Part shown: in pieces, positions 1 through 64,000 of the stretch
Layout of the letters: each line of letters begins with the position of its first letter
How positions within the stretch are numbered: the stretch's first letter is position 1
Source: Longibacter salinarum
GTDB taxonomy: Bacteria > Bacteroidota > Rhodothermia > Rhodothermales > Salinibacteraceae
Reading direction: 5' to 3'
NCBI RefSeq assembly: GCF_002554795.1
Contig: NZ_PDEQ01000007.1
Coordinates: 62,001-126,000, forward strand
Length of the DNA: 64,000 nt
The notes under the pieces: generated by a model
The model's input: only the letters and a program-made list of their open reading frames with translations
The model's database searches: none
What the model was told of the DNA's origin: nothing
Made by a program: the position numbers and the translations under genes

Positions 1-207
1 CAGGTCGCATCGAACGTGAAGTCCGAACTCGACGACAAACTCTCCTACTTCGAAGGCTTCGGCCCGGAGATGGAGGACGTTCGCATGCAGGAGGAGCAGG
101 AAGAGGTATCTCTCGAATACGAGAAGATGCCTGAGCCGACGGAAGTCGCCATTGGCGAGTTCCTGAACAACGAGCTGTACTACCGGAAGCCGTCGGAAGA
201 AGAGTAG
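1..207 (+). CDS. rpoZ: RNA polymerase omega (Rpb6-like) subunit, C-terminal part
   Basis: The reading frame is open from base 1, so the gene begins upstream of the window; 68 residues are visible. Seen: a charged helical stretch, then an acidic region and the ending ELYYRKPSEEE. This resembles the tail of the Bacteroidota-type Rpb6/omega protein, which assists RNA polymerase assembly. The family is usually about 110 residues, so roughly half is missing. Context supports the call, because in related phyla this gene directly precedes coaBC, as here (125 bp gap). The assignment rests on a short C-terminal fragment plus gene order, so confidence is moderate. Confidence 0.6.
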   Translation, partial: QVASNVKSELDDKLSYFEGFGPEMEDVRMQEEQEEVSLEYEKMPEPTEVAIGEFLNNELYYRKPSEEE

Positions 208-331
208 CACTCCGGCAACGGTTTTGGCAGACGCCCGACCGGTGGGTCGACGCGGAGTCTTTCGCTCCCGCGGAGCCTGTCCGACCGGGCGTTTTGCGTT
301 GTAGCCCCCGTCTCCGCTCTGCGTCTGCGTC

Positions 332-1657
332 ATGTCCGACTCGCCTGCGTCTCTTCCGAACCTGTCCCGCCGCCGAATCCTGCTGGGCGTCACCGGCAGC
401 ATCGCCGCCTACAAATCCGCTCTGCTGGTTCGCCTGCTGAAAAAGTCGGGCGCGTACGTGCAGGTTCTGATGACGGAGGGCGCATCCCGCTTCATTTCTC
501 CCCTCACGCTCGGCACGCTGTCGGAGCGCGAGGTCCTGACGGAGATATTCCCCGAGGGCCCATCCTCGGAGGACGGTGGCTGGACGAAGCACGTGGACCT
601 CGGCCTGTGGGCAGACCTGCTCGTCGTCGCCCCCGCTACGGCGCAGACACTCGCGAAACTTGCGCACGGGTTTTGCGACTCGATGCTGACGGCCACCGCG
701 CTGTCGGCCCGATGCCCGATGATGGTGTGTCCCGCGATGGATCGCGACATGTACACGCATCCATCGACGCAGCGCAACCTTACCCTTCTTCGCGAGGATG
801 GGCATATCGTGATGCCCGCCGCCCACGGCGAGCTCGCCAGCGGCCTCGTCGGACAGGGGCGAATGCCGGAGCCGAACGCCATCGTTCAGCGCATCGCCCA
901 TGAGCTCGAAGATCGCGCTTTTGCCGCGGATCGGGATGCGCACGAGAAGGCCCCGAACGAAACACGTGCGGTGGAGAAGCCGAACGATTCTCTGGACGGG
1001 AAACGCGTACTCGTCACGGCCGGCCCTACGCAGGAGCCTGTCGACCCCGTTCGGATGCTGACGAACCCGTCCACCGGCACCATGGGCTTCGAGGTCGCGC
1101 GCGAAGCGGCCCGACGCGGTGCCGACGTAACGCTCGTGGCCGGACCGACCTCGCTCGACACGCCGCCCGGCGTTACGCGCGTCGATGTGCGCACGACCGA
1201 AGAGATGCACGAGGCCGTTCAGTCGCGCCGCGAAGAGGTCGACCTGGTCGTGATGGCCGCAGCCGTTGCTGATTACACGCCGAAGAATCCGTCCGACTCG
1301 AAACAAAAGAAGGAAGACGGCAACCTGGTGTTGCACCTTCGGCGAACACCCGATATTCTGAAAACCCTGGGCGAGCACAAACAGCCGGGACAAACACTGG
1401 TCGGCTTCGCCTTGGAAACCGACGACGGACCGGCGAACGCCCGGCGGAAGATCGAGCGGAAGAACCTCGACTGGATCGTCCTCAACGACCCGAAGGAAGA
1501 GGGCGCGGGCTTTGGCACGAAAACCAATCGCGTCACGCTCTTCCATCGCGACGGATACGCCGAGGAGGTGCCGCTACAATCAAAATCTCAGGTCGCGCGC
1601 ATTCTTCTCGATCGCGTCACCGCGTCGGTCCCCGAACCATCCGGCGAGACGCCCTGA
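332..1657 (+). CDS. coaBC: Bifunctional phosphopantothenoylcysteine decarboxylase / phosphopantothenate-cysteine ligase
   Basis: Makes 4'-phosphopantetheine in coenzyme A synthesis: CoaB joins cysteine to phosphopantothenate and CoaC decarboxylates the product using FMN. The N-terminal flavoprotein half (about residues 14-190) shows GVTGSIAAYKSALLVRL, the likely catalytic His in KHVDLGLWADLLVVAPAT, and PAMDRDMY in place of the textbook PxMNxxMW motif. The ligase half (about 222-430) shows VLVTAGPTQEPVDPVR, NPSTGTMG, MAAAVADYTP and the lysine-bearing RKIERKNLDWIVLND. The length of 441 aa is slightly above the usual 400, because of an acidic linker between domains around residues 190-220. The ATG at 332 puts the flavin motif at the normal distance from the start. 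It lies upstream of the glycosylase gene with a 49 bp gap. Confidence 0.95.
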   Translation: MSDSPASLPNLSRRRILLGVTGSIAAYKSALLVRLLKKSGAYVQVLMTEGASRFISPLTLGTLSEREVLTEIFPEGPSSEDGGWTKHVDLGLWADLLVVAPATAQTLAKLAHGFCDSMLTATALSARCPMMVCPAMDRDMYTHPSTQRNLTLLREDGHIVMPAAHGELASGLVGQGRMPEPNAIVQRIAHELEDRAFAADRDAHEKAPNETRAVEKPNDSLDGKRVLVTAGPTQEPVDPVRMLTNPSTGTMGFEVAREAARRGADVTLVAGPTSLDTPPGVTRVDVRTTEEMHEAVQSRREEVDLVVMAAAVADYTPKNPSDSKQKKEDGNLVLHLRRTPDILKTLGEHKQPGQTLVGFALETDDGPANARRKIERKNLDWIVLNDPKEEGAGFGTKTNRVTLFHRDGYAEEVPLQSKSQVARILLDRVTASVPEPSGETP

Positions 1658-1706
1658 CTTGCAACCTCGACGAACGACCTACTAAGCTCTTCACTCTTCC
1701 CTCCCG

Positions 1707-2678
1707 ATGCGTTCTCTCCTCCAAGAATTGCGCGGCGTCATCGAGCGCGAGGCGTCCCTCCACGGACCGCTCGTGCCCCTTGATGCTCCGCCGACCGATA
1801 CGGACGAGGATGCTTCGGCTACCGAGGATGACGCTCCCACGGTGAACGAGTCTTCTCCGTCAAACACGTACTCGCAGCCGGGTGAGGCAGCCACGGACGA
1901 TGCATCCAGCGTAGACGCCGACGACCTGCCGGCTCCGTCCACCGCGTCCGATGCCTCCGCCGGGGACGCCCTTTCTTCCACTTCTTCCTCCAACGACGCC
2001 TCCATGCCCAACCAGGACCTGTTCGGCAACGAAGTCGATCCCACCGAAGACCCGTCCCGCCCCCCGAGCGAACGGATCGAAGCGCTCATTCCTGACGACG
2101 CGCCGTACAAGGATATCGACTCGCTGGCGGAACTGGAGAAATGGGTTGCAGAGAACACACTCGTTCCGATCGACGAGGACCGCAAGAACCCCGTCTTCGG
2201 CGTGGGCGACCCGAACGCCGACCTTTTGATCATTGGGGAGGCTCCCGGCGCAAACGAAGACGAGCAGGGAGAGCCGTTTGTCGGCCGTGCGGGCAAGCTT
2301 CTCGACAAAATCCTGCAGGCGATCGAATTTGACCGACAGGACGTCTACATCGCCAATATCCTGAAGAGCCGTCCGCCGAATAACCGGGATCCGCTCGCCG
2401 AGGAAGTCGAAGCCCATATCCCGATTCTCTATAAACAGATTGCACTCATCCAGCCTGCGATTATCTTGTGTGTGGGCAAAGTGGCAACCAACACAATGCT
2501 TGACCGGAGGTCATCTCTCGGTTCGCTTCGCGAGAAAGAACATGACTTCTACGGCATCCCGCTCTATGCGACGTACCACCCGGCCGCCCTGCTCCGCAAC
2601 TCGAACTGGAAGCGTCCCACGTGGGAGGACGTCAAGCTAGTTCGGACGCGCTACGATGAACTCACCGGCACGTCCTGA
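1707..2678 (+). CDS. Uracil-DNA glycosylase, family 4, lacking the iron-sulfur cysteines
   Basis: Predicted to remove uracil from DNA in base excision repair. The C-terminal half has the family 4 signatures: [20 protein letters not shown] starting near residue 177, SRPPNNRDP, and the TYHPAALLR motif near the end. Family 4 enzymes normally carry a 4Fe-4S cluster held by four cysteines (a CxxC before the catalytic motif, one in KCRPPGNR, one in the following helix). Here these places read as non-cysteine residues: no CxxC, KSRPPNNR, and EAHIPIL. The only cysteine nearby is in ILCVGKVA. About 140 N-terminal residues are low-complexity and acidic (D, E, S, A rich), an extension not usual in the family. 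Fold assignment is confident; cofactor loss is inferred by comparison with remembered family sequences. Confidence 0.88.
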
Positions 2679-2789
2679 CGGCGCCTGACCTGCTGGCCGC
2701 CCCATCCGTCTCCGGCGACCGGCACACCTCGTTTTCCACATCAGACGGCCCCTCCCGAGCGCTCCCAAATTCCTCTGCCCGTTTTCGCC

Positions 2790-4388
2790 ATGGCCGACTC
2801 CGGCGATCAGTCCAAATCCCCGCGCATGAACATCGACGACACGTCGCGCCCGTCGTACCCGCTCGACAAGATGCGGGGACGGCAGAGCGATCGGCGGCGT
2901 CAGCAGGCCGATGCTGTGCACAAAAAGTCGGGACGGGTGCCACCGCAGGCCACGGACGTGGAAATGTCCGTCCTCGGCGCGATGCTGATCGAGCGCGAGG
3001 CCATTCCGAAGGCGATTGAGGTGCTTCCGCCCGAGGCGTTCTACAGCAGCAAGCACCAGAAAATCTACGAGTCGATCCTCAACCTCTTCGAGCGGGGCAA
3101 CCCGGTTGACCTCGTCACGCTGACGGAGGAACTGAAACGTCGCGACGCTCTCGAGGAAATCGGCGGAGCCTATTACCTGACGGAGCTGACGACGCAGGTG
3201 GCCTCGGCAGCGAACGTCGAGTACCACGCCCGGATCATCGCGGAGAAATCGCTGCTCCGCAAGATGATTGAGAAAATGACGACCCTCGTCGGCCAGGCCT
3301 ACGAGTCCGGCGCCGATGCCTTCGAACTGCTCGACCAGGCCGAGAGCGAGATCTTCTCCATCTCCGACACGCAGCTCCGGAAGGCGGCGTCTCCGCTCAA
3401 CGACGTGGTGAAAGACACGCTCGAGCGGCTGGAGTCCATTCACGGGCAGAAGGGCGGCATCACGGGCGTCCCGAGCGGCTTTACGAAGCTCGACGACATG
3501 ACGAGTGGATGGCAACCGTCCGATCTCATCATCATCGCGGCGCGGCCCTCGATGGGTAAGACGGCGTTCAGCCTTGCCGCCGCGATGAACGCCGCGATGC
3601 ACCCGACAAACCCGGCCGGCGTGGCGATTTTCTCGCTGGAGATGGGCGCGCAGCAGTTGGCTCAGCGTCTCCTCACGTCCGAGGCCCGCGTCGATGCGCA
3701 GCGTGCGCGAACGGGTCGCATGAAAGATGACGACTGGCAGCGACTCGCCCGCGCGGCCGGTAAGCTGAGCGAAGCCAACATCTTTATCGACGACACGCCC
3801 GGACTCAGCGTGCTCGAGCTCCGCGCAAAGTGCCGGCGCCTGAAGGCGGAGCACGACATCGGCCTTGTCGTGGTTGACTATCTGCAGCTGATGCAGGCCT
3901 CCGGTGCTGTTCGCAGCGGCGCCAACCGTGAACAGGAGATCGCCCACATCTCACGGTCGCTGAAGGGGCTGGCGAAAGAGTTGAGCCTGCCGGTCATCGC
4001 GCTGTCGCAGCTCAACCGTAGCGTCGAGAACCGCGGCGGCGACAAGCGCCCGCAGCTTTCGGACCTTCGCGAGTCCGGATCGATCGAGCAGGATGCCGAC
4101 GTCGTGTCGTTCATCTACCGTGCCGAGCGCTACGGCATCACGGTGGACGAGAACGGCAACTCCACCGAAGGAATCGCCGAGCTCATCATCGGGAAACAGC
4201 GCAACGGTCCGATCGGCACGGTCGAACTGGCCTTCATCGACCGGTACGCGCTGTTCGAGAACCTCACCTCCCGCTACAACGACAACGACCAGGGCGGCTT
4301 CGGCGGAGGAGACGATTACGGCGGAGGAGACGGCTACAACGGCCAGGACGGCGGCGGCAACAGCTTCGAGGACGACGCGCCGTTCTAA
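2790..4388 (+). CDS. dnaB: Replicative DNA helicase DnaB
   Basis: Hexameric 5'-3' helicase that unwinds DNA at the replication fork. The N-terminal domain (about residues 50-150) begins PQATDVEMSVLGAMLIE. The RecA-like core has the Walker A sequence ARPSMGKTAF (about residue 250), followed by IFSLEMGAQQLAQRL, the Walker B-like VVVDYLQLMQ and DLRESGSIEQDADVV. The C-terminus is a glycine/aspartate/tyrosine-rich disordered tail (residues 493-532) ending in FEDDAPF, resembling the acidic tips that bind partners in single-strand binding proteins. The length of 532 aa is normal apart from the tail and a 45-residue basic lead. No intein is seen. It follows the glycosylase gene after 111 bp. Confidence 0.96.
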   Translation: MADSGDQSKSPRMNIDDTSRPSYPLDKMRGRQSDRRRQQADAVHKKSGRVPPQATDVEMSVLGAMLIEREAIPKAIEVLPPEAFYSSKHQKIYESILNLFERGNPVDLVTLTEELKRRDALEEIGGAYYLTELTTQVASAANVEYHARIIAEKSLLRKMIEKMTTLVGQAYESGADAFELLDQAESEIFSISDTQLRKAASPLNDVVKDTLERLESIHGQKGGITGVPSGFTKLDDMTSGWQPSDLIIIAARPSMGKTAFSLAAAMNAAMHPTNPAGVAIFSLEMGAQQLAQRLLTSEARVDAQRARTGRMKDDDWQRLARAAGKLSEANIFIDDTPGLSVLELRAKCRRLKAEHDIGLVVVDYLQLMQASGAVRSGANREQEIAHISRSLKGLAKELSLPVIALSQLNRSVENRGGDKRPQLSDLRESGSIEQDADVVSFIYRAERYGITVDENGNSTEGIAELIIGKQRNGPIGTVELAFIDRYALFENLTSRYNDNDQGGFGGGDDYGGGDGYNGQDGGGNSFEDDAPF

Positions 4389-4390
4389 TT

Positions 4391-4425
4391 CGAAATGCGA
4401 AGTGCGAAATGCGAAATGCGAAGTG
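4391..4425. repeat. Heptad repeat tract (GCGAART family)
   Basis: Directly after the dnaB stop codon there are about five copies of a 7-bp unit, GCGAAGT or GCGAAAT, in perfect register. The same family occurs at 29861, 44346, 48194 (opposite strand) and 62745. No function is visible. Confidence 0.85.
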
Positions 4426-4434
4426 GTACAAATA

Positions 4435-4471
4435 AAAAACGCGCCCGTCGGAAGTAGCTTCCGGGGCGCGT
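4435..4471 (-). terminator. Rho-independent terminator, copy 1 of a duplicated 37-bp unit
   Basis: A hairpin with arms ACGCGCC/GGCGCGT and an inner stem GGAAG/CTTCC. Read on the minus strand it is followed by six T residues, so it should end hepT transcription. It is identical over 37 bp to the hairpin at 5199-5235. Confidence 0.8.
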
Positions 4472-4494
4472 ACGTCGTTCGGGGCTTCCCTAAA

Positions 4495-4809
4495 TCAACC
4501 CTTTCCAGAAAGCCGATCTTTCAGCAAGGGAACGTCATTCTGGACAACTTCCAGATCTATGTTGAGGTAATCATGAGCGAGACGGTTACGCATTCCGATA
4601 ACAGCACGCCACGGTACCTCACTTACACGTCTACGAAAAGACTCCGATAGCTGACGGCTTGCCTCTCCAATGATTTCGATCTGCCGAACCGTCGCATCCT
4701 GGAGCATCCGATTCTCTTCAAAGGTTTGCCGGTCCACACCGCGAGTGTACTCTTCAATCTGGTGGATTGCGTCCATGATGTGCTCCACATACACTCGATC
4801 TGTCTTCAT
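4495..4809 (-). CDS. hepT: HepT-like ribonuclease toxin (DUF86)
   Basis: HEPN-domain RNase, the toxin partner of a MntA-type nucleotidyltransferase in type VII toxin-antitoxin systems. Seen: an all-helical sequence of about 104 residues with the catalytic motif Rx4HxY as RNRLAHDY, and the typical start MKTDRVYVEHIMDAI. A start three codons upstream (4818) is possible; the internal ATG at 4809 matches the family better. It overlaps the end of the nucleotidyltransferase gene by about 56 bp, so the two are translationally linked. In known systems the partner adds AMP to the tyrosine of this motif and neutralises it. The pair lies between two identical terminators, which suggests insertion. Confidence 0.88.
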   Translation of the reverse strand: MKTDRVYVEHIMDAIHQIEEYTRGVDRQTFEENRMLQDATVRQIEIIGEASRQLSESFRRRVSEVPWRAVIGMRNRLAHDYLNIDLEVVQNDVPLLKDRLSGKG

Positions 4810-5110
4810 AGAGCACAACCCGATCTTTTTCTAGATATGGGCGGATGTGGGGGCTGACAGAGCGTTCGGTCACGAGCTCCACGCGAGCTCCGAGCGTCTC
4901 CGATAATTCTTGCTCAAGTTCGAACCACTTCAACCCGAGAGCGGGGCGCTCCGACGCGGGACGCAAATCGACAAGTACATCGACATCACTGTTCGCATCG
5001 TGCTCCTCCCGGGCGACGGACCCGTACAGCGAAATGCGGGACGCAAAGGGACGAAGCGCCGGGACGACCACCTCTCGTACACGGTCAATGGTCAGCGTCG
5101 GAGGCGACAT
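4754..5110 (-). CDS. mntA: MntA-like minimal nucleotidyltransferase antitoxin
   Basis: Minimal nucleotidyltransferase expected to AMPylate and silence HepT. Seen: the NT-fold motif GSx10DxD as GSVAREEHDANSDVD, with the third acidic strand likely in RVELVTE. The start is taken at the ATG at 5110 (MSPPTLTIDRVREVV), which fits family length; the longer frame upstream to 5191 has no family resemblance. This gives 118 residues. The last 16 residues (SSVCGAHHGRNPPD region) lie in the part overlapping hepT and look unconserved. Upstream lies the second copy of the terminator and then tRNA-Cys. Whether the pair is active cannot be told from sequence. Confidence 0.88.
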   Translation of the reverse strand: MSPPTLTIDRVREVVVPALRPFASRISLYGSVAREEHDANSDVDVLVDLRPASERPALGLKWFELEQELSETLGARVELVTERSVSPHIRPYLEKDRVVLYEDRSSVCGAHHGRNPPD

Positions 5111-5198
5111 GAGAAATTGTAAACGAGCTTGAAGCGACAGTCCGAGGGTGAAGCCGTTCGTTGCAACACACTCAATATACGTGTACGCCACCCAAACG

Positions 5199-5235
5199 AA
5201 AAACGCGCCCGTCGGAAGTAGCTTCCGGGGCGCGT
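5199..5235 (-). terminator. Rho-independent terminator, copy 2, downstream of tRNA-Cys
   Basis: Identical 37-bp copy of the hairpin at 4435-4471. On the minus strand it ends in five T residues and sits 22 bp past the tRNA-Cys 3' end, the natural place for the tRNA terminator. This copy is probably the original. Confidence 0.8.
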
Positions 5236-5256
5236 TTCGTTATTGCCGTAAGTCTG

Positions 5257-5327
5257 AGGTGACGGGCGGATTCGAACCGCCGTACGAGGCTTTGCAGGCC
5301 TCTGCCTAACCCCTCGGCCACGTCACC
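5257..5327 (-). tRNA. tRNA-Cys (anticodon GCA)
   Basis: The minus strand folds as a complete tRNA: acceptor arms GGTGACG/CGTCACC, a D arm, anticodon loop with GCA flanked by CT and AA, and T loop GGTTCGAATCC. The discriminator base is T (U73), an identity element of tRNA-Cys. The CCA end is not encoded (TCA follows), so it must be added after transcription. Confidence 0.95.
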
Positions 5328-5492
5328 TTCTGGGGACGGAACGGGGCGGGGGTCGCCGCTCCGCTCGTGCGATATCTAGGAATGCATGCCCCTCTGGACG
5401 GTTCCGACCGCGCTCCCTACATCCACTCTATTTTCGAAGAGCATCGCTCGAACAAACCGTGGAAATCGTTTCCGATCAATGCTCCCCCGGTT

Positions 5493-6200
5493 TTACACCC
5501 ATCCCTTCTCCTTCGCCTCCCGGTAGCCTTTCGCGCGAAGCTTAGACGCCGGGTTGTCGAGTTGTCCGTAGCCCCACTCGTGGAGTTCGGAGCGATCGCC
5601 GTTGTAATCCGTGTGGCTCATCACGCGGACGGTCTCCAGTACATCGCATCCCGCGACCGTCACAAGGTCTGCCGCAAGCTTCCACGTCTCCGCCTTCGTG
5701 AGGTACATCAGCGGCGTGTGGATGCGCAGGTCTTCATCCATGGCCAGCGATAGGCTCGTCTGCATCGAGTCGATGAAGACGCGGCGGCAGTCCGGGTAGC
5801 CGCTGTAGTCCGTCTGGCACATCCCGCCGACAAGGTCATGGATGCCGCGGTTGTACGCGTAGCTCGCGGCCGTGCTGAGAAAGAGCGCATTGCGCCCCGG
5901 GACGAAGCTCGCGGGCAGGTCCTCATTCCGCTCGTGCGCGGCGCTCATGTCCTTCTCGTGCTCCGTCAGCGCCGAGCCGGAGAGCGTGCCCTCCATGTCG
6001 ATGATCTCAAACGGGACATCCGCCTTTACCGCAATCTTGCGCGCCTGCTCCGTCTCGACCGCGTGCTTCTGCCCGTAGTGAAACCCGAGCGCGTGGACCG
6101 ACGCGAATCGGTCGAGCGCCCAGAACAGGCACGTCGTAGAGTCCTGCCCGCCGGAAAAGAGCACGAGCGCGGAGCGGTCGGTGGAATCGGGGTGCGGCAT
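5493..6200 (-). CDS. queC: QueC-type 7-cyano-7-deazaguanine synthase lacking the zinc cysteines
   Basis: QueC converts carboxydeazaguanine to preQ0 with ATP and ammonia, for queuosine in tRNA. Seen: PP-loop SGGQDSTTCL near residues 16-25, FVPGRNALFL, the family block GGMCQTDYSGYPDCRR and the KAETWKLAADL helix. The C-terminal segment normally carries four zinc-binding cysteines in a pattern like HTCY...GYGCGxCPACxLRAKG. Here the same segment reads SHTDYNGD and GYGQLDNPASKLRAKGY, so all four cysteines are replaced (D, Q, N, S) while flanking residues match. The 235 aa length is normal. Minus-strand neighbours are the OmpA-type gene upstream and tRNA-Cys downstream; no other queuosine genes are in the window. 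Function without zinc is uncertain. Confidence 0.85.
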   Translation of the reverse strand: MPHPDSTDRSALVLFSGGQDSTTCLFWALDRFASVHALGFHYGQKHAVETEQARKIAVKADVPFEIIDMEGTLSGSALTEHEKDMSAAHERNEDLPASFVPGRNALFLSTAASYAYNRGIHDLVGGMCQTDYSGYPDCRRVFIDSMQTSLSLAMDEDLRIHTPLMYLTKAETWKLAADLVTVAGCDVLETVRVMSHTDYNGDRSELHEWGYGQLDNPASKLRAKGYREAKEKGWV

Positions 6201-6290
6201 AGAGAGAATGGTACGGGTCAGGAAAGGTCGACATTGGAAACGTGGACGACACCAAGCAGCGAAAACACATTTGTGCTCGACAGAGCAGGG

Positions 6291-7850
6291 CTACTCCGCA
6301 ACAGCGATTTCCACGCGGCGGTTGAGGCGGCGACCGGCGTCCGTCTGGTTGCTTGCGACCGGGCGCGTCTCGCCGTAGCCGGCTGTGTCCAGCCGATCGG
6401 CCTCGATTCCGTGCTCGGTGAGCCAGCGCTTGACGGCTTCCGCGCGTTTCTGAGAGAGCAAACGGTTGGATTCAGCGCCACCCTCGCTGTCGGTGTGGCC
6501 CTCTATGACGAATCGCGTGTCGGATCGGTTCTGCATAACCCGCTGCACAGCCTGCAGGGTCGGCTCGGATTCAGCCTGGATCGTCGCCGAACCCGTGTCG
6601 AACAGAATGTTGCGCAGTCGGACGCGGCCCTCGGCGTTCAGGTTTTCTTCGATCTGAGACGTTTCGCTCTGTGGAGCGAGTTGCAAATCGACGGTCACCT
6701 CCGTGCCCGCTTTGAGGTCGACCGGCTCCGACGTAGAGGAAAATCCAGGTTTCGCGGCCCGCGCCACCACGAGGCCCGCCGGCACGTCGGGAAGGTGGTA
6801 TCGTCCGTCTTGGTCCGTTTCGACTGCGTCCAGTGCGGAGGACACGAGGACGCCCGGCAGCGGGGCTCCAGTTTTCGCGTGTGTTACACGGCCGCGCAGC
6901 GTTCCCGTCGAGGGAAACGTGTCGGGGTTGACGAGCACCTGGACGAAGTCGATCGCGAAGCCATCTCCCGCTCCCGTCGTCGGATCGTCGATTCGCAGCG
7001 AGAGACGGCCATCCTCCAGAAGATCATGGTAACCGGGAAGGATTTCGACGGTGACGAGCTTCCCGATCGGGCCGGTTTGATTGAGCGCGTTCAGCACTTC
7101 TTCCATCACCGGATACCGTTCCCCGTCGAGCGTCACCTGATACGTCGACCCAAAACGCGGGGCCTGAAAGTCGTCGAGAAAGAGCTGCAGCGCCACGGTT
7201 TCCACTTCAATGCCACTCAGGTCCGTCGTCATCTCAATGGCTTCAGCGGGCTCTGCCACCTGCGAGTAGCCGTCCTGCCCTTCCGGCGGCGAGCCATCGT
7301 AGCCCGTGCCGATCATAATGCGATCCGTTCCGGCGGGGTCGCTTTCCTCCGGCTCGAACGGGTACGCGTGCGGTGGCGTCGAGCGCCCCGAGAACGGCGT
7401 AAAGCCCCACGGCCACCCGAACCCGAGATTGTCGATGTCGCCGACGCGCACCAGCAGATCCGCCAGTACGGTGTCCCGTGTGGTAAATGTCGGCTGCGCC
7501 CAGTTGTCCGGCCAGCTGCGCGCCTGCTTCACTCCGGAAACCGTTCGGGCGTTGGGCTGGGCATCCGGGACGCGCGTCTTCAGCCAACACCGGGCCTTCT
7601 CCCCCTGCACGCCAGGCTCTACGTACGTAAACGCAGCACACTGAGGCTCATCTGCGCATCGCCGCGCACACTGCTCGGGCGGGCCATTCATCTCGATCGA
7701 GCGGTAGTCCGCACCAGGTCGATCCGTCTTCGGCTCGATGGTCATGCCGTCTACCTGTGCCCGCGCACCGGGCACCGCAATCACAGCGAAAATAACTACA
7801 CTGATGAATGCAAGCGAGACGGAGACGTTGAGATGGCCAGACATGAACAC
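6291..7850 (-). CDS. Secreted PAN / carboxypeptidase-regulatory / OmpA domain protein
   Basis: A 519-aa exported protein predicted to anchor to peptidoglycan at the outer membrane. Domains in order: signal peptide (residues 1-32, cleavage near ARA-Q); a cysteine-containing PAN/apple-like segment (about 36-115, with CARRCADEPQCAAFTYVE); a beta-rich region (120-305) with YDGSPPEGQDGYSQVAE, probably a carbohydrate-binding-like or jelly-roll fold that I cannot name; a CarboxypepD_reg-like Ig fold (about 312-390, GTLRGRVTHAKTGAPLPGV); and a C-terminal OmpA domain (about 400-519, with GHTDSEGGAESNRLLSQKRAEAV and the peptidoglycan-binding RRLNRRVEIAV). PAN domains bind protein or sugar, so adhesion or matrix attachment is plausible. 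It stands alone, 90 bp upstream of queC. Confidence 0.8.
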   Translation of the reverse strand: MFMSGHLNVSVSLAFISVVIFAVIAVPGARAQVDGMTIEPKTDRPGADYRSIEMNGPPEQCARRCADEPQCAAFTYVEPGVQGEKARCWLKTRVPDAQPNARTVSGVKQARSWPDNWAQPTFTTRDTVLADLLVRVGDIDNLGFGWPWGFTPFSGRSTPPHAYPFEPEESDPAGTDRIMIGTGYDGSPPEGQDGYSQVAEPAEAIEMTTDLSGIEVETVALQLFLDDFQAPRFGSTYQVTLDGERYPVMEEVLNALNQTGPIGKLVTVEILPGYHDLLEDGRLSLRIDDPTTGAGDGFAIDFVQVLVNPDTFPSTGTLRGRVTHAKTGAPLPGVLVSSALDAVETDQDGRYHLPDVPAGLVVARAAKPGFSSTSEPVDLKAGTEVTVDLQLAPQSETSQIEENLNAEGRVRLRNILFDTGSATIQAESEPTLQAVQRVMQNRSDTRFVIEGHTDSEGGAESNRLLSQKRAEAVKRWLTEHGIEADRLDTAGYGETRPVASNQTDAGRRLNRRVEIAVAE

Positions 7851-8074
7851 GGACGCGTGGGCGAAGGGGAAGAGAACCCCGGGCGACAGAAACAGAGCGA
7901 TGGCTAAACATCGACGGCCCGAGTCACGAATTCAACCCGGCTGCCGAGTCCGACGGATCGCTGCGTGTTCGCCGGGCTAATCAAAAAAATCGGTCCCTCC
8001 AGTCGAACTGAAAGAAGCGCAGGCTGCCCTACCGCTGGAAGAGGCAGAAAGGGCCGACAACAAGAGTGTTTAAC

Positions 8075-8103
8075 GGCGGGCCCGGCAGGATTCGAACCTG
8101 CGG
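8075..8103 (-). pseudogene. tRNA-Arg 3'-end fragment (likely attachment-site duplicate)
   Basis: Twenty-nine bases match the T arm and 3' acceptor end of the complete tRNA-Arg gene (10376-10404) with one mismatch, at 8079. The rest of the tRNA is absent. It has the same orientation, as left behind when an element integrates into the 3' end of a tRNA gene. Confidence 0.8.
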
Positions 8104-8143
8104 ATTCGGATGGAGAGACATATTTATGAGGTACGACGTCACC

Positions 8144-8842
8144 TCACTGCAAATTCTCGTGGAACTGAGTCCAGTTGTCCGATGATGGCTTTACACCGGG
8201 TGGGAGCGGTTGAAATCGAAACACCCTGGGCGGGTCGATCGGCTCGCGGCTCCGTCCCGCAAAGTAATTGGGCCGGATGAGTTCGGTGATCACGATCGTG
8301 GTGTCATTCGGAATGTGACCGACGTACGTCCATGGATCGTTCATAAATTTCTGAAAGACAATGTTTGCGCCTGCATACAACCTCATCGTCTGAATTGAGA
8401 TCGAATCATCAAAAACCCGAAATCCGCCCCATAGCAGGTTGATCGGTGAATCTCGCTCACCCGTTTTATCCAAAAGGCTGTGTTCGAAATGATCGATCTT
8501 GTGTACTTCGGACGGAGATTCGAAGGGTGTAGCATGTGGCGACCCATAGACGACACGTCTTTCACCACTGATTCCAGAATGAGCAGCAGTCCCGTCTTTC
8601 CATAAAATCAGAGGCTGTGCAAGCCGTTCAGACCACGTGGTGTCCAGATGCGTGTAGTACCCATCCAGCCGAAGCACAGACGTGTCGATTACGCCCGGCT
8701 GACTCTGATGCGTGTAGTGCTTCCCATTTACGCCGAGGCGCCAGATGCACCCTGAGAGAAGCAAAACGAGGGTCAACACCACCCCGAAGGACATGTCGTG
8801 CTGTGCTAGGATCATCTGCATGCCAGTGCCATCGTCTTGCAT
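8144..8842 (-). CDS. Putative lipoprotein, unknown family
   Basis: I do not recognise the family. The frame encodes up to 232 residues. A hydrophobic stretch followed by the lipobox LLLSGC marks a lipoprotein signal; a later ATG (near 8794, MSFGVVLTL) would give a more standard signal peptide than the first ATG. The mature part is beta-rich with aromatic residues and no conserved catalytic pattern I can name. It lies downstream of a second lipoprotein gene on the same strand (35 bp gap or slightly more), so they are probably co-transcribed. AT-richer than neighbouring housekeeping genes, inside the candidate tRNA-Arg island. Confidence 0.6.
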   Translation of the reverse strand: MQDDGTGMQMILAQHDMSFGVVLTLVLLLSGCIWRLGVNGKHYTHQSQPGVIDTSVLRLDGYYTHLDTTWSERLAQPLILWKDGTAAHSGISGERRVVYGSPHATPFESPSEVHKIDHFEHSLLDKTGERDSPINLLWGGFRVFDDSISIQTMRLYAGANIVFQKFMNDPWTYVGHIPNDTTIVITELIRPNYFAGRSREPIDPPRVFRFQPLPPGVKPSSDNWTQFHENLQ

Positions 8843-8877
8843 ACCGGTTCGGGTGTGAAGAACATCGAAGTCGGATT

Positions 8878-9996
8878 TTACTTCTGGGAGTCATCTGAGG
8901 CATCGGAGGACATCGAATCCTTGACGGCGAAGACATCAAAGCCAGTCGACAGTCGTTTGACCAGAGCGACATCAGTGCCTCTCTTTCGATCGCGAAGGTA
9001 CAGTTCGTACCTGAACCACCCCGATGAACCTTTAACTCGACAGCGGTACAATACGTATCGCTGATCGACGACGCGCGCAAAACGGATGGGACACTCATCG
9101 GTGTCCCGTTCGAACATGGACTGCACAGCGCCATCGCGGAGTCTGACGCGTGCGACACCGCGGCGACCGGGATCTTTATTGCCTCTCCACGGCGTGCTGT
9201 ACGTTCCCAGTAGCGCATTTCCTGTTGAATCCCATGGCACCAGGGGCTCGAAGATGAGCGGACGGTCCGCGTACGTTGGCCAACTGAGGTCGTGAATCCG
9301 CTGCCATGGATGAAGGGAGAACACACTCAGGCGTCGCTCTTTCTCCATACGGTGACCCTGTACCCAGTCGACGACGAGACGAGAGCCGCCGGGCGAGAAG
9401 TTATGTTCCAGCACCCGGCCTTCGAACGCCTCCACTCGGAGCGTGTCTTGCAGCGATGCTGCGAGTACGACAAGCGTTGAGTCATTGTAGAAGTCCTGGT
9501 TTCGTCGTCCCGTCACAGCGACCTCTCCGTCCGGAGAGACGCTCACTCCCCCCCATAAACCGTACACCAAAAGTTGTCCTTCAGCACGAGAGGGCTGAGC
9601 AAACATACTGTCTCGCCGCGTGAACGACGGAAGGCGCTCAAGAGGCACACTGCTCGGGATATACCGCGGCGCCGCGTGTGCACCATAGTATACAGGACCT
9701 ACCTTGCCTCGCTTCTCAAGAGTACCCTCAGGTAGACGTAGTTCGAAGATGTAAGGCGCACGCCGGTAGCTAGATGGATTGGTGATACCGACGAAGGTGA
9801 CGACGGCATCGGGACCGACAGGGGTCTCATCGTCGTCTACCAGAAGATCGACGTTGTATCCACATCCGCTCAGCACCGCCACGAGCAGCGCTACGAAGTA
9901 CAGTCGACCACTGAATCGGACGTGCGAAATCGATCTCTCCCGCATTCCCCTGTCAGATATTCCAGCATGAGTCGCATTCGCCATGTCAACACTCAT
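8878..9996 (-). CDS. Putative lipoprotein with propeller-like repeats
   Basis: Family not recognised. Up to 372 residues; the true start may be MRERSISHVRF (about residue 18) or earlier. A hydrophobic segment ends in the lipobox AVLSGC. The mature region contains SPDG-like motifs (GVSVSPDGEVAVTGRR and VLEHNFSPGGSRLVVDW), reminiscent of TolB/WD-type beta-propeller blades, and ends in a serine/aspartate-rich tail. It sits directly upstream of the other island lipoprotein, and the two probably form an operon. A cell-surface role is a guess. Confidence 0.6.
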   Translation of the reverse strand: MSVDMANATHAGISDRGMRERSISHVRFSGRLYFVALLVAVLSGCGYNVDLLVDDDETPVGPDAVVTFVGITNPSSYRRAPYIFELRLPEGTLEKRGKVGPVYYGAHAAPRYIPSSVPLERLPSFTRRDSMFAQPSRAEGQLLVYGLWGGVSVSPDGEVAVTGRRNQDFYNDSTLVVLAASLQDTLRVEAFEGRVLEHNFSPGGSRLVVDWVQGHRMEKERRLSVFSLHPWQRIHDLSWPTYADRPLIFEPLVPWDSTGNALLGTYSTPWRGNKDPGRRGVARVRLRDGAVQSMFERDTDECPIRFARVVDQRYVLYRCRVKGSSGWFRYELYLRDRKRGTDVALVKRLSTGFDVFAVKDSMSSDASDDSQK

Positions 9997-10374
9997 ACGA
10001 GAAAGAAGGGGAAAGTACGTGGGGCAGATCCAAGAATCCGCTGGTGCATCACAGGCACGCGTCAGGAAGGTATACTGGTAGAATACTTAATTAGACGCAC
10101 CGCATGAATAACATCAACCTAGTATCCGTCACAGTGTGATAGAGCCTCGACGCTAGGTTGTCATGCTGGGGGTTCTTGATTCAGCTACACTTCGATGCGA
10201 GATGTCACCCTCTTCCCAGGCATGTGCACTAATCAGGACGTTTTCGTGGGGCATCTCAGAATGCAACCGGGGAAGACATGCAAACTGAAGCGTAAACAGA
10301 AAATGCCACGCCCAGACGATCTGGACTAGACGAACGCTGCCCCCATGCCACGGAGGAAGGCGGAGAGTTGAAGG
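9997..10374. other. Non-coding stretch inside the island
   Basis: About 380 bp between the island lipoprotein genes and tRNA-Arg. Relatively AT-rich; no convincing reading frame, RNA or long hairpin was seen. It probably holds the promoter for the leftward lipoprotein pair. Confidence 0.5.
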
Positions 10375-10451
10375 TGGCGCGCCCGGCAGGATTCGAACCT
10401 GCGGCCTGCGGATTAGAAGTCCGCTGCTCTATCCAACTGAGCTACGGGCGC
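10375..10451 (-). tRNA. tRNA-Arg (anticodon TCT)
   Basis: Complete minus-strand tRNA: acceptor arms GCGCCCG/CGGGCGC, discriminator G, encoded CCA, anticodon loop CTTCTAA with TCT, T loop GGTTCGAATCC. Its 3' end is repeated at 8075-8103, marking it as an integration site. Confidence 0.96.
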
Positions 10452-10558
10452 GGGTGGGGTCAACGTCCTTGACGGGACGCTGCGTCATCAAACTCTAAAC
10501 TCAAGCACGCGGCGGGAGGTTCGAGGCGTTTCTGTTAACGAATGCCTCCGTCACGTGC

Positions 10559-10861
10559 CTACACGGGCTGCTCGAGATCGGCGAGCTCGTTCAGGTCGAG
10601 CGCGACGGTTTCGGGCTCAGGGCGGAGCCAGTCCGCCAGGGCGACGGCGGAGGGCCGTACGTCCATCGGGAGCTGCGAGCGGCACGCCTTGTCCTCGCAG
10701 GCCATCGGGTGGCCGCAACGGGCACAGCAATCGTGCGGCAGCGCGTACGGCAGATTGCAGTGCGGGCAGAGCGTGATGAATACGTCAGAGGAGAGATCCA
10801 CGAGGTCAGGCGGAGAAAGGAGTCGCGGCACGGTTCCGTACAATACAACGAAGCCGGCCAA
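10559..10861 (-). CDS. Small zinc-ribbon protein, hypothetical
   Basis: A frame of up to 100 residues with a clear cysteine cluster: CPHC, then CCARCGHPMACEDKAC, the pattern of a treble-clef or double zinc ribbon. The C-terminal part is acidic and helical. The first start is TTG at 10861; a later GTG or TTG near the cysteines is possible, so the N-terminus is uncertain. The competing + frame over the same DNA is arginine/serine-rich and looks like a shadow. Not recognised as a named family. Such small ribbons often act as adaptors for RNA polymerase or ribosomes, but nothing here indicates which. Confidence 0.45.
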   Translation of the reverse strand: MAGFVVLYGTVPRLLSPPDLVDLSSDVFITLCPHCNLPYALPHDCCARCGHPMACEDKACRSQLPMDVRPSAVALADWLRPEPETVALDLNELADLEQPV

Positions 10862-11052
10862 TCACACCACTGTCTCAACACGTATTTCTCGAAATTTACC
10901 GCAGACTCGGTTGCGGGATGGAAAATCCAGCGTCCGACCCCATGTGGGGGTACACGCCACAAACGGTTCCGTGATGACCCGGTGGTGACCGCGATCCCGG
11001 GGCATCATCTTTTCCCTCCACGGTGCCTGGCCCTCTCTCTCCATCGCCTTCT

Positions 11053-11376
11053 ATGCCGTCCTCAAACGATTCAGCATCTCAGTGTGCCTCCCTCGGCGAT
11101 GACGTCGACCCGCTTATTCGGTACGAGGGGCAATGGAGCCGTACGGAAAAAGAGTCGCTTCACGGCGCTATTGAGGCATACGAAGGCCGCCATTCTGACC
11201 CTGTCGGTCATACCCCGAACTGGGTCCTCGTCGCGGTTCGCATCCCGGATCAACCGCAGTTTATCGCCAGCCGGCATGGATGGCAGGACATCGTTCGTGC
11301 AGATACGCCGGAGCACCTCGCGCACCGGGTCCGCAATCTCACAGATGGCTGCATGAAGAAAACCGAGCTTCCGTAG
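11053..11376 (+). CDS. Small hypothetical protein
   Basis: About 107 residues from the ATG at 11053; a GTG at 11023 would add ten. The sequence has ordinary globular composition (RYEGQWSRTEKESLHGAIEAYEGR, then WVLVAVRIPDQPQFIASRHGWQDIV). I do not recognise a family. The opposite-strand frame over the same DNA is cysteine-poor and irregular. A hairpin terminator follows 30 bp after the stop codon, which supports a real gene. Confidence 0.45.
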   Translation: MPSSNDSASQCASLGDDVDPLIRYEGQWSRTEKESLHGAIEAYEGRHSDPVGHTPNWVLVAVRIPDQPQFIASRHGWQDIVRADTPEHLAHRVRNLTDGCMKKTELP

Positions 11377-11406
11377 AGCTGGATTCTCATCCGCCCTAAC
11401 GCAGAA

Positions 11407-11442
11407 AAACGCCTCGACCGGTTCACCGGAAGAGGCGTTCAC
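11407..11442 (+). terminator. Hairpin terminator between small gene and tRNA-Pro
   Basis: Stem AACGCCTC/GAGGCGTT with an inner CCGG/CCGG pairing. A-rich on the left and T-rich on the right, so it could work for both the + gene and the minus-strand tRNA-Pro transcript. Confidence 0.7.
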
Positions 11443-11494
11443 TTTTGCTCGGAGAACCGTGTTGTGCCGGGAGACCGGCTACATCGTTCTCGAA

Positions 11495-11572
11495 TGGTCG
11501 GGGCGGCCGGATTCGAACCGGCGACCCCCTGCTCCCAAAGCAGGTGCGCTAACCGGACTGCGCCACGCCCCG
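11495..11572 (-). tRNA. tRNA-Pro (anticodon TGG)
   Basis: Complete minus-strand tRNA with acceptor arms CGGGGCG/CGCCCCG, discriminator A, encoded CCA, anticodon loop TTTGGGA containing TGG, and T loop GGTTCGAATCC. Confidence 0.95.
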
Positions 11573-11693
11573 ATCGGTGTAAGGAAGTGCTGCTGGGATG
11601 GTCTCCCGTAGATAGGCCCCCAGTGTAATGGGAGCCAGCGTCAACACTTCCGCCCTTTCTGCAGGGACTTACCTGAACTCGCTACGACGATGC

Positions 11694-11846
11694 TTAGTTC
11701 TTCGCAGCTTTCAGTTCGTCCTGCACGTTGTCGAGCGGCACCACCTTCTGCTTAAAGCTGTAGTGCCCGTTATCTTTTTTCTGTGCGACAATAATCTTCG
11801 CCATCTTCCGCGAAGCCGCACCTTTCTTTCCTTTCGTCTTAGCCAT
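11694..11846 (-). CDS. DUF4295 family small basic protein
   Basis: Fifty residues: MAKTKGKKGAASRKMAKIIV at the N-terminus, then a short beta region (NGHYSFKQKVVPLDNV) ending in KAAKN. This matches the small lysine-rich DUF4295 proteins encoded with ribosomal proteins L28 and L33 in Bacteroidota and relatives. Known families place it as ribosome-associated, but its function is not established. It ends the rpmB-rpmG-DUF4295 cluster, with about 97 bp to rpmG. In many Bacteroidota ftsY follows; here it does not. Confidence 0.85.
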   Translation of the reverse strand: MAKTKGKKGAASRKMAKIIVAQKKDNGHYSFKQKVVPLDNVQDELKAAKN

Positions 11847-11943
11847 GACTCTGCCTGCCTGATCGCGTAGTTCGGAGATTATGCGCCCGTTCGGCGACGT
11901 GCGACGCCCTGTGGACGAGTCGCGCGCCCCTCATCTTGGGTCG

Positions 11944-12108
11944 CTACTTCTTCTCCCGGTGGACGGTGTGCTTCCGGAGGACCGGGTTGTATTTCTTCAG
12001 TTCGAGCCGATCGGAGGTATTCCGACGGTTCTTGGTCGTGTGGTACCGCGACGTGCCCGGAGCTTCCGTGCACTCGAGGATAACCTGGATGCGGTTGCCT
12101 TTAGCCAT
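11944..12108 (-). CDS. rpmG: Ribosomal protein L33, cysteine-free type
   Basis: Fifty-four residues: [27 protein letters not shown]... with the signatures [22 protein letters not shown] and TVHREKK typical of bL33 in the large ribosomal subunit. It has one cysteine only, so it is the zinc-independent form. Located between rpmB and the DUF4295 gene; the spacing suggests one transcript. Confidence 0.93.
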
Positions 12109-12192
12109 GATTCTTCAGTCTTCAGTGTTCAAAACGACGCGAGGTGAGGCAGCGGTCGCGTGACGCCATCGTTGACGTCAAGGAGCCAACGT

Positions 12193-12429
12193 TTACACGT
12201 TGATGCCCTGGGCGCGAGCTTCTTTCAGCACTGCTTCAATCCCCTTCTTGTTGATCGTCTTCAGCGTCTTGGCCGACACCTTCAGGGTGATCCAGCGATC
12301 CTGCGACGGGATGTAGAACCGCTTCTTCTGGAGATTGCGCTGGAAACGCCGCTTCGTCTTGTTATTCGACTTGGAAACGTTGTTTCCCGTCACCGGTCCC
12401 TTGCCGGTCAAATCATCTTTGCGGGCCAT
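12193..12429 (-). CDS. rpmB: Ribosomal protein L28
   Basis: Seventy-eight residues with the bL28 pattern: GKGPVTGNNVSKSNNKTKRRFQ, then RNLQKKRFYIPSQDRWITLKVSAKTLKTINKKG. It has normal family length and lacks zinc cysteines. First gene of the rpmB-rpmG-DUF4295 cluster; a promoter should lie in the 270 bp non-coding stretch upstream (12430-12700), where I saw no other feature. Confidence 0.95.
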   Translation of the reverse strand: MARKDDLTGKGPVTGNNVSKSNNKTKRRFQRNLQKKRFYIPSQDRWITLKVSAKTLKTINKKGIEAVLKEARAQGINV

Positions 12430-12700
12430 GGATACGCCTTCGTCTTCTAGGAAATTGCCGCTTGCGTCGTGTGGAGGTTCTTGTCCCGAACGGCGCGAAA
12501 AACATGATCACGACCGTTACGTGGACAGTCTCTTTGAAGGATTACAAACGGGAAAATGTTTATGAAGAAGCCGCAGAAAGGCGGAAGTTCCTCCTCTCCG
12601 CGGCCGATTTCACGATTCGACCATCAAACAAACGGATCCAGACGTTTGGTAGAACGACGTCTTTACCGCATGATGTGGTCGAGCCGAAAAGCAGAATGTT

Positions 12701-13528
12701 CTATGCGTCGCGGGTCTGACCGTCGCCCGAGCCGTTGCTCGAAAGGCTCGGCGTAACGCCCGGCGTAAGGAACTCGAACAACGTATCGCCACGCAGGCCG
12801 AGTCGGAGCGTCTCCAGGGGAATGACTTCCTGTGGCTGGATGTTGCCGAGGTTCACGTTCGCGCCCTGATGCTTGATGAACCACACCTGCTGCATCTTAT
12901 TCGGCGCCTCGAAGATGATGTCCTTCGGATCGACGCGAGCCACGATCTCGTCAACGAGACCGGAACGAATTTCGCCATTCGGACGGAAAAGACCGGCCGT
13001 TCCCGACTCGCGGGACTCGGCAATCACTTTCCAGCTCCCCGCTTCGAGCTCGGCCTGCATGGCCTCGACCCAGCGGTACGGCGGCATGATGTTGTTCGCG
13101 TCCTTCGAGCCCACCTCGCTCAGCACGCGGAAGTCCTGCGCAAAGAGCGAAATTGCGTCGAGCTTGTCCTCGTGCGCCATCGACACGGAGCCGTCGGAGA
13201 TCTCGACATGCTCGACCCCGAGATCGTCCAGCATCCGGCGGTAGGTGTCCAGCTGATCCCGAAGGAAGAACGCTTCAAACAGCGTTCCCCCGAAGTAAAA
13301 CGGAATGTTCGCCTCCCGGTAGATGTCCAGTTTCTTCTCCAGGTTCGGCGTGATGACCGCCGTCCCCCAGCCGAGCTTCACAACATCGATGTACTCCGCA
13401 TTGACTTCGAGGATGTCTTCGACCTGGCGCGGAGCAAGCGCTTTGTCCAGCATGTGGGTCAGCCCACGGCTGCGCGGCTTGGAGGGGCGCTTCGGCAGGC
13501 CAATGACGTTATAATCGTCGCGTATCAT
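12701..13528 (-). CDS. comA: Phosphosulfolactate synthase (ComA family)
   Basis: ComA adds sulfite to phosphoenolpyruvate giving phosphosulfolactate, the first step to sulfolactate, sulfopyruvate and, in some routes, cysteate. Seen: a TIM-barrel sequence with PRSRGLTHMLDKALAPRQVEDIL, YIDVVKLGWGTA, PFYFGGTLFEAF, VEISDGSVSM, VLSEVGSKDAN and FEAPNKMQQVWFIKHQGANVNLGNI, all matching the family order. The start is set at the ATG at 13528 (MIRDDYNVIGLP), since upstream residues do not match. Length 275 aa is slightly long because of a serine/glycine tail. There are no comB/comC genes nearby. In a Salinibacter-like organism a link to sulfonolipid (halocapnine) synthesis is plausible but inferred. Confidence 0.9.
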   Translation of the reverse strand: MIRDDYNVIGLPKRPSKPRSRGLTHMLDKALAPRQVEDILEVNAEYIDVVKLGWGTAVITPNLEKKLDIYREANIPFYFGGTLFEAFFLRDQLDTYRRMLDDLGVEHVEISDGSVSMAHEDKLDAISLFAQDFRVLSEVGSKDANNIMPPYRWVEAMQAELEAGSWKVIAESRESGTAGLFRPNGEIRSGLVDEIVARVDPKDIIFEAPNKMQQVWFIKHQGANVNLGNIQPQEVIPLETLRLGLRGDTLFEFLTPGVTPSLSSNGSGDGQTRDA

Positions 13529-13637
13529 GATGCGGGTAAATCCGAGGGGGAGAAAATTGAGCGGGTGCGTCCGTGCAGTACGGTCCATTCCGTACGGATC
13601 GCCGGAATGGAATCAGCCTCGTGGCGATCCGGGCGGG

Positions 13638-14900
13638 TTAGGTGTCGAGGTGAACGGCTTGCGCCGGCTCGATGGCTGCGGCCCGGGCGGCGGGATACAC
13701 CGCGGCGAGCACGCACAGACCAAACGACACGATGGCAATGACCATGATGTCGAGCGGTTGTATGACTACAGGATAGGCATCGATCATGAATGATTCGGCC
13801 TGAGCCATCGGTACAAGCTTGAAATGTTGCTGAATGAGCGCTAGCCCGAGGCCTAATACTAGACCAAGTCCCGTGCCAACACCGCCGATCAGGGCCCCTT
13901 CCGTCAAAAATATGCGTTTGATATTCGACTTCGACACGCCCATTGCCCGGAGCACCCCCACATCTCGGCGTTTCTCAATCACGACCATCGTCAGCGAGCC
14001 GACAATGTTAAACGCGGCCACGATCACGATCAGGATCAAAATAGCAGACGCTCCCCACTTTTCGAGCCGCATCACGTCGTAGAGTGACTTCTGCAGATCG
14101 TACCACGTTTGGACCTCGAAACGCGCGCCGTCGAGCTGATTTTGCAGCTGGGCCTTTACTGTTTCGGCCTGCTCTAAGTTCTGCAGTCGAAGGTCCACAC
14201 CGGTCACGCTGGACCCGGTGCGAAACAGCCGCTGGGCCTCTTCCAGGCTGATGAACACGTGATTCTGATCAAAGGCAGCCTGAACCTCAAAGAGACCCCG
14301 GACCTCAAACCGGCGTACGGGTGGCACGCCGAACACCTGCGTGAGCATCTGCTCGATGGAAGGCGCCGAAAGCAACCCGACGTTACTGGCAGATCGCTCC
14401 GAACCGCCGGGATAAAGGCCGAGGCGATTCCCCAGACCCATTCCCGCCACAAGCCCCGGCGTGCCGTCCCGGGTCGAGACGTCGAATGAACCGAAGCCGG
14501 TCTGGCGCACGACCTCTTGCTCTTCGGCCATCGCCTCCTGATCCACACCCCGGACGACCACCACGCGGTTGGCCGACCCGCCGTCATGCACGAGCAGCGC
14601 TTTGCCCTCTACATAGGGCGCGGCCGCCACGACCTCGTCCATGCCTTTCGTCAGCGCGATCAGCGAGTCTGCATTCTCAACCCCTCGCGCATCCGTGCTG
14701 ACAACACGAACATGCGGGTCGATTGAGACGAGCAGGTCGCGGACAAAATCGTAGAACCCGTTCATCACCGACAGGACCACAATCAACGCCGCAACACCGA
14801 GCGTAACTCCGGTCATGGAGATGCCCGTGATGATGGAGATCAGGGATACCTCGCGCCGGCTGAAAAGGTACCGGCGGGCAATTTGAAGGCGATAATCCAC
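13638..14900 (-). CDS. LolC/LolE-type ABC transporter permease (FtsX family)
   Basis: Inner-membrane permease of the lipoprotein-releasing type. The N-terminal segment IARRYLFSRREVSLISIITGISMTG is typical of LolC/E, followed by the first membrane helix (LGVAALIVVLSVMNGF), a periplasmic domain of about 220 residues, and three C-terminal membrane helices, including the FtsX signature ILIVIVAAFNIVGSLTMVVIEKRRDVGVLRAMGVSKSNIKRIF. The 420 aa length is normal. Neither a LolD ATPase nor LolA is adjacent, though the next downstream-strand gene upstream encodes an exported protein of possible LolA-like fold. Confidence 0.88.
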   Translation of the reverse strand: MDYRLQIARRYLFSRREVSLISIITGISMTGVTLGVAALIVVLSVMNGFYDFVRDLLVSIDPHVRVVSTDARGVENADSLIALTKGMDEVVAAAPYVEGKALLVHDGGSANRVVVVRGVDQEAMAEEQEVVRQTGFGSFDVSTRDGTPGLVAGMGLGNRLGLYPGGSERSASNVGLLSAPSIEQMLTQVFGVPPVRRFEVRGLFEVQAAFDQNHVFISLEEAQRLFRTGSSVTGVDLRLQNLEQAETVKAQLQNQLDGARFEVQTWYDLQKSLYDVMRLEKWGASAILILIVIVAAFNIVGSLTMVVIEKRRDVGVLRAMGVSKSNIKRIFLTEGALIGGVGTGLGLVLGLGLALIQQHFKLVPMAQAESFMIDAYPVVIQPLDIMVIAIVSFGLCVLAAVYPAARAAAIEPAQAVHLDT

Positions 14901-14927
14901 GGAATCAGAAGTGGAGGGGCGAAAAAC

Positions 14928-15758
14928 TTATTCTCCGAGCATCGGCGTCGGGGACGTGAACGCGTCGTCCGGCAGACTCTCCGGAGCGCTCAGGTTATTC
15001 GTCAGGATGGCACGCTGCCCGCCCTCGTGCCGTTCGGCAAGCTGAACCTCACCGCCTGGAGCTGTGAGCGTAACGTAGCCGGCCCAGTCAAAGGCGGCCG
15101 GTGTAGCATCATTGGGCATGCTCTGAAGACGGAAGGCCCATCGGTCGAGTAAGCCGGTTTCTTTGTCCACGTACAACCAGTATTCGTCATCCGGCGTCAG
15201 ACCGACGTCACCGAACGTAAGGTGAAGCACGTCGTGCTCGGCATCCGACGAATCCGCCAGATATGAGCGGTTGACGCCATCATCGAAGACCTTGAGCGGG
15301 GCGGTGAGCCAGTAGGTGTCGTTGATGAAGCGCTGATATCCGGTTTTCAGCAGATCCGCCTTTTGGTCCCCGGTGACCTCCTCGCCATTCTTGTAGACCG
15401 TCCCCGTTACGTTCCCCGGGCTCGACTCGTTCGTCTGAATGACCACCACGGTCTGCGCAGAGTCCGGAAGTTCGATGCGATACGCACCCGTTCGCCGGTT
15501 CCACAGATTTCTAGCGACGATTCTCGTGTCGCCATTCCCTTCGACGGCAAAATCGAATCGTAGGTACGGAAGCGTCTTCCACGCCTCGGCGCCGTGCGCT
15601 TCCATCATCCGCTGCGCGACCGCATCGGCCGTAGCCATTTCTCCATCATCCTGTGCCTGAACCGGAGCGGTGCTCCCTGCGACGCAGAGGAGCGTTAGTC
15701 CAAGAACAAGTGCGATGACCTGAAGTCGATTCAACGTTTTCGGGCAAAGACCGGACAT
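14928..15758 (-). CDS. Exported protein of unknown function (LolA-like character)
   Basis: The start is taken at 15758 (MSGLCPKTLNRLQVIALVLGL), giving 276 residues with a signal peptide ending near VQA-QDD. The mature part is a beta-rich soluble protein: repeated strands, DEYWLYVDKETGLLDRW, and TADAVAQRMMEAHGAEAWKTLPYLRFDF at the front, which recalls proteins related to outer-membrane lipoprotein carriers. No exact family is recognised. It lies 27 bp upstream of the LolC/E permease on the same strand, so a role in envelope lipid or lipoprotein handling fits, but this is inference. Confidence 0.65.
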   Translation of the reverse strand: MSGLCPKTLNRLQVIALVLGLTLLCVAGSTAPVQAQDDGEMATADAVAQRMMEAHGAEAWKTLPYLRFDFAVEGNGDTRIVARNLWNRRTGAYRIELPDSAQTVVVIQTNESSPGNVTGTVYKNGEEVTGDQKADLLKTGYQRFINDTYWLTAPLKVFDDGVNRSYLADSSDAEHDVLHLTFGDVGLTPDDEYWLYVDKETGLLDRWAFRLQSMPNDATPAAFDWAGYVTLTAPGGEVQLAERHEGGQRAILTNNLSAPESLPDDAFTSPTPMLGE

Positions 15759-15952
15759 ATCGATAAAGTCGGAGTTATCAACAATTTGTGGACAGACGGT
15801 GGACAACATCCGCGGATGTAGACCAGCCGAGAACGTACGATACCCACTGTTTATTTCGCAGTGGAATGTCCGGTCGTTCCCTCACATTCACAAGCGCAGA
15901 TGTTGGTGGCGCACCGGCGATACATGCCGTGCGAGGACATCTACACTCCGGA

Positions 15953-17050
15953 TCACACGTTGAAGCGGAAAAGCATCACGTCGCCGTCCTTCACCTCGTA
16001 CTCCTTGCCTTCAGCGCGCATGACGCCGGCTTTCCGGGCCGCGGCTTCGGATCCATGCTTCTCGTAGTCGGAGTAATGGATCGTTTCGGCCTTGATAAAC
16101 CCCTTCTCGAAGTCCGAGTGGATCTTACCCGCAGCTTGCGGCGCATGGAGACCGCGCGTCAATTGCCAGGCGCGTGCCTCCTTCGGTCCGGCCGTAAAGA
16201 ACGTGATGAGGCCGAGCAGGTCGTAGGCCGCACGAATCAGGCGCTCGAGACCCGATTTTTCCAGTCCCATTTCCTCGAGGAAAAGCGCACGTTCTTCCGG
16301 ATCATCGAGCTGCGCGATCTGCGACTCGACCTCTGCGGAGATAACGACGACCTCTGATCCTTCCTCCCTGGCAACCTCGCGGACGGCGTCGACGTGCTCG
16401 TTGCCCTCGGGCAGCGCGCTCTCGTCCACGTTCGCCGCGTAGAGAACCGGCTTGCTGGTGAGGAGGAAGAGTTCTTCCACGATCTCCATCTCCCACTCCC
16501 GACCTTCGAACGAGCGCGCCGGGTGGCCGTCGCTCAGGTGATCATGGAGTTTTTCGCAAACCTCCAGCTCCTTTGCGGCCTCCTTGTCGCCGCTCTTGGC
16601 CGGCTTGCGCTGCTTCTCGATGCGCTTCTCGACCGACTCCATATCCTTGAGCAGGAGCTCGGTGTTGATGACCTCGATGTCGCGCACCGGGTCGACGGAG
16701 CCGGAGACGTGCACCACGTTTTCGTCGTCGAAGCACCGAACGACGTGGACGATGGCGTCGACCTCCCGGATGTTCGCGAGAAACTTGTTGCCGAGTCCCT
16801 CGCCTTCCGATGCGCCTTCCACGAGGCCGGCGATGTCGAAGAACTCGATCGTCGCCGGCGTGACCTCAGCGGACTCCGCCATCTTGGCGAGCGTATCGAG
16901 ACGATCGTCCGGGACCGGTACGACACCGACATTCGGATCGATCGTGCAGAAGGGGTAATTGGCCGACTCGGCGCCGGCGTTACTCAGCGCGTTGAAAATG
17001 GTCGATTTGCCGACGTTGGGCAGACCGACGAGACCGCAGCGAAGCGCCAT
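15953..17050 (-). CDS. ychF: Ribosome-binding ATPase YchF (OLA1 family)
   Basis: Conserved P-loop protein of the Obg group that prefers ATP. Seen: G1 GLPNVGKSTIFNALS near residues 7-21, the switch block YPFCTIDPNVGVVPVPDDRLDTLA, the G3-like FFDIAGLVEGASEGEGLGNKFL, the altered specificity motif NVDES in VLYAANVDES, and a C-terminal TGS domain with GPKEARAWQLTRGLHAPQAAGKIHSDFEKGFIKAE ending in DVMLFRFNV. The 365 aa length is standard. Stand-alone gene. Confidence 0.96.
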   Translation of the reverse strand: MALRCGLVGLPNVGKSTIFNALSNAGAESANYPFCTIDPNVGVVPVPDDRLDTLAKMAESAEVTPATIEFFDIAGLVEGASEGEGLGNKFLANIREVDAIVHVVRCFDDENVVHVSGSVDPVRDIEVINTELLLKDMESVEKRIEKQRKPAKSGDKEAAKELEVCEKLHDHLSDGHPARSFEGREWEMEIVEELFLLTSKPVLYAANVDESALPEGNEHVDAVREVAREEGSEVVVISAEVESQIAQLDDPEERALFLEEMGLEKSGLERLIRAAYDLLGLITFFTAGPKEARAWQLTRGLHAPQAAGKIHSDFEKGFIKAETIHYSDYEKHGSEAAARKAGVMRAEGKEYEVKDGDVMLFRFNV

Positions 17051-17171
17051 GGACGTTCAGGGATCTAAAGGATGCAGACAACAACAGCAGATCCTAATCG
17101 TCGATACAACGCGGCTGTTCCAGCCAGCGCGCCCCTTCACGTCGAATTGGTCACGATCGCTGAGAGGTGTG

Positions 17172-17225
17172 AACGTATGGAGGTATGGAAGTGTGGAAGT
17201 ATGAAAGTAGGAAGGTACGGACGTG
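17172..17225. repeat. Degenerate octad repeat tract
   Basis: About six degenerate 8-bp units of the form GGAAGTRT in the gap between ychF and the phosphatase gene. Similar purine-rich octads occur at 55762. Confidence 0.65.
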
Positions 17226-17262
17226 GAAAACCGCTCTTCACATCCAAACTTTCACACCTAAA

Positions 17263-17922
17263 TCATCCTTCGAAGTCGACGTCGATGAACTCCCGCTCTG
17301 GGAGGCGGACGGCGGTGAGACGGCCCATGCCGGGCTGCATGTGATAGACGCAGCCGGTATCGATCATGATCAGGCGCTCCCGATTAATCGGCTCCGGCTG
17401 GGGCGTATGCCCGCAGACAACGGTTTTGTCCCAGGCGAAGTCGCTGGCTTCGAGATGCCCGCGCTCCCACAGAAACACCTCCTCATCGAACGTTTCGAGG
17501 TTCTCCTCCACAGACACGTCGGCCTTCAGGCCCGCATGAACGAAGAGGTAGTCGTCGGTTTCGTAGTAGAGTTCGGTGTTGCGGACAAACTCCTGGTGTG
17601 CTTCCGGGATTTCGACATCCGGCTGACCATTCTCCATATAACTCTGCAGCGTGGCGATTCCGCCGTTGATCCGCCACAGGTTGAAGGCGCCCGCATTCAG
17701 ATACCCGAGCATGAGCGACTCGTGATTGCCGCGGAGAAACGTACACTCGTAGTCGTCCCTCAACTCGAGAAGACGATCGATTACGCCTTTCGAGTCCGGG
17801 CCCCGGTCGATATAGTCCCCGACGAAAATGAGATGGTCGTCGTCGGTTAGTTCAAGCCGATCGAGGAGGGCGTCAAGCGACTTCGCACACCCATGAATGT
17901 CGCCGATGGCAATCAGGCCCAT
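17263..17922 (-). CDS. Metallophosphoesterase (PrpE/ApaH-like serine/threonine phosphatase)
   Basis: Cytoplasmic two-metal phosphatase of the PPP family. All core motifs are present: GDIHG (residues 7-11), GDYIDRGPDS (about 34-43), RGNHE (about 63-67), and a late HTPQPEP histidine. The 219 aa length fits the small bacterial group that includes phage lambda phosphatase and PrpE. The substrate (phosphoprotein or dinucleoside polyphosphate) cannot be told. It is a single gene, 185 bp downstream of nusB on the same strand. Confidence 0.9.
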   Translation of the reverse strand: MGLIAIGDIHGCAKSLDALLDRLELTDDDHLIFVGDYIDRGPDSKGVIDRLLELRDDYECTFLRGNHESLMLGYLNAGAFNLWRINGGIATLQSYMENGQPDVEIPEAHQEFVRNTELYYETDDYLFVHAGLKADVSVEENLETFDEEVFLWERGHLEASDFAWDKTVVCGHTPQPEPINRERLIMIDTGCVYHMQPGMGRLTAVRLPEREFIDVDFEG

Positions 17923-18107
17923 AAGGATTTGCCCTTTCGGGCAGCGAGGTAAAGATCGAGGCGATAAGGAAAGGCCGAGACGGGCGGACCCTGTTAAAGA
18001 AAGCCCTGGCGACCGAGAGAAGAGACTGGATATTATGAATATATTAGGACTCCCGCAAAAGATCCGGGGAATCTTAGCCGCCCTCTTCTGCTCCTACATC
18101 GTGTGGT

Positions 18108-18593
18108 CTACGAGGAGGCCTCTTCCTGCTCCTGTGGCAGATCCATCCCAACGAGCCCACGACCGGATTTATTGAGGCGCCCCTGCTCTTTTAGATCTGC
18201 AAGGGCCGCATCGAGAATTCCGTTGATGAATGTACCACTCTTCGGCGTGCTGTAGCTCTTCGCAATCTCGATGGCCTCGTCAATAGATACTTTCGGAGGC
18301 ACATCCTCCATCTTCAACAGCTCGATAATGGCCATCCGAAGAAGGATGCGGTCCACCGGCGTAATGCGGTCGATGTCCCAGTTTTTCGCGTGCTTGCTAA
18401 TCACGGCATCGGCTTCGCTCCGCGAGTTGACCGTCTCCGTGAGCAGCTTACGGGCAAATTCGAGTGTGACGGCGTCCCCTTCAAGAGCGGGCTCAAGAAT
18501 GGTGTAGACGACGTGCCGAGCATCTCCGCCCCCCATTTCGAGGGCGTACAAAGCTTTCATCACGTACTCTCGGGCTTCACGTCTGGTGCTCAT
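18108..18593 (-). CDS. nusB: Transcription antitermination factor NusB
   Basis: NusB binds boxA RNA with S10 to support rRNA transcription. The all-helical sequence begins STRREAREYVMKALYALEMGG (the conserved R..A...LY) and contains NWDIDRITPVDRILLRMAIIELL and PKVSIDEAIEIAKSYSTPKSGTFINGILD, a family hallmark. The 161 aa length is normal plus a short glutamate/serine tail. The 270 bp upstream (18594-18863) separates it from divergent comEC and shows no other feature, so it should hold both promoters. Confidence 0.95.
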   Translation of the reverse strand: MSTRREAREYVMKALYALEMGGGDARHVVYTILEPALEGDAVTLEFARKLLTETVNSRSEADAVISKHAKNWDIDRITPVDRILLRMAIIELLKMEDVPPKVSIDEAIEIAKSYSTPKSGTFINGILDAALADLKEQGRLNKSGRGLVGMDLPQEQEEASS

Positions 18594-18863
18594 GTGGGGT
18601 TGAAACGCGTCAGGTGCTGGAAGACAATCCGGAAAAGTGCAGACGCCCGGCGGATAGAACCAGCGTCGCTACAAGATCACTGCTCCTATTAACGAGGACC
18701 CATCAGGTTCGCGTCCTCGCACCGACTTCATCCACATTTATGGCCTGCTGGCGACTCTAACGCGGACCGAGAGACCCAAAGAGCGGTCCTCCTCACGTTA
18801 CAGGCTCGGTGTCGGCTGTGTCTTGAAGGGAAAAGAACCCTTCCAGACCTAGCCGACGGAATC

Positions 18864-21365
18864 GTGGATCCCGACTCCTCCATTCACTGGGGATCGTACC
18901 CCGCCCTGCTCGTCGCCGGCGCTCTCGCGACCGGCATTCTTATCGCCTCAACTGGCTGGCTGGTCTCACCGTGGACGTGGAGCGGCGGAGCAGGACTCAG
19001 CGTGCTGCTCTGGATAATGGCCACCTGGGATGAGCGACGGCGCCTTGTGTCGCTCGCCAACCTGATGCGCCTGTCTGGTGCGATCGTCCTCGGTATTTCA
19101 GTCGGGGCCCTGCGCCTGGTCGTCTTCGATGCACCGACCGATCGAAGTCTCCACCGCCAGGCCCAACACGTCATTGCGAACGGAGACACCACCACGATCA
19201 CGGGACACGTTGCAGGTGCCCCAACGCGAGCAAATGGAAGCACGAGATTCAAGTTTTCGGTGGCCACCTGGCGAAGCGAAAACGATGTTCGCCCGGCCCG
19301 AGGAATGGTTCAGGTCACCCTCCGCTCTTCGCCCTGGGACGACGCGCCGGCGCCCTTCCCGGACGTGTTCGAAGGAGATCGACTCTCTCTCCATGGACAG
19401 CTGGAGCCGCCACCGGAACCACGCAATCCGGCCGACTTCGACTACGGCGCTTATCTCAGTCGGCGTGGCATCCACAGCACGCTCTACGTGTCGCAAGCGG
19501 CCGATGTGCGAATCCAAACACGGGCAAATGCACCTCTGCAGCGACTCGTCAACCAATCCAGAGCATGGATCCGCATGCTCACAGAGCGACATGTGCCAAC
19601 CGACACGTCGCAAGCAGTCTTGCAAGCGCTCCTACTTGGGGATAAAAGCCACGTCAACGACCGGCAGCGAGAGGCTTTTGCGCGAACGGGCCTGATGCAC
19701 CTGCTTGCCGTTTCGGGGCTTCACGTTCTGCTCGTCGGCATGGTGCTCTACACGCTTCTGCGCCCCATCCTTCACCGCCTTCGCCTTTCATGGCGCGCCA
19801 TCGAGATCCTGCGAGCGGGGTTGACGATCGGCGTATTGGTTCTCTACATGCTGCTGACGGGCAGTCCACCGTCGGTTGTGCGAGCTGTGATCATGGCGGC
19901 ACTGCTGATCGGGGGGATCGTTCTCCAGCGATCGGCGCACACGCTCAACACGCTCGGTGTGGCGGCCATCGTGTTGCTCATGCTGCGGCCGACGGCTCTG
20001 TTCGACGCCGGATTCCAGCTCTCCCTCTCGGCCGTGACCGGCATTGTCGTGCTCAACCCGCGCATCGAGGAAGCCAGCCGAGCCATTCTACCCGAACGGT
20101 GGATGACCATGGCTCCAGTCGAGTGGCTTGTATCGATGATAACGGTTTCGCTGGCAGCAACGCTCGGCACCGCGCCCGTCCTGCTCCATCATTTCGGCTT
20201 CGTTGCTCTGGGTGGCCTTGTACTGAACGTCGTGGCGATCCCACTCACGGCCATCGGGCTCACCGCTGGACTCCTGATGGTTCTTGCTAACCCAGTCGCC
20301 CCGGTTGCGGCCTCTTCATTTGGCATTGCAGCCGATGCGGCAATTCGACTGCTGGCGGAGACGGCTCTCTGGGGAGAAACGTGGATGGGGGCGGGTCTCG
20401 AACTCACGAACCCGAGTGGATGGACGCTTCTCGCGCTCATAACGGGCGTTCTCGTTGTTGCTCAATTTCCTCGCCCGCGACATCGATGGCGATTAGTCAC
20501 AATAACGGGGTTAGCGATCTGTATTAGCTTCTTCGTCAGGCTTCTATCTGGAGATGCAACGCCAAAACTAACGGTGACATTCCTCGACGTCGGTCAGGGA
20601 GATGCCGTCCTCGTCACGACGCCGGAGCAGAGACACATGCTGATCGATGGAGGTCCCGTCACGCCATACAGTGACGCCGGTGCATCCGTGATTCAACCTC
20701 ACCTCGAACATCTCGGGATTGAGTCCCTCGATGTTGTCGTGGCGACGCACCCAGACAGTGATCATCTCGGTGGATTGCCGACCCTCTTCGAATCGGTCTC
20801 CATTGGCCAGTTCATTCATAGCGGCCGCCGCGCCTCTTCGGACTTGTTCGAGCGAAGCCGAGCACTCCTCCACTCAAAGTCAATTCCCTCTCGCGCGGTC
20901 GTGACCGGAGATCGGTTGGCTCTGGGTTCCGACGTCATTGTCGAGGTTCTCAGCCCACCGCCGCAATCCATTTCGGGAGCCTGGTCCGAAAATGATGCAT
21001 CGGTGGTTCTCGCGATGACCTTTGGGAAAACTCAGATCCTTCTACCCGGAGATATTGAGGCAACGGCCGAGGCGTGGCTTGTCGAGACCTTCGCCGAGGA
21101 GCTCGACGCAAATCTCGTCAAAGTTGCGCATCACGGCTCTTCGACGAGCAGTTCTTCTGCGCTGGTCCAATCCGTTACCGGCGGGTCGGTCTCCGAAATT
21201 ATTGCCGTCATCCCAGTTGGCCGCCACAACAAATTCGGAATGCCCGTTCCAGAAATACTGACACGTTGGCATGAATCCGGAACGCGCGTTTTACGGACCG
21301 ATCTCCACGGTTCTGTCTCTGTGCACAGCGATGGTCGATCTCTTTCTGCTCAAACGATTCGCTGA
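18864..21365 (+). CDS. comEC: DNA uptake channel ComEC/Rec2
   Basis: Inner-membrane channel that passes single-stranded DNA into the cytoplasm during natural transformation. GTG start at 18864. Order: two or three N-terminal membrane helices; an OB-fold-like DUF4131 region (about 95-230); the Competence core of several helices with LLGDKSHVNDRQREAFARTGLMHLLAVSGLHV; and a C-terminal metallo-beta-lactamase domain (from about residue 570) with FLDVGQGDAVLV, ATHPDSDHLGG and KVAHHGSSTSSS, keeping its metal-binding histidines. The 833 aa length is full. It is the only competence gene here and directly abuts the proposed replication origin. Confidence 0.95.
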   Translation: MDPDSSIHWGSYPALLVAGALATGILIASTGWLVSPWTWSGGAGLSVLLWIMATWDERRRLVSLANLMRLSGAIVLGISVGALRLVVFDAPTDRSLHRQAQHVIANGDTTTITGHVAGAPTRANGSTRFKFSVATWRSENDVRPARGMVQVTLRSSPWDDAPAPFPDVFEGDRLSLHGQLEPPPEPRNPADFDYGAYLSRRGIHSTLYVSQAADVRIQTRANAPLQRLVNQSRAWIRMLTERHVPTDTSQAVLQALLLGDKSHVNDRQREAFARTGLMHLLAVSGLHVLLVGMVLYTLLRPILHRLRLSWRAIEILRAGLTIGVLVLYMLLTGSPPSVVRAVIMAALLIGGIVLQRSAHTLNTLGVAAIVLLMLRPTALFDAGFQLSLSAVTGIVVLNPRIEEASRAILPERWMTMAPVEWLVSMITVSLAATLGTAPVLLHHFGFVALGGLVLNVVAIPLTAIGLTAGLLMVLANPVAPVAASSFGIAADAAIRLLAETALWGETWMGAGLELTNPSGWTLLALITGVLVVAQFPRPRHRWRLVTITGLAICISFFVRLLSGDATPKLTVTFLDVGQGDAVLVTTPEQRHMLIDGGPVTPYSDAGASVIQPHLEHLGIESLDVVVATHPDSDHLGGLPTLFESVSIGQFIHSGRRASSDLFERSRALLHSKSIPSRAVVTGDRLALGSDVIVEVLSPPPQSISGAWSENDASVVLAMTFGKTQILLPGDIEATAEAWLVETFAEELDANLVKVAHHGSSTSSSSALVQSVTGGSVSEIIAVIPVGRHNKFGMPVPEILTRWHESGTRVLRTDLHGSVSVHSDGRSLSAQTIR

Positions 21366-21399
21366 TGGCAAACCCACGCCGAAAATCGCTGGGCACAAA

Positions 21400-22016
21400 C
21401 GATGGATTTTGGTCACCCAGGTGTGGACGTGAAAATGTACTACTAACCGAGAATATCAGAGCGGAGTGAACTGGTATACTCTTGTATACCAAAGTTACCT
21501 GATCCAAACTGGTATACGGTCCACATACAGTTGTCTGGCTCGAAATCGGACTTATCCACACTTCCTTACTATGTACGAGGTGTATAAAATTTTTTTAGAA
21601 GAGTAGTGATTGTTGTTGGGCGTGTGGATATGTGGAGAACCAAATCGCCCACATTCGCAAGACGGCGATGTGTATAACTTGGGTATGGATCCCCAGGGAT
21701 GTCCACAGTCGAGACCGGGTTCAACCATGACTTAGGTCGAAAAACCGGATATATCCCGAAGTTATCCACGTTTCCACACTTATCCACACCAAAACCGGGG
21801 GATCCGGGCGAAAAGTTGTGCACCGTTGTCCACACTGTTGAGAACTTTCGGAAATGTGTGGACGAACCACGAGGTTATGCACGGCCTTTCGCGCCGGTCT
21901 CCCGGTCAAGGTGTTATCAAGACGTTATGCCCCACTTGTCCACGGGTTATCCACAGTCATGTGGATGGCGTTATGAGGCGTTCTGGAGCAGGAAGCATAG
22001 ATCGAAACTGGTACAC
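21400..22016. other. Candidate chromosomal replication origin (oriC)
   Basis: A 600-bp non-coding region with many DnaA boxes. Exact TTATCCACA occurs at 21552-21560, 21780-21788 and 21947-21955; one-mismatch forms at 21762-21770, 21826-21834 and (opposite strand) 21623-21631; weaker ones at 21699, 21875, 21936 and 21960. An AT-rich stretch with a T7 run lies at 21585-21612, a possible unwinding element. Gene direction switches around here, mostly leftward to the left and rightward to the right. dnaA itself is not adjacent, as is common in relatives. Inferred, not proven. Confidence 0.75.
21469..21517. promoter_or_regulatory. GGTATAC palindrome with repeated half-site
   Basis: GGTATAC and GTATACC form a perfect inverted repeat (21473-21490, 4-bp spacer). 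The 11-mer AACTGGTATAC at 21469 is repeated at 21507. It looks like a protein-binding site at the edge of the proposed origin. Confidence 0.5.
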
Positions 22017-23330
22017 TTACTTCCCCAATCGATCGAACATTTCCCGTTTATAGTCTTCGACGCCTGGCTGATTGAAGGGGTTAACGCCGAGCAGATAGCC
22101 GCTGACGGCGACCGCGTGCTCGAAGAAATACAGCAACTCTCCTAGCGGACCAGGGTCGATCGAGTCCATCCAGAGGGACAGAATCGGGACGCCGCCATCG
22201 CTGTGGGCCTGTGCTGTTCCCTCGTATGCGCCCCGTGTGACGTCCGACATCGTCTTCCCGGCCACGTAATTCAACCCGTCGAGATTGTCTTCGCTCTGCG
22301 GAATTGTCAGGTCGCCGTCGTCGTCTTCGACCATCAGAAACGTCTCAAGCACGATGCGCTGACCGTCCTGCATGTACTGTCCGAGGGAGTGCAAGTCGGT
22401 GGTGTATTGAACCACAGCCGGAAACAGCCCGGTGCCGTCCTTCCCCTCGCTCTCGCCCATGAGCTGTTGCCACCACCCGCCGATCGAGCGGAGCTTCGGC
22501 TCGAACACGGCGAGGACATCCACATCATAGCCCTCTTCGAGCAGCAGGTAACGAAGGCCGGCGTACTGCAGGGCCGGATTGTCTTCGGCATCTTTCAGCT
22601 CCTCGCATGCCGATACGGCTCCGTAGAAAAACGAGCGGATGTCGATTCCAGCCGCCGCGATCGGTAGCAGTCCCACCGGTGTCATGACGGAGAACCGGCC
22701 GCCGACATCTCGCGGGATGACGTACTTTTTATAAGGATGCTCGTCCCGGAGCGTGTTCAGCACGCCCTTCTCTGGATCCGTGGTGACGATGATCCGGTCG
22801 TCAGCATCTTCGAAGTGATCCTCCATCCACTGACGGACGAATCGGAAGGAAAGAGCCGTTTCGAGCGTCGTTCCACTTTTGGAGATGACGTTGACGAAGA
22901 CACTCTTGCCCTCGAGGCTCTCGAGCAGCTCTCGCAAGTAGGCCCCGCTCGTCTGATTTCCGGCAAAGAGGACCTCCGGCGGATCATCCGGTTGATCACT
23001 TTTCCCGGGCAGGTCGGGCGTGGCTGGAGAGGTTTTTTTGAAATAGGGAGTCAGGGCATCAATAACGGCTTTAGCCCCGAGATACGACCCGCCAATGCCG
23101 AGGCACAGCAGCACATCCGCATCACGACGGAGATGGGCGGCCGTCGTCTCGATGTCTTCGAGGAGTGCATCGTCCGGGTCGGTGAGCAGATCGCGCCAGC
23201 CGAGAAAATCGCTTCCTGCACCGGATTTGTCGAGTACGGCCTGGTGGGCGTCGGTCAGTTTCGGCTGCAGGTCGTCAAGAGCGCCATCATCGAGCATGTC
23301 GAGGGCGCGCGAATCGTCGAGTCGGATCAT
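22017..23330 (-). CDS. pgi: Glucose-6-phosphate isomerase
   Basis: Interconverts glucose-6-phosphate and fructose-6-phosphate. Seen: LLCLGIGGSYLGAKAVIDAL (sugar-phosphate site), NVISKSGTTLETALSFRF, the DVGGRFSVMTPVGLLPIAAAG block, and a late helix with FNQPGVEDYKREMF. The start is set at the ATG at 23330 (MIRLDDSRALDML), because the 60 residues encoded upstream in the same frame show no family resemblance. This gives 437 aa, the short Bacillus-type length. Located immediately right of the proposed origin, convergent with nothing. Confidence 0.95.
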   Translation of the reverse strand: MIRLDDSRALDMLDDGALDDLQPKLTDAHQAVLDKSGAGSDFLGWRDLLTDPDDALLEDIETTAAHLRRDADVLLCLGIGGSYLGAKAVIDALTPYFKKTSPATPDLPGKSDQPDDPPEVLFAGNQTSGAYLRELLESLEGKSVFVNVISKSGTTLETALSFRFVRQWMEDHFEDADDRIIVTTDPEKGVLNTLRDEHPYKKYVIPRDVGGRFSVMTPVGLLPIAAAGIDIRSFFYGAVSACEELKDAEDNPALQYAGLRYLLLEEGYDVDVLAVFEPKLRSIGGWWQQLMGESEGKDGTGLFPAVVQYTTDLHSLGQYMQDGQRIVLETFLMVEDDDGDLTIPQSEDNLDGLNYVAGKTMSDVTRGAYEGTAQAHSDGGVPILSLWMDSIDPGPLGELLYFFEHAVAVSGYLLGVNPFNQPGVEDYKREMFDRLGK

Positions 23331-23638
23331 AAACGAGAAGTGGTGGAGTGCGAAACGATAGCGAGGTCCTGCAAAATTCGTCCTGCCGAATGACAGGAGA
23401 CACTGAAATGAGCAACCGGCGCCCGTGATGCATCGGGTGGATGACGCATAGCCACTGGGATGCAGCCGGACACGCACAACGTACAAAGCAGCCGGTGAAC
23501 CGTGCAGCATCCTCAGGTGGAACTCGTGACTCCGCCGTCGGCGTTGTCTTTATGTGGCGCGGCATTCGTCGGATGGTCCCGTTCCGGATCATCGCGACGC
23601 CGCGGTTCGCTGATACACATCTTGTAGACTGATCGACC
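23331..23638. other. Intergenic region pgi / redoxin
   Basis: About 310 bp between divergent pgi and the redoxin gene. No reading frame, RNA or strong hairpin is seen; promoters for both genes are expected. Confidence 0.5.
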
Positions 23639-24271
23639 ATGTGGACTGGACGATTCTTTATCGGCGCGTGCATTGCCGCTTTTCTCCTTCTGTCAGCGTT
23701 CCGGTTCGCTTCGGGCACGACAGACATTGAGCGGTTGCCCGTCGGAAGCGAGATTCCGGAGCCTGACGTTGAGATGAGGGGCGTTGACGGGGAAATGCAT
23801 GCGCTTGGCTCCGTGACGGAGAAAAGCGGACTGCTCGTCCTGTTTACGGGAAGCAATTGCTCCTGGGTGAACGCGTGGGAAGATCGCTACAACGAAATCG
23901 CAACGCTTGCGAGCGAGCATCACATCGGGGTGATCGCGCTCAACTCGAACGCGGCCCGGCGGAAGGGCGGCAACGGCCTGGCGGACATGAAGGAGCGTGC
24001 CGAAGAAGAGGATTATCGTTTCCCGTACGTCGTCGACGATAGGGCTGCGATGGCCAACGCCTTTGGTGCGACGAAGACGCCGGAGGTATTTCTCTTCGAT
24101 GGGGAGAGGAGGCTCGTTTATCGAGGAGCGATCGATGACAATCCGCGGAATGCTTCAGCTGTGGAAAAGTCGTTTCTGAAGGACGCGATTCGTGCATTGG
24201 TGATGGATCAGGCGATCGACACCCAGTCCACGAAGTCCGTCGGGTGTGAGATCAAGCGACCGGAGCGTTAA
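23639..24271 (+). CDS. Thioredoxin-fold redoxin (AhpC/TSA type), membrane-anchored or exported
   Basis: 210 residues. An N-terminal hydrophobic segment (FFIGACIAAFLLLSAF) acts as a signal or anchor, so the enzyme works outside the cytoplasm. The redoxin fold follows: LLVLFTGSNCSWVNAWEDRYNEI with a single active cysteine where thioredoxins have CxxC, VIALNSNAARRKGG, and TKTPEVFLFDGERRLVYRGAIDDN. A second cysteine near the end (KSVGCEIK) matches the C-terminal cysteine common in this redoxin subgroup. Substrate unknown. Confidence 0.82.
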   Translation: MWTGRFFIGACIAAFLLLSAFRFASGTTDIERLPVGSEIPEPDVEMRGVDGEMHALGSVTEKSGLLVLFTGSNCSWVNAWEDRYNEIATLASEHHIGVIALNSNAARRKGGNGLADMKERAEEEDYRFPYVVDDRAAMANAFGATKTPEVFLFDGERRLVYRGAIDDNPRNASAVEKSFLKDAIRALVMDQAIDTQSTKSVGCEIKRPER

Positions 24272-24402
24272 TCCGGCCATACCTCTCCGCTACGAATGTT
24301 CTAGAGGCTATTCCAAACCTCCATTTGGACTGCTCACGCTACCCTGCTTCGCATGCCTCGCCAGGGACGTCTCGCCAAACAGGTTCTTAGACCAAAACAG
24401 CG

Positions 24403-24440
24403 AATGCCCTGCCTCTCGTGATGGAAGCAGGGCATTTATA
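24403..24440 (-). terminator. Terminator after small membrane protein gene
   Basis: A perfect 10-bp stem, AATGCCCTGC/GCAGGGCATT, with a 14-nt loop. It sits 35 bp beyond the stop codon of the 55-aa minus-strand gene. Confidence 0.7.
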
Positions 24441-24470
24441 ATAGGTCGGTTGTGGCGCGTGCTACGCAGG

Positions 24471-24638
24471 TCAGTCTTCCAGAGTAAAGAGGCGCCACGT
24501 GCAGAATCCTACGATAGCAGCGGGCACCAAAAGGCTGAAGATACCCGCATCGCCCGCCGTAATGCGGGAGCCCAGAATAAACAGACTGAGCGCTGCGAGC
24601 AGGAAGTAAATGATTTTGAGGATCAGCGGTCTGGACAT
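24471..24638 (-). CDS. Small membrane protein, 55 aa
   Basis: ATG at 24638, stop TGA at 24471. The translation starts MSRPLILKIIYFLLAALSLF and continues with a second hydrophobic stretch (FSLLVPAAIVGFCTWRLF), ending in TLED. Two membrane helices joined by a short polar loop are predicted. No family is recognised. A terminator hairpin directly downstream and a coherent amphipathic pattern support a real gene. It lies downstream of ribBA on the same strand but 143 bp away. Confidence 0.6.
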   Translation of the reverse strand: MSRPLILKIIYFLLAALSLFILGSRITAGDAGIFSLLVPAAIVGFCTWRLFTLED

Positions 24639-24781
24639 GGACACCGGGAGGTAGAGGAGGAGCGCTCGGGTCGTTCTAAAGTGAGAAACCCTCGTGCGCG
24701 AAGCAAGTGTCGATCCTGGAACATGCCACGCGGGCTGCCTGCGCCTTCTGATCGACTCGGTAGTATTTCCGGGACGACTGA

Positions 24782-26044
24782 CTACTGACCGTTGCCGTTT
24801 GTCGTGCTCTTCAGGGCATCGACGAGGAGTGGGGTGACCTGGTCGTTCGTCGACTGGACGTAGCGTGCGGCGACGTCGTCCGGGACCTCAATCGGGACGC
24901 GTTCCACGATTTCAAGTCCGTAGCCCTTGAGCCCGACCCGCTTCTGCGGGTGATTCGTGAGCAGTCGAAGCTTGCGTGCGCCAAGGTTACGCAGAATCTG
25001 GCAGCCGATGCCGTAGTCGCGCGGGTCCATGCCCGTATCCGGCTCGATCATCCCCTCTTCCTCCGTCTGTCGCTCCATGGCGCGCAGCTTCGTGAGGAGG
25101 CCGGGCTTGTGCGCACCCTGCATCATGTAGAGAACGATGCCGCGACCTTCGTTTTCGATCATGAGCATCGACTCCGCCAGCTTCTGGTAGCCGCCCGTCG
25201 CGTCGGCGGCAAACACGTCGCCGATGACGTCCTGGGCATGCGCGCGAACGAGCACCGGTTCGTCTTCGCTCCAGTGTCCTTTCACGAGCGCCAGGTGGAC
25301 CTCACCCGTCAGCGTCTCCTCGAAGGCGATAAGTCGGAAGGAGCCGTACGCCGTCTCAATCGGCACCTCTGCCTCGCGCTGGACGAGGCTTTCGTTCTGC
25401 ATCCGGTACGCGATGAGGTCCTGGATCGTGATGAACGGCATATCGAGCTCTTCGGCGAGCTCGGTCAGCTCCGGGACGCGCGCCATCGTCCCGTCTTCGT
25501 TCATGATCTCCACCAGCGCACCGACGGGTCGGAAGCCAGCCAGGCGAGCGAGGTCGACGGAGGCTTCGGTGTGGCCCGCCCGGCGGAGGACGCCGCCGGT
25601 GCGCGCTTTCAACGGAAAGACGTGCCCCGGGCGAGCGAAGTCGAATCGGGAGACATTCGGATCGGCGAGGGCCTGGATGGTCTTCGCACGGTCCGCGGCC
25701 GAGATGCCTGTAGACGTACCCTTTTTATAGTCGACCGACACCGTGAACGGCGTGTGATACAGCGCCGAATTGGACTCGACCATCAGGTCGAGGTCGAGTT
25801 CGTCCGCTCGCTCCGGCGTGATGGCCGTGCAAATCAGCCCACGTCCACGCGACGCCATGAAGTTGATGAGTTCAGGCGTCATCGCCTCCGCGGCGCCGAT
25901 GAAGTCGCCTTCGTTCTCGCGGTCGGCGTCGTCCACGACGATAACGAGTTCGCCCCGTCGGATCGCGGCGATCGCGTCTTCGATGGCGTCGAACGTGCCA
26001 TCGGGAGCGCTGTGGCTAGAGTCGGTCATAGCGATGGGGGTCAT
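24782..26044 (-). CDS. ribB: RibBA-type riboflavin enzyme with degenerate GTP cyclohydrolase II half
   Basis: The N-terminal half (residues 10-210) is a sound 3,4-dihydroxy-2-butanone-4-phosphate synthase: VIVVDDADRENEGDF, MASRGRGLICTAIT, the TSTGISAADRA block, RPGHVFPLKA, GHTEASVDLARLAG. The C-terminal half aligns with GTP cyclohydrolase II, but its three zinc cysteines are gone. The usual ECLTGD...RCDCGxQ reads QDVIGD...DATGGYQ, and the RQEGR motif reads MQGAHK. Length (420 aa) and fold are kept. Similar RibBX-type proteins with inactive cyclohydrolase halves are known in Flavobacteria. So RibB activity is likely and GCHII activity unlikely; a separate RibA would be needed elsewhere. Downstream of yajC (26 bp). 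Confidence 0.9.
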   Translation of the reverse strand: MTPIAMTDSSHSAPDGTFDAIEDAIAAIRRGELVIVVDDADRENEGDFIGAAEAMTPELINFMASRGRGLICTAITPERADELDLDLMVESNSALYHTPFTVSVDYKKGTSTGISAADRAKTIQALADPNVSRFDFARPGHVFPLKARTGGVLRRAGHTEASVDLARLAGFRPVGALVEIMNEDGTMARVPELTELAEELDMPFITIQDLIAYRMQNESLVQREAEVPIETAYGSFRLIAFEETLTGEVHLALVKGHWSEDEPVLVRAHAQDVIGDVFAADATGGYQKLAESMLMIENEGRGIVLYMMQGAHKPGLLTKLRAMERQTEEEGMIEPDTGMDPRDYGIGCQILRNLGARKLRLLTNHPQKRVGLKGYGLEIVERVPIEVPDDVAARYVQSTNDQVTPLLVDALKSTTNGNGQ

Positions 26045-26070
26045 CGGTCGGGGGCTCAGACGACGTCGGA

Positions 26071-26397
26071 CTACTTGTCGTCTCCACCGACATTAGCGAT
26101 CGCCTGCTTGTCGAAGCGCAGCTTCGTTCCGCTGCTGTCGACCTGGACGAGGATGGAGTCGTCGTCAATGCGACGGACCGTGCCGTGAATGCCCCCGATC
26201 GTGACGATTTTATCGCCCTTTTCCAGGCCACTGACCATCTGCTCGTGCTCCTCCTGCTGCTTCTTCTGCGGGCGGTAAATGAACAGATAAAAGACACCAA
26301 TCACGAGAATGATTGGAATCAAGAAACTAACGATTCCACCGGTGCCGTCGGCGGGTTGGCCGCCGGCGAGGAAAACAGGCAGAAGAGAGAGGAGCAT
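26071..26397 (-). CDS. yajC: Preprotein translocase subunit YajC
   Basis: Single-span accessory protein of the SecDF complex. An N-terminal membrane helix (IVSFLIPIILVIGVFYLFIY) is followed by the hallmark RPQKKQQEEHEQMVSGLEKGDKIVTIGGIHGTVRRIDDDSILVQVD. The 108 aa length is typical. The start at 26397 includes a short signal-like lead. It is followed closely by ribBA, and co-transcription is likely. Confidence 0.95.
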   Translation of the reverse strand: MLLSLLPVFLAGGQPADGTGGIVSFLIPIILVIGVFYLFIYRPQKKQQEEHEQMVSGLEKGDKIVTIGGIHGTVRRIDDDSILVQVDSSGTKLRFDKQAIANVGGDDK

Positions 26398-26862
26398 GTG
26401 GAAAAAGGCGGTCCGTGAAGGATCGGGTGGCAGTGGGGATGCGCGAGAGAACCGTCGAGCGTCAATGGTTCTTTCCGGCGCACATCACACACGTACGCAC
26501 CCGTTATCGCCGGGTTCGCGCCTGAACGCCGTCGAACGACGGGATTTGGAGGCCTTTCCTTTAATTTCGGGCGAACGGACGGTTACTGCGTTGGAGACCC
26601 GAACTGAGATATGAACTGGCCTGCCGAGCGGATACAACGATGAAGTGGCCCCAAAGCCGTTTAAAACCTGTTTGGCGGGCGATCCAGAGATGCGGATCTC
26701 GCGGCGATCGGTCCTTGCGACGCTCACAACACAAGGTGTGGCAAACCTCGCGAATCGTTTCTACTTCGCGATTGCGGAAGGATCATCTTCCGCCCTGCGA
26801 ATAGGCATGAACGGGCGCGCTGACGTTTTCGCGACCCATCCGCCAAACAAGTTGTTAGACAT
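26398..26862. other. Non-coding region with inverted-repeat ends near ffs
   Basis: About 465 bp without a credible gene. The segment 26660-26862 is bounded by related inverted sequences containing CTGTTTGGCGG (left, + strand) and CTTGTTTGGCGG (right, minus strand), and includes a GCGGAAG/CTTCCGC hairpin at 26774-26793. This looks like a small insertion-element remnant next to the SRP RNA terminator. Confidence 0.4.
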
Positions 26863-26869
26863 AAAAAAA

Positions 26870-26968
26870 GGGCAAGCTACCCACATCGCGCCGCTGCGAC
26901 CTCCTACCGCTGCTGCCTTCCGGCCCTGACGGAGTTCAGAGGGAGCTGGCCGTGTGGGACTTGCCCTA
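26870..26968 (-). ncRNA. ffs: Signal recognition particle RNA (small bacterial type)
   Basis: The minus strand contains the universally conserved SRP core TCAGGGCCGGAAGGCAGCAG, which binds Ffh. Flanking sequences pair as one long rod: 5' GGGCAAG with 3' CTTGCCC, and GTCCCACA with TGTGGG. About 99 nt, a 4.5S-type RNA. Seven T residues follow directly (26863-26869), so the closing stem doubles as the terminator. Confidence 0.93.
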
Positions 26969-27154
26969 CTCTGTGCGGGGTGTCCCCGCGCAAGTTGTGA
27001 TTTCTGTTACCTGAACACATCTTCCGGGTTCCGGAATCGACACGAGTATAGCCCGGTGAAGGGGCTTTCATCGAAAGTCGAAATTGATCGACCTTGAGGT
27101 CCCCGAACGGCGTTTACTCTAATCGAACATTTCTATACAAAACCGTTTTCTGCC

Positions 27155-27328
27155 ATGTCTGATCTGCACATCCCGCGCGAGGCGTACGATCGCATCAAAA
27201 AGGAAATCGAAAGCGCTGACAGTCCCGTTGGCATCGACGCCCAGAAAGCTCACGTCATCATCATTCACAAACTTCAGGAAATCGAACGTCGTCTGGATGA
27301 ACTGGAGAGGGCCGCAAGCTCGAATTAG
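27155..27328 (+). CDS. Small helical protein, 57 aa
   Basis: ATG at 27155, TAG stop at 27328. The translation MSDLHIPREAYDRIKKEIES continues to ADSPVGIDAQKAHVIIIHKL and a charged helix ending LERAASSN. It looks like a compact two-helix protein, with composition typical of a real gene. The motif PVGIDAQKAHVIIIHKL is distinctive, but I do not know a family name. Stands alone between ffs and a TonB receptor gene. Confidence 0.65.
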   Translation: MSDLHIPREAYDRIKKEIESADSPVGIDAQKAHVIIIHKLQEIERRLDELERAASSN

Positions 27329-27530
27329 CAGAACGATTGTTGAAGAACGGCAGATTTGTGCGAGAGAAGACGAGTTCTTTACGTGAAACGGGTACCCTCG
27401 CGCGAGGTCATTCGTGTTGTTGGTGGGTAGAATACCTGCGTATCCCTCCTGGGCTTTGCGTCGCGCAGCATGAACGTGGCTTCAGGCCGACCCCCCGGCT
27501 TTCGCTGCATCATCCTTTCTAGATTTTGTG

Positions 27531-29855
27531 ATGCTCTCTCTTCCTTCTCTTCGTCCTCTGCTGCTCGGCGTCGTGCTGAGCATCGCTATCGGCGGACCGT
27601 TTGCCTTTGCACAAGATGGCGACGCGTCGGCTCGGATCAGCGGCTACGTCCGTGATGCTGAAACCGGCGAGACGCTGCTTCTTGCGAATGTCGTGGCAAC
27701 CTCGGGCGACGTAACTCGCGGCGCGGCGACGAACAACGCCGGTTTCTACACGATCGCTGGCCTCGCTCCCGGTACGTACACCGTTCGCGTGTCGTACCTC
27801 GGCTTCGAACCGGAAGAGCAAGAGGTCACGCTGGCCGCCGGGGAAGACCGCCGGCTCGACGTCGAACTTGCTCCGGCCACCGCTGAGGTGGATGAGGTGA
27901 TTGTGGAGGCGGAGCGCGACGCGGAGGATGCACGGGCGATCGGCGCGACGCGCGTGGAAACGGCCCTCATCAAGCAGCTCCCCGCTGTGCTGGAGCCAGA
28001 CCTCTTCCGTTCTCTGCAACTGCTGCCGGGGGTGAAGGCGGCGTCGGACTTCTCCAGTGGACTTTACATCCGCGGCGGCTCTCCCGACCAGACGCTCATC
28101 CTGCTCGACCGGACGACTGTATACAACCCAACGCACTTCTTCGGGCTGTTCTCAACGTTCAACCCAGACGCGATTAAGGACGTGCAGCTCTACAAGGGCG
28201 GCTACCCGGCAGAATACGGCGGGCGGCTGGGAAGCGTGGTCGACATTTACAATAAGGATGGCAATCGCCGCTCGACCGAGGGCGGATTCTCGGTTGGATT
28301 GCTCGCGTCCCGCGCCTACGTCGAAGGGCCGTACGGGCGGTCGTGGGGTGATGACGACGAGGCGAAAGGATCGTACATGGTGGCCCTGCGCCGGTCGACC
28401 CTGGAGCCGCTGTTCGCGGTGCTTCGCAGCCAGGATGTCGACGGCATTCCCGACGGCTTCTATTTCTACGACATCAACGCGAAGATCAATCTCGACGCGA
28501 CGCCGAACGACAAGCTGAGCCTGGCGATTTACGGCGGGCAGGATGTTCTCGACCTGCAGTTTCTCGACGACGGCCGCTTCGACATCTCCTACGGCAACCG
28601 GACGGCCAGTCTTGACTGGCAGCATCTGCTCTCGGAAACCGTGTTTACCAACCTGACCGTCACCGGCTCGCGCTACCTTTCGACCCCGATTGCGACGATC
28701 AGTAGCACGCGGTTCACGCAGCGCAACGAGGTGACAGACATCTCGGTGAAGGGCGACATCGAATGGGTGCCGTCGCGGAAGCACACGCTCGAGGCCGGGA
28801 TCTGGACGGGGGCTCTTTCCTTCGGTCTCCGCAACACGTTTGACGGCGAAGAATCTTTTCAGCAGGATATCTCCAGTGCCTACGCGTCGGCCTACGTGCA
28901 GGACACGTATCGCCCGCATTCGGACTGGAAAGTGCGTGCCGGCCTTCGCTCGTCGTACTTCGATCGCGGCAAGTACTGGCGCCTTGAGCCGCGCATTTCT
29001 GTTGATTACACGGTTGCCGACGGCGTGCGCCTGCAGACTGCGTACGGCCGGTATCACCAGTACCTGACGCTCGAGACCTCCGAGCTCTTCACCGGCTTCG
29101 ACTCGTGGCTGACGACGGACGACGGAGTGCCGCCGTCGTACGGGGATCAGTTCGTCCTCGGCGTCAAAACCGAGCCGTGGACGGGCTGGCGTGTCGATGT
29201 GGAAGGGTACTTCCGTACGATGCGCGACCTCTTTGAGTTGGACCCGTTCCTCCCGGATCGCGCCGGGTTGCCTTATGCCGAGACCTTCCGCTTCGGAGAC
29301 GGATTTGCCCTTGGAGGCGAACTGCTGGTGCAGCGCTCTGTCGGGGCTGTGAACGGGTTCATCGGCTACACGCTGAGCCGCACCGCGCGCCGCTTTCCGC
29401 TCGTGAACGTCGGACCAGACGGGCCGCTCTACTACGCGCCGAAGTACGACCGGACGCACGACCTGAACATCGTCGCCAACTACGACCTCACCAAGAAGTG
29501 GCGGATGACCGCGGCGTTCAATTACGCGACCGGCCAGCCCTATACCGAGCCGACGTACCGGTTCAGCACGGTCAACGACCCGTTCATCAGCGATTCGGAG
29601 GCACGGCAGACGTTCATCAGTCCATTTAATGGCGAGCGGTTGCCGGCGTACCACCGACTCGATGTCGGAGCGACGCGCCGCGGCACCTGGTTCGGCGCCG
29701 ACTTTGAACTCCAGCTTCAGGTGATCAACCTCTATGGCCGCAGCAACGTCTGGTTCTACTTCTTCGAGACGAACGACGACGGAACGGTGGACCGAACGGA
29801 GGTGCCGCAGATTCCGGTGCCGCTTCCGAATGTCTCATTCACGATGACCTTTTGA
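27531..29855 (+). CDS. TonB-dependent outer-membrane receptor
   Basis: 774 residues from the ATG at 27531 (a GTG one codon earlier is possible). Order: signal peptide (to about FAFAQDGD); CarboxypepD_reg-like domain (ARISGYVRDAETGETLLLANVV); plug domain (IKQLPAVLEPDLFRSLQLLPGVKAASDFSSGLYIRGGSPDQTLILLD); then a 22-strand barrel ending in the outer-membrane signature NVSFTMTF. It imports a large nutrient using TonB energy; substrate unknown. The DUF4249-type lipoprotein gene follows at 110 bp, a common pairing in this lineage. Confidence 0.92.
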   Translation: MLSLPSLRPLLLGVVLSIAIGGPFAFAQDGDASARISGYVRDAETGETLLLANVVATSGDVTRGAATNNAGFYTIAGLAPGTYTVRVSYLGFEPEEQEVTLAAGEDRRLDVELAPATAEVDEVIVEAERDAEDARAIGATRVETALIKQLPAVLEPDLFRSLQLLPGVKAASDFSSGLYIRGGSPDQTLILLDRTTVYNPTHFFGLFSTFNPDAIKDVQLYKGGYPAEYGGRLGSVVDIYNKDGNRRSTEGGFSVGLLASRAYVEGPYGRSWGDDDEAKGSYMVALRRSTLEPLFAVLRSQDVDGIPDGFYFYDINAKINLDATPNDKLSLAIYGGQDVLDLQFLDDGRFDISYGNRTASLDWQHLLSETVFTNLTVTGSRYLSTPIATISSTRFTQRNEVTDISVKGDIEWVPSRKHTLEAGIWTGALSFGLRNTFDGEESFQQDISSAYASAYVQDTYRPHSDWKVRAGLRSSYFDRGKYWRLEPRISVDYTVADGVRLQTAYGRYHQYLTLETSELFTGFDSWLTTDDGVPPSYGDQFVLGVKTEPWTGWRVDVEGYFRTMRDLFELDPFLPDRAGLPYAETFRFGDGFALGGELLVQRSVGAVNGFIGYTLSRTARRFPLVNVGPDGPLYYAPKYDRTHDLNIVANYDLTKKWRMTAAFNYATGQPYTEPTYRFSTVNDPFISDSEARQTFISPFNGERLPAYHRLDVGATRRGTWFGADFELQLQVINLYGRSNVWFYFFETNDDGTVDRTEVPQIPVPLPNVSFTMTF

Positions 29856-29860
29856 CGATT

Positions 29861-29888
29861 GCGAAGATGGAAGTGCGAAATGCGAAAT
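29861..29888. repeat. Heptad repeat tract (GCGAARN family)
   Basis: A short run of GCGAAAT/GCGAAGA/GGAAGT units right after the TonB receptor stop codon; same family as 4391-4425. Confidence 0.6.
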
Positions 29889-29964
29889 TGTACCATGTTT
29901 GGATTGGGGATCAGGGATTGTGAATTGGGAAAAGACGTTTGCTGAAATGAGAGGTAGTCGATCA

Positions 29965-30888
29965 ATGATAACAGGAATGAACGTGCGCCCCGCTCTCGTT
30001 GTGCTTCTCGTCTCGGTTGTGGCCGTGTTTTCGGCGTGCGATGCGATCGACACGGCGAGCGTGGAGGAGCAACCGGTTGCGGAGGCGTATCTGCGTTCCG
30101 ACGCGCCTCTCCCAGCCGTCGTCCTTTCGCGCACGGTGCCAGTCGATGCCGGGCCGGGCGCGCAGGAAGGGCTCGAAGGAGCGACGGTGTTCATTGATCG
30201 CCTCACGCCGGGCGGCGATGTGGCTGAGACCACGCCATACGGTCCTGCGGACACGCTCGGGTACTACAAGCCGGAGGCGCCGGTGCCGACCGTGCAGGGC
30301 GGTGCGACCTACCGGCTGCGCGCAGAGCTTCCCGACGGGGCTACGCTCCGGGCCGAGACGACCGTGCCGACGGCCATCGAACTCGTGAATACGGAGAACA
30401 CCGACGCCACCTTTCAGAGTGCGGACCAGCCTTCGTTTACGGTGACGAGGTCGGATGTGAAAGACGTGCCCGCCGCGCTAATTTTCACCACGACATCCTT
30501 GCTCGACTTCGACGCGATGACTGAGGACGAACTGATCGACGAGTTCACGCCCTTCTACGCCGATGCATACGACCCGGACGAGGACGACATCGAGGATTTC
30601 AAGGTGACAAGTTCCGGTATTCTGAACGAGGCGAACTTTGAGGTCAACAGCGACGGCACCCTCACGATCACATTCCCATGGCTCGCCCTCGCGTTCTTCG
30701 GGGAAAACGAGGTGGCCGTTTCCGTGATCGACCGGGCGCTGTACGACTACATCCGCACGCAGGAAGCGCAGCAGGGCGGCCTCTCGCCGGGCGAGATCTC
30801 GAACATCGTCGACAACATCGACGGAGGCATCGGCATCTTCGGCTCCTACGCCCGCGCCTCGACGACGATCAACGTCCGGCGGCCGTGA
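29965..30888 (+). CDS. DUF4249-like lipoprotein, partner of the TonB receptor
   Basis: 307 residues from the ATG at 29965, which follows a GAGAGG sequence; an ATG at 29977 is also possible. A hydrophobic signal ends in the lipobox FSAC. The mature part starts EEQPVAEAYLRSDAPLPAVVLSRTVPVDAG, then a beta-sandwich-like TVFIDRL and YRLRAELPDG, the typical opening of DUF4249 proteins, which are encoded next to TonB receptors in Bacteroidota. It is strongly acidic around DAYDPDEDDIEDF. Probably an outer-membrane lipoprotein that works with the receptor; substrate unknown. Confidence 0.8.
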   Translation: MITGMNVRPALVVLLVSVVAVFSACDAIDTASVEEQPVAEAYLRSDAPLPAVVLSRTVPVDAGPGAQEGLEGATVFIDRLTPGGDVAETTPYGPADTLGYYKPEAPVPTVQGGATYRLRAELPDGATLRAETTVPTAIELVNTENTDATFQSADQPSFTVTRSDVKDVPAALIFTTTSLLDFDAMTEDELIDEFTPFYADAYDPDEDDIEDFKVTSSGILNEANFEVNSDGTLTITFPWLALAFFGENEVAVSVIDRALYDYIRTQEAQQGGLSPGEISNIVDNIDGGIGIFGSYARASTTINVRRP

Positions 30889-30926
30889 GGAGTGAGGGAT
30901 GAGGTTCGGGGTGTGAGGTTTGGGTG
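30888..30926. repeat. Heptad repeat tract (GGTTYGG/GGTGTGA family)
   Basis: Starting at the stop codon there are about five 7-bp units, such as GGGATGA, GGTTCGG, GGTGTGA and GGTTTGG. Same family as 47900 and, reversed, 41134. Confidence 0.75.
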
Positions 30927-31123
30927 TCCATCCTGCCGGACGGTCAACCCGCCGCGGCGTATAGATTTGTAGACGGGATGGGCAAAATTTGAACTTCGTT
31001 TCGGGACCGGAACGGTTCGGGGGCTTTCGAGGCACGGGCGTAACATCGCTACCTTGACGGGCGACACGGCGCTCGCTACGTTTAATATACACTTCGTGGC
31101 TCTCTCTCCATACGCTACAACTC

Positions 31124-31813
31124 ATGCCAACCGTTGCTATCACCGGCGCCGCCGGGGCGATCGGATCCGTCACTGCCAACGTCTTCGCGAACGCCGGTTG
31201 GACTCTCGCCCTTCTCGATTACGGGGAAGAAAACGGCCAGAAGCTCCGCGAGCAGTTTCCGGACGCGTATGTCTACACCGGCGACCTGACGAACGAAGAA
31301 GAGGCGCGAGAGGTATTCGACTCCGCCGCGTCGGAAGCCGATGGGATTGACGCCGTCCTCTCGATTGCGGGCGGGTTCGCGATGCAGCCCGCCGTCGAAG
31401 CGTCGCAGGAGGACGCCGACAAAATGATGGCGATGAACTTCCAAACCCTGTTTCAGACGGCGAGAGCGGCGATTCCGCACCTTCTGGACCAGGCTCATGG
31501 TTTCTTCCTCGGCGTCTCTGCTCCAGCGGCCGAAGACGGCGGCGCGGGGGCTGCGTTGTATGCCGCATCGAAAGGGGCCGTGGCCGCCTACGTGAAGTCG
31601 ATCGACGCAGAATATGCGGACGATGGCTTGCGGGCCAGCGTGCTCTACCCGATGGGTGTCGTGGATACGCCGGACAATCGCGACGCGATGCCCGACTCCG
31701 ACCCCAGCACGTGGATCGCTCCTCGTGAGCTGGCGGAGGGCATGTTCCACCTCGCAACGCGCAGCCAGCGAGGGCATATCAAGACGCTGAAAGTCCACGC
31801 CACGGCGTCCTGA
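31124..31813 (+). CDS. Short-chain dehydrogenase/reductase
   Basis: 229 residues. Cofactor motif VAITGAAGAIGSVTANVF near the N-terminus, the central LSIAGGFAMQP, and the catalytic YxxxK as YAASKGAVAAYVKS. The acidic residue after the second strand (LLDYG) suggests NAD rather than NADP. Substrate not predictable. The ATG at 31124 starts right at the Rossmann strand. Stand-alone gene. Confidence 0.85.
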   Translation: MPTVAITGAAGAIGSVTANVFANAGWTLALLDYGEENGQKLREQFPDAYVYTGDLTNEEEAREVFDSAASEADGIDAVLSIAGGFAMQPAVEASQEDADKMMAMNFQTLFQTARAAIPHLLDQAHGFFLGVSAPAAEDGGAGAALYAASKGAVAAYVKSIDAEYADDGLRASVLYPMGVVDTPDNRDAMPDSDPSTWIAPRELAEGMFHLATRSQRGHIKTLKVHATAS

Positions 31814-32121
31814 CCCCAGGTGCTCGGTTTATCTACACTCCGTACCGAAGTTGTTCGTGGCGTCGCTGTACGGAAAGACGGCACGACCCTTGCCATTAAT
31901 CTCTACAGACACGGGAGCGAAAGCGACGGCGGTTGCTACCGAAGTACCCGGCACGCCCTCGCCAGATGCAGCACGCGCTTCCGGCCCTGCATCCCGATCA
32001 TGAACATGTACGGATGCTCCGTTCGATACCAGCATACGTCGGCTTACTGCCACAGGCCGTTTTTTGCAGCGAGCGGGTGAACGTCCCCGGCGTTTCTCAT
32101 ACCGACTCAAGAGGTGCCGTC
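31814..32121. other. Intergenic region
   Basis: About 310 bp between the SDR gene and the next credible start. Frames extend through parts of it, but their translations lack family character. No RNA or terminator was recognised. Confidence 0.45.
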
Positions 32122-32703
32122 ATGACTTGTGACGTGTCGTGCCCCCCATTCGATGAGAGCGATGCTTCCGTTTCCGCGTCGTCTCCTGCATCATTCACCA
32201 CAATCGACTCCCGTACGCTCACGGCGAATGTTCTGCTCGCGCCCGGCGACCGGGAGCCGCTTGCTATCGTCCCGCCATCCGTTGCAACCACCGCGCTGGT
32301 GCAGGCCGTGGCGGCATGGGACGATGTCACGCTGGCTCCCTACGAGAACAGCGCCGTCGTATTCGAGCGTCAGAGTAAGGAAATCGGTCACATCCAGCCT
32401 AACGGCTTCCTTTCTGTTCCCCTGCCGATGTCGGTTCGTGACGCTCTCGTGGACGTAGCGACATCCATTCCATACTCGAGCGACCCGAGCGGAATCATTA
32501 CGCTACACATGGAAACGGCAGCGGACGTGCGGTGTGGCGCCTTTTTTCTCCGTCTATCGTATCTATACCGATCCATCATCGCGTGTCGAACGCCACGCCA
32601 TCTCGCGGCCCTTCGCGCAGACGTAGCGGCGCTGGAACTGCCACCCCGTTTGCATGAGATGTACGAGATCGCCCTCGATCGCCGCGCGGCGACGTTTGCC
32701 TGA
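32122..32703 (+). CDS. Luciferase-domain (DUF5519-like) protein
   Basis: 193 residues from the ATG at 32122; the frame is open further upstream, but that part has no family character. The C-terminal half has the DUF5519 order: a helix-strand lead, VVFERQSKEIGHIQPNGFLSVPLPMSVRDALV (usual form GHLHxxGxxxIPFP), a variable loop, then TLHMETAADVRCGAFFLRLSYLYRSI, where the usual form ends LFRLSYL. The family is named for one domain in fungal luciferases, but most members have no known activity and bacterial ones are often basic or acidic small proteins. No light-producing function is implied. Confidence 0.65.
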   Translation: MTCDVSCPPFDESDASVSASSPASFTTIDSRTLTANVLLAPGDREPLAIVPPSVATTALVQAVAAWDDVTLAPYENSAVVFERQSKEIGHIQPNGFLSVPLPMSVRDALVDVATSIPYSSDPSGIITLHMETAADVRCGAFFLRLSYLYRSIIACRTPRHLAALRADVAALELPPRLHEMYEIALDRRAATFA

Positions 32704-32793
32704 TCGAGGCTTGCTCGCATTCCCTTTCCTCTTTCGGCGCGGCGCACGGGTTCCCGTCGTCCCAGATCGTCCATCCGTTTCTGTCGTATCGAC

Positions 32794-34236
32794 GTGACTG
32801 CTCTGCGCTCCGCCGTCCTTCTTCTCGCTGTCTTGGCGAGTACGTTCGTCATTGCAGCTCCACGCTTCGCTGTTCCGGAAGCGCATCGAACACCTGCATC
32901 TCCGGAATCGGTTCAGCCGGCTCCGGAGATGTTGTCTCCTGAGGCGATGGCGGACGACCTGGAGCACCTGATCGACGTCATCGAGGAGGTGCACCCGGAT
33001 CCGTACGCCTACACTTCTCGCCGAACGATTCGCCGTCTCCATCGCGCCACCCTCGACCGTCTCTCGGAGCCTGCGTCTCCACGGACGTTCTATCGCGAAG
33101 CTGCTCGTCTCGCGGCTGCCTTCCAGGACGGCCACACGCTTGTACAGTGGCCGCGCGACCAGTTTCTCGCGTCCATGCGAAACGGGGCGACCGTCCTCCC
33201 GCTGTCCGTCGAGCGGAATGCTACAGCCCTGCGCATCCAGAAGGCGTGTAAGTCGGCCCGTTCACTGGACGGTCGGCGCGTGTCTTCCATTCAAGGCCAG
33301 CCGGCCGAGCATCTCCACGAGGACATGCAGGCGCTCGTCAGCGGACCACCACGCTACCGGGCGGCTCAGGTTGATGACCAGTTCCCCTACCTCGCGTGGG
33401 CGCTGGGTCTGGAGGCGCCGTACCGCGTCGCGACGACCCATTCGGATGGTCAAGCCACGGTCGACACGCTCGAGGGTCTCCGTATGCTCGGCGTTCGGTC
33501 CTGCCTGTCGGATAATCGAAAGCCGGCCTTCTCCTTCGGTCGAGTGAGCGACGCCGATGGTCATGTCGTCGGCGTGATGACCATCAACTCGCTGCGCTCG
33601 GCGCGTCGCGTGCGCAAAGGTATCGAAAACGCACTGCGATCGATTCAAAACCGCCCGGTGGACGGGATCGTCATCGACCTCCGTGACAACCGGGGGGGAT
33701 CGACCGCGACGGTTCTCCACGTGTTGGCTCCGTTTACGGATCGAACCGTCCGGCTCACGGCGCAGAAATCGTGGAAGATCAGCGACACCTACAAGCAATA
33801 CCTGAAGCGACGCGGACTCGGCCCGCCCGCCTACCAGCGTGCTCGATCCGGGAAGGTGATCGACATCGAGTATGAACCGCAGTCCCTTCCGAGCGCCCGT
33901 TTTCGGTACGACGGTCCGGTCGCTATGCTCGTGGGTCCGCGAACCTTTTCGGCGGCCGTCAAGCTGGCCGACATCACGCAGTATTACGACATCGCCCCCC
34001 TCGTCGGCAGCGAAACCGGCGGTCGGCCCAGTGGCTTTGGCGAGGGGTACGGCTTCCGCCTCCCGAACAGCGGCCTCCGGGCCATGGCGTCAACTGCTGA
34101 GTACGTTCGACTCAACGGTGAGAGAGAGGGCAAGGGCGTGATCCCGGATGTCCAGGTGATGGACTTGCAGGTCGGGGAAACGGACCTTGCTATGCAGGCG
34201 GCTATTCAGGTCGTGGCAGGTCGCGACGCCGGGTGA
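32794..34236 (+). CDS. S41-family serine peptidase, exported
   Basis: 480 residues, GTG start. A signal peptide (LRSAVLLLAVLASTFVIAAP) is followed by a helical N-terminal domain with DVIEEVHPDPYAYTSRRTI, a tail-specific-protease-like core with DGIVIDLRDNRGGSTATVLHVLA, and the likely nucleophile serine in GPRTFSAAVKLAD followed by GSETGGRPSGFGEG. A clear PDZ domain is not visible. The composition around residues 20-50 is proline/alanine-rich. Extracytoplasmic protein processing is likely; target unknown. The heavy GGGAGAAA repeat tract starts just after its stop codon. Confidence 0.82.
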   Translation: MTALRSAVLLLAVLASTFVIAAPRFAVPEAHRTPASPESVQPAPEMLSPEAMADDLEHLIDVIEEVHPDPYAYTSRRTIRRLHRATLDRLSEPASPRTFYREAARLAAAFQDGHTLVQWPRDQFLASMRNGATVLPLSVERNATALRIQKACKSARSLDGRRVSSIQGQPAEHLHEDMQALVSGPPRYRAAQVDDQFPYLAWALGLEAPYRVATTHSDGQATVDTLEGLRMLGVRSCLSDNRKPAFSFGRVSDADGHVVGVMTINSLRSARRVRKGIENALRSIQNRPVDGIVIDLRDNRGGSTATVLHVLAPFTDRTVRLTAQKSWKISDTYKQYLKRRGLGPPAYQRARSGKVIDIEYEPQSLPSARFRYDGPVAMLVGPRTFSAAVKLADITQYYDIAPLVGSETGGRPSGFGEGYGFRLPNSGLRAMASTAEYVRLNGEREGKGVIPDVQVMDLQVGETDLAMQAAIQVVAGRDAG

Positions 34237-34242
34237 GGACTT

Positions 34243-34332
34243 TGAGGAAGGGAGAAAGGGAGAAAGGGGGAAAGGGAGAAAGGGAGAAAGGGAGAAAGGG
34301 AGAAAGGGAGAAAGGGAGAGAGGGGGAAAGGG
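34243..34332. repeat. Octad repeat tract (GGGAGAAA), about 11 units
   Basis: The most regular tract in the window: about 11 tandem GGGAGAAA units with a few changes (GGGGGAAA, GGGAGAGA). All purines on the + strand, so it could form triplex or other unusual DNA and would be prone to slippage. It lies between the S41 peptidase stop codon and the SDR gene. Confidence 0.92.
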
Positions 34333-34400
34333 ACCGAAAGTAGTACGTCGTACGTGGAACGAAGCCAATCCACTACGAACAACGAGGGACCCACAACCTG

Positions 34401-35189
34401 ATGCCTTTCAATGGACACGTCGTCTGGATCACGGGAGCTTCTTCGGGGATCGGACGAGCGCTGGCGCTGGAGTTTGCCCGTCGTGGTGCCGATCTCGCTC
34501 TTTCAGCCCGGCGCGAAGAGAAGTTACGTGACGTTGCAGGCGAAATCGAAGCGCTGGGGCACGATGCCCTGGTCGTACCGTGCGACGTGACGGAGGAAGC
34601 GCAGGTCGAAGCGGCCGTTCAGCAGATCGTCGATCATTTTGGGCACCTCGACGTGGCCGTGGCGAACGCCGGCTTTGGCGTCATGGGCACGATCGAAGAC
34701 GTGGACGCAGAGACCTGGCGCCGGCAGCTCGACGTCAACGTGGTCGGGCTCACGCAGACCGCACGCTACGCGATTCCCGAACTTCGGAAGACCAGCGGGC
34801 GCGTCGTCCTGATCGGGAGCGTGGCGTCGATGGTGACCCTGCCTAATACCGGCGCCTACTCCGCGTCGAAAGCCGCCGTCCGGTCGATCGGGCAGGCGCT
34901 GTCGATGGAGCTGAAGGACGATTCTGTGACCTGCACGACGATCCACCCGGGATTGGTGGAGAGCGACATCGCGCGGGTTGACAACACCAACGTGCACGAC
35001 CCCGACCGGAAGGATCCCCGCAATCAGGAGCTGATGTGGCCGACGGACAAGGCTGCGCGGGTCATGGCCGATGCCATCGAGAAGCGGAAGCGCGAGTACG
35101 TCTTCACGGGCCACGGCAAGATCATGGGCTTTCTCTGCCGCCATTTTCCCGGCGTGATGTTTCCCATCCTCGCTAACTTCAGCCGATAG
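34401..35189 (+). CDS. Short-chain dehydrogenase/reductase
   Basis: 262 residues. TGASSGIGRALALEFARRG at the N-terminus, an arginine-rich second strand (SARREEKL) favouring NADPH, VANAGFGVMGTIED, and the catalytic YSASKAAVRSIGQALS. The C-terminal helix and EYVFTGHGKIMGFLCRHFPGVMFPI are typical of the classical SDR group that includes DltE-like and YqjQ-like members. A strong terminator follows at 35230. Substrate unknown. Confidence 0.88.
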   Translation: MPFNGHVVWITGASSGIGRALALEFARRGADLALSARREEKLRDVAGEIEALGHDALVVPCDVTEEAQVEAAVQQIVDHFGHLDVAVANAGFGVMGTIEDVDAETWRRQLDVNVVGLTQTARYAIPELRKTSGRVVLIGSVASMVTLPNTGAYSASKAAVRSIGQALSMELKDDSVTCTTIHPGLVESDIARVDNTNVHDPDRKDPRNQELMWPTDKAARVMADAIEKRKREYVFTGHGKIMGFLCRHFPGVMFPILANFSR

Positions 35190-35229
35190 GCATCGACAGG
35201 TTGGGAGTCAACGTACGGATTGAAACGAG

Positions 35230-35266
35230 AAACGCCCGGCCCTCCTGTGAGGAGCCGGGCGTTTTG
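35230..35266 (+). terminator. Rho-independent terminator after SDR gene
   Basis: Stem AACGCCCGGC/GCCGGGCGTT with inner TCCT/AGGA pairing, followed by TTTT. A-rich on its left side, so it can also serve the convergent S9 peptidase gene. Confidence 0.88.
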
Positions 35267-35297
35267 ATTGTCCTTTGGTTCGAATTGGGACTCGTGC

Positions 35298-38099
35298 TTA
35301 CCGCGATTCCGAGGTGGTCGTCCCGCTCGATGTCAGCTCGACGGTCGCGGTACCGCCGCCCATCGCGGCTCCAAGGTTCACGTCAGCCTTCACCACGTGG
35401 TGCGGTGCGTCGGCCATGACGTGGAAGGTACCGGTCCCGGCGTCATTTCCATCGAGCGCCGTGATTTCAACCGTCAGCGTTTCGAACGTGCCGGCATCGA
35501 CCTCGGTGGTACCGCTGCCGGTCACCGACAGCTTCACCCGACGGACGTTCTGCTGCTGGTAGTTGAAGTTACGCAGGGTCGTTTCGTATCCCTCTTCGAG
35601 CGGTAGACCCGCGATGGCGATCTCCAGGCCGGAGCCTCCGGCAAACACCGGCGCGTCGAGCGACTTGTTGATGTCCATCGACTGACCCATCGCCTGCATC
35701 TGCCCGGTGATGGCATCGTCGCTGTACGAAAGCTCAACGGTGCCCTGTCCGCTCGCGTGGCGGCGAACTGGGCGGAGCGTCGTGCGATCGACGAGCAGCG
35801 TGTCCGAGGCGTTCATCATTGACGACGTGACGTCGTCCACGATGCGCCATGCGGTCTGCTCGTTGTTCGACGCCTCGGCGATTGTGCGTTTCGTCGTCAG
35901 CTCCAACTGTCGGCCCTGCACAGAGAGCGAGGTTACGTACTCTACGGTCACAGGACGGATCACAGAGCCGTCGGCATCCGGCAGCGCCGAGGTCTTCGAA
36001 GCCTCTTCCTCATCGGACGGCTTCGGCATTTCGACGGTCGCCGGGTCGACGGTGATTTCCGACAGACGCTGTCCGATGTCGTCGGTCATCGACGCCTGGT
36101 AGCGACCGCCAATGTGCTCGGCGAGGAATTCCTCCATCTTCGCAGCGAGTGCGAGGTTGTTGTCCTCGTTTCGGAATCCGTGTCCCTCATCCGGCGCGAC
36201 GATGTATTCGACCGCGTGCCCCTGATCGCGCAGCGTGGCCACGATCTGATCCGACTCCTGCTGCTTCACGCGTGGATCGTTGGCGCCGTGCACGACGAGC
36301 AGCGGAGCCGTGATCTGGTCTGCGTAGAACAGCGGTGAGCGCTCCTTCAGGTCTTCGCGCTCCTCCGGGTCCTCTGGATCGCCTACGCGCTTAAACCATG
36401 TGCCCTCAAGGAATGGTCGCCAGTACGCCGGGAACGACTCGATCAACGTGATGAGGTTCGACGGCGCGACGTACGGAACGGCGGCCGCGTACAGTTCCGG
36501 TGTAAACGTGACGCCCGCAAGCGTCGCGTATCCGCCGTACGACCCGCCGAAGATAGCAACCCGGTCGGGGTCCGCGATGCCCTGGTCGATGAGGTACTGC
36601 ACGCCATCGGTGATGTCATGCTGCATCGCGCCACGGCCCCACGTCCGGTTTCCGGCATTCAGGAATTCCTGACCGTAACCGGTGGAGCTACGGAAGTTTG
36701 GCTGAAGCACGGCGTAACCGCGGTTGGCGAGGAACTGGACGTACGGGCGATAGCCCCACGTATCGCGTGCCCAGGGGCCGCCGTGCACGTAGATCACTGT
36801 GGGCAGATTTTTCGCATCAACTCCCTTCGGCACGGTGAGGTATGCCGGAATGTCCATCCCATCGCGCGCCTCGTACGTGATCGGCTTCATCTCCGCCATG
36901 TGCTCACCGGGGATCTCCGGTCGCGTCTCGTACAGCTTCTCCACGCTCTGCTCCTCGCGGTCGAAGATGTAGACGATCCCGGGATTCACATCGCTGCTCG
37001 ACACCACTTTCCAGAGGCGTCCATCTTCTGTCGCTCCCTGGAGCGAGATGTCGCCCTCCGGTAGCTCGCCACGGAGAAACTCCAGATCGGCTTCGACCGC
37101 ATCCGTCTTCGGGTAAATGCGAACGCGTTCACCGACGTAGTATGTGGCGATCAACTCGTCCGTCACAGGCGAAAACTCCGCGCCGCCGAAGTCGACGTTC
37201 CCTTCCGGATCCGATTCGACAACCTCGGTCTCGCCAGAGTCCGGGTGAAACAGAACGAGCTGTTGCAGGTCGACCTCCGGTCCTTTGTTCGTGGACATGT
37301 AGACGCGCTCGTTGTCCGGATGAAACCGGATCACGCCGCACGATTCCTCGACGGAGCATTCGTAGACGGAGGTGAGTGAATCGCCATCGACGCGGAGAAT
37401 CTCGGTGCCGCCGGTGGAGGTCTGTTTCGACACGAGGCGAAGATTCCCTTTCAGGTCGAACGTGTACCCACCGATTCCCTGGTCATTCTGGAAGACGAGC
37501 TCCCGGTCGCCGGAGTCAATCTGAATCCGGTAGAGATCGAAGTTCTGCGGGCTCCGGTCGTTGAGCCCGACATAAATGACGTTGGGCTGCTCTTCCGGCA
37601 CGTTGGCAATTGTTGCACGGGCGCCTTCGTATGGCGTCAGGTTCCGCGCCGGCGGCACGCCCATTTCATTGCGTTCGGCGTCGAGGTCGACAGCGTAAAC
37701 GTGGAAGTTCTCATTTCCACCTTTATCCTGCACGTACAGGATGCGCTCGCTATCGTGGGTCCAGAAGTAGTTGCTCACCGGTCGTGTCGTGTCGGCCGTG
37801 ACCGGTTTCGCCTCACTGAAGGGTTCGTCGATGCCTTTCACCCAGATGTTCATGACATCCTTGTAGGGCTGGCGAAAGGCGATCATTTCGCCATTGGGAG
37901 ACAGTTGCGAGCCGGCATACTGCGGGTCTCCGAAGAACATTTGCCGGTCGAATAGCGGCGGCAACTCCCCTTCGTATTCGACCGACGCCTCGCGAATATC
38001 ATCTGCCGGGACATCCTGAGCGACCGTCGGGTTGACCGAGAGTCCGAGGAGCAGACATGAGGCCATCAGTACGGCGCAGAATCGTAGCGTCGTAGACAT
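35298..38099 (-). CDS. S9C-type prolyl oligopeptidase family peptidase with extra C-terminal domain
   Basis: 933 residues. Signal peptide ([15 protein letters not shown]...AQD); a WD-like propeller (about 50-400); an alpha/beta hydrolase domain with nucleophile [11 protein letters not shown], acid in [13 protein letters not shown] and histidine in DEGHGFRN. S9C enzymes usually end about here (near residue 680). This protein continues for about 250 residues: an acidic linker and a beta-rich domain with [36 protein letters not shown] and the pattern of DUF3108-like lipocalin-shaped proteins. The tail is serine/threonine-rich. Extracytoplasmic peptidase; the added domain may bind lipid or anchor it. 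Confidence 0.88.
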
Positions 38100-38492
38100 G
38101 GTTCAATAACAGATCGTGAGGGAAACAGAGAAGGATTCTCGCAACTGCGAATGAGTGCGAGAAAGGCCCGGTGGGCAGGACGAACACGAACGGATCCGTG
38201 TGGATGTTACCCGGACACAGTGTCGAAGGGGGCCGGTGTCTTTGAGACGCGTAGCGAGAACGTGTCCCGAGAAAATGGTATATCGTTTCCGTTCGAGTGG
38301 ACGCGGATATTGAGCATGAGTTTCACAGATTTAATCGTCCAGGATGTTTTCGTGGGGCCGGCCCTGTCAGCAATGTCGTATTGTTTCCTACACGCTCTTA
38401 CCGGGAAAGAAACTTGATGCAGATGATGCGGAGGTGTCTTTTATGCGAGGTCATCATGACGTCGGATTCCTCTCACCTATTCTCCGGTCATC
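38100..38492. other. Intergenic region
   Basis: About 390 bp between the divergent S9 peptidase and membrane protein genes. No gene, RNA or obvious repeat was seen. Promoters for both genes are expected here. Confidence 0.5.
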
Positions 38493-38996
38493 ATGTCTGG
38501 ACACCACCTGCATCTCGCGCTGAATCACATTCCCGTGCTCGGTCTGTTGTTCGCAACGGGCATTCTCGCCTACGCAGTGTGGCGCGACCAAGACGCTGCG
38601 GTCCGCATCTCCCTCGGGCTTTTTGTTGTGAGCGGTCTGGGTGCCGTGGCGGCCTATCTGACGGGTGAAGAGGCGGAAGAAGTAGTGGAGAACGTGGCCA
38701 ACATTCCGCACTCGGTGATCGAGGTGCACGAAGAGATGGGATTGATCGCGCTGATTGCCGGCGCTACGGTCGGCGCAATCGCTATCGGCGTATTGATCTG
38801 GCGACGCTCGCGCCCCGTGCCGAAATCCGCACGTCTCGGCGTGTTGGCGATTGGCCTCATCGCGACGGGCATTCTCGGGTACACCGCCAATCTCGGCGGT
38901 CAGATCCGCCATCCGGAGTTGCGAGACGATGCGCAGGAGACGGTCAACGTCGCTCCGGCCGACGAAGAGGCAGAAGAAGAGGACGACGACCACTGA
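38493..38996 (+). CDS. Small integral membrane protein
   Basis: 167 residues with four predicted membrane helices: HLALNHIPVLGLLFATGILAY, VRISLGLFVVSGLGAVAAYL, GLIALIAGATVGAIAIGVLIW and LGVLAIGLIATGILGYTANL. The opening HLHLALNHIPV with its histidines, and the LTGEEAEE loop, resemble DUF2231-type proteins sometimes linked to heme or copper handling. The C-terminal tail is very acidic (EEAEEEDDDH). No neighbour indicates the function. Confidence 0.7.
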   Translation: MSGHHLHLALNHIPVLGLLFATGILAYAVWRDQDAAVRISLGLFVVSGLGAVAAYLTGEEAEEVVENVANIPHSVIEVHEEMGLIALIAGATVGAIAIGVLIWRRSRPVPKSARLGVLAIGLIATGILGYTANLGGQIRHPELRDDAQETVNVAPADEEAEEEDDDH

Positions 38997-39144
38997 TGAA
39001 TCCGTGAGCGTTCATCGAATCCGGGCGAATGTTTTTCCCCACACGTCATCGCTCCATTGCACGACACGAGCTCCGGGTTGAAAACGGTAGTATACTCTTC
39101 CGTACATTCGGGGGAGACCAGACACGGAATCGAATCGACGCAGG

Positions 39145-40251
39145 ATGGACGTATCGACGCGGCGTGAGGGGCATATCCAGGTGGTGGTCGTCCAGGGCGA
39201 CTGGCACCTCGGGACACCCGTGCCCGACGCCGACGAGGTGCTGACGAACGGTCAGGCCGACGGGACGGTGGCTGTGGAGAGCCGAGAGTTGGGCGACTGG
39301 GACACGAGCCTGCTGGTCTTCCTGCTCGACCTCGCGGAAACCGTCGAATCGCGGGGCGGGACGCTTCAACTGGACGAATTGCCCGCCGACGTTCGCAGCC
39401 TGCTCACAATGGCACGGGCGGTTCCAGAACACGACGTTGAGCGCGACCGCCCACCAGAGTCGTGGATCGAATTCATCGGCGAGCGGACGGTGGACCTGTG
39501 GAATGGAACGAAGCACTTCGTTCACTTCACCGGCGAAGTGGCTATAAGCGCATTTCGCGTCGCGACCGGGCGTGGAGAAATGCGCTGGCGAGACTTCTGG
39601 TGGACACTGCAGAGGAGCTCGGCGTCGGCGCTCGGCATCGTCACGCTCATAGCGTTTCTGGTCGGCCTGATCCTCTCGTTTCTCGGCGCCGTCGTGCTGC
39701 GCCGCTTTGGGGCCGACTATTACGTCTCGTATCTCATCAGCTACGGGATGCTGCGCGAACTCGGCGCGCTGATGACCGCCATTATCATGGCCGGGCGGAC
39801 CGGGGCGGCATTTGCGGCAGAGCTCGGAAGCATGAAGATCAGCGAGGAAATCGATGCACTGAAAACGCTCGGCCTCTCGCCCGTGGATGTACTGGTGCTG
39901 CCGCGTGTGGCCGCCATCTTCATCGCGCTGCCGCTCCTTACGATCTACGCAGACCTCGTTGGGATCTTCGGCGGGTGGTTCGTCGCCGTGCAGATGCTGG
40001 ATGTCACGACGCCACAGTTCTTTAGCGGGCTCATTGCTCCGGTGACCCTCGCCGATGCCGTGCTGGGCGTCGTCAAGGGCACAGTGTACGGCGCCATCGT
40101 CGGGCTGACCGGCTGTCTCCGCGGTATGCGTACGGGCAACGACGCTGCTGCCGTGGGCGATGCCGCTACCTCAGCCGTCGTGACTGGCATCACGCTGATC
40201 GTCCTCGCCAATGCCATCATCGACTGGATGGCCGCACTCTTGAATATCTAA
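39145..40251 (+). CDS. mlaE: MlaE-family permease with N-terminal STAS-like domain
   Basis: Inner-membrane permease of an MCE-type phospholipid transporter. Residues 1-110 form a STAS-like domain (TVAVESRELGDWDTSLLVFLLDLAETVESRGGTLQL), equivalent to a fused MlaB. Residues 140-368 are the MlaE domain with FLVGLILSFLGAVVLRRFGADYYV, the conserved RELGALMTAIIMAGRTGAAFAAELGSMK, and EIDALKTLGLSPVDVLVLPRV. First gene of a four-gene operon (permease, ATPase, MCE protein, lipoprotein). The lead codons and start are plausible, though a later start is possible. Confidence 0.92.
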   Translation: MDVSTRREGHIQVVVVQGDWHLGTPVPDADEVLTNGQADGTVAVESRELGDWDTSLLVFLLDLAETVESRGGTLQLDELPADVRSLLTMARAVPEHDVERDRPPESWIEFIGERTVDLWNGTKHFVHFTGEVAISAFRVATGRGEMRWRDFWWTLQRSSASALGIVTLIAFLVGLILSFLGAVVLRRFGADYYVSYLISYGMLRELGALMTAIIMAGRTGAAFAAELGSMKISEEIDALKTLGLSPVDVLVLPRVAAIFIALPLLTIYADLVGIFGGWFVAVQMLDVTTPQFFSGLIAPVTLADAVLGVVKGTVYGAIVGLTGCLRGMRTGNDAAAVGDAATSAVVTGITLIVLANAIIDWMAALLNI

Positions 40252-40330
40252 GTGTGAAGGTCGAAGTGCGAAGTGTCCCGTTCTCACTTTTCCCTCATCC
40301 CCCAGACCACGAATCCCACCCCTCAACCCC

Positions 40331-41077
40331 ATGCCTCCCGTCCTCGACGTCCGCAACCTGACGATGGCGTACGGGTCGTTCGTGGTAATGAGCGACCTGA
40401 CGTTCGACGTACAAGAGGGCGAGATTTTTATCATCATGGGCGGAAGCGGATGTGGCAAAAGCACGCTGATGAAGCACGCGATTGGACTAAAAGCGCCCGC
40501 GGAAGGCGTTGTGTGTTTTCAGGGCACGGACTTCTGGGGCGCCGACGAGGAGACGCGCCGCGACCTGCTCCGGCGGATGGGCATTATGTACCAGCAGGGC
40601 GCGCTCTGGAGCTCGATGACGCTCGGAGAAAATATCGCGCTTCCGCTCGAATTGTACACCGACCTGGAGTCCGAGGACATCGAGCGGGTGGCAGCGCTGA
40701 AGTTGGCACTTGTCGGGCTGCGCGGGTTCGAGGCGTTTTACCCGCACGAAATCAGCGGCGGTATGCGCAAACGCGCTGCACTGGCGCGAGCTCTGGCGCT
40801 CGACCCGGACGTGCTGTTCTTCGATGAGCCGTCCTCGGGCCTCGACCCGGTCAGCGCTCGCCGCCTCGACGACCTGATCCTGCAGCTCCGCGACAGCCTT
40901 GGCACGACGGTCGTCGTCGTAAGCCATGACCTCGCAAGCATTTTCACCATTGCCGACCGCGCGCTGTACCTCGACATTGAGACGCGGACGATGACGGCCC
41001 TTGGTCCGCCGGAGGACCTGCGCGACGACCCGCCCAACGAACGCGTCCACCGCTTTTTGACTCGAACGGCGGAGTGA
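40331..41077 (+). CDS. mlaF: MlaF-family ABC transporter ATPase
   Basis: ATPase of the MCE lipid transporter. Walker A GGSGCGKSTLMKH, Q-loop MGIMYQQGALWSSMT, signature EISGGMRKRAALARAL (the GGM form is typical of MlaF-like ATPases), Walker B VLFFDEPSSGLDPVSARR and switch histidine VVVSHD. Length 248 aa is normal. It follows the permease after 79 bp, a gap containing a short heptad-like sequence (40255-40275). Confidence 0.95.
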   Translation: MPPVLDVRNLTMAYGSFVVMSDLTFDVQEGEIFIIMGGSGCGKSTLMKHAIGLKAPAEGVVCFQGTDFWGADEETRRDLLRRMGIMYQQGALWSSMTLGENIALPLELYTDLESEDIERVAALKLALVGLRGFEAFYPHEISGGMRKRAALARALALDPDVLFFDEPSSGLDPVSARRLDDLILQLRDSLGTTVVVVSHDLASIFTIADRALYLDIETRTMTALGPPEDLRDDPPNERVHRFLTRTAE

Positions 41078-41084
41078 GCCTGCC

Positions 41085-41118
41085 CCCGTAAAGGCGCATC
41101 GCAATGCGCCTTTACGGG
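41085..41118. terminator. Perfect 15-bp inverted repeat between mlaF and mlaD
   Basis: Arms of 15 bp (41085-41099 and 41104-41118) pair perfectly around a 4-nt loop, CGCA. No T run follows, so it is not a standard rho-independent terminator. It may reduce downstream expression or stabilise the upstream mRNA within the operon. Confidence 0.6.
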
Positions 41119-41133
41119 ATCCGCTATCGCTCC

Positions 41134-41186
41134 ATACCCCGCACCCCGAACCCCGCACCCCGAACCCCGAACCTCACACCCCACCC
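41134..41186. repeat. Heptad repeat tract (ACCCCGA/ACCCCGC)
   Basis: About six 7-bp units directly before the mlaD start codon. Read on the minus strand it is the same family as 30888 and 47900. Its position over the expected translation start region of mlaD is notable. Confidence 0.8.
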
Positions 41187-41189
41187 GCC

Positions 41190-42227
41190 ATGAGTCGTCG
41201 TGCCAGTCCCACCACCATCGGGCTCTTCGTGATCGGTGCGCTTGTGATCGCCATCGTGGGCGTCGGCGTGTTTGCGTCTCGCTCCATGTTTCGCACCCAG
41301 ACGACCTTCATCAGCTACTTCGACGAGTCGGTGAACGGCCTGGACGTGGGCGCGCCGGTCAAGTTTAAAGGCGTCCCGATCGGTCAGGTCGCCGCGATCG
41401 AAGTGCGATTGGACCTCGACGACGAGACGTTCCAGGTCCCGGTCCTGTATGAAATCGACCTCCAGCCCCTGACAAACATGACCGGCCAGTCGGTGAATCT
41501 CGCTAATCCGAGGGTGCTGCAGCGGCAGATCGACGAGGGATTGCGCGCGCAGCTTCAAATGGAGAGCCTGCTCACGGGGAAACTCTACATCGAGCTGACG
41601 TTCGTCGAGGACCCGCAGCGGCCGGTTCTCGTCGCGGATGATCGTGGATATCCAGCAATTCCCACCGTCCTTTCGCCGATGGGGCGGCTCGGGGAAGAAG
41701 CGTCCGGTCTCGTTTCGAATCTGCGTCGGTTCGACGTCAACACCATCAACGAGAACCTGATCGAGCTGCTGGTTAAGGCGAACGCGAAGATTGACCAACT
41801 CGACATGACGGCGATCAACGACTCTGTGCTCGTAGCCGTCAGTTCGGTGCGCAGCCTCGCGGAGGCGCCGGAGATCCGGCAGGCCCTCGACGACGTGCCG
41901 AGGATTGCTCAGCGTCTCGATTCGACGCTTGCCGACGTGCAGAGCCTCGCGCATTCTCTTGAAGGCGCGGTCGACCCCACCACCGAGTCGCTGAACAAGA
42001 CGACCGAGGAGATGATCGTGACGCTCGAGGTGCTGCAGGAAACGATGAGCGACACGCGCGCCATGCTGTCGACGGACTCCGGGTTGGGCTATCAGATCGA
42101 GGACGCGCTGACGAATCTGTCGGAAGCAGCAGAGGCGCTGCGGGTTCTGTCCGTCTCGCTCGAGCGAGATCCCAGCATGTTCATTCGGGGGAAAGAGCCG
42201 CCGGAGGAGGAAGAAGGCACACCGTAA
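41190..42227 (+). CDS. mlaD: MCE-domain lipid transport protein (MlaD family)
   Basis: 345 residues. A single N-terminal membrane helix (TIGLFVIGALVIAIVGVGVFA) is followed by one MCE domain (about 38-125) opening TTFISYFDESVNGLDVGAPVKFKGVPIGQVAAIEV. The rest is a long helical region (about 170-320) likely forming a coiled-coil tunnel, longer than E. coli MlaD (183 aa) and closer to the PqiB/LetB or actinobacterial Mce type. The tail is acidic. Periplasmic substrate-binding ring of the transporter. Confidence 0.9.
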   Translation: MSRRASPTTIGLFVIGALVIAIVGVGVFASRSMFRTQTTFISYFDESVNGLDVGAPVKFKGVPIGQVAAIEVRLDLDDETFQVPVLYEIDLQPLTNMTGQSVNLANPRVLQRQIDEGLRAQLQMESLLTGKLYIELTFVEDPQRPVLVADDRGYPAIPTVLSPMGRLGEEASGLVSNLRRFDVNTINENLIELLVKANAKIDQLDMTAINDSVLVAVSSVRSLAEAPEIRQALDDVPRIAQRLDSTLADVQSLAHSLEGAVDPTTESLNKTTEEMIVTLEVLQETMSDTRAMLSTDSGLGYQIEDALTNLSEAAEALRVLSVSLERDPSMFIRGKEPPEEEEGTP

Positions 42228-42308
42228 TCAACGTCCCGGCGCACAGGAACCGCTCAACGCACGTATTCAGACGCATCCCAGCCAGATTCTTGAAAGACGA
42301 CGTTCGAT

Positions 42309-43028
42309 ATGGATTCGATTTTTGACATGACGGCTCACGTTCTTCGGCGTGGGAGCCTCGTGGGGGTGATCATCGCCGGTCTCCTGACAGGGTGCGTCGA
42401 CCTGGAGCCGCGGCAGAGCAACATCAACTACTACGTACTCAGCGATGCCATGACGCCGGCGGACTCAATCCAGAATCCGGGGTTTGTCCCCGATTCGTTG
42501 CGCCTTGTCGTTGGGATCCGGAAAGTTCGGCTCGCTGCCTATCTCAAGACCCCGTCGATCACGACGCGGTATGGCCGGCACGAGGTGCAGTTTTCGGAAT
42601 TCCACCGCTGGGGCGAAGACCTCGCCGACGCCGTGAGTCGGTCGGTCGCGCAGTCGTTGTCACGGCAGCCGGGCATCGAGCGCGTCGACCGGGTGCCCTG
42701 GCCCGACCGAACGACGCACGATGTGCTGGTACAGATGCAGGTGCTTCGCTTCGAGGGAGAAGCTCCGTCTTCCAGTCGACGCCCGGAGCAAGAGGACGAC
42801 GGGATCGAAGCGGAGGGTTCGGCGCGTGTCGCGGTGGCCTGGGAGCTCGTCGATCCAGAAACGCAGGAGGTGTGGGTCAGTGGTCGGACGGACCATCGTG
42901 AATCCGGATGGCCGGTGGGAAACTATCCGGCGCTCATCGAGCGGCTAGACGCAGCGTTGTCGGTTGTGGCGAGCGACTTAAACGAGAGCATGAAATCACT
43001 CGAGCCGCTGTCGGCTGAGAGCCGGTAG
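42309..43028 (+). CDS. PqiC-like ABC-type transport auxiliary lipoprotein
   Basis: 239 residues with lipobox LLTGC at residues 25-29. The mature part fits the PqiC/DUF330 family: NYYVLSDAMTPADS at the front, LRLVVGIRKVRLAAYLKTPSITTRYGRHEVQFSEFHRWGEDLADAVSRSVAQSL, the core of this fold, and a late WELVDPETQEVWVSGR. Outer-membrane partner that links the MCE tunnel to the outer membrane. Last gene of the operon, 81 bp after mlaD. Confidence 0.85.
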   Translation: MDSIFDMTAHVLRRGSLVGVIIAGLLTGCVDLEPRQSNINYYVLSDAMTPADSIQNPGFVPDSLRLVVGIRKVRLAAYLKTPSITTRYGRHEVQFSEFHRWGEDLADAVSRSVAQSLSRQPGIERVDRVPWPDRTTHDVLVQMQVLRFEGEAPSSSRRPEQEDDGIEAEGSARVAVAWELVDPETQEVWVSGRTDHRESGWPVGNYPALIERLDAALSVVASDLNESMKSLEPLSAESR

Positions 43029-43077
43029 CCGTTCGACACCGCAGATCGCGGCGAGCGCTGATAGGAGAAGACGTGCT

Positions 43078-43104
43078 TTCCCTTCACGGGCGTGCCGTGA
43101 GGGA
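43078..43104. other. Hairpin in the 43029-43316 intergenic region
   Basis: CCCT(T)CACGG pairs with CCGTGAGGG around a 5-nt loop, with one bulged T. No T run follows. It may close the mla operon mRNA. The rest of this 288-bp gap shows no gene. Confidence 0.4.
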
Positions 43105-43316
43105 CAAGGGGACGGGCCGTGAGACCCGGTGAAGTCTCTCCGAAAACAAGGGTCCAGGCGCAAAACGATGGCTGGCCACAGGCACAGAGGTTGCACCCGT
43201 GCCCTGATGCACGTACGTTGCGAACTGCCCCGAGGTGTGTGCCGCTGTTCGGTTGCTTCCGTACGGCGTACCGCCTCCGATCCTTGCTGACCGCGTCGAA
43301 CCCTTTTCGCGCCCCG

Positions 43317-44345
43317 ATGGAATATCTTCTTACGGCAGGCTTTGCCTTCCTCGTCATCAACGCCATGCTCGTGAGCGCTTCGGTGCTCGTGTACGCAGAG
43401 CGCCGCGTTTCCGGCTTCATGCAGAACCGCCCCGGCCCAAACCGTGTCGGCCCGGTCGGACTGCTGCAGCCGTTTGCGGACGTGCTCAAGTTCGTGTTGA
43501 AGGAGGATATTCAGCCTGCTGCGTCCAACAAATTTATCCATTCCCTCGCGCCGGTCCTCATGGTGGTGATCGCCATGAGTGCCGCGTCTTTGATTCCGTT
43601 CGCGAATGGCATTGTCGTCGCGGATCTGAATGTCGGCGTGCTGATGCTTCTCGCGCTGACGTCCGTGACGGTCTATGGCATCACACTCGCCGGATGGAGC
43701 TCCAACAGCAAGTACTCGCTCCTCGGCGGACTGCGGTCGGCGGCGCAGATGATCTCGTACGAGCTCTCGATGGGCCTCGCGGTCATTTCGGTCGTGCTCA
43801 TCGCGGGTAGCTTGAACCTTATGGAGATTGTCGAGAACCAGGCATCCGGTGGTGCGCTCCTCGGCTGGAACCTCGTTCGGAATCCGGTCGGCTGCCTCAT
43901 CTTTATCGTGACCGCGTTCGCGGAAACGAACCGGGCGCCGTTTGACCTGCCGGAGGCGGAGCAGGAGCTTGTCGGTGGATACCACACCGAGTACAGCGGC
44001 ATGAAATTCGGCATGTTCTTCCTCGCCGAGTACGTGAACTGGTTCATCGCCTCGTTCATGATCGTGACGCTCTTCTTCGGCGGCTACCTCGTTCCCTTCC
44101 AGCCGCAACTCATCGCCGCCTTCCCGGCCCTCGCTGACTCGGTCTGGCTCCAGATCTTCCAGTTCGGTTCGCTGATGCTGAAGGTGAGCTTCTTCGTCTT
44201 CCTCTTCATCTGGGTCCGGTGGACGTTCCCCCGCTTCAAGTACAACCAGCTCATGATGATCGGCTGGAAGTACCTCCTCCCGATCTCGCTCGCCAACGCG
44301 CTTCTCGTCGCCCTCGGCGTCATCTTCTTCCAGAGCTACTTCTAG
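43317..44345 (+). CDS. nuoH: NADH-quinone oxidoreductase subunit H
   Basis: Membrane subunit at the quinone site of complex I. The start is set at the ATG at 43317 (MEYLLTAGFAFLVINAM), because the open frame upstream has no membrane character. Eight helices; signatures YAERRVSGFMQNRPGPNRVGPVGLLQPFADVLKFVLKED, the quinone-loop acidic block AETNRAPFDLPEAEQELVGGYHTEYSGMKFGMFF, and WVRWTFPRFKYNQLMMIGWK. 342 aa. No other nuo gene is adjacent, so complex I genes are scattered in this genome. Confidence 0.95.
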   Translation: MEYLLTAGFAFLVINAMLVSASVLVYAERRVSGFMQNRPGPNRVGPVGLLQPFADVLKFVLKEDIQPAASNKFIHSLAPVLMVVIAMSAASLIPFANGIVVADLNVGVLMLLALTSVTVYGITLAGWSSNSKYSLLGGLRSAAQMISYELSMGLAVISVVLIAGSLNLMEIVENQASGGALLGWNLVRNPVGCLIFIVTAFAETNRAPFDLPEAEQELVGGYHTEYSGMKFGMFFLAEYVNWFIASFMIVTLFFGGYLVPFQPQLIAAFPALADSVWLQIFQFGSLMLKVSFFVFLFIWVRWTFPRFKYNQLMMIGWKYLLPISLANALLVALGVIFFQSYF

Positions 44346-44375
44346 TTCGAAAAGCGAAATTCGAAGGGCGAAATG
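44346..44375. repeat. Heptad repeat tract (GCGAAAT family)
   Basis: About four 7-bp units (such as GCGAAAT and TCGAAGG) directly after the nuoH stop codon and before its terminator. Confidence 0.7.
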
Positions 44376-44377
44376 GA

Positions 44378-44420
44378 AAAGCACCTCGGCGCCAGACGGC
44401 GATCCGGGGTGCTTTTTTTC
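44378..44420 (+). terminator. Rho-independent terminator of nuoH
   Basis: Stem AAAGCACC/GGTGCTTT with an inner GCC/GGC pair, followed by a run of seven T residues. Confidence 0.88.
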
Positions 44421-44423
44421 TAT

Positions 44424-44460
44424 GGTTCAGCGTTCAAGGTTCAGAGTTCAAGGTTCAGGG
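44424..44460. repeat. Heptad repeat tract (GTTCARG family)
   Basis: About five 7-bp units (GTTCAGA, GTTCAAG, GTTCAGG, GTTCAGC) directly left of the repeat element at 44461. The same heptads resume right after the element. Confidence 0.85.
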
Positions 44461-44684
44461 CTAGCTACCGGACCGTTTGGATTTCAAACCGGACTGTCTT
44501 CGTATGTCAACGAAAAACGAATCTCGTGCGTCTCATGCGTCCTGGGAACGAGACGTTATCGTCGAACAGGACGCACTCACACACTCCGATACCCACATAC
44601 TCACATACTCCCATCCATCTCAGAGCAGCCGCGCCTAGGAATGCTGAAATGACACACGCTCCAATGAACGTGTCCGGTAGGTAG
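44461..44684 (+). mobile_element. MITE-like repeat element, copy 1 (224 bp)
   Basis: The ends are inverted: CTAGCTACCGGAC at the left and GTCCGGTAGGTAG at the right. Copy 2 at 59041-59256 matches over its full length with about 13 substitutions and one 8-bp difference (an extra ACATACTC unit here), about 94% identical. Too short for a transposase. Both copies sit inside GTTCARG heptad tracts. Confidence 0.75.
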
Positions 44685-44794
44685 GGTTCAGAGTTCAAGG
44701 TTCGGGGCTCGACGGGCTGCCGAATAACCTGAAGGGAATCCCCGGTCGTAGCGCTCATACCCTCAGACGTTGACACTTTCATACTTCCCACCCT

Positions 44795-45238
44795 TCACAC
44801 TTTCCCTTTCCGTCGTTCCGTCAGGGTGAGGGCAGCGCCGGTGAGGAGGATGAGCAGGCCGAGGAGGCGCATCCACGACAGCTCGATCGGGGCGCCGCCG
44901 AGGAGGCCGAAGTGGTCGAGTCCGGCCGAGGTGAGGAGCTGGGCAGCGAGGAGAATCATTCCGAGGAGAACCGCCCCGATGCGCGGCACCGCGTAATTGC
45001 TCGCCGCCACGACGAAGACGCCCATGCAGCCGCCGATCCAGTAGTACCAGGGAAGTCCGCCGAACGCGATGACGCCGGTGCGCACGCCGATGAGGAGGAG
45101 CACGCCTGCTACGATCGTGCCGACGATGTGGTTGACCAGCGATCCGCGCAGGCTTCCGGCAAACGTCGCGAGCGACGCGTTGACCAGCCGACTCAGCGAG
45201 CCGATGACGCCGTTAAGTAGGGCGAGCAGGTAGAACAT
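44795..45238 (-). CDS. DMT-family membrane protein (YdcZ/DUF606), second of a pair
   Basis: 147 residues from the ATG at 45238; the frame stays open to 45298, which would overlap the upstream gene by 26 bp. Four or five membrane helices: LLALLNGVIGSLSRLVNASLA, LVNHIVGTIVAGVLLLIGV, YYWIGGCMGVFVVAASNYAVPRIGAVLLGMILLAAQLLTSAGLDHFG, and LLGLLILLTGAALTLTERRKGK. This is the five-helix half-transporter type, usually encoded as pairs. The N-x-x-V-P and GQ/AQ-like motifs match its neighbour. Substrate unknown. Confidence 0.85.
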   Translation of the reverse strand: MFYLLALLNGVIGSLSRLVNASLATFAGSLRGSLVNHIVGTIVAGVLLLIGVRTGVIAFGGLPWYYWIGGCMGVFVVAASNYAVPRIGAVLLGMILLAAQLLTSAGLDHFGLLGGAPIELSWMRLLGLLILLTGAALTLTERRKGKV

Positions 45239-45272
45239 GCAGAGGAGCTTCCGGGAGGGCAGCGGGACGGGG

Positions 45273-45758
45273 TTAGCCGAACGCGACGAGGACGACACCT
45301 AGGATGACGAGGGCAAGACCGAGCAGTCGTTGCTTCGACACAGGGAATTGGGGGAGCCCGAACCAGCCGAAGTGATCGGAGATTGTGGAGAAGCCGAGGT
45401 TCGCGGCCACCGACAGGCAGAGCGTGAGCGCCACGCCGAGGACCGGAACGACGATGTTGGCGAGCATCACGATGGCGACGCCCAGCACGCCGCCGAGAAA
45501 TGTGTAGCGCGGAGCCGAGCGGAGACGCGAAGGTAGCAGGGGGCCGCTGCGTGGCAGAACGAGGAGCGCAGCGAACACCGTCCCGACGAGGTGGACGAGG
45601 AAGGAGCTTTCCAGCACGCCAACGTGTTCGCCCAGCGTTGCATTGAGCCTGATCATAAGGGCGACGAAAACGCCGGCGATCACGGAGGCCACACCCGCCA
45701 GCATTACGTCTGGGTCGGCCGGAATTTTCTGGCGAACCGCCTGAAGGAGTTGAGGCAT
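45273..45758 (-). CDS. DMT-family membrane protein (YdcZ/DUF606), first of a pair
   Basis: 161 residues from the ATG at 45758 (MPQLLQAVRQKI); a start 12 codons earlier is possible. Membrane helices VMLAGVASVIAGVFVALMIRL, LVHLVGTVFAALLVL, YTFLGGVLGVAIVMLANIVVPVLGVALTLCLSVAANLGFSTISDHFGWFG and LLGLALVILGVVLVAFG. It is paralogous to the next gene and overlaps or abuts it, as expected for an obligate heterodimer of five-helix halves. Confidence 0.85.
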   Translation of the reverse strand: MPQLLQAVRQKIPADPDVMLAGVASVIAGVFVALMIRLNATLGEHVGVLESSFLVHLVGTVFAALLVLPRSGPLLPSRLRSAPRYTFLGGVLGVAIVMLANIVVPVLGVALTLCLSVAANLGFSTISDHFGWFGLPQFPVSKQRLLGLALVILGVVLVAFG

Positions 45759-46111
45759 GGCTACAGGTAGAGGATCAACGACAGTTCGGAGCACGACCGC
45801 GACAAGCTAGGTATCGCCCATTCGAAATCGCAGCCGGCCGCCCGGTTCGCGTGTAAAATTGGCAGGCTCTGTCCATTTTCCCTGTGCAAAGGGCTCGAAA
45901 GGACCCGCTTTTTCGCCTCGTAACGCACGTTTCACCGAAACCTAAACGGTTTGTTTGGGAAAGGAGCGTTCCCGCACGCTTATTGTACGATAGCAGATAA
46001 GAAGAGCCTTGGCCGTGTCAGTGCTTGCGGTCCCTTTCGGTATCTGCTGATCGACATCCGCTGACGGCCGTTCCTCAGCGAACGTCTTCCCTGCCACTCG
46101 TTTCGCGTTTC
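45759..46111. other. Intergenic region DMT pair / rpe
   Basis: About 350 bp between divergent genes. No coding sequence, RNA or repeat was recognised; promoters for both directions are expected. Confidence 0.5.
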
Positions 46112-46801
46112 ATGCTCGCCCCCGACATGCCCGCTCTTGCTCCCTCGATGATCGCCGCCGACTACGGACGGCTCGAAGCTCAGGCCCGCGAAGCCCTCGA
46201 TGCCGGGGCCGATTGGCTTCACATGGATGTGATGGATGGACATTTCGTCCCCAATTTAACCATCGGTCCGGGTATCATTGAGGCGCTTCATCCGGTGGCG
46301 GAGGAGTACGATGCACCGGTCGACGTGCATCTCATGATCGAGAATCCGGAGCGCTACATCGACGCGTTTGCGGATGCGGGCGCCGACGTGATTACCGTGC
46401 ATGCCGAGACGTGCTCTCACCTCCACCGTGTGGTCCAGCAGATTCAGGAGGCGGGTTGCCGGGCGGGAGTCGCACTCAACCCGGCCACGCCCCTCGGACA
46501 GCTGGAGGCCATCCTACCGATGGTCGATCTCGTCCTCGTCATGTCGGTGAATCCGGGCTTCAGTGGACAGGCGTTTATCCCGCAATCAACAACCAAAATC
46601 CAGCGTCTCCGTCGTCAGCTGAATGCCCTGGGTTCGAAAGCCCGGCTGGAAGTGGATGGCGGTGTCAAGCCGGGGAACGCGTTGCAACTCGTGCAGGCTG
46701 GGGCCGATGTCCTCGTGGCAGGAAGCGCCGTCTTTGGTGGCGACGGATCGGTTGAAGAGAACATCGAAGCATTCCGGAGCGCACTCACCCTCAAGGTGTA
46801 A
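46112..46801 (+). CDS. rpe: Ribulose-phosphate 3-epimerase
   Basis: TIM-barrel metal enzyme of the pentose phosphate pathway that interconverts ribulose-5-phosphate and xylulose-5-phosphate. LAPSMIAADYGRL, the metal-binding HMDVMDGHFVPNLTIGPGII, VDVHLMIENPERYIDAFADAGADVITVHAE, VLVMSVNPGFSGQAFIP and the late VDGGVKPGNALQLVQAGADVLVAGSAVFGG. Starts at 46112 or 46127 are both reasonable, giving 229 or 224 aa. Single gene. Confidence 0.95.
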   Translation: MLAPDMPALAPSMIAADYGRLEAQAREALDAGADWLHMDVMDGHFVPNLTIGPGIIEALHPVAEEYDAPVDVHLMIENPERYIDAFADAGADVITVHAETCSHLHRVVQQIQEAGCRAGVALNPATPLGQLEAILPMVDLVLVMSVNPGFSGQAFIPQSTTKIQRLRRQLNALGSKARLEVDGGVKPGNALQLVQAGADVLVAGSAVFGGDGSVEENIEAFRSALTLKV

Positions 46802-47011
46802 TACTGAATCCAAATGACGCTGTCCGGATGCCATGCCTCGGCCGCTGGGGATGGTTCCGTCGAGAAAGGGTAAAAAGGCGTCGATGGGAACGATCCATGC
46901 TTGTTTCTGCGGTTTGAATCACCCGGGCGAACGAAGCAGACCCCGACATTCGAATTTGGATTTGGTATAACCTCCCGTTCTGCGTACCCTTCCCTCAGGG
47001 GACGGACCATT

Positions 47012-47899
47012 ATGAAACTGAAGGACCTCACGGGTCACGTCTGTATCGTCACAGGCGCGAATTCCGGGATCGGAAAAGCGACAGCCCTCGGGCTGGCGAC
47101 GCAGGGCGCTCGCGTTGCCATGGTATGCCGGAGTGAACGTCGTGGTGCACAGGCGAGAGAGGAGATTCTCGCCGCCTGCGGTCACGACCGCGTCGATCTC
47201 CACCTTGCCGATCTATCCTTGCAGTCGGATGTCCGCGCATTGGGCGAGCGGCTTGACGCGTCTTACAACCGCATCGACGTGCTGGTCAACAACGCCGGGG
47301 TGTTCATGGGCGAGCGCATCGAAACCGGGGACGGAATGGAGACGACGCTGGCCGTCAATCACCTGGCGCCGTTCCTCTTGACGCACATCCTTATCGACAC
47401 GATGATCGATACCGCCCGCTCTCATGGCGAGGCGCGCATCGTGAATGTCGGCTCAGAAGCCCATCGCGGGGCCCGGATCGACTTCGACGACCTCCATGGC
47501 GAAAGCAGCTACTCCGGGTTCCGCGCGTACGGCCAGTCGAAGCTGGCCAACATGCTGTTCACCCATGAGCTCGCGCGTCGTCTTCACGGCACAGGCGTGT
47601 CGGCCAACTGTGTTCATCCGGGCGTCGTCTCAACCAACATCTGGCGCGGATCCGACTGGCTCTCCCGCGTCGCTCGCTTCTTTTCCTGGTTCTACGACTC
47701 ACCGGAGACAGGCGCAGAGGGACCGCTCTATCTTGCGGCGTCGCCGGACGTGAACGGCGTGACCGGGCAGTACTTCAACGGTACCGAGAAGGCAAAGCCA
47801 GCCATCGCGGCGTTCAATGAAAAAACGGCCGCCCGCCTCTGGCGCAAAAGCCGCGCACTCACAGGCATGTCTGTTGGGAACGCAAAAGAATTACTGTGA
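47012..47899 (+). CDS. Short-chain dehydrogenase, retinol dehydrogenase-like
   Basis: 295 residues from the ATG at 47012. VCIVTGANSGIGKATALGLATQGARVAMVCR (arginine after the second strand favours NADPH), LHLADLSLQSDVRALGERL, VLVNNAGVFMGERIETGDGMETTLAVNHLAPFLLTHIL, and catalytic YGQSKLANMLFTHELARRL. These features place it among the extended retinol-dehydrogenase/WWOX-like SDRs. Substrate unknown, probably a lipid-type alcohol or aldehyde. Confidence 0.88.
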   Translation: MKLKDLTGHVCIVTGANSGIGKATALGLATQGARVAMVCRSERRGAQAREEILAACGHDRVDLHLADLSLQSDVRALGERLDASYNRIDVLVNNAGVFMGERIETGDGMETTLAVNHLAPFLLTHILIDTMIDTARSHGEARIVNVGSEAHRGARIDFDDLHGESSYSGFRAYGQSKLANMLFTHELARRLHGTGVSANCVHPGVVSTNIWRGSDWLSRVARFFSWFYDSPETGAEGPLYLAASPDVNGVTGQYFNGTEKAKPAIAAFNEKTAARLWRKSRALTGMSVGNAKELL

Positions 47900-47946
47900 G
47901 GGGTGAGATGTGAGGTTTGGGGTATGAGCTTTGGGGATGAGGGAAA
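47900..47946. repeat. Heptad repeat tract (GGTTTGG/GGTRTGA)
   Basis: About six 7-bp units right after the SDR stop codon, such as GGGGTGA, GATGTGA, GGTTTGG, GGTATGA and GCTTTGG. Confidence 0.78.
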
Positions 47947-48193
47947 GCGGGCTTGCGCGAGGAGAAAAGACCGCGACAGGAGTCGGTGGGCCTTAGGTTA
48001 TCAGGTACTGCCCCCCGGTAGTCGAAATGCATCTCGCTTCACAATCATCGTGGTGGCATTCGTGCTCATCTCTGGGCTAGCACGGTGAATACGACCGGCA
48101 TGGCTGTTTGTCTCTGGCTCGATTCCTATGTTTGGTGCTGGCTGTGACTGCAAGCCTCGCCGTGATCTGAGGTAGCAGGCAGCTCCGAAGGGT

Positions 48194-48276
48194 CTTCCTA
48201 CTTCGCCTTTCGAATTTCTCACTTCGCACTTCAATTTCCCTACTTCGCCCTTCGAATTTCCATTTTCGCACTCAAC
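48194..48276. repeat. Heptad repeat tract (GCGAAGT family, reversed), 11 units
   Basis: About 80 bp of 7-bp units ending right at the priA start codon. Read on the minus strand the units are forms of GCGAAGT, TTCGAAG and GGGAAAT. It occupies the whole expected ribosome-binding and leader region of priA. Confidence 0.85.
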
Positions 48277-50757
48277 ATGACCACTGTCGACGTCGTGCTG
48301 CCGGTCCCGGTCGATCAGACCTACACATACGGCGTGCCGACCGAAATGCGCGACACGGTCGACATCGGGCATCGGGTGCTGGTGCCGTTCGGCAAACGGC
48401 GGCTCACGGGCGTTGTCGCGTCCGAGGGACCGGACCCGGAGTCGGTCGACTTCGCTCTAAAGGACATCCTCGACGTGCTGGACGAGCGCCCGGCCTGCTC
48501 GGAGGAGATGCTGCGTCTCACGAAGTGGATCGCCAATTACTACGTTTGCAGCTGGGGCGAGGCGATAAAGGCGGCGCTTCCTTCCGGCATCAACGTGAAG
48601 AGCACGCACCGCCTTCGCCGCACGGAAGAGCCGCCGGGGCAGTGGGTCGAACACGAGCAGGCGGGACCGCTCCTGGCGGACCTGGAGGGGCGCGACGACA
48701 CGACGCTCAGCGCGATTAGAAAGCGTCTCGGGACGACGGTGCCGCTCGGGCTAGTGCGCCGGCTGGCAGCGGAGGGCATTTTGGAGGTAAACACGCAACT
48801 GAGCGACGCCCGCGTCTCGGCGAAAACGGCAACATACGTCCGGTTCTCCGCGGCTTTTCAGCACCCGTCGGCCGCGGCTGACCTCGTCGAACAGCTGCGC
48901 GGGTCGAAGCAAAAAGCACTGATCGAAGCGCTGGCAGGGTTCCGCGAGGAAGGCACGCCGGAGCCGCTACGAACCGATCTTCTGGAGCGGGCGGAGGCCT
49001 CGCACTCTTCGCTCAACAGCCTGGTCGACAAGGGGATGGTCGAAACCGTCGAGAAGGAGGTGGTGCGTTCGCCCCTTGACGATCTGCCGGATCCCGGCCC
49101 GGCGCCGGATCACACGCTTCACCCCTCCCAGCAGGAGGCGTACGATGCGGTCGCCAGAGCGGTCGAAGACCAGAGCTACCAGACCTTTCTATTGCACGGG
49201 ATCACGGGAAGCGGCAAGACCGAGGTCTACATCGCCGCCCTCAAGGACGTCCTCGCCCAGGGCCGAACGGGCATCATCCTCGTCCCGGAAATCGCGCTCA
49301 CGCCGCAGACCGTCCAGCGCTTCCGGTCGCACTTCGGCGACACGATCGCGGTGTTGCACTCGCAGATGAGCATGGGCGAGCGGTTCGATGCGTGGAGGCA
49401 ACTCCGCGACGGAGAGCTGTCGATCGCCATTGGTCCCCGGTCGGCCGTGCTGGCCCCGATGGACAATCTCGGCCTGATCGTGGTCGACGAGGAGCACGAG
49501 TCGTCGTACAAGCAGTTCGACCCCGCGCCACGCTACCATGCTCGCGACGTCGCCGTGATGCGTGCCTACCTCAACGACGCCGTGTGCGTGCTCGGGAGCG
49601 CGACGCCGAGTCTGGAGTCGGTCATGAACGCGGAGTGGGGAAAATACACGCGGCTCAACATGCCGGAGCGGGTGCCGGATTCGTCCGGTACGTCGGCCGA
49701 GCTACCGAACGTGGAGATCGTCGACCTGACGCTGCAGAAGCGCAAGCACCAGCTCGAGGGTGCCCTGTCCGAGCCGCTCCGGGCGGCCATCCGTGCGCGC
49801 ATCGACCGGGGCGAACAGACCATTCTCCTGCAGAACCGCCGCGGGTTTGCGCCGGTCATCGAGTGCTGTGACTGCGGGTGGGCGCCGCTCTGCCGCGATT
49901 GCTCCGTGACGATGACCGTGCACAAGACCCGAAGTGGCGGGCGCATGCTGCAATGCCACTATTGCGGACGCACCGAGCCGACGATGCGCGCGTGTCCCTC
50001 CTGCAACTCGCAGGACCTGCATCAGATTGGGACCGGTACGCAGCGGGTCGAGGATGAGCTGAACGACGTCTTTCCCGATGCCGAGGTTTTGCGGATGGAC
50101 CGCGACTCCACCCGAAAGAAGCACGGCCACCACAAGATTCTGAGCCAGTTTCGCAACGGTGCAGACATCCTGCTCGGCACCCAGATGATCGCCAAAGGGC
50201 TCGACTTCAGCCGCGTGACGCTCGTTGGCGTCGTGGATGCGGACGTGGGCCTCTTGCTGCCGGACTTCCGCGCCGAGGAGCGAACCTTTCAGCTACTGAC
50301 GCAGGTGGCAGGTCGGGCCGGTCGCGCGGATCTGCGCGGCGAGGTCATCCTGCAAACGCGCAACCCCGAGCACAAGGCGCTGCAGTTTGCGCTGGACCAC
50401 GACTTCGACGGCTTCGCGGCATCGGAGCTTGAGGATCGAAAAATACTCAGTTACCCGCCCTTCGGTCACCTCGCGACGGTCGAATTCCGCGGGCCGAAGG
50501 AAGCTCGCGTCGAGCGCCTGGCCGAGAACTGGACGAAGGCGCTCCGCAAGCACAGCGCGAGCGACGTGCTCATCGGCGACCCCTCCCCCGCCTCCGTCAA
50601 GCGCGTCAAGAAGCAGTTTCGCTATCGGACCGTCCTGAAGTCGCGCCAGTCGCAGAAGCATTTGCAGTCGGCCCTCCGGCGCACCGAGCAGTCGTTCGGC
50701 AGCGTCCCGAATGGGTATCATGTTTCGATCGATGTTGACGCCGTCGGGTTGCTTTGA
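48277..50757 (+). CDS. priA: Primosomal protein N' (replication restart helicase PriA)
   Basis: 826 residues. N-terminal DNA-binding domain (VDVVLPVPVDQTYTYGVP) and winged helix; helicase core with Walker A LLHGITGSGKTEVYIAAL, the family DEEH box LIVVDEEHESSYKQ, SATPSLES; the inserted zinc region with all eight cysteines (CCDCGWAPLCRDC ... CHYCGRTEPTMRACPSC); and late motifs GTQMIAKGLDFSRVTLVGVVDAD and QVAGRAGRA. Restarts stalled forks by loading DnaB. The metal cysteines are intact here, in contrast to three other enzymes in the window. Confidence 0.96.
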   Translation: MTTVDVVLPVPVDQTYTYGVPTEMRDTVDIGHRVLVPFGKRRLTGVVASEGPDPESVDFALKDILDVLDERPACSEEMLRLTKWIANYYVCSWGEAIKAALPSGINVKSTHRLRRTEEPPGQWVEHEQAGPLLADLEGRDDTTLSAIRKRLGTTVPLGLVRRLAAEGILEVNTQLSDARVSAKTATYVRFSAAFQHPSAAADLVEQLRGSKQKALIEALAGFREEGTPEPLRTDLLERAEASHSSLNSLVDKGMVETVEKEVVRSPLDDLPDPGPAPDHTLHPSQQEAYDAVARAVEDQSYQTFLLHGITGSGKTEVYIAALKDVLAQGRTGIILVPEIALTPQTVQRFRSHFGDTIAVLHSQMSMGERFDAWRQLRDGELSIAIGPRSAVLAPMDNLGLIVVDEEHESSYKQFDPAPRYHARDVAVMRAYLNDAVCVLGSATPSLESVMNAEWGKYTRLNMPERVPDSSGTSAELPNVEIVDLTLQKRKHQLEGALSEPLRAAIRARIDRGEQTILLQNRRGFAPVIECCDCGWAPLCRDCSVTMTVHKTRSGGRMLQCHYCGRTEPTMRACPSCNSQDLHQIGTGTQRVEDELNDVFPDAEVLRMDRDSTRKKHGHHKILSQFRNGADILLGTQMIAKGLDFSRVTLVGVVDADVGLLLPDFRAEERTFQLLTQVAGRAGRADLRGEVILQTRNPEHKALQFALDHDFDGFAASELEDRKILSYPPFGHLATVEFRGPKEARVERLAENWTKALRKHSASDVLIGDPSPASVKRVKKQFRYRTVLKSRQSQKHLQSALRRTEQSFGSVPNGYHVSIDVDAVGLL

Positions 50758-50808
50758 CGTGTAGACGTGTGGACGTTTCAAGGTGTTGAAGTGGGAAAGT
50801 CGGTACGG
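50758..50808. repeat. Octad repeat tract (ACGTGTRG/AAGTSGGW)
   Basis: About six degenerate 8-bp units right after the priA stop codon, related to the octads at 55762. Confidence 0.65.
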
Positions 50809-50837
50809 GAAGAGATCCTGTAGCTCGTCCTCTACTC

Positions 50838-51452
50838 CTTGGTGCTGGTTTTTTGCTTGACCAAAAAACCAGCGCAAAAAAGTCAAGGCCAGGGAGACCT
50901 TCGCTTGACGTCCGCTTCTGCGCCGCTGAAATGCTCCAAGGCTCGACCTCTCTGGGGGAGATGTGCAAATACCTGACGGCGTTGCTTCGAGGTCTGCGGC
51001 AGGGGAGCATTTCCCGCCAAACGTTTTCGCTAACCGGCGGACCAACCAGCTCTTGGACGCGACGCCTCCGCTCCCGTCGAAGCGGCGAACGTCTCCAAGG
51101 GCCGAAACGACACAAGCACGATTGCTGAACGAGGGTGCTGTCCCGGCCTTGCGCGGTTCGTCGTCTCGAGCGACATGAGCATCGCGAGTTAGTGCCCGTG
51201 GTGCGCGAAGGCGGAGCCGCAAACCAGAACGAATCCGTGTCTGAGCCCGTCTTGCGGGCGGGTCCACAGGATGACCTTGCGGGCCCTTTGATTCGTTCTG
51301 CGACGCGAGCACGGTGAGCTAGTACCGGTTGGTGCGGCGGAGTCGGAGCGCTAGACGAAGCGCGGACCGCCGGGTCGCCAACCCGAGCAAAGCGAGGTAG
51401 TGCCTGTGGCGATTTTTGCGTCTCGTTTATTGGCGATCCAAAAAATGAGACA
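50838..51452. repeat. Structured repeat element R1 (about 615 bp)
   Basis: First of four related elements (R1-R4). It starts with a hairpin at 50845-50872 (CTGGTTTTTTG/CAAAAAACCAG) and ends with another at 51420-51451. Internal hairpins: GAAATGCTCC/GGAGCATTTC (50928-51013), CAGAACGAATC/GATTCGTTCTG (51225-51300) enclosing GCCCG/CGGGC (51245-51259). A roughly 40-bp motif containing TAGTGCCNGTGGTGCG appears in variant forms near 51169, 51301 and 51374. Long frames crossing it are shared by all copies and lack family character, so I treat it as non-coding. Confidence 0.8.
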
Positions 51453-51478
51453 GTAAGAATAGAGAACGCTCCCTCATT

Positions 51479-51991
51479 CCTTGGTGCCGGTTTTTTGCTT
51501 GACCAAAAAACCAGCGCAAAAAAGTCAAGGCCAGGGAGACCTTCGCTTGACGTCCGCTTCTGCGCTGCTGAAATGCTCCAAGGCTCGACCTCTCTGGGGG
51601 AGATGTGCAAATACCTGACGGCGTTGCTTCGAGGTCTTCGCGGGGGAGCATTTCCCGCCAAACGTTTTCGCTAACCGGCGGACTAACCAGCAATTGGACG
51701 CGGCGCCTCCGCTCCCGTCCGTGCGGCGAACGTCTCCAAGGGCCGAAACGACACAAGCACGATTGCTGAACGAGGGTGCTGTCCCGGCCTTGCGCGGTCC
51801 GGCGAAAAAGCGTTGTAGCAAGAGCGCGAACCGAACGAATCGTTGTCTGAGCCTGCTTTGCAGGCGAGTCCACGGGATGACCCTTCGGGCCCTTTCGATT
51901 CGTTCCGCGATCGAGAGGAGACGCCAGCCGGAGCGCGGACAGACGGGCGACTTTTTTGAGTCCCGTTTTTTGGTCGTCCAAAAAATGGGAC
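51479..51991. repeat. Structured repeat element R2 (about 510 bp)
   Basis: Direct tandem neighbour of R1, separated by a 26-bp spacer (51453-51478). End hairpins at 51487-51514 and 51961-51990. Internal stem GAACGAATCG/CGATTCGTTC (about 51833-51905) encloses GCCTGC/GCAGGC (51851-51865). The R1 stems are kept with paired base changes. One region present in R1 between two motif copies is shortened here. Confidence 0.8.
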
Positions 51992-52065
51992 ATGAACGAG
52001 GAGGATAATCGCAGTACTCGAATCAGCCACCTCGTTTACAAAGAAAACCCGGAGGTTTTCTCCGC

Positions 52066-53217
52066 CTACTCCGGCAATCGCGCCGCACGAACCGGCACGG
52101 GCGCTTCAGCATCCGGCGCCGAATCCCCTCCTTGGTCCGGAACGGTACGCTTCCACCGCCGATACCAGATGATCGTACCGGTAATCGAGAGCACCGCTGG
52201 CGCGAGGCCGAGAAGGACGTAGAGCCAGCGGACGACCGGTCCGCCGACCGCGCCGATGTGCAGCGGGTACGTGGCGTGCATGATGCGAGAGCCAACGGGC
52301 GCCGACCGCGCGTCGTCCACGCGGAGCACGGAGCCATCGCTCGCGATATGCACGAAGCTTCGTCCGTTCGGATGCCACTCGCCGGGCGCCTGAAGCCGGA
52401 CCGTGAGCGGTGCCTCCGGTGCGGCCGGGGCGTACACGAATGAGGCGGTGGCTCCCGGAAGAGCGCTGCGGGCGGAGTCGAGGGCCGCGTCGATTGCTGT
52501 TGGCGAAAACGAGACCGGCGTATCCACGGTCGGGGGCGCCGGGGGCCAAGCCGGTGAGCCTGTGGCCGTGTTCGTGAGCTCCTGCGTGCTGGTATAGAAG
52601 ATCAGCGCAGCGCCCGTAGTCGCGGTTAACAGCACGAAACCGAGGGTGTAAAACCCGCCGGCACGATGCAAGTCGTAGTTTAGCCGCTTCCATCCCTTTT
52701 TCCAGACGACCACGAGCGCCGCACGAAGTGCACGGAGGCGTCGTGGCCACCAGAGGACAAGGCCCGTCAGCGACACCAGCACGAGAAGCAGTCCGCTCAC
52801 GCCAACGATGATGCCACCGGTGCGGCCCGCCATCAACTCGGCGTGGAGGTCGAACAGCGTGTTCACGAAGCCGGCATCGGGAGCACGGCGGCCCAGAACG
52901 GTCTGCCGGTACGGGTCCACAAAGACGTGCTCTTCTCCTTGCCCCATCCAGACGACCACCGGCGTGTCCCGGTGACCGGAAAGCTCGATCAGCCACGGAG
53001 ACTCGCCGTCGGCAACGTTGGGGATGGCATGCACTGCTCGGCCCACCGACTGCTCTCCCGCCGATTCGACCTCGTACAGATCGGGGCGCATCCACGCATC
53101 GATCGTGTCCTTAAATACGAGGACACTTCCGGTCACGCTGAGCAGAATCACGATTCCACTCAGGGCGAGGCCGGTCCAGAGGTGGATGGTTGACGAAAGC
53201 TGACGGATCGTCGGCAC
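52066..53217 (-). CDS. PepSY-associated membrane protein (iron-uptake reductase-like)
   Basis: 383 residues of the PepSY_TM family, which sits next to siderophore receptors and is thought to help reduce or release iron in the inner membrane. Four membrane helices: HLWTGLALSGIVILLSVTGSVLVF, the middle GIIVGVSGLLLVLVSLTGLVLWWPRRL, FYTLGFVLLTATTGAALIFY and LYVLLGLAPAVLSITGTIIWY, with histidines near the membrane faces (IHLWTG and HAELMAG) suited to heme. The periplasmic loops carry the PepSY repeats. It follows the TonB receptor gene after 39 bp on the same strand. Confidence 0.9.
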   Translation of the reverse strand: MPTIRQLSSTIHLWTGLALSGIVILLSVTGSVLVFKDTIDAWMRPDLYEVESAGEQSVGRAVHAIPNVADGESPWLIELSGHRDTPVVVWMGQGEEHVFVDPYRQTVLGRRAPDAGFVNTLFDLHAELMAGRTGGIIVGVSGLLLVLVSLTGLVLWWPRRLRALRAALVVVWKKGWKRLNYDLHRAGGFYTLGFVLLTATTGAALIFYTSTQELTNTATGSPAWPPAPPTVDTPVSFSPTAIDAALDSARSALPGATASFVYAPAAPEAPLTVRLQAPGEWHPNGRSFVHIASDGSVLRVDDARSAPVGSRIMHATYPLHIGAVGGPVVRWLYVLLGLAPAVLSITGTIIWYRRWKRTVPDQGGDSAPDAEAPVPVRAARLPE

Positions 53218-53256
53218 GGCGGGCTGCAGTGATTCGGTACGGAGCGGGGCGCAGCG

Positions 53257-55599
53257 TTACCAGCGCACGGTGTACGAGAGGCGAACCTGACGTCCCGGTG
53301 CGGCAGCGTATCCGGAGCCGAGGTTGTACCACTGCGAGATCGCCGGGAAGTAGAAGGTGTCGAAGACGTTCTCGATCCCGATCCCGACCGTTCCCGGTCC
53401 GGCCTCAACGGAGGCAGAGAGGTCGAAGACCGTGTAGGCGTCGACATCGCCCTGGCCGAAGGCTGTCGCCGCCGATCCATCGAAGCGATCCCGCGATCCG
53501 GAGTGGAGAACCTGCGCGCGCACCTGCCACAAGTCGCTCGGCACGTACGCGACGTAGCCCGTTAGTTTCGCCGGAGGGATGCGGCTGCCCGGCAGGTAGG
53601 TCTCGTAGTCGCCGTCGTCATCCGTGTCCGTTTTGCCTTCGAGGAACGTCGCTGTCCCGCCGATGCGCATCGGGTTGAATCGGGCGTCCAGGGTGGCTTC
53701 GATTCCGTAAATCCGCTCCGGCGCGCGAACCAGCTGGAGCTCCGGGAAGTCGCTCAGCGTCGAGCCGAACTCGGACGTGTTCAGGAAGCCGGTGACGGAG
53801 GCGCTCACATTGTCCGTACCGCCACGGAGGCCGAGTTCGTAGCTGTTCACCTTCTGCGCTTCCGGACGCAGTGATTCGACGGTGAAAGCCGTCGTGTCCG
53901 GCGGCGAGCGGAGAACGCGGCCCACGTCGGCGACGGAGTACCCCTGCGAGAAGTTGCCGAACAGGTCAACCTGATCGAGGGAGGCAACGAAGCCGGCGTT
54001 GAAGACGAAGGCGTCGTAGTTCAGATTGCCTCCCTCGATGTCGCGGCCACCGAATAGCGTCGTGAAGTCATCGACGGAGAGCCAGAACGATTCGTAGCGT
54101 GCACCTCCGTGCAGTTCGAGGCCGTCTACGAGGGTCAGTTCGAGCTGGGCGAAGGGGGCGGCGCTCCACTGGTGAATCGGCGGAACGTAGGAGCGGCCGT
54201 CTTCGAGCGGCTGCTTGGTTCGGTCACTCAGAAGGTCGGCTCCCCAGGTGAGGTCGGCCCCGCTGAGGACATCAACCGGCGTTTCGACATCGGCGCGTGC
54301 ACCGATCTTCGTCGACTCAAGCACGGATTGACCGCCGCCGTCCGGGTAGAAGGAGGCGAAGGTGAAGCGCGTCTCGTAGTCCTGCAGGAAGACCTGTGCG
54401 CCGACGCGGCTGTCGAAGAGGGCGTCGACTTCGTCATGCGAGTACTGCGCGTTTGCGACCAGGTTGAGCGTGCCGGGGTCCTTGCCGGGGATGTCGCCGG
54501 CCGCAGACGCGCGAGCCTTCGCCGAATCCGGCGTGCCGGGTACCGTCAGGTACTCCAGGTTTTGGTGCGCACTGTACAGGTTGGCGGACAGGTCCAGGCG
54601 CTGCTGCGACGTGAGATCGACGCCACCCCGTGCGAGAACGTTGAATACATCGCTCCCGGCGCGCCCGCCCTGACCCTGTGGGTCCTGCGGAATGCGATCG
54701 CCTTCTCCGTCGAAGGCATATCCGATCTGTTCGTAGGTTGCACTGATCAGACCGTCGTAGTCACCCTCTTTTACCTCGACCTGTCCGCGCAGGCGGCCGG
54801 AGGCGCTGCTTTCTACATTTGAAGGCTGTCCCTGCAGGCCGATTTCCGCCTCGCCGTGGACGCCAGGGTGGTCCGGGCGCTTCGTGATGAAGTTTACGAG
54901 CCCGCCGTTGCCGCCGTATCCGTACGTCGCGCTGGCGCCACGAACGACCTCGATGCGTTCCACGGCGCTGGGATCGATCGAGTGGAGGTCGCGGAGCACG
55001 TTACGGAGCGGAGCCGACTGCGGCACGCCATCCACAAGCACAAAGAGCGAGCGGCCGCGGAGGGTCTGGCCGTAGTTGCTGAGCGTGTGTGTGGCCGGTG
55101 CCATCCCGGGGACATTCTGCGAGAGCAGTTTGCCGACGTCCGTCGTGAGCTTCAACTGCGCGTCCATCGTCTCCGGACCGAGAACACTCATGGAGGTGGG
55201 TACCGAACGAAGTGCCTCCTCCCCGCGCGTAGCGCTGATAACGACCTCGTTCATCCCGTATCGCTGGGCTGCGAGAACGATGTCGACCGTATGAGTCTCG
55301 CCAGCTTGAAGCGTGAAGCGCTCTGTCACCGGAGTGTAGCCGACGAAGGACGCACGCAGCGTGTACGTGCCGGCGGGAAGGTCTTTGATGGAAAACGCGC
55401 CGTCGCTATCCGTCGTCGTTCCGCGCTGAAGTGCACGTTCCGTTGACTGGATCAGAACGTTCGCACCGGGGACCGGTGCCTCGGAGTCATCGACGACCGT
55501 GCCGACAACCGACGCATCCTGGGCGGTAACGGTGGCGAGTCCTGTCAGGGCAAGGCAACCGACAAGCAGTACGAAATGCCGAAGCGTGTGGGATAGCAT
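53257..55599 (-). CDS. TonB-dependent receptor, probably ferric-siderophore type
   Basis: 780 residues. Signal peptide (HFVLLVGCLALTGLATVTAQD); CarboxypepD_reg-like domain (VVGTVVDDSEAPVPGANVLIQS); plug (VVISATRGEEALRSVPTSMSVLGPETMDAQLKLTTDVGKLLSQNVPGM, with a TonB-box-like NEVVISA); and a barrel ending RQVRLSYTVRW. The pairing with a PepSY membrane protein, and domain similarity to FhuE/FpvA-type receptors, point to iron chelates. It is flanked on both sides by tandem structured repeats. A possible iron-regulator site lies 60 bp upstream. Confidence 0.9.
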   Translation of the reverse strand: MLSHTLRHFVLLVGCLALTGLATVTAQDASVVGTVVDDSEAPVPGANVLIQSTERALQRGTTTDSDGAFSIKDLPAGTYTLRASFVGYTPVTERFTLQAGETHTVDIVLAAQRYGMNEVVISATRGEEALRSVPTSMSVLGPETMDAQLKLTTDVGKLLSQNVPGMAPATHTLSNYGQTLRGRSLFVLVDGVPQSAPLRNVLRDLHSIDPSAVERIEVVRGASATYGYGGNGGLVNFITKRPDHPGVHGEAEIGLQGQPSNVESSASGRLRGQVEVKEGDYDGLISATYEQIGYAFDGEGDRIPQDPQGQGGRAGSDVFNVLARGGVDLTSQQRLDLSANLYSAHQNLEYLTVPGTPDSAKARASAAGDIPGKDPGTLNLVANAQYSHDEVDALFDSRVGAQVFLQDYETRFTFASFYPDGGGQSVLESTKIGARADVETPVDVLSGADLTWGADLLSDRTKQPLEDGRSYVPPIHQWSAAPFAQLELTLVDGLELHGGARYESFWLSVDDFTTLFGGRDIEGGNLNYDAFVFNAGFVASLDQVDLFGNFSQGYSVADVGRVLRSPPDTTAFTVESLRPEAQKVNSYELGLRGGTDNVSASVTGFLNTSEFGSTLSDFPELQLVRAPERIYGIEATLDARFNPMRIGGTATFLEGKTDTDDDGDYETYLPGSRIPPAKLTGYVAYVPSDLWQVRAQVLHSGSRDRFDGSAATAFGQGDVDAYTVFDLSASVEAGPGTVGIGIENVFDTFYFPAISQWYNLGSGYAAAPGRQVRLSYTVRW

Positions 55600-55658
55600 G
55601 GATCGAAAAATAGAAAACCGATTTGGGGGACAGCCAGACCGGATCGGCCTGGTCTTTA

Positions 55659-55675
55659 TTTAGACTCGTTCTACA
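55659..55675. promoter_or_regulatory. Possible iron-responsive operator upstream of the TonB receptor
   Basis: Imperfect palindrome TTTAGA-N5-TCTACA, 60 bp before the receptor start on the minus strand. The shape resembles Irr/Fur-type boxes (TTTAGA...TCTAAA). One arm base differs. The assignment rests on position and shape only. Confidence 0.3.
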
Positions 55676-55761
55676 CAGTAGGATTAACGATAATAGGTTT
55701 GCCGTGTATTTTCAACGTGCTCTTGCAATGCCGGCGTGAAGAATGGAGAACGGCTCGGGTA

Positions 55762-55868
55762 TGGAGGTTTGGAAGTGTCGAGGTGTCGAGGTGTCGAGGT
55801 GTCGATGTGTCAAGGTGTTGATGTGTCAAGGTGTTGATGTGTTGGGGTTGGGAAGTGGAAAGTGACGG
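55762..55868. repeat. Octad repeat tract (TGTCGAGG/TGTTGATG), about 12 units
   Basis: Tandem 8-bp units: TGTCGAGG three times, then TGTCGATG, TGTCAAGG, TGTTGATG, TGTCAAGG, TGTTGATG, TGTTGGGG, with degenerate edges (GGAAGTGG). It lies between the TonB receptor promoter region and repeat element R3. Confidence 0.9.
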
Positions 55869-55907
55869 TTGAAGTGAGCGCGGGGCCGGCTTCCTCTGGT
55901 GCCGCTG

Positions 55908-56312
55908 AAATGCTCTAAGGCTCGACCTCTCGGAGACGGCCCCGCCGAAAATGAATCGTATGGCTTCGAGGTCTTCGCAGGGGAGCATTTCCCTTCGATC
56001 GTTGTCGCCAGTCATCAACCCAACGAGTTATGGGACGCGGCGCCTCCGCTCCCGTCGATCCGGCGAACGTCTCCGAGGGCCGAAACGACGCAAGCACGAT
56101 TGCTGAACCCGCCTTGTGGGCGAGTCCACTGGATGACTCTGCGGCCCCGTTGATTCGTTCTGCGACGCGAGCACGGTGAGCTAGTACCGGTTGGTGCGGC
56201 GAGGGCGCAGCGCTAGACGAAGCTCGGACAGGCGGGTCGCCGATCCGAGCAAAGTGAGATAGTGCCTGTGGCGATTTTTGCATCTCGTTTTTTGGCGACC
56301 AAAAAATGAGAC
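55908..56312. repeat. Structured repeat element R3 (about 400 bp, shortened)
   Basis: Third copy. The left-end hairpin is missing and an internal deletion removes the left arm of the GAACGAATC stem, joining GCTGAAC directly to CCCGCC. The enclosed small hairpin CCCGC/GTGGG, the TAGTGCC motifs and the right-end hairpin (56283-56311) are kept. Followed by the same 27-bp spacer as between R1 and R2. Confidence 0.75.
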
Positions 56313-56339
56313 AGTAAGAATAGAGAACGCCCCCTCATT

Positions 56340-56931
56340 CCTTGGTGCCGGTTTTTTGCTTGACCAAAAAACCGGCGAGAAAAAAGTCAAGGCCAGGGAC
56401 ACCTTCGCCTGACGTCCGCTCCGGTGCCGCTGAAATGCTCCAAGGCTTTGACCTCTCTGGAGGAGATCTGCAAGTAACCGAGGGTCTTGCTTCGAGGTCT
56501 TCGCTGGGGAGCATTTCCCTTCGATCGTTTTCGCCAGTCATCAACCCAACGAGCTATGGGACGCGGCGCCTCCGCTTCCGTCGATTCGGCGAACGTCTCC
56601 GAGGGCCAAGACAGCGTGCACGCATGGGGAGTAGATCCCGCGCCGTGCTTCCCTGGCCTTGCGCGGTTCGTTGTCTCGAGCGACATGAGCATCGCGAGTT
56701 AGTGCCCGTGGTGCGTGAAGCACGCGACGCGGAATAAACAAATCGTTGTCTGAGCGATCTATGATCGCGAGTCCACGGGATGACCCTTCGGGCCCTTTCG
56801 ATTTGTTAAGCGTCGCAAGGCGTAACGCTAGACGAAGCGCGGACCGCCGGGCGACGTGAGCGAAGCGAACTAGTGCCAGTTGGTGCGATTTTTTTTGCGT
56901 CTCGTTTTTTGATCATTCAAAAAATGAGACA
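56340..56931. repeat. Structured repeat element R4 (about 590 bp)
   Basis: Fourth copy, tandem with R3. Left hairpin CCGGTTTTTTG/CAAAAAACCGG (56348-56375), internal stem AACAAATCG/CGATTTGTT (56737-56807) enclosing GCGATC/GATCGC (56754-56768), and right hairpin at 56899-56930 in which TTTTTTGA pairs with TCAAAAAA. Each stem differs from R1/R2 by matched changes on both sides. Confidence 0.8.
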
Positions 56932-57239
56932 GAGAGAGGGTAGAGAGGCGACTCCAACGATCAAAGCCAAGAGATGGCTCAAGATCGAGCCGTCAAAAAA
57001 GGAAGACGGATAGGATCCACCATCCGCGTCCGGATTGAAATTTACGTCGAACAGAGAAGATTTGAGTCTAGCGAACGCTTGCCCCGAACGTCCCAGCACA
57101 ATGCTCGTACCTTGATAGCAACCTCTCCGGTCGGTACACTTACGACGTTGATGATTGTACCGATGAGAAAGATCTCGTCCTCACCTTTTTCACGACTCAG
57201 GCTCTGTCGCACATGACCACCACCACACGTTCCATCACC
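56932..57239. other. Region between R4 and fabF
   Basis: About 310 bp with no convincing gene or repeat; presumably the fabF promoter region. Confidence 0.45.
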
Positions 57240-58487
57240 ATGCAACGGGTCGTTGTGACCGGTCTCGGAGCCGTCACGCCCATCGGTCTGACGACAGATG
57301 ATTTCTGGAACGGACTCATTTCTGGCACGAGCGGCGCAGGCCCAATCACGAAGTTCGATACGGAGGAGCACAAGTCCAAAATCGCGTGCGAGCTGAAGGA
57401 CTTCGATCCGGAGCCGTACATGGATCCGAAGCAGGCGCGTCGACAGGACCTGTTTAGCCAGTACGCGCTCGCCGCGACGGCCCAGGCGTTCGACGACGCG
57501 AAACTGGACACGTCGGAGCTAGAAGAGTCGCAGCGCGACCGCATCGGAGCGATCTTCGGGACGGGCGTGGGTGGGTCGAACCTGTTCATCGACCAGGTCC
57601 GCACGCTCGATGAGTACGGCCCGCGGCGGATTTCACCGTTTTTCGTGCCGATGATGATTACAAACATGGCGCCGGGCCTGATCGCGATGGAGCACGGCCT
57701 GCGCGGACCGAACCACGCAGTCGTGAGTGCATGTGCGACCGGGAATGACGCGATCAGCGACGCGCTGCTTCTTCTCCGGCAGGGTCACGCCGATGCCATG
57801 CTGGTCGGCGGCACGGAGGCGTCGATCAACGAGCTGTGCGTAGGCGGGTTCGCGTCCATGCGCGCACTATCGACCCGTAACGACGACCCGGAGTCGGCGT
57901 CCCGCCCGTTCGACGAGGACCGCGACGGCTTCGTCCCGGCCGAGGGAGCAGGGGCGCTCGTTCTCGAGACACTGGAGCACGCCTTGGAGCGTGGCGCGCC
58001 GATTTACGCGGAGATTGCCGGAGTCGGCAAGTCGAATGACGCCTACCACTACGCCGCCCCGGATCCCGAGGGCCGCGGTGCGGTGCTCGCGATGCGTGCG
58101 GCGCTGAACGATGCCGGCACGGAGCCCGAAGCGGTCGACCACGTCAACATGCACGCGACGTCCACCCCGATGGGCGACACCATCGAGTCGAACGCGATGA
58201 AGACGGTCTTTGGCGATCACGCATACAACCTCAGTCTGTCGGCCACGAAGAGCATGACCGGCCACCTCCTTGGCGCGGCTGGCGCGGTGGAGGCTATTGC
58301 CGCAGTCCTCGCGATCAAGCATGGAATCGTTCCGCCGACCATCAACACGGAGAACCTCGACGAGGGCTGCGACCTGGACTACACGCTCGGCGAGGCGAAG
58401 GAGCGACCGGTACGCATGGCGCTCAACAACGCGTTTGGCTTCGGCGGGCACAACACGACCCTCGCGTTTTCCGAATACACCGACTAA
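57240..58487 (+). CDS. fabF: Beta-ketoacyl-ACP synthase II
   Basis: Condensing enzyme of fatty acid elongation. The start is taken at the ATG at 57240 (MQRVVVTGLGAVTPIG); a start 9 codons upstream is possible. Catalytic triad: Cys in VSACATGNDA, His in MHATSTPMGD, His in NAFGFGGHNTTLAF, plus the KSMTGHLLGAAGAVEA lysine motif. 415 aa, normal. acpP and fabG are not adjacent. The hotdog thioesterase gene follows after 20 bp or more. Confidence 0.96.
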   Translation: MQRVVVTGLGAVTPIGLTTDDFWNGLISGTSGAGPITKFDTEEHKSKIACELKDFDPEPYMDPKQARRQDLFSQYALAATAQAFDDAKLDTSELEESQRDRIGAIFGTGVGGSNLFIDQVRTLDEYGPRRISPFFVPMMITNMAPGLIAMEHGLRGPNHAVVSACATGNDAISDALLLLRQGHADAMLVGGTEASINELCVGGFASMRALSTRNDDPESASRPFDEDRDGFVPAEGAGALVLETLEHALERGAPIYAEIAGVGKSNDAYHYAAPDPEGRGAVLAMRAALNDAGTEPEAVDHVNMHATSTPMGDTIESNAMKTVFGDHAYNLSLSATKSMTGHLLGAAGAVEAIAAVLAIKHGIVPPTINTENLDEGCDLDYTLGEAKERPVRMALNNAFGFGGHNTTLAFSEYTD

Positions 58488-58507
58488 CCGACTTTGCGAG
58501 CTGGCCC

Positions 58508-59005
58508 GTGCCATTTACCCACGCACCTGCTTTCGTATCCGACATGAATGACGCGAACGACGCCGCGCACTCTGCTGCTGAAGCCGCCGCTCAGGCTGAT
58601 ATTTCGGCGAAGCCGATCCCGGATAGCATGGGCGGAGCGGCGGAGCTCCTCGACATCGAGGTCGTCGAGATGTCTGAAGATCGCGTCGTGGCGACCATGC
58701 CCGTGACGCCCAAGCATCACCAACCGTTTGGGGTGCTGCATGGCGGCGTCAGCGTGGTGCTGGCGGAGAGTGTGGCCAGCATCGGGGCGTACCTCGCGGC
58801 GCCGGACGGCTACGTGGCCATGGGCATCGAGATCAACGCCAACCACATCCGCGCGGTACGCGATGGCACGGTGACTGCCGTGGCGACGCCGGTGCATCGC
58901 GGGCGGTCGACGCAGGTCTGGCAGGTGGAGATCAAAGGCGCGAACGACAAACTGGTCTGCGTCAGCCGGTGCACGCTCGCAATCGTGAAAAAGCAGAACG
59001 ACTAG
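58508..59005 (+). CDS. PaaI-type hotdog thioesterase
   Basis: 165 residues from a GTG at 58508, or 153 from the ATG at 58544. A single hotdog domain with HHQPFGVLHGGVSVVLAESVASIGAYL, where the HGG and the following glutamate form the usual catalytic site, and NHIRAVRDGTVTAVATPVHRGRSTQVWQVEI. It hydrolyses acyl-CoA, probably aromatic or menaquinone-precursor thioesters in this subgroup (YdiI/PaaI-like). Placed after fabF on the same strand. The N-terminal 45 residues are alanine-rich and unconserved. Confidence 0.9.
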   Translation: MPFTHAPAFVSDMNDANDAAHSAAEAAAQADISAKPIPDSMGGAAELLDIEVVEMSEDRVVATMPVTPKHHQPFGVLHGGVSVVLAESVASIGAYLAAPDGYVAMGIEINANHIRAVRDGTVTAVATPVHRGRSTQVWQVEIKGANDKLVCVSRCTLAIVKKQND

Positions 59006-59040
59006 TTTAGAGTTCAAGGTTCAGGGTTCAAGGTTCAGAG
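59006..59040. repeat. Heptad repeat tract (GTTCARG family)
   Basis: About five 7-bp units (GTTCAAG, GTTCAGG, GTTCAGA) from the thioesterase stop codon up to repeat-element copy 2. Confidence 0.85.
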
Positions 59041-59256
59041 CTAGCTACCGGAAAGTTTGGATTTCAAACCGGACTGTCTTCGTATGTCAACGAAAAACGG
59101 ATCTCGTGCGTCTGATGCGTCCTGGAAACGAGACGTTATCGTCGAATATGACGCACTTACACACTCCCATACCCACATACTCCCATCCATCTCTGAGCAG
59201 CCGCGCCTAGGAATGCTGAAATGACACACGCTCCAATGAAAGTGTCTGATAGGTAG
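59041..59256 (+). mobile_element. MITE-like repeat element, copy 2 (216 bp)
   Basis: Aligns end to end with 44461-44684, lacking one 8-bp ACATACTC unit. Its terminal inverted repeats are more decayed (CTAGCTACCGGAA left, GTCTGATAGGTAG right). Heptad GTTCAGA resumes immediately to the right, as at copy 1. Confidence 0.75.
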
Positions 59257-59287
59257 GGTTCAGAGTTCAATGGGTACGACCCGAGAC

Positions 59288-59324
59288 ATAAAAAAATATT
59301 AGCGTCGCACGGCCGTGCGACGCT
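59288..59324 (-). terminator. Perfect 24-bp palindrome with A-tract
   Basis: 59301-59324 is a perfect palindrome (arm AGCGTCGCACGG). On the minus strand it is followed by a T-rich run. No minus-strand gene precedes it, so it may instead stop read-through, or be a binding site. Confidence 0.5.
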
Positions 59325-59463
59325 TCGTCTCTTCGAAAATGGAAGTCGCGCCATTGGCAACGCAATAAGGTGGTGAAACATACCCTCGTTTCGGGATCGT
59401 AGAGCGTGTCTTGGGGGTGCGTGACGTGACCAAATTTGCTTCCACGAACCCTGCGATGTCGTC

Positions 59464-60438
59464 ATGTCTGCGATCTCCGGCATTCACCATATCACCGCGA
59501 TCTCGGGGCCGGCTCAGGAAACCGTCGACACGTACGCCGGCGTCCTTGGGCTTCGACTCGTGAAGACGACGGTCAACTTTGATGACCCGGGCACCTATCA
59601 TCTCTATTTCGGCGATCGAACGGGGCGCCCGGGTACCATCCTCACCTTCTTTCCCTGGGCGAGCGCGGTCCCGGGCCGACAGGGCGCTAGCATGGTGAGC
59701 GCGACCTCATTCCTCGTCCCCCTCGGTTCGCTGGATGCCTGGCAGCGACGTCTCGAGACCGCCGGGCTTCACGTCACCGAGCGGACGCACCGATTCGATA
59801 CGGAGGTGCTCACGGCAAAAGCTCCAGATGGCCTCCCGATCGAAATCGTCGCCACCGCGGAGGCACGGGCGGTGGACGCTGACGTATGGACGAGCGCCGG
59901 TGTACCGAGTGAACACGCGATTCGTGGTTTCTCTGGTGCGACCCTGCCAGCGATCGATGCGCCGGCCACCGAAAAACTGCTTACGGACGTTTTTGGCTGG
60001 GAGCGAGAGGCGACGTCCGATGAGCGCATTCGGCTGCGCGCCCCATCGCAGAATCAAGCGGTCCCGGGATCAGTCATCGACCTACAAATGAACCCGGCCA
60101 ACGCGGCGGGGCGCCTGGGCCAGGGCACGGTTCACCACATCGCCCTCCGCGCACGCGACGACGAGGAGCAGGTCCACTGGCAGGAGCGCCTTCGCGACAT
60201 GGACATCCGGGTTACGGAGGTGAAGGACCGACAGTACTTCCGATCGATTTACTTCCGCCACCGCCGGTGGACGTCCGGCGTGCTCTTCGAGATCGCAACG
60301 GACGCACCCGGTTTTTTGCACGACGAACCTGAGGCGTCGCTCGGTACGACGCTCAAGTTGCCGCCCTGGCTCGAGTCCCGTCGGGATGAGATCGAACATG
60401 CGCTTCCTGAGCTTCGGCGTCCGGCCGCTACGGCCTGA
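59464..60438 (+). CDS. Ring-cleaving dioxygenase, MhqO-like (two VOC domains)
   Basis: 324 residues made of two vicinal-oxygen-chelate halves. Half 1 (5-140): GIHHITAISGPAQETVDTYAGVLGLRLVKTTVNFDDPGTYHLYFGD. Half 2 (about 150-300): FSGATLPAIDAPATEKLLTDVFGW and GTVHHIALRARDDEEQVHWQERL, then YFRSIYFRHRRWTSGVLFEIATDAPGF. Metal ligands are the histidines in GIHHITA and VHHIAL and the glutamate in LFEIATD. This is the MhqO/LinE-like group that opens hydroquinone rings. The hydrolase gene downstream strengthens the match to mhq-type quinone resistance units. Confidence 0.9.
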   Translation: MSAISGIHHITAISGPAQETVDTYAGVLGLRLVKTTVNFDDPGTYHLYFGDRTGRPGTILTFFPWASAVPGRQGASMVSATSFLVPLGSLDAWQRRLETAGLHVTERTHRFDTEVLTAKAPDGLPIEIVATAEARAVDADVWTSAGVPSEHAIRGFSGATLPAIDAPATEKLLTDVFGWEREATSDERIRLRAPSQNQAVPGSVIDLQMNPANAAGRLGQGTVHHIALRARDDEEQVHWQERLRDMDIRVTEVKDRQYFRSIYFRHRRWTSGVLFEIATDAPGFLHDEPEASLGTTLKLPPWLESRRDEIEHALPELRRPAATA

Positions 60439-60490
60439 CCGTTCCCGCACGCCCCAATTCGCCCGCCCGTTTTCAGTCGTTACCTCCATC

Positions 60491-61147
60491 ATGCCCGATT
60501 CCCCCAACCCACATGCCGATCAGCCGGTCTACACGACCGGGACGGCCCTCGAAGACGCCTCCGCTGCCATGATTCTGATTCATGGACGCGGCGCCACGGC
60601 GCAGAGCATCCTCCGCCTCGCCGGGGACGTTGCTCCCGAGGGGGTCGCGTGCCTGGCCCCGCAGGCGTTTCATCGAACCTGGTACCCGCAGTCCTTTTTG
60701 GCTCCGATCGAGCAGAATGAGCCGTATCTCACGTCCGCGCTCAACGCGGTCGATTCGCTCGTGACGGCGATTGAGGATGGGGGCATTCCGCGCACACGGC
60801 TGGTTCTCCTCGGCTTTTCGCAGGGGGCGTGTCTGGCGTGCGAGTACGCGGCTCGGCATCCACAACGCTACGGTGGGGTCGTCGGGTTGTCGGGGGGCTT
60901 GATCGGGCCGGAAGATGAGCCGCTCTCGTACGAGGGCAACCTCGACCGCACGCCCGTTTTTCTCGGCTGCAGTGACCAGGACCCGCACATTCCGCTCGAA
61001 CGCATGCAGGACACGGCCGAGGTGATGCGCGATATGGGCGCGAACGTGGACAAGCGGATCTATCCCGGCATGGGCCACACGACGAACGACGACGAGCTGC
61101 GGGCCGTCCGCGATCTGCTTGTCGGACTGGTTTCGGAGCCGGCCTAA
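60491..61147 (+). CDS. Phospholipase/carboxylesterase-type hydrolase, MhqD-like
   Basis: 218 residues from the ATG at 60491 (the longer frame upstream overlaps the dioxygenase gene and is not family-like). Alpha/beta hydrolase with AAMILIHGRGATAQSILRLA, nucleophile GFSQGACLACEYA, acid in GCSDQDPHIPLERM and histidine in GMGHTTNDDE. Close to MhqD, which accompanies MhqO in Bacillus-type quinone detoxification. 53 bp after the dioxygenase, same strand: likely one operon. Confidence 0.9.
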   Translation: MPDSPNPHADQPVYTTGTALEDASAAMILIHGRGATAQSILRLAGDVAPEGVACLAPQAFHRTWYPQSFLAPIEQNEPYLTSALNAVDSLVTAIEDGGIPRTRLVLLGFSQGACLACEYAARHPQRYGGVVGLSGGLIGPEDEPLSYEGNLDRTPVFLGCSDQDPHIPLERMQDTAEVMRDMGANVDKRIYPGMGHTTNDDELRAVRDLLVGLVSEPA

Positions 61148-61207
61148 CGGTCGTTCGACGGGCCACGCCACCGTCAGACGATTCTTTACCTGAACCTTTC
61201 CCTCCCG

Positions 61208-62659
61208 ATGATTCGCACGCCGGACTGGGTCAAGCATGCTGTCTTCTACCAGATCTTTCCGGATCGATTTGCACGAAGCGGTCGCGTTCCGGTGAAAGAT
61301 GGGTTGTCGCTCAAGCCATGGGGCGCGCCCCCGCATGAGCAGGGCTTTCAGGGAGGCGATCTGTATGGCATTGTCGATCGTCTCGATTTTTTGGACGAGC
61401 TCGGTGTGACGGCGCTGTACCTCAACCCCATCTTTGCCTCGGCGGCGAATCACCGCTACCACACGTACGATTATGAGAACGTCGACCCGCTTCTCGGGGG
61501 AAATGAGGCGCTGCGCGAACTCCTGGATGAGGCGCACGATCGTGGCATTCGTGTCGTGCTCGACGGCGTGTTTAACCACGCAAGCCGCGGCTTCTGGCCC
61601 TTCCATCACGTCCTGGAGAACGGCGGGAATTCCCCGTACATCGATTGGTTCAACATCCACGACTGGCCGCTGAATCCATACGCGCCCGACGCCGACACGC
61701 CGCACAACTACGACGCATGGGCGGACCTTCCGGCGCTTCCGGAGCTAAATACCGACAACGACGAGGTGCGCGCCTACATCATGCGCATCGCTCGGAAATG
61801 GATCGAGTTTGGCGTTGACGGTTGGCGCCTTGACGTGCCCTATGAAATTGAGGACTCGGACTTCTGGCGCGAATTCCGGAAGGTGGTGAAGGAGGCCAAC
61901 CCGGAAGCCTACATCGTCGGGGAGATCTGGCACGAGGCAGAGGAATGGCTGCAAGGAGACCAGTTTGATGCCGTCATGAACTACCCGTTCCTGTGGCCCA
62001 CCCTCAGCTTTTTTGGGTCGGAAACCCTCCGCGACTACAAGAAAACGCACCTCACCTTCGAGCCGCTCGACGCTCCAGACTTTGCAGACGCGATCACGGA
62101 CGTGTTCGAGATGTACGACTGGGAAATCACGCAGGCGCAGCTCAACCTGCTGGACAGTCACGACATGGGGCGGGCCCTGTGGATCATGGGCGAGGATACA
62201 GATGCCCTTCGGCTGTCGGTCCTGTTCCAGATGACCGTTCCGGGCGCTCCATGCATTTACTACGGCGACGAAATCGGCATGTCCGCCGGCGACGATCCGC
62301 ACTGCCGCGAGGCGTTTCCGTGGGATGAGCACGACACGTGGGATGAGGACCTGCTGGAGCATTACCGGAACGCCGTCGCCCTCCGGCACGACCACGAGGT
62401 TCTGCGGACGGGGAGCATCGACATCTTTTACGCAGAAGAGAGCGTCATCGGCTTTCGGCGAGAACTGGATGATACCGTGGCGATCTGCCTATTTAACGCG
62501 GGACCGTCATCGGCCGTCATCGACCTCGATGCAGAGGATGTCGGGGTGCCGCTCCGTCGCTACGAATCCGCCTGGCCAGAAGGCGATGCGCCGCTGGATC
62601 TAGACGATGGATTGGTGACCACGACGCTGCCGGCGCAATCCGCGCGGATCTGGACTTGA
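61208..62659 (+). CDS. GH13 alpha-amylase family enzyme (cyclomaltodextrinase/neopullulanase-like)
   Basis: 483 residues, cytoplasmic (no signal peptide). All GH13 regions: LYLNPIFASAANHRYHTYDYENVDP, VVLDGVFNHASRGF, nucleophile Asp in GVDGWRLDVPYEIED (about residue 209), acid Glu in YIVGEIWHEAEEW (about 239), and LLDSHDMGRALWIMG (about 316). YQIFPDRFARSGRV near the start is typical of the GH13_20 group, which cleaves cyclodextrins, pullulan or maltodextrins. It lacks the N-terminal dimerisation domain of classical members. Convergent with a glucan phosphorylase gene, fitting a glycogen/maltodextrin turnover locus. Confidence 0.9.
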   Translation: MIRTPDWVKHAVFYQIFPDRFARSGRVPVKDGLSLKPWGAPPHEQGFQGGDLYGIVDRLDFLDELGVTALYLNPIFASAANHRYHTYDYENVDPLLGGNEALRELLDEAHDRGIRVVLDGVFNHASRGFWPFHHVLENGGNSPYIDWFNIHDWPLNPYAPDADTPHNYDAWADLPALPELNTDNDEVRAYIMRIARKWIEFGVDGWRLDVPYEIEDSDFWREFRKVVKEANPEAYIVGEIWHEAEEWLQGDQFDAVMNYPFLWPTLSFFGSETLRDYKKTHLTFEPLDAPDFADAITDVFEMYDWEITQAQLNLLDSHDMGRALWIMGEDTDALRLSVLFQMTVPGAPCIYYGDEIGMSAGDDPHCREAFPWDEHDTWDEDLLEHYRNAVALRHDHEVLRTGSIDIFYAEESVIGFRRELDDTVAICLFNAGPSSAVIDLDAEDVGVPLRRYESAWPEGDAPLDLDDGLVTTTLPAQSARIWT

Positions 62660-62663
62660 ATAT

Positions 62664-62780
62664 AGTTCAGAGTTCAGGGTTCAGAGTTCAACGTGTTAAC
62701 GCATCAACGCCCCAACGTTCTAACGCTCCAACGCGTCAACGCCCACCGCATTTCGCATTTCAAATTCCGCATTTCGCACT
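62664..62780. repeat. Composite repeat tract of three families
   Basis: Three tandem families in a row: GTTCAGR heptads (62664-62691), AACGCNNC octads (62692-62742), and ATTTCGC heptads, the reverse of GCGAAAT (62745-62780). It sits between the GH13 stop codon and a terminator. Confidence 0.85.
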
Positions 62781-62820
62781 AAAAAGCGCCGCCTCCCCGG
62801 TCGGGAAAGGCGGCGCGAAT
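62781..62820. terminator. Bidirectional terminator between convergent genes
   Basis: Stem GCGCCGCC/GGCGGCGC around a loop of about 17 nt, preceded by AAAAA. On the minus strand the T5 run follows the stem, ending the phosphorylase transcript. Confidence 0.85.
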
Positions 62821-62845
62821 GCTCAACCGGGTATGGTAGAGGCGA

Positions 62846-64000
62846 TTAGCTCTCGACCGGCTCCGGGAGGTACATTCTGTTGACGTAGTCGATCACCATG
62901 CGCTTGGCCGAGAACGGAGCGGGGAGGCCGGTCATGACCTCGCGCATCATGTTCACCCATTCTGTCGGGACGCCGTAGGCGTCGCGATCGTAGAACGTCG
63001 GGATGACGCTGTTCTCCAGCTGTTCGTAGAGCGATGCGGCATCCTCGCGATCCTGCACGGCAGGGTCTTCGGTGCCGTAGTCGCCCGAGGGCTGCGGGCC
63101 GATCGCCCAACCGTTCTTGCCTTTGCCGGTGTCGCCGTCGAACCCTTCCGGCCACCAGCCGTCGAGGACCGACAGGTTGAGTCCGCCGTGGGCCGCGATC
63201 TTCTGGCCCGACGTTCCGGATGCTTCGAGCGGGCGACGCGGGTTGTTCAGCCACACATCGGAGCCGGAGACGAGCATCCGGCCGATCTCCATGTCGTAGT
63301 TCTCCAGGAAGATGACGTTGCCTTCGAAGCCGTCCTGCTTGCTGATCTCGAAGATGCGCTGGATGAAGCGCTTGCCGCCGTCATCGGCCGGGTGGGCCTT
63401 GCCGGCGTAAATGAGATGTACCGGACGGTCGGCTTGCGAGAAGAGGGCGCGGGCGCGTTCGAGATCGCTGAAGATCAGCGGGGCGCGCTTGTACGTGGCG
63501 AAGCGGCGCGCGAAGCCGATCGTGAGAGCATCCGGATCGAGTTCCGGCGTCATCGGGAGGCTCTGCGTGCGCACCTTCGTATTGATGTAGTCGTGCAGGC
63601 GCGTGCGGAGCATCGTGCGGTACTGCCACAGAACCTCGTCGTCGAGGTCCGCCAGGGCGTGCCAGGCGTCTTCCTCGTGGCGCTTATCGAGCCAGTCGCC
63701 GCCCAGGTGATCCGCGAGAAAGTCGCGGGCGGGCTGACACGTCCAGGTCGGCAGGTGGACACCGTTTGTGATGGAGCCGATCGGTACATCATCGAGCTCG
63801 CGGTCCGGGTACATGCCTTCCCACTGCTGGCGTGCGACGTGACCGTTCAGCTTCGATACGCCGTTGGAGGCGCGGGCCATCTTCAGGCCGAGAACCGTCA
63901 TGGTGAACGGCTCCGAGTGGTCGCCCGGGTGGACGCGGCCATACTTCATCAGTTCGTCGACGGACAGGCCGAGCGACTCGCGGAAGGTGTTCATTTCCTT
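62846..64000 (-). CDS. glgP: Alpha-glucan (glycogen/maltodextrin) phosphorylase, C-terminal part
   Basis: The gene runs off the right edge; 385 C-terminal residues are visible. GT35 phosphorylase releasing glucose-1-phosphate from alpha-1,4-glucans. Seen: EPFTMTVLGLKMARASNGVSKLNGHVARQQW, ITNGVHLPTW, FARRFATYKRAPLIFSD, VHLIYAGKAHPADDGGKRFI, VIFLENYDMEIGRMLVSGSDVWLNNPRRPLEASGTSGQK (the lysine binds PLP) and AAHGGLNLSVLDGWWPEGF. This is the short Thermotoga/archaeal type rather than the E. coli GlgP/MalP type. Together with the convergent GH13 gene it suggests storage-glucan use. Confidence 0.94.
   Translation of the reverse strand, partial: KEMNTFRESLGLSVDELMKYGRVHPGDHSEPFTMTVLGLKMARASNGVSKLNGHVARQQWEGMYPDRELDDVPIGSITNGVHLPTWTCQPARDFLADHLGGDWLDKRHEEDAWHALADLDDEVLWQYRTMLRTRLHDYINTKVRTQSLPMTPELDPDALTIGFARRFATYKRAPLIFSDLERARALFSQADRPVHLIYAGKAHPADDGGKRFIQRIFEISKQDGFEGNVIFLENYDMEIGRMLVSGSDVWLNNPRRPLEASGTSGQKIAAHGGLNLSVLDGWWPEGFDGDTGKGKNGWAIGPQPSGDYGTEDPAVQDREDAASLYEQLENSVIPTFYDRDAYGVPTEWVNMMREVMTGLPAPFSAKRMVIDYVNRMYLPEPVES

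Follow-up and report, generated by a model that had tools for sequence, protein, structure and literature searches.

Can a QueC whose entire zinc site has been replaced still make preQ0, and what would then hold the loop that is otherwise fixed by the metal? This question is raised by a 64,000-nucleotide stretch of the Longibacter salinarum genome (hereafter, the window), in which the minus strand at 5493-6200 encodes a 235-residue homologue of the preQ0 synthase QueC. The open reading frame scored 214.8 bits with the Pfam profile PF06508 (cut-off 22) and 205.6 with TIGR00364, the NCBIfam equivalog of QueC (cut-off 150.3), and among solved structures its nearest sequence matches are two QueCs, 3bl5 and 2pg3. 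It is the sole PF06508 match in the genome (G000; 4.4 Mb, 99.76% complete); thus, a second, canonical queC, which a preliminary description of this DNA had named as the finding that would speak against its proposal, was not detected there. Near queC, a HepT-like protein and an MNT-type nucleotidyltransferase are encoded as a pair at 4495-5191 (minus strand), between dnaB and a tRNA-Cys gene (5256-5327).

The preliminary description held that the expected cysteines of the C-terminal segment had become D, Q, N and S, and the alignment agrees. The former zinc-binding segment (residues ~195-235 and the stop codon; 5493-5620, minus strand) contains SHTDYNGD at residues 195-202 and GYGQLDNPASKLRAKGY at residues 210-226. 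The nearest relatives with four cysteines (Cys4) read HTCYLGER..WGYGCGECPAC.LRAKGW and the window QueC reads HTDYNGDR..WGYGQLDNPAS.LRAKGY; since the flanking residues match, the ligand columns can be aligned unambiguously. The first to fourth zinc cysteines are replaced by D198 (5607-5609), Q213 (5562-5564), N216 (5553-5555) and S219 (5544-5546), respectively, all on the minus strand, and the zinc-binding motif of canonical QueC, C(x)8CxxCxxC, is absent. This Cys4 motif is treated as a hallmark of QueC in the available part of PMC13329287, and we therefore classed the protein as a zinc-free variant and not as a canonical zinc QueC.

To see how regular the replacement is, we compared the columns of 97 dereplicated QueCs, 54 zinc-less and 43 Cys4. 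All four ligand columns hold Cys in 43/43 sequences of the Cys4 group. In the zinc-less group the first is D, the third N and the fourth S or T, each in 54/54 sequences, whereas the second is free (K, R, V, Q, N and others), with K or R in 25/54. Consequently, the replacement described earlier as precise is so at three positions; that of Q213 is variable. The zinc-less sequences also have a conserved C-terminus of their own, A229..G233-W234, the glycine being present in 52/54 and the tryptophan in 53/54 (GW, 5499-5504, minus strand). A search of the 54 zinc-less sequences for a replacement zinc site revealed no newly conserved cysteine, and H161 was the only newly conserved histidine.

In contrast to the zinc ligands, the catalytic residues are intact. 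In the available text of PMC13329287 (July 2026), the signature of canonical QueC (cluster 1) consists of SGGxDS, YxQxHxxE, VPxRN, YPDC, L75, K165, Y189 and C(x)8CxxCxxC, and as far as that text goes the window QueC retains every one of these motifs except the last. They are found, all on the minus strand, as the PP-loop SGGQDS (residues 16-21; 6138-6155), YGQKHAVE (42-49; 6054-6077), VPGRN (100-104; 5889-5903), YPDC (135-138; 5787-5798), L78, taken from the alignment as the equivalent of L75, K169, corresponding to K165 of E. coli QueC (5694-5696), and Y199, corresponding to the essential E. coli Y189 and lying inside the former zinc loop (5604-5606). S16, G17, G18, D20, S21, Y42, Q44, E49, R103, N104, Y135, P136, D137, C138, K169 and Y199 are identical in 97/97 sequences, zinc-less and Cys4 alike. 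Alanine mutants at Y35, R99, Y131 and Y189 of the E. coli enzyme were tested in the same study, and the essential residues that mutagenesis defines in its available part are all retained here. That part also states, with references, that QueC needs both ATP and zinc to function; it contains no word starting with "Rhodotherm" or "Bacteroid" and gives no account of a canonical-cluster member that lacks the zinc site. Nor did full-text searches of open-access PMC papers list a description of a zinc-less QueC. Judging by its sequence, the window protein is most likely a zinc-free variant that works like QueC, and the enzyme may be able to do without the zinc motif that is supposedly its hallmark.

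An AlphaFold2 model was built from 55 aligned sequences, with locus L076 omitted from the alignment. It has a pLDDT of 94.3 (94-98 over residues 191-235) and a pTM of 0.91; one viral QueC modelled without an alignment gave a pLDDT of 38.7 and was set aside. VIA-align matched the window model to 3bl5 (Z 25.5, rmsd 2.5, 192 aligned residues) and 2pg3 (Z 23.5, rmsd 2.5, 198 aligned), with the Cap9 structure 9nto ranking below both (Z 21.4, rmsd 2.1, 178 aligned). The modelled helix 217-231 begins just past N216. From these data a mechanism may be proposed: in ordinary QueC, Zn(Cys)4 would staple the loop carrying the essential tyrosine to the point where the C-terminal helix begins; in zinc-less QueC, N216 could cap this helix, with P217 adjoining and S/T219 as a partner, and D198 could bond to the helix cap or, where residue 213 is K, R or Q, to that residue. 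The longer helix with its terminal GW would contribute packing, and the four cysteines would give way to a metal-free knot of hydrogen bonds or salt bridges. The proposal derives from three features: D, N and S/T do not vary, the residue at the second ligand column does, and the helix starts after N216. To us the chances appear evenly balanced that a helix-cap hydrogen-bond knot with D198, and not a hard-cation site or some other arrangement, replaces the Cys4-zinc staple in holding the essential-tyrosine loop.

The same three residues could instead bind a hard cation in place of zinc, Mg2+, Ca2+ or Na+ being coordinated through the oxygens of D198, N216 and S/T219. All three conserved substitutes do supply oxygen ligands, and salts may be plentiful: the nearest named relative among the matches listed is the metagenome-assembled genome (MAG) GSL.Bin3, a name that presumably refers to the Great Salt Lake. 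However, the lysine or arginine so often found at the free position would be unfavourable near a cation, and capping is the simpler account of N and S/T at the start of the modelled helix; we thus consider a bound cation unlikely and prefer the metal-free knot.

We then turned to the genomic context of queC. Profile and homology searches of the Longibacter salinarum genome detected TGT, QueF over its cut-off, QueA and QueG, as well as three genes of the PTPS/QueD family. A QueE-like radical SAM protein adjoins QueF; the profile scores of QueE hits are weak, none being over the cut-off, and its assignment relies on these scores together with adjacency. The queC gene is located apart from this queE-queF pair. 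The preliminary description had proposed looking for queD, queE, queF and tgt, and all were encountered, queD as family members and queE as the QueE-like gene, with queA and queG in addition. Across the order, where 114 genomes were searched with the window protein (E <= 1e-10), 35 contained a relative, a single one per genome. QueF over the cut-off was present in 33 of these 35 genomes and in 0 of the 79 without QueC (Fisher p ~1e-26, with relatedness ignored). QueC was situated within 3 kb of QueF in 23/35, of a QueE hit in 21/35, and of either in 29/35, and genes of the queD family, queA and queG were present in 14/14 of the QueC-containing genomes searched for them. The two QueC genomes lacking QueF over the cut-off are G403 (83% complete) and G435 (98% complete); in the latter, QueC lies beside QueE and a TGT match is absent as well. 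The genus g2 includes members with and without QueC, and G435 looks as if it is losing the pathway. TGT was detected in 93/114 genomes of the order but QueC in only 35/114; many members therefore probably salvage a queuosine precursor.

According to the available text of PMC6884629, QueF reduces the nitrile preQ0, and the tracking of zinc-less QueC by QueF therefore favours preQ0 as the product. On the strength of this association, the sequence and the model we consider it probable that the window protein is a working, zinc-free QueC that would convert 7-carboxy-7-deazaguanine to preQ0 in two ATP-dependent steps and feed QueF and TGT for tRNA queuosine. The zinc-independent preQ0 synthesis proposed in the preliminary description thus gains genomic and structural support from the single QueC, its association with QueF and the retained catalytic residues; that this QueC produces preQ0, binds no zinc and holds its loop in the manner outlined above is what we infer from them.

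Zinc-less QueCs also occur in viruses. In a scan of IMG/VR, the best 80 of 260 relatives, all on uncultured viral contigs, were zinc-less (80/80); the subfamily is seemingly common in uncultured viruses, although figures drawn from the best 80 of 260 do not yield a prevalence. Within the same 80 loci, QueE was hit in 76-77, FolE in 77 and QueD in 71-75, depending on the query, a TGT/DpdA-like protein in 71 and QueF in 12; terminase large-subunit and small-subunit clusters were present at 39 loci each, and the genes of representative cassettes were confirmed against Pfam and PHROGs. Zinc-ligand patterns of the accompanying viral enzymes were mixed and carry no weight here: CEHH of FolE was found in 77/77, a second FolE cysteine pattern in 32, and the QueD pattern in 44/71. 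In one viral FolE (L156:2120-2998, plus strand), an N-terminal phosphoribosyltransferase-like part is fused to the enzyme. Two tblastn searches of cultured phages matched 307 and 257 records, and the ten QueCs read among the best hits were all Cys4. These QueCs, from Queuovirinae, Cellulophaga phage phi38:2 and others, are encoded in similar cassettes, where QueC is accompanied by QueD, QueE, FolE or TGT-like genes; unlike zinc-less QueCs, they keep the cysteines. The matches listed are 42-51% identical to the queries. Earlier work on phage deazaguanines reports that most phage QueCs cluster apart from bacterial ones, and the word "zinc" is absent from the main text of that paper as available (PMC6884629). 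Viral queC is described as abundant in Baltic sediment viromes in the available part of PMC9301287.

The scarcity of QueF in these cassettes bears on the nature of the product. Most of the viral loci, again among the best 80 of 260, have no detectable QueF, and phages with an amide base in their DNA do exist (PMC8306585, available part), as would be expected if zinc-less QueC made the amide 7-amido-7-deazaguanine, or another deazaguanine, and not preQ0. The bacterial gene, however, tracks the nitrile-reducing QueF, and the residues linked to preQ0 formation are all retained; a product other than preQ0 therefore appears improbable for the window enzyme. For the same reason, namely that QueF acts on the nitrile, the related ATP-dependent amidation that the preliminary description had offered as its second option is less likely than preQ0 synthesis.

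Within bacteria, the best 80 loci of a scan of genome_contigs comprised 71 Cys4 and 9 zinc-less QueCs, a selection of best matches that likewise yields no prevalence. Four of the nine (L071, L072, L074 and L078) are apparently the genomes G427, G219, G415 and G420, which the count for the order already includes. The remaining five are labelled as a Planctomycetaceae MAG (L073), Adhaeribacter aerolatus (L075), a Myxococcota MAG (L076), a Poribacteria MAG (L077) and Rhodothermaeota MED-G19 (L079), although MAG taxon labels may be wrong; in L079, queF follows directly downstream of the zinc-less queC. A diagnostic DNA pattern matched 15 of 394 genomes of the phylum, 14 from the order and one, G275, from outside it. 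The zinc-less queC of G275 (contig C17; L352:4814-5506, plus strand) is surrounded by queD-, queE-, folE- and TGT-like genes and one for ParB; terminase and portal genes come next, and by this gene content it is situated in a prophage; another PF06508 match (242 bits) is present elsewhere in that genome.

Relatives of QueC that modify proteins were considered too. The zinc-less QueCs share the fold, length, catalytic motifs and pathway neighbours of the canonical zinc enzyme (cluster 1 of PF06508, with the structures 3BL5 from B. subtilis and 2PG3 from E. carotovora), and differ in the loss of the four zinc cysteines, the D, N and S/T at the ligand positions and the A..GW C-terminus. Cap9 of type IV CBASS (9NTO) shares the fold and, according to the available text of PMC13329287, retains the catalytic motifs of QueC in variant form; it is ~185 residues long, is 19% identical to the window QueC, carries CE(x)6CxxCxxCxD and has a CD-NTase partner. 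QatC is described there as a protein of ~400 residues with N- and C-terminal extensions and the motif C(x)19CGxCxxRR, whereas the window QueC, at 235 residues, has neither extensions nor motif. LarE and GMP synthase, PF06508 relatives and PP-loop ATP pyrophosphatases, also lack the QueC zinc motif, but in them the QueC catalytic motifs are missing or replaced and the chemistry is different (PMC13329287, available part). A Cap9- or QatC-like deazaguanylation of proteins in a defence locus might be suspected from the NTP_transf_2 protein encoded at 4754-5191 (minus strand) beside the HepT-like protein, just beyond the neighbouring tRNA gene. Yet this pair is of the HepT/MNT type: no CD-NTase partner (PF18144) was found among the ORFs near queC, and the nucleotidyltransferase matches PF01909/PF18765. 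The usual neighbours of queC in the order are queF and queE, the window QueC has the zinc motif of neither Cap9 nor QatC, and its identity to the solved QueCs is 39-46%, well above that to Cap9, so that such a function is very improbable.

Finally, although G435, with a QueC but neither a TGT match nor QueF over the cut-off, is what a pathway in decay could look like, we dismiss decay or chance retention of an inactive QueC, because all 35 relatives in the order (35/35) are zinc-less in the same manner and the dN/dS values of the window QueC against five of its relatives (0.087, 0.182, 0.102, 0.109 and 0.159, i.e. 0.09-0.18) indicate purifying selection, while the same replacement recurs across many families and in phages with the catalytic columns intact. 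Zinc-less QueC is a conserved subfamily, and the earlier argument against random decay is upheld.

Loss of zinc ligands in the order is not confined to QueC. The TGT of Longibacter salinarum (L242:1282-2316, minus strand, equal to G000 C6 104802-105878) reads LENPVS at the position of the zinc site, where other bacteria presumably have the motif Cys-x-Cys-x2-Cys. The three zinc-site cysteines are absent from all 40 TGTs of the order that were read (L242, L250-L289, L336), whether or not the genome has QueC, and the histidine that follows the cysteine motif is changed to glutamine in nearly all of them, L285 retaining it. Elsewhere in the phylum, CxCxxC is kept in 3 of the 22 other TGTs readable with the pattern, 29 of the 91 TGT loci being unreadable; zinc-less TGT thus seems widespread in the phylum. 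The resemblance of NPVS in this TGT to NPAS in QueC was considered as one and the same replacement and dropped: in 39 further TGTs of the order the loss of cysteines is conserved and NPVS is not.

To trace the origin of the subfamily, we calculated a tree with the zinc segment excluded (97 rows, from 234 sequences after dereplication). The best tree requires at least three state changes for the zinc-less group, and monophyly of that group was not rejected (AU p 0.216); a single origin and several origins would both fit this tree. A transfer of zinc-less QueC from phages to bacteria is an attractive possibility. In a joint reading, which we put forward tentatively and hold to be less probable than its negation, zinc-free QueC would have arisen in phage cassettes for preQ0 DNA modification and been captured by Rhodothermia-type bacteria as their sole QueC, with D...N-P-A-S/T as an encoded, metal-free substitute for the Cys4 staple. 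Because the TGTs of the order have also lost zinc-site residues, this reading further supposes that the later steps of queuosine synthesis, those of QueC, QueF and TGT, run without structural zinc.

If zinc-less QueC works as proposed, zinc in QueC would be a replaceable scaffold, and the protein would provide a natural example of the loss of a structural zinc. Motif-based annotation of QueC would need correcting, and a robust preQ0 synthase for oxidising or zinc-poor conditions would be at hand. Whether phages were the source of a bacterial tRNA-modification enzyme becomes a testable question.

A different setting for the gene was observed in Adhaeribacter aerolatus, a named strain, where zinc-less queC is accompanied at L075:2429-8658 by queD, an HNH nuclease, DUF6884, a NurA-domain protein and a HerA-like ATPase. 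This island is possibly devoted to DNA modification or defence rather than being a queuosine operon.

Follow-up and report, generated by a model that had tools for sequence, protein, structure and literature searches.

The cluster of DnaA boxes between comEC and pgi of Longibacter salinarum almost certainly marks the chromosome origin oriC, predicted here with its location given by GC skew, and taking the explanation as a whole we consider it likely that this origin works bidirectionally and is opened via DnaA-trios with a central thymine. As an origin, the locus is an ordinary prediction with good support. Beyond what had originally been predicted for this locus, the analysis revealed an unwinding module, its unusual trios, a conservation across the order and a second dnaA gene.

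The analysed stretch of 64 kb (the window) corresponds to C7:62001-126000, with C7 being a contig of 228 kb in a draft genome of 4.4 Mb in 22 contigs; positions without a contig name refer to the window. DnaA boxes were searched with the consensus TTATCCACA and counted if they carried at most one mismatch. GC skew was analyzed for contig C7 and for spaced 20-kb samples of two complete relatives (G042 and G008). The assembly yielded no SSU rRNA on which a 16S placement could be based.

Position of the predicted origin

The predicted oriC region is the gap (21366..22016) enclosed by the 3′ ends of two convergent genes, comEC on the plus strand to the left (18864..21365; Pfam Competence, DUF4131 and Lactamase_B) and pgi on the minus strand to the right (22017..23510; Pfam PGI), the two flanking genes already named in the original prediction. 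Within 404 bp of this gap (21552-21955; 83.55-83.96 kb of C7), eight DnaA boxes were found, three perfect and five with one mismatch, compared to the at least three perfect and three near-perfect boxes in 400 bp noticed before. Several of them had been described as co-oriented, and all three perfect boxes are indeed located on the plus strand. Based on the rest of the 228-kb contig, 0.07 boxes are expected in 404 bp (P = 1.5e-14), and with all such segments of C7 allowed for, P is still ~9e-12 (about 1e-11), so that the cluster is beyond chance. The complete window contains 22 boxes with at most one mismatch versus 4.96 expected from shuffled sequences, and 3 of the 18 perfect boxes of the 4.4-Mb genome belong to the cluster. 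Further close pairs of perfect boxes are present at C5:59696 and C7:179595; the latter was rejected as a rival site because no dense cluster surrounds the pair. A comparison with oriC-like DNA on plasmids gave no match. The DNA fold of the cluster core was only mildly better than that of shuffled sequences (z -2.1), for which reason a core hairpin was set aside.

Along the whole 228-kb contig C7, the cumulative GC skew drops until 85.0 kb, where it reaches its minimum only 1.3 kb away from the cluster (83.7 kb), and then climbs. The best change point is at 85 kb with a 95% interval of 74-97 kb, and none of 1000 permutations was as good. Thus, the GC-skew test set beforehand placed the minimum at the cluster and not elsewhere on the contig, which supports the reading of the locus as chromosome origin. 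A minimum at the locus was also seen in the complete relatives G042, G008 and G012. In G042, the homologous cluster (32,169) and the skew minimum (32,002) nearly coincide, with dnaA located at the start of the sequence. In G008 (cluster 12,671, minimum 17,420) and G012 (1,911,778 and 1,916,571), where the cluster adjoins comEC and the distance to the minimum is 4.7-4.8 kb, as well as in G017 (2,544,646 and 2,539,911) and G004 (2,429,019 and 2,423,093), the minima are ~5-6 kb off the cluster, an inexact match within method noise. G037 and G033 had no clear local skew minimum at the cluster. The 20-kb samples covering whole chromosomes showed a flip of the skew sign at the cluster and a second one between 1.52 and 1.66 Mb (G042) or between 1.82 and 1.97 Mb (G008), with one discordant sample in each genome. 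Sign changes at the cluster and about half-way round are the expectation for one origin and one terminus.

Also, the comEC-pgi neighbourhood of the cluster is kept in relatives; in the nearest named relative among those compared, the draft genome GSL.Bin3 (locus L053), Pgi is 88% identical and the box cluster is present, too. The cluster also provides a firm predicted oriC address for relatives in Salinibacter and Rhodothermus, with a predicted distance from dnaA of about 11-13 kb in Salinibacter ruber and 32 kb in Rhodothermus marinus. No paper on a Salinibacter oriC was found in the literature searched, with subscription journals mostly outside it. Gene direction, originally described as mainly leftward to the left and mainly rightward to the right, amounts to 67% of coding bp on the plus strand on the right and 53% on the plus strand on the left (crude gene call, window). 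As this strand bias is weak as an argument for an origin, the GC skew carries the case instead.

The vicinity of dnaA and dnaN is the common site of oriC in bacteria. Here, the main dnaA gene lies beside dnaN at C7:49678-51405, outside the window and ~32 kb to the left, which agrees with the earlier remark that dnaA does not adjoin the cluster; a second copy was found on contig C1. Three perfect boxes are located upstream of the main dnaA (C7:49323-49548; L010:9323-9548). With these boxes 5′ of a gene whose surroundings commonly host oriC, the true origin could be sought at dnaA (C7 ~49.5 kb), the comEC-pgi cluster then being a DnaA-binding control site for titration or reactivation. The skew makes this very improbable: it does not turn at dnaA, it is still negative (-0.027) over the ~34-kb stretch between the dnaA boxes and the cluster, its 95% interval leaves out 49 kb, and in G042 the minimum is found at the comEC-pgi cluster, 32 kb from dnaA. 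In addition, no trios were found beside the dnaA-upstream boxes, and on the skew together with the absence of trios an origin at dnaA was rejected. The boxes upstream of dnaA probably serve autoregulation or are remains of an older dnaA-linked origin.

Three further observations concern the surroundings. A gene for the replication restart helicase PriA is located 27 kb from the origin (priA, window:48277-50757, plus strand). On the minus strand (window:35298-38099), a single open frame of 933 aa fuses an S9 peptidase and a DUF3108 domain. Farther to the right on the contig, C7:142000-176000 (L015-L016) has a GC content of 47-59% versus 60% for the contig and is likely a genomic island.

Candidate unwinding module and predicted T-centred trios

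The segment 21583-21639 has the layout of the basal unwinding system (BUS) of Bacillus subtilis (PMC8287927), with the plus-strand order AT tract, three TTG, GGCG, TGTGGATA and TGTGGAGAA. The AT-rich tract TATAAAATTTTTTTA (21583..21597) beside the boxes is the candidate duplex-unwinding element, is AT-rich also in the relatives compared, and includes the T7 stretch (21590-21596) to which attention had been drawn before. It is followed on the plus strand by the trinucleotide repeat TTGTTGTTG (21610..21618), i.e. three predicted T-centred DnaA-trios 5′-TTG-TTG-TTG-3′ (3′-GTT-5′), with trio 1 (21616-21618) closest to the tandem boxes. The GC-rich spacer GGCG (21619..21622) then leads to two co-oriented boxes on the minus strand, ATATCCACA (21623..21631) with a conserved TGTGGA core and TTCTCCACA (21631..21639) with a conserved ATGTGGA core, both with one mismatch. 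With 4 bp, the trio tract is inside the published limit of 16 bp from a box (PMC8287927), on the same strand and side. The BUS survey demanded a middle adenine and left 15% of origins without trios, and its authors suspected deviant trios lacking this base (PMC8287927). Trios 1-3 of the window read 3′-GTT-5′ and not 3′-NAN-5′, the form of which most of the remaining families in the order have at least three copies.

The remaining boxes are the perfect "left box" (21552..21560, plus strand), which lies to the left of the AT tract and points towards it, TTATACACA (21669..21677, minus strand, one mismatch), TTATCCACG (21762..21770, plus strand, one mismatch), a perfect box at 21780..21788 (plus strand), TTGTCCACA (21826..21834, plus strand, one mismatch, TCCACA core conserved), and a perfect box at 21947..21955 (plus strand), where GTTATCCACA is kept in the aligned relatives. 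In the proposed mechanism, DnaA would bind the tandem boxes (21623-21639), aided by boxes further right, and a DnaA oligomer would grow leftward over the GC-rich spacer onto the plus-strand repeats (21610-21618). The oligomer would then open the AT tract (21583-21597), followed by loading of the helicases. The base entering the DnaA pocket would be thymine, as the repeats are 5′-TTG/TTA-3′ and not 5′-TAG-3′.

Layout and register were tabulated in 38 genomes. Most families of the order share this layout, with a spacer of 4 (sometimes 5) bp. Trio 1 is 5′-TAG-3′ in nine families outside f1, mostly with further TAG repeats behind it. TTG or TTA occupies trios 1-3 in g1, the genus of the window, and in g2, g5, g6 and g8, altogether 17 genomes with unchanged register and 4-bp spacer, except that trio 1 is CTA in one of the 17. 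Mixed tracts are found in two sister genera, g4 (TAG followed by four TTG) and g3 (three TAG followed by two TTG). As this comparison shows, the central trio base is changed from adenine to thymine, in register with the TAG trios of sister families. A quick tree of the main DnaA, in which several forks are open, places g3 and g4 within the group of TTG genera, so that the tract would have undergone repeated changes or a partial reversion. No earlier report of T-centred (deviant) trios was found in the literature searched, with subscription journals mostly outside it.

From its sequence and conservation, we lean towards the TTG tract being read by DnaA as trios. TTGTTGTTG is unique in the 228-kb contig, and in 19 aligned relatives the sole conserved blocks are the box cores and TTGTTGTTGTT. 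Three points speak against such a reading. By analogy, an exchange of A for T would be expected to be harmful, as it is in trios 1-3 of B. subtilis (PMC10721633). Furthermore, single T-centred trios also occur in families f3, f4 and f5, so that the tract could reflect drift in a redundant element. Finally, the work might be done instead by GAT/AAT-like trios next to the left box.

The last point leads to an alternative in which the cluster is oriC and the TTG tract is unread, unwinding having shifted to the left box at 21552 and an opposite-strand, A-centred trio-like sequence. The minus strand next to the left box indeed reads 3′-GAT-5′ or 3′-AAT-5′, with possible facing trios 3′-AAT-GAT-5′ at 21566..21571 after a 5-nt spacer, a weak and optional element at whose site relatives have a CCCTAnTATG-like sequence. 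Also, g4 and 14 of the 17 genomes whose trios are T-centred have a perfect TTATCCACA as left box, which is imperfect or absent in TAG genomes. We nevertheless regard this alternative as unlikely, because no conserved block exists there beyond the core of the left box whereas TTGTTGTTGTT is conserved, because register and T-centre are kept across five genera, which is unexpected for a dead tract, and because the TTG trios of G018 and G019 are accompanied by a poor left box. The left box may provide a second loading point opposite the first or, if the TTG tract is dead, be its successor element.

DnaA proteins and their trio pocket

The main DnaA has Thr at the position of Asn187, Val at that of Ile190 and Ser at that of Arg202 (B. 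subtilis numbering). E. coli DnaA likewise has a valine at the Ile190 position. The second dnaA gene is full-length and located on the minus strand of C1:50001-70000 (L021) at 7592-9361; its product, DnaA2, is 43% identical to the main DnaA and has Asp183, Ser187, Val193 and Ser202. Both proteins keep the Walker A and Walker B motifs, the arginine finger and the box-binding motif. The pair Asn187 and Arg202 is thus replaced by Thr/Ser in the main DnaA and by Ser/Ser in DnaA2; by the BUS paper's own account, these two residues are not universal in DnaA.

Cryo-EM of the B. subtilis protein showed a bond between the middle adenine of the trio and Asn187, and initiation is impaired if thymine takes the place of this adenine in trios 1-3 (PMC10721633). 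From the residues at this position, we infer that Thr (or Ser) in place of Asn187 may render the pocket thymine-tolerant. Thr187 is also present in the TAG families f7, f10 and f12 and in g3, g7 and g9. Its occurrence in TAG families indicates that Thr187 preceded the switch and was at most permissive, and an exchange of N187 to T was rejected as simple cause because Thr187 does not track the switch. The trio-binding residues of the main DnaA are identical in the window's genome and in g3, despite different proximal trios, which fits a pocket accepting both bases; tolerance of both A and T would be the simplest reading of these sequences.

Alternatively, DnaA2 with its altered pocket (Asp183, Ser187, Val193) could open the origin and have imposed the TTG trios. 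The intact motifs of DnaA2 would allow such a role, and the DnaA2 proteins of g1, g6 and g8, all of them TTG genera, form one clade. As this clade branches off outside that of the main DnaA, DnaA2 either predates the switch or is foreign to it. Moreover, DnaA2 was not found in g2 and g5 (three genomes), the assemblies of which are 56-84% complete and carry TTG trios, whereas f9 and f14 have a second DnaA yet TAG trios. As its distribution is not a strict match, DnaA2 was rejected as cause, a role we hold to be improbable, and the link of the second DnaA to the trio switch is weak. Further divergent second dnaA genes exist in families f2, f5, f9 and f14. Two DnaA boxes lie just upstream of the second dnaA in genus g1 only. 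A g2 draft (G002, contig C544) contains two very divergent DnaA-like genes with Asn187 and Arg202 (L125 and L127), ~24 kb apart, which we ascribe to contamination or a mobile element.

Relation to known unwinding systems

The module shares with the BUS of B. subtilis (boxes 6/7; PMC8287927, PMC10721633) the tandem co-oriented boxes, the short GC-rich spacer, a trinucleotide repeat of equal strand and side, and then AT-rich DNA, and the TAG repeats of B. subtilis are those of the relatives in the order. It differs in the middle base of trios 1-3, which is T and not A, in the residues of the main DnaA at Asn187 and Arg202, and in an oriC that is not beside dnaA.

E. coli DnaA binds TT[G/A]T(T) in the upper strand of the unwinding element (described in PMC10316083). 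This motif is present in the window on the TGTGGATAA-bearing strand, as TTGTTGTTG at 21610-21618 holds overlapping TTGTT, and in E. coli, too, the origin is apart from dnaA. By this analogy, the mode of opening might resemble the reading of TT[G/A]T(T) on the corresponding strand in E. coli. Unlike in E. coli, the motif here has a strict 3-base register, begins only 4 bp away from the tandem boxes and is a positional homologue of the TAG trios in sister families.

The T-centred trios may represent a naturally occurring variant of the code by which origins are opened. It is an evenly balanced possibility that Salinibacteraceae switched the base captured by DnaA from A to T via intermediate genera whose tracts mix TAG and TTG, and via a Thr187 pocket accepting both bases, thereby linking the trio mode of B. 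subtilis with the TT[G/A]T(T) mode of E. coli. The evolutionary series from TAG via mixed to all-TTG/TTA tracts, with matching DnaA sequences, would offer a path along which the ancestral mode could have evolved into unwinding of the E. coli type. A coexistence of trinucleotide repeats beside a DnaA box array with a TT[G/A]T(T)-type motif is also found in the oriC of Thermotoga maritima, which has an eTrio of three TAG repeats and TTATT, with the eTrio repeats being essential for unwinding (PMC10316083). In T. maritima, TAG is the essential repeat and stands next to non-canonical boxes, whereas here the repeat itself is TTG and the boxes are canonical.
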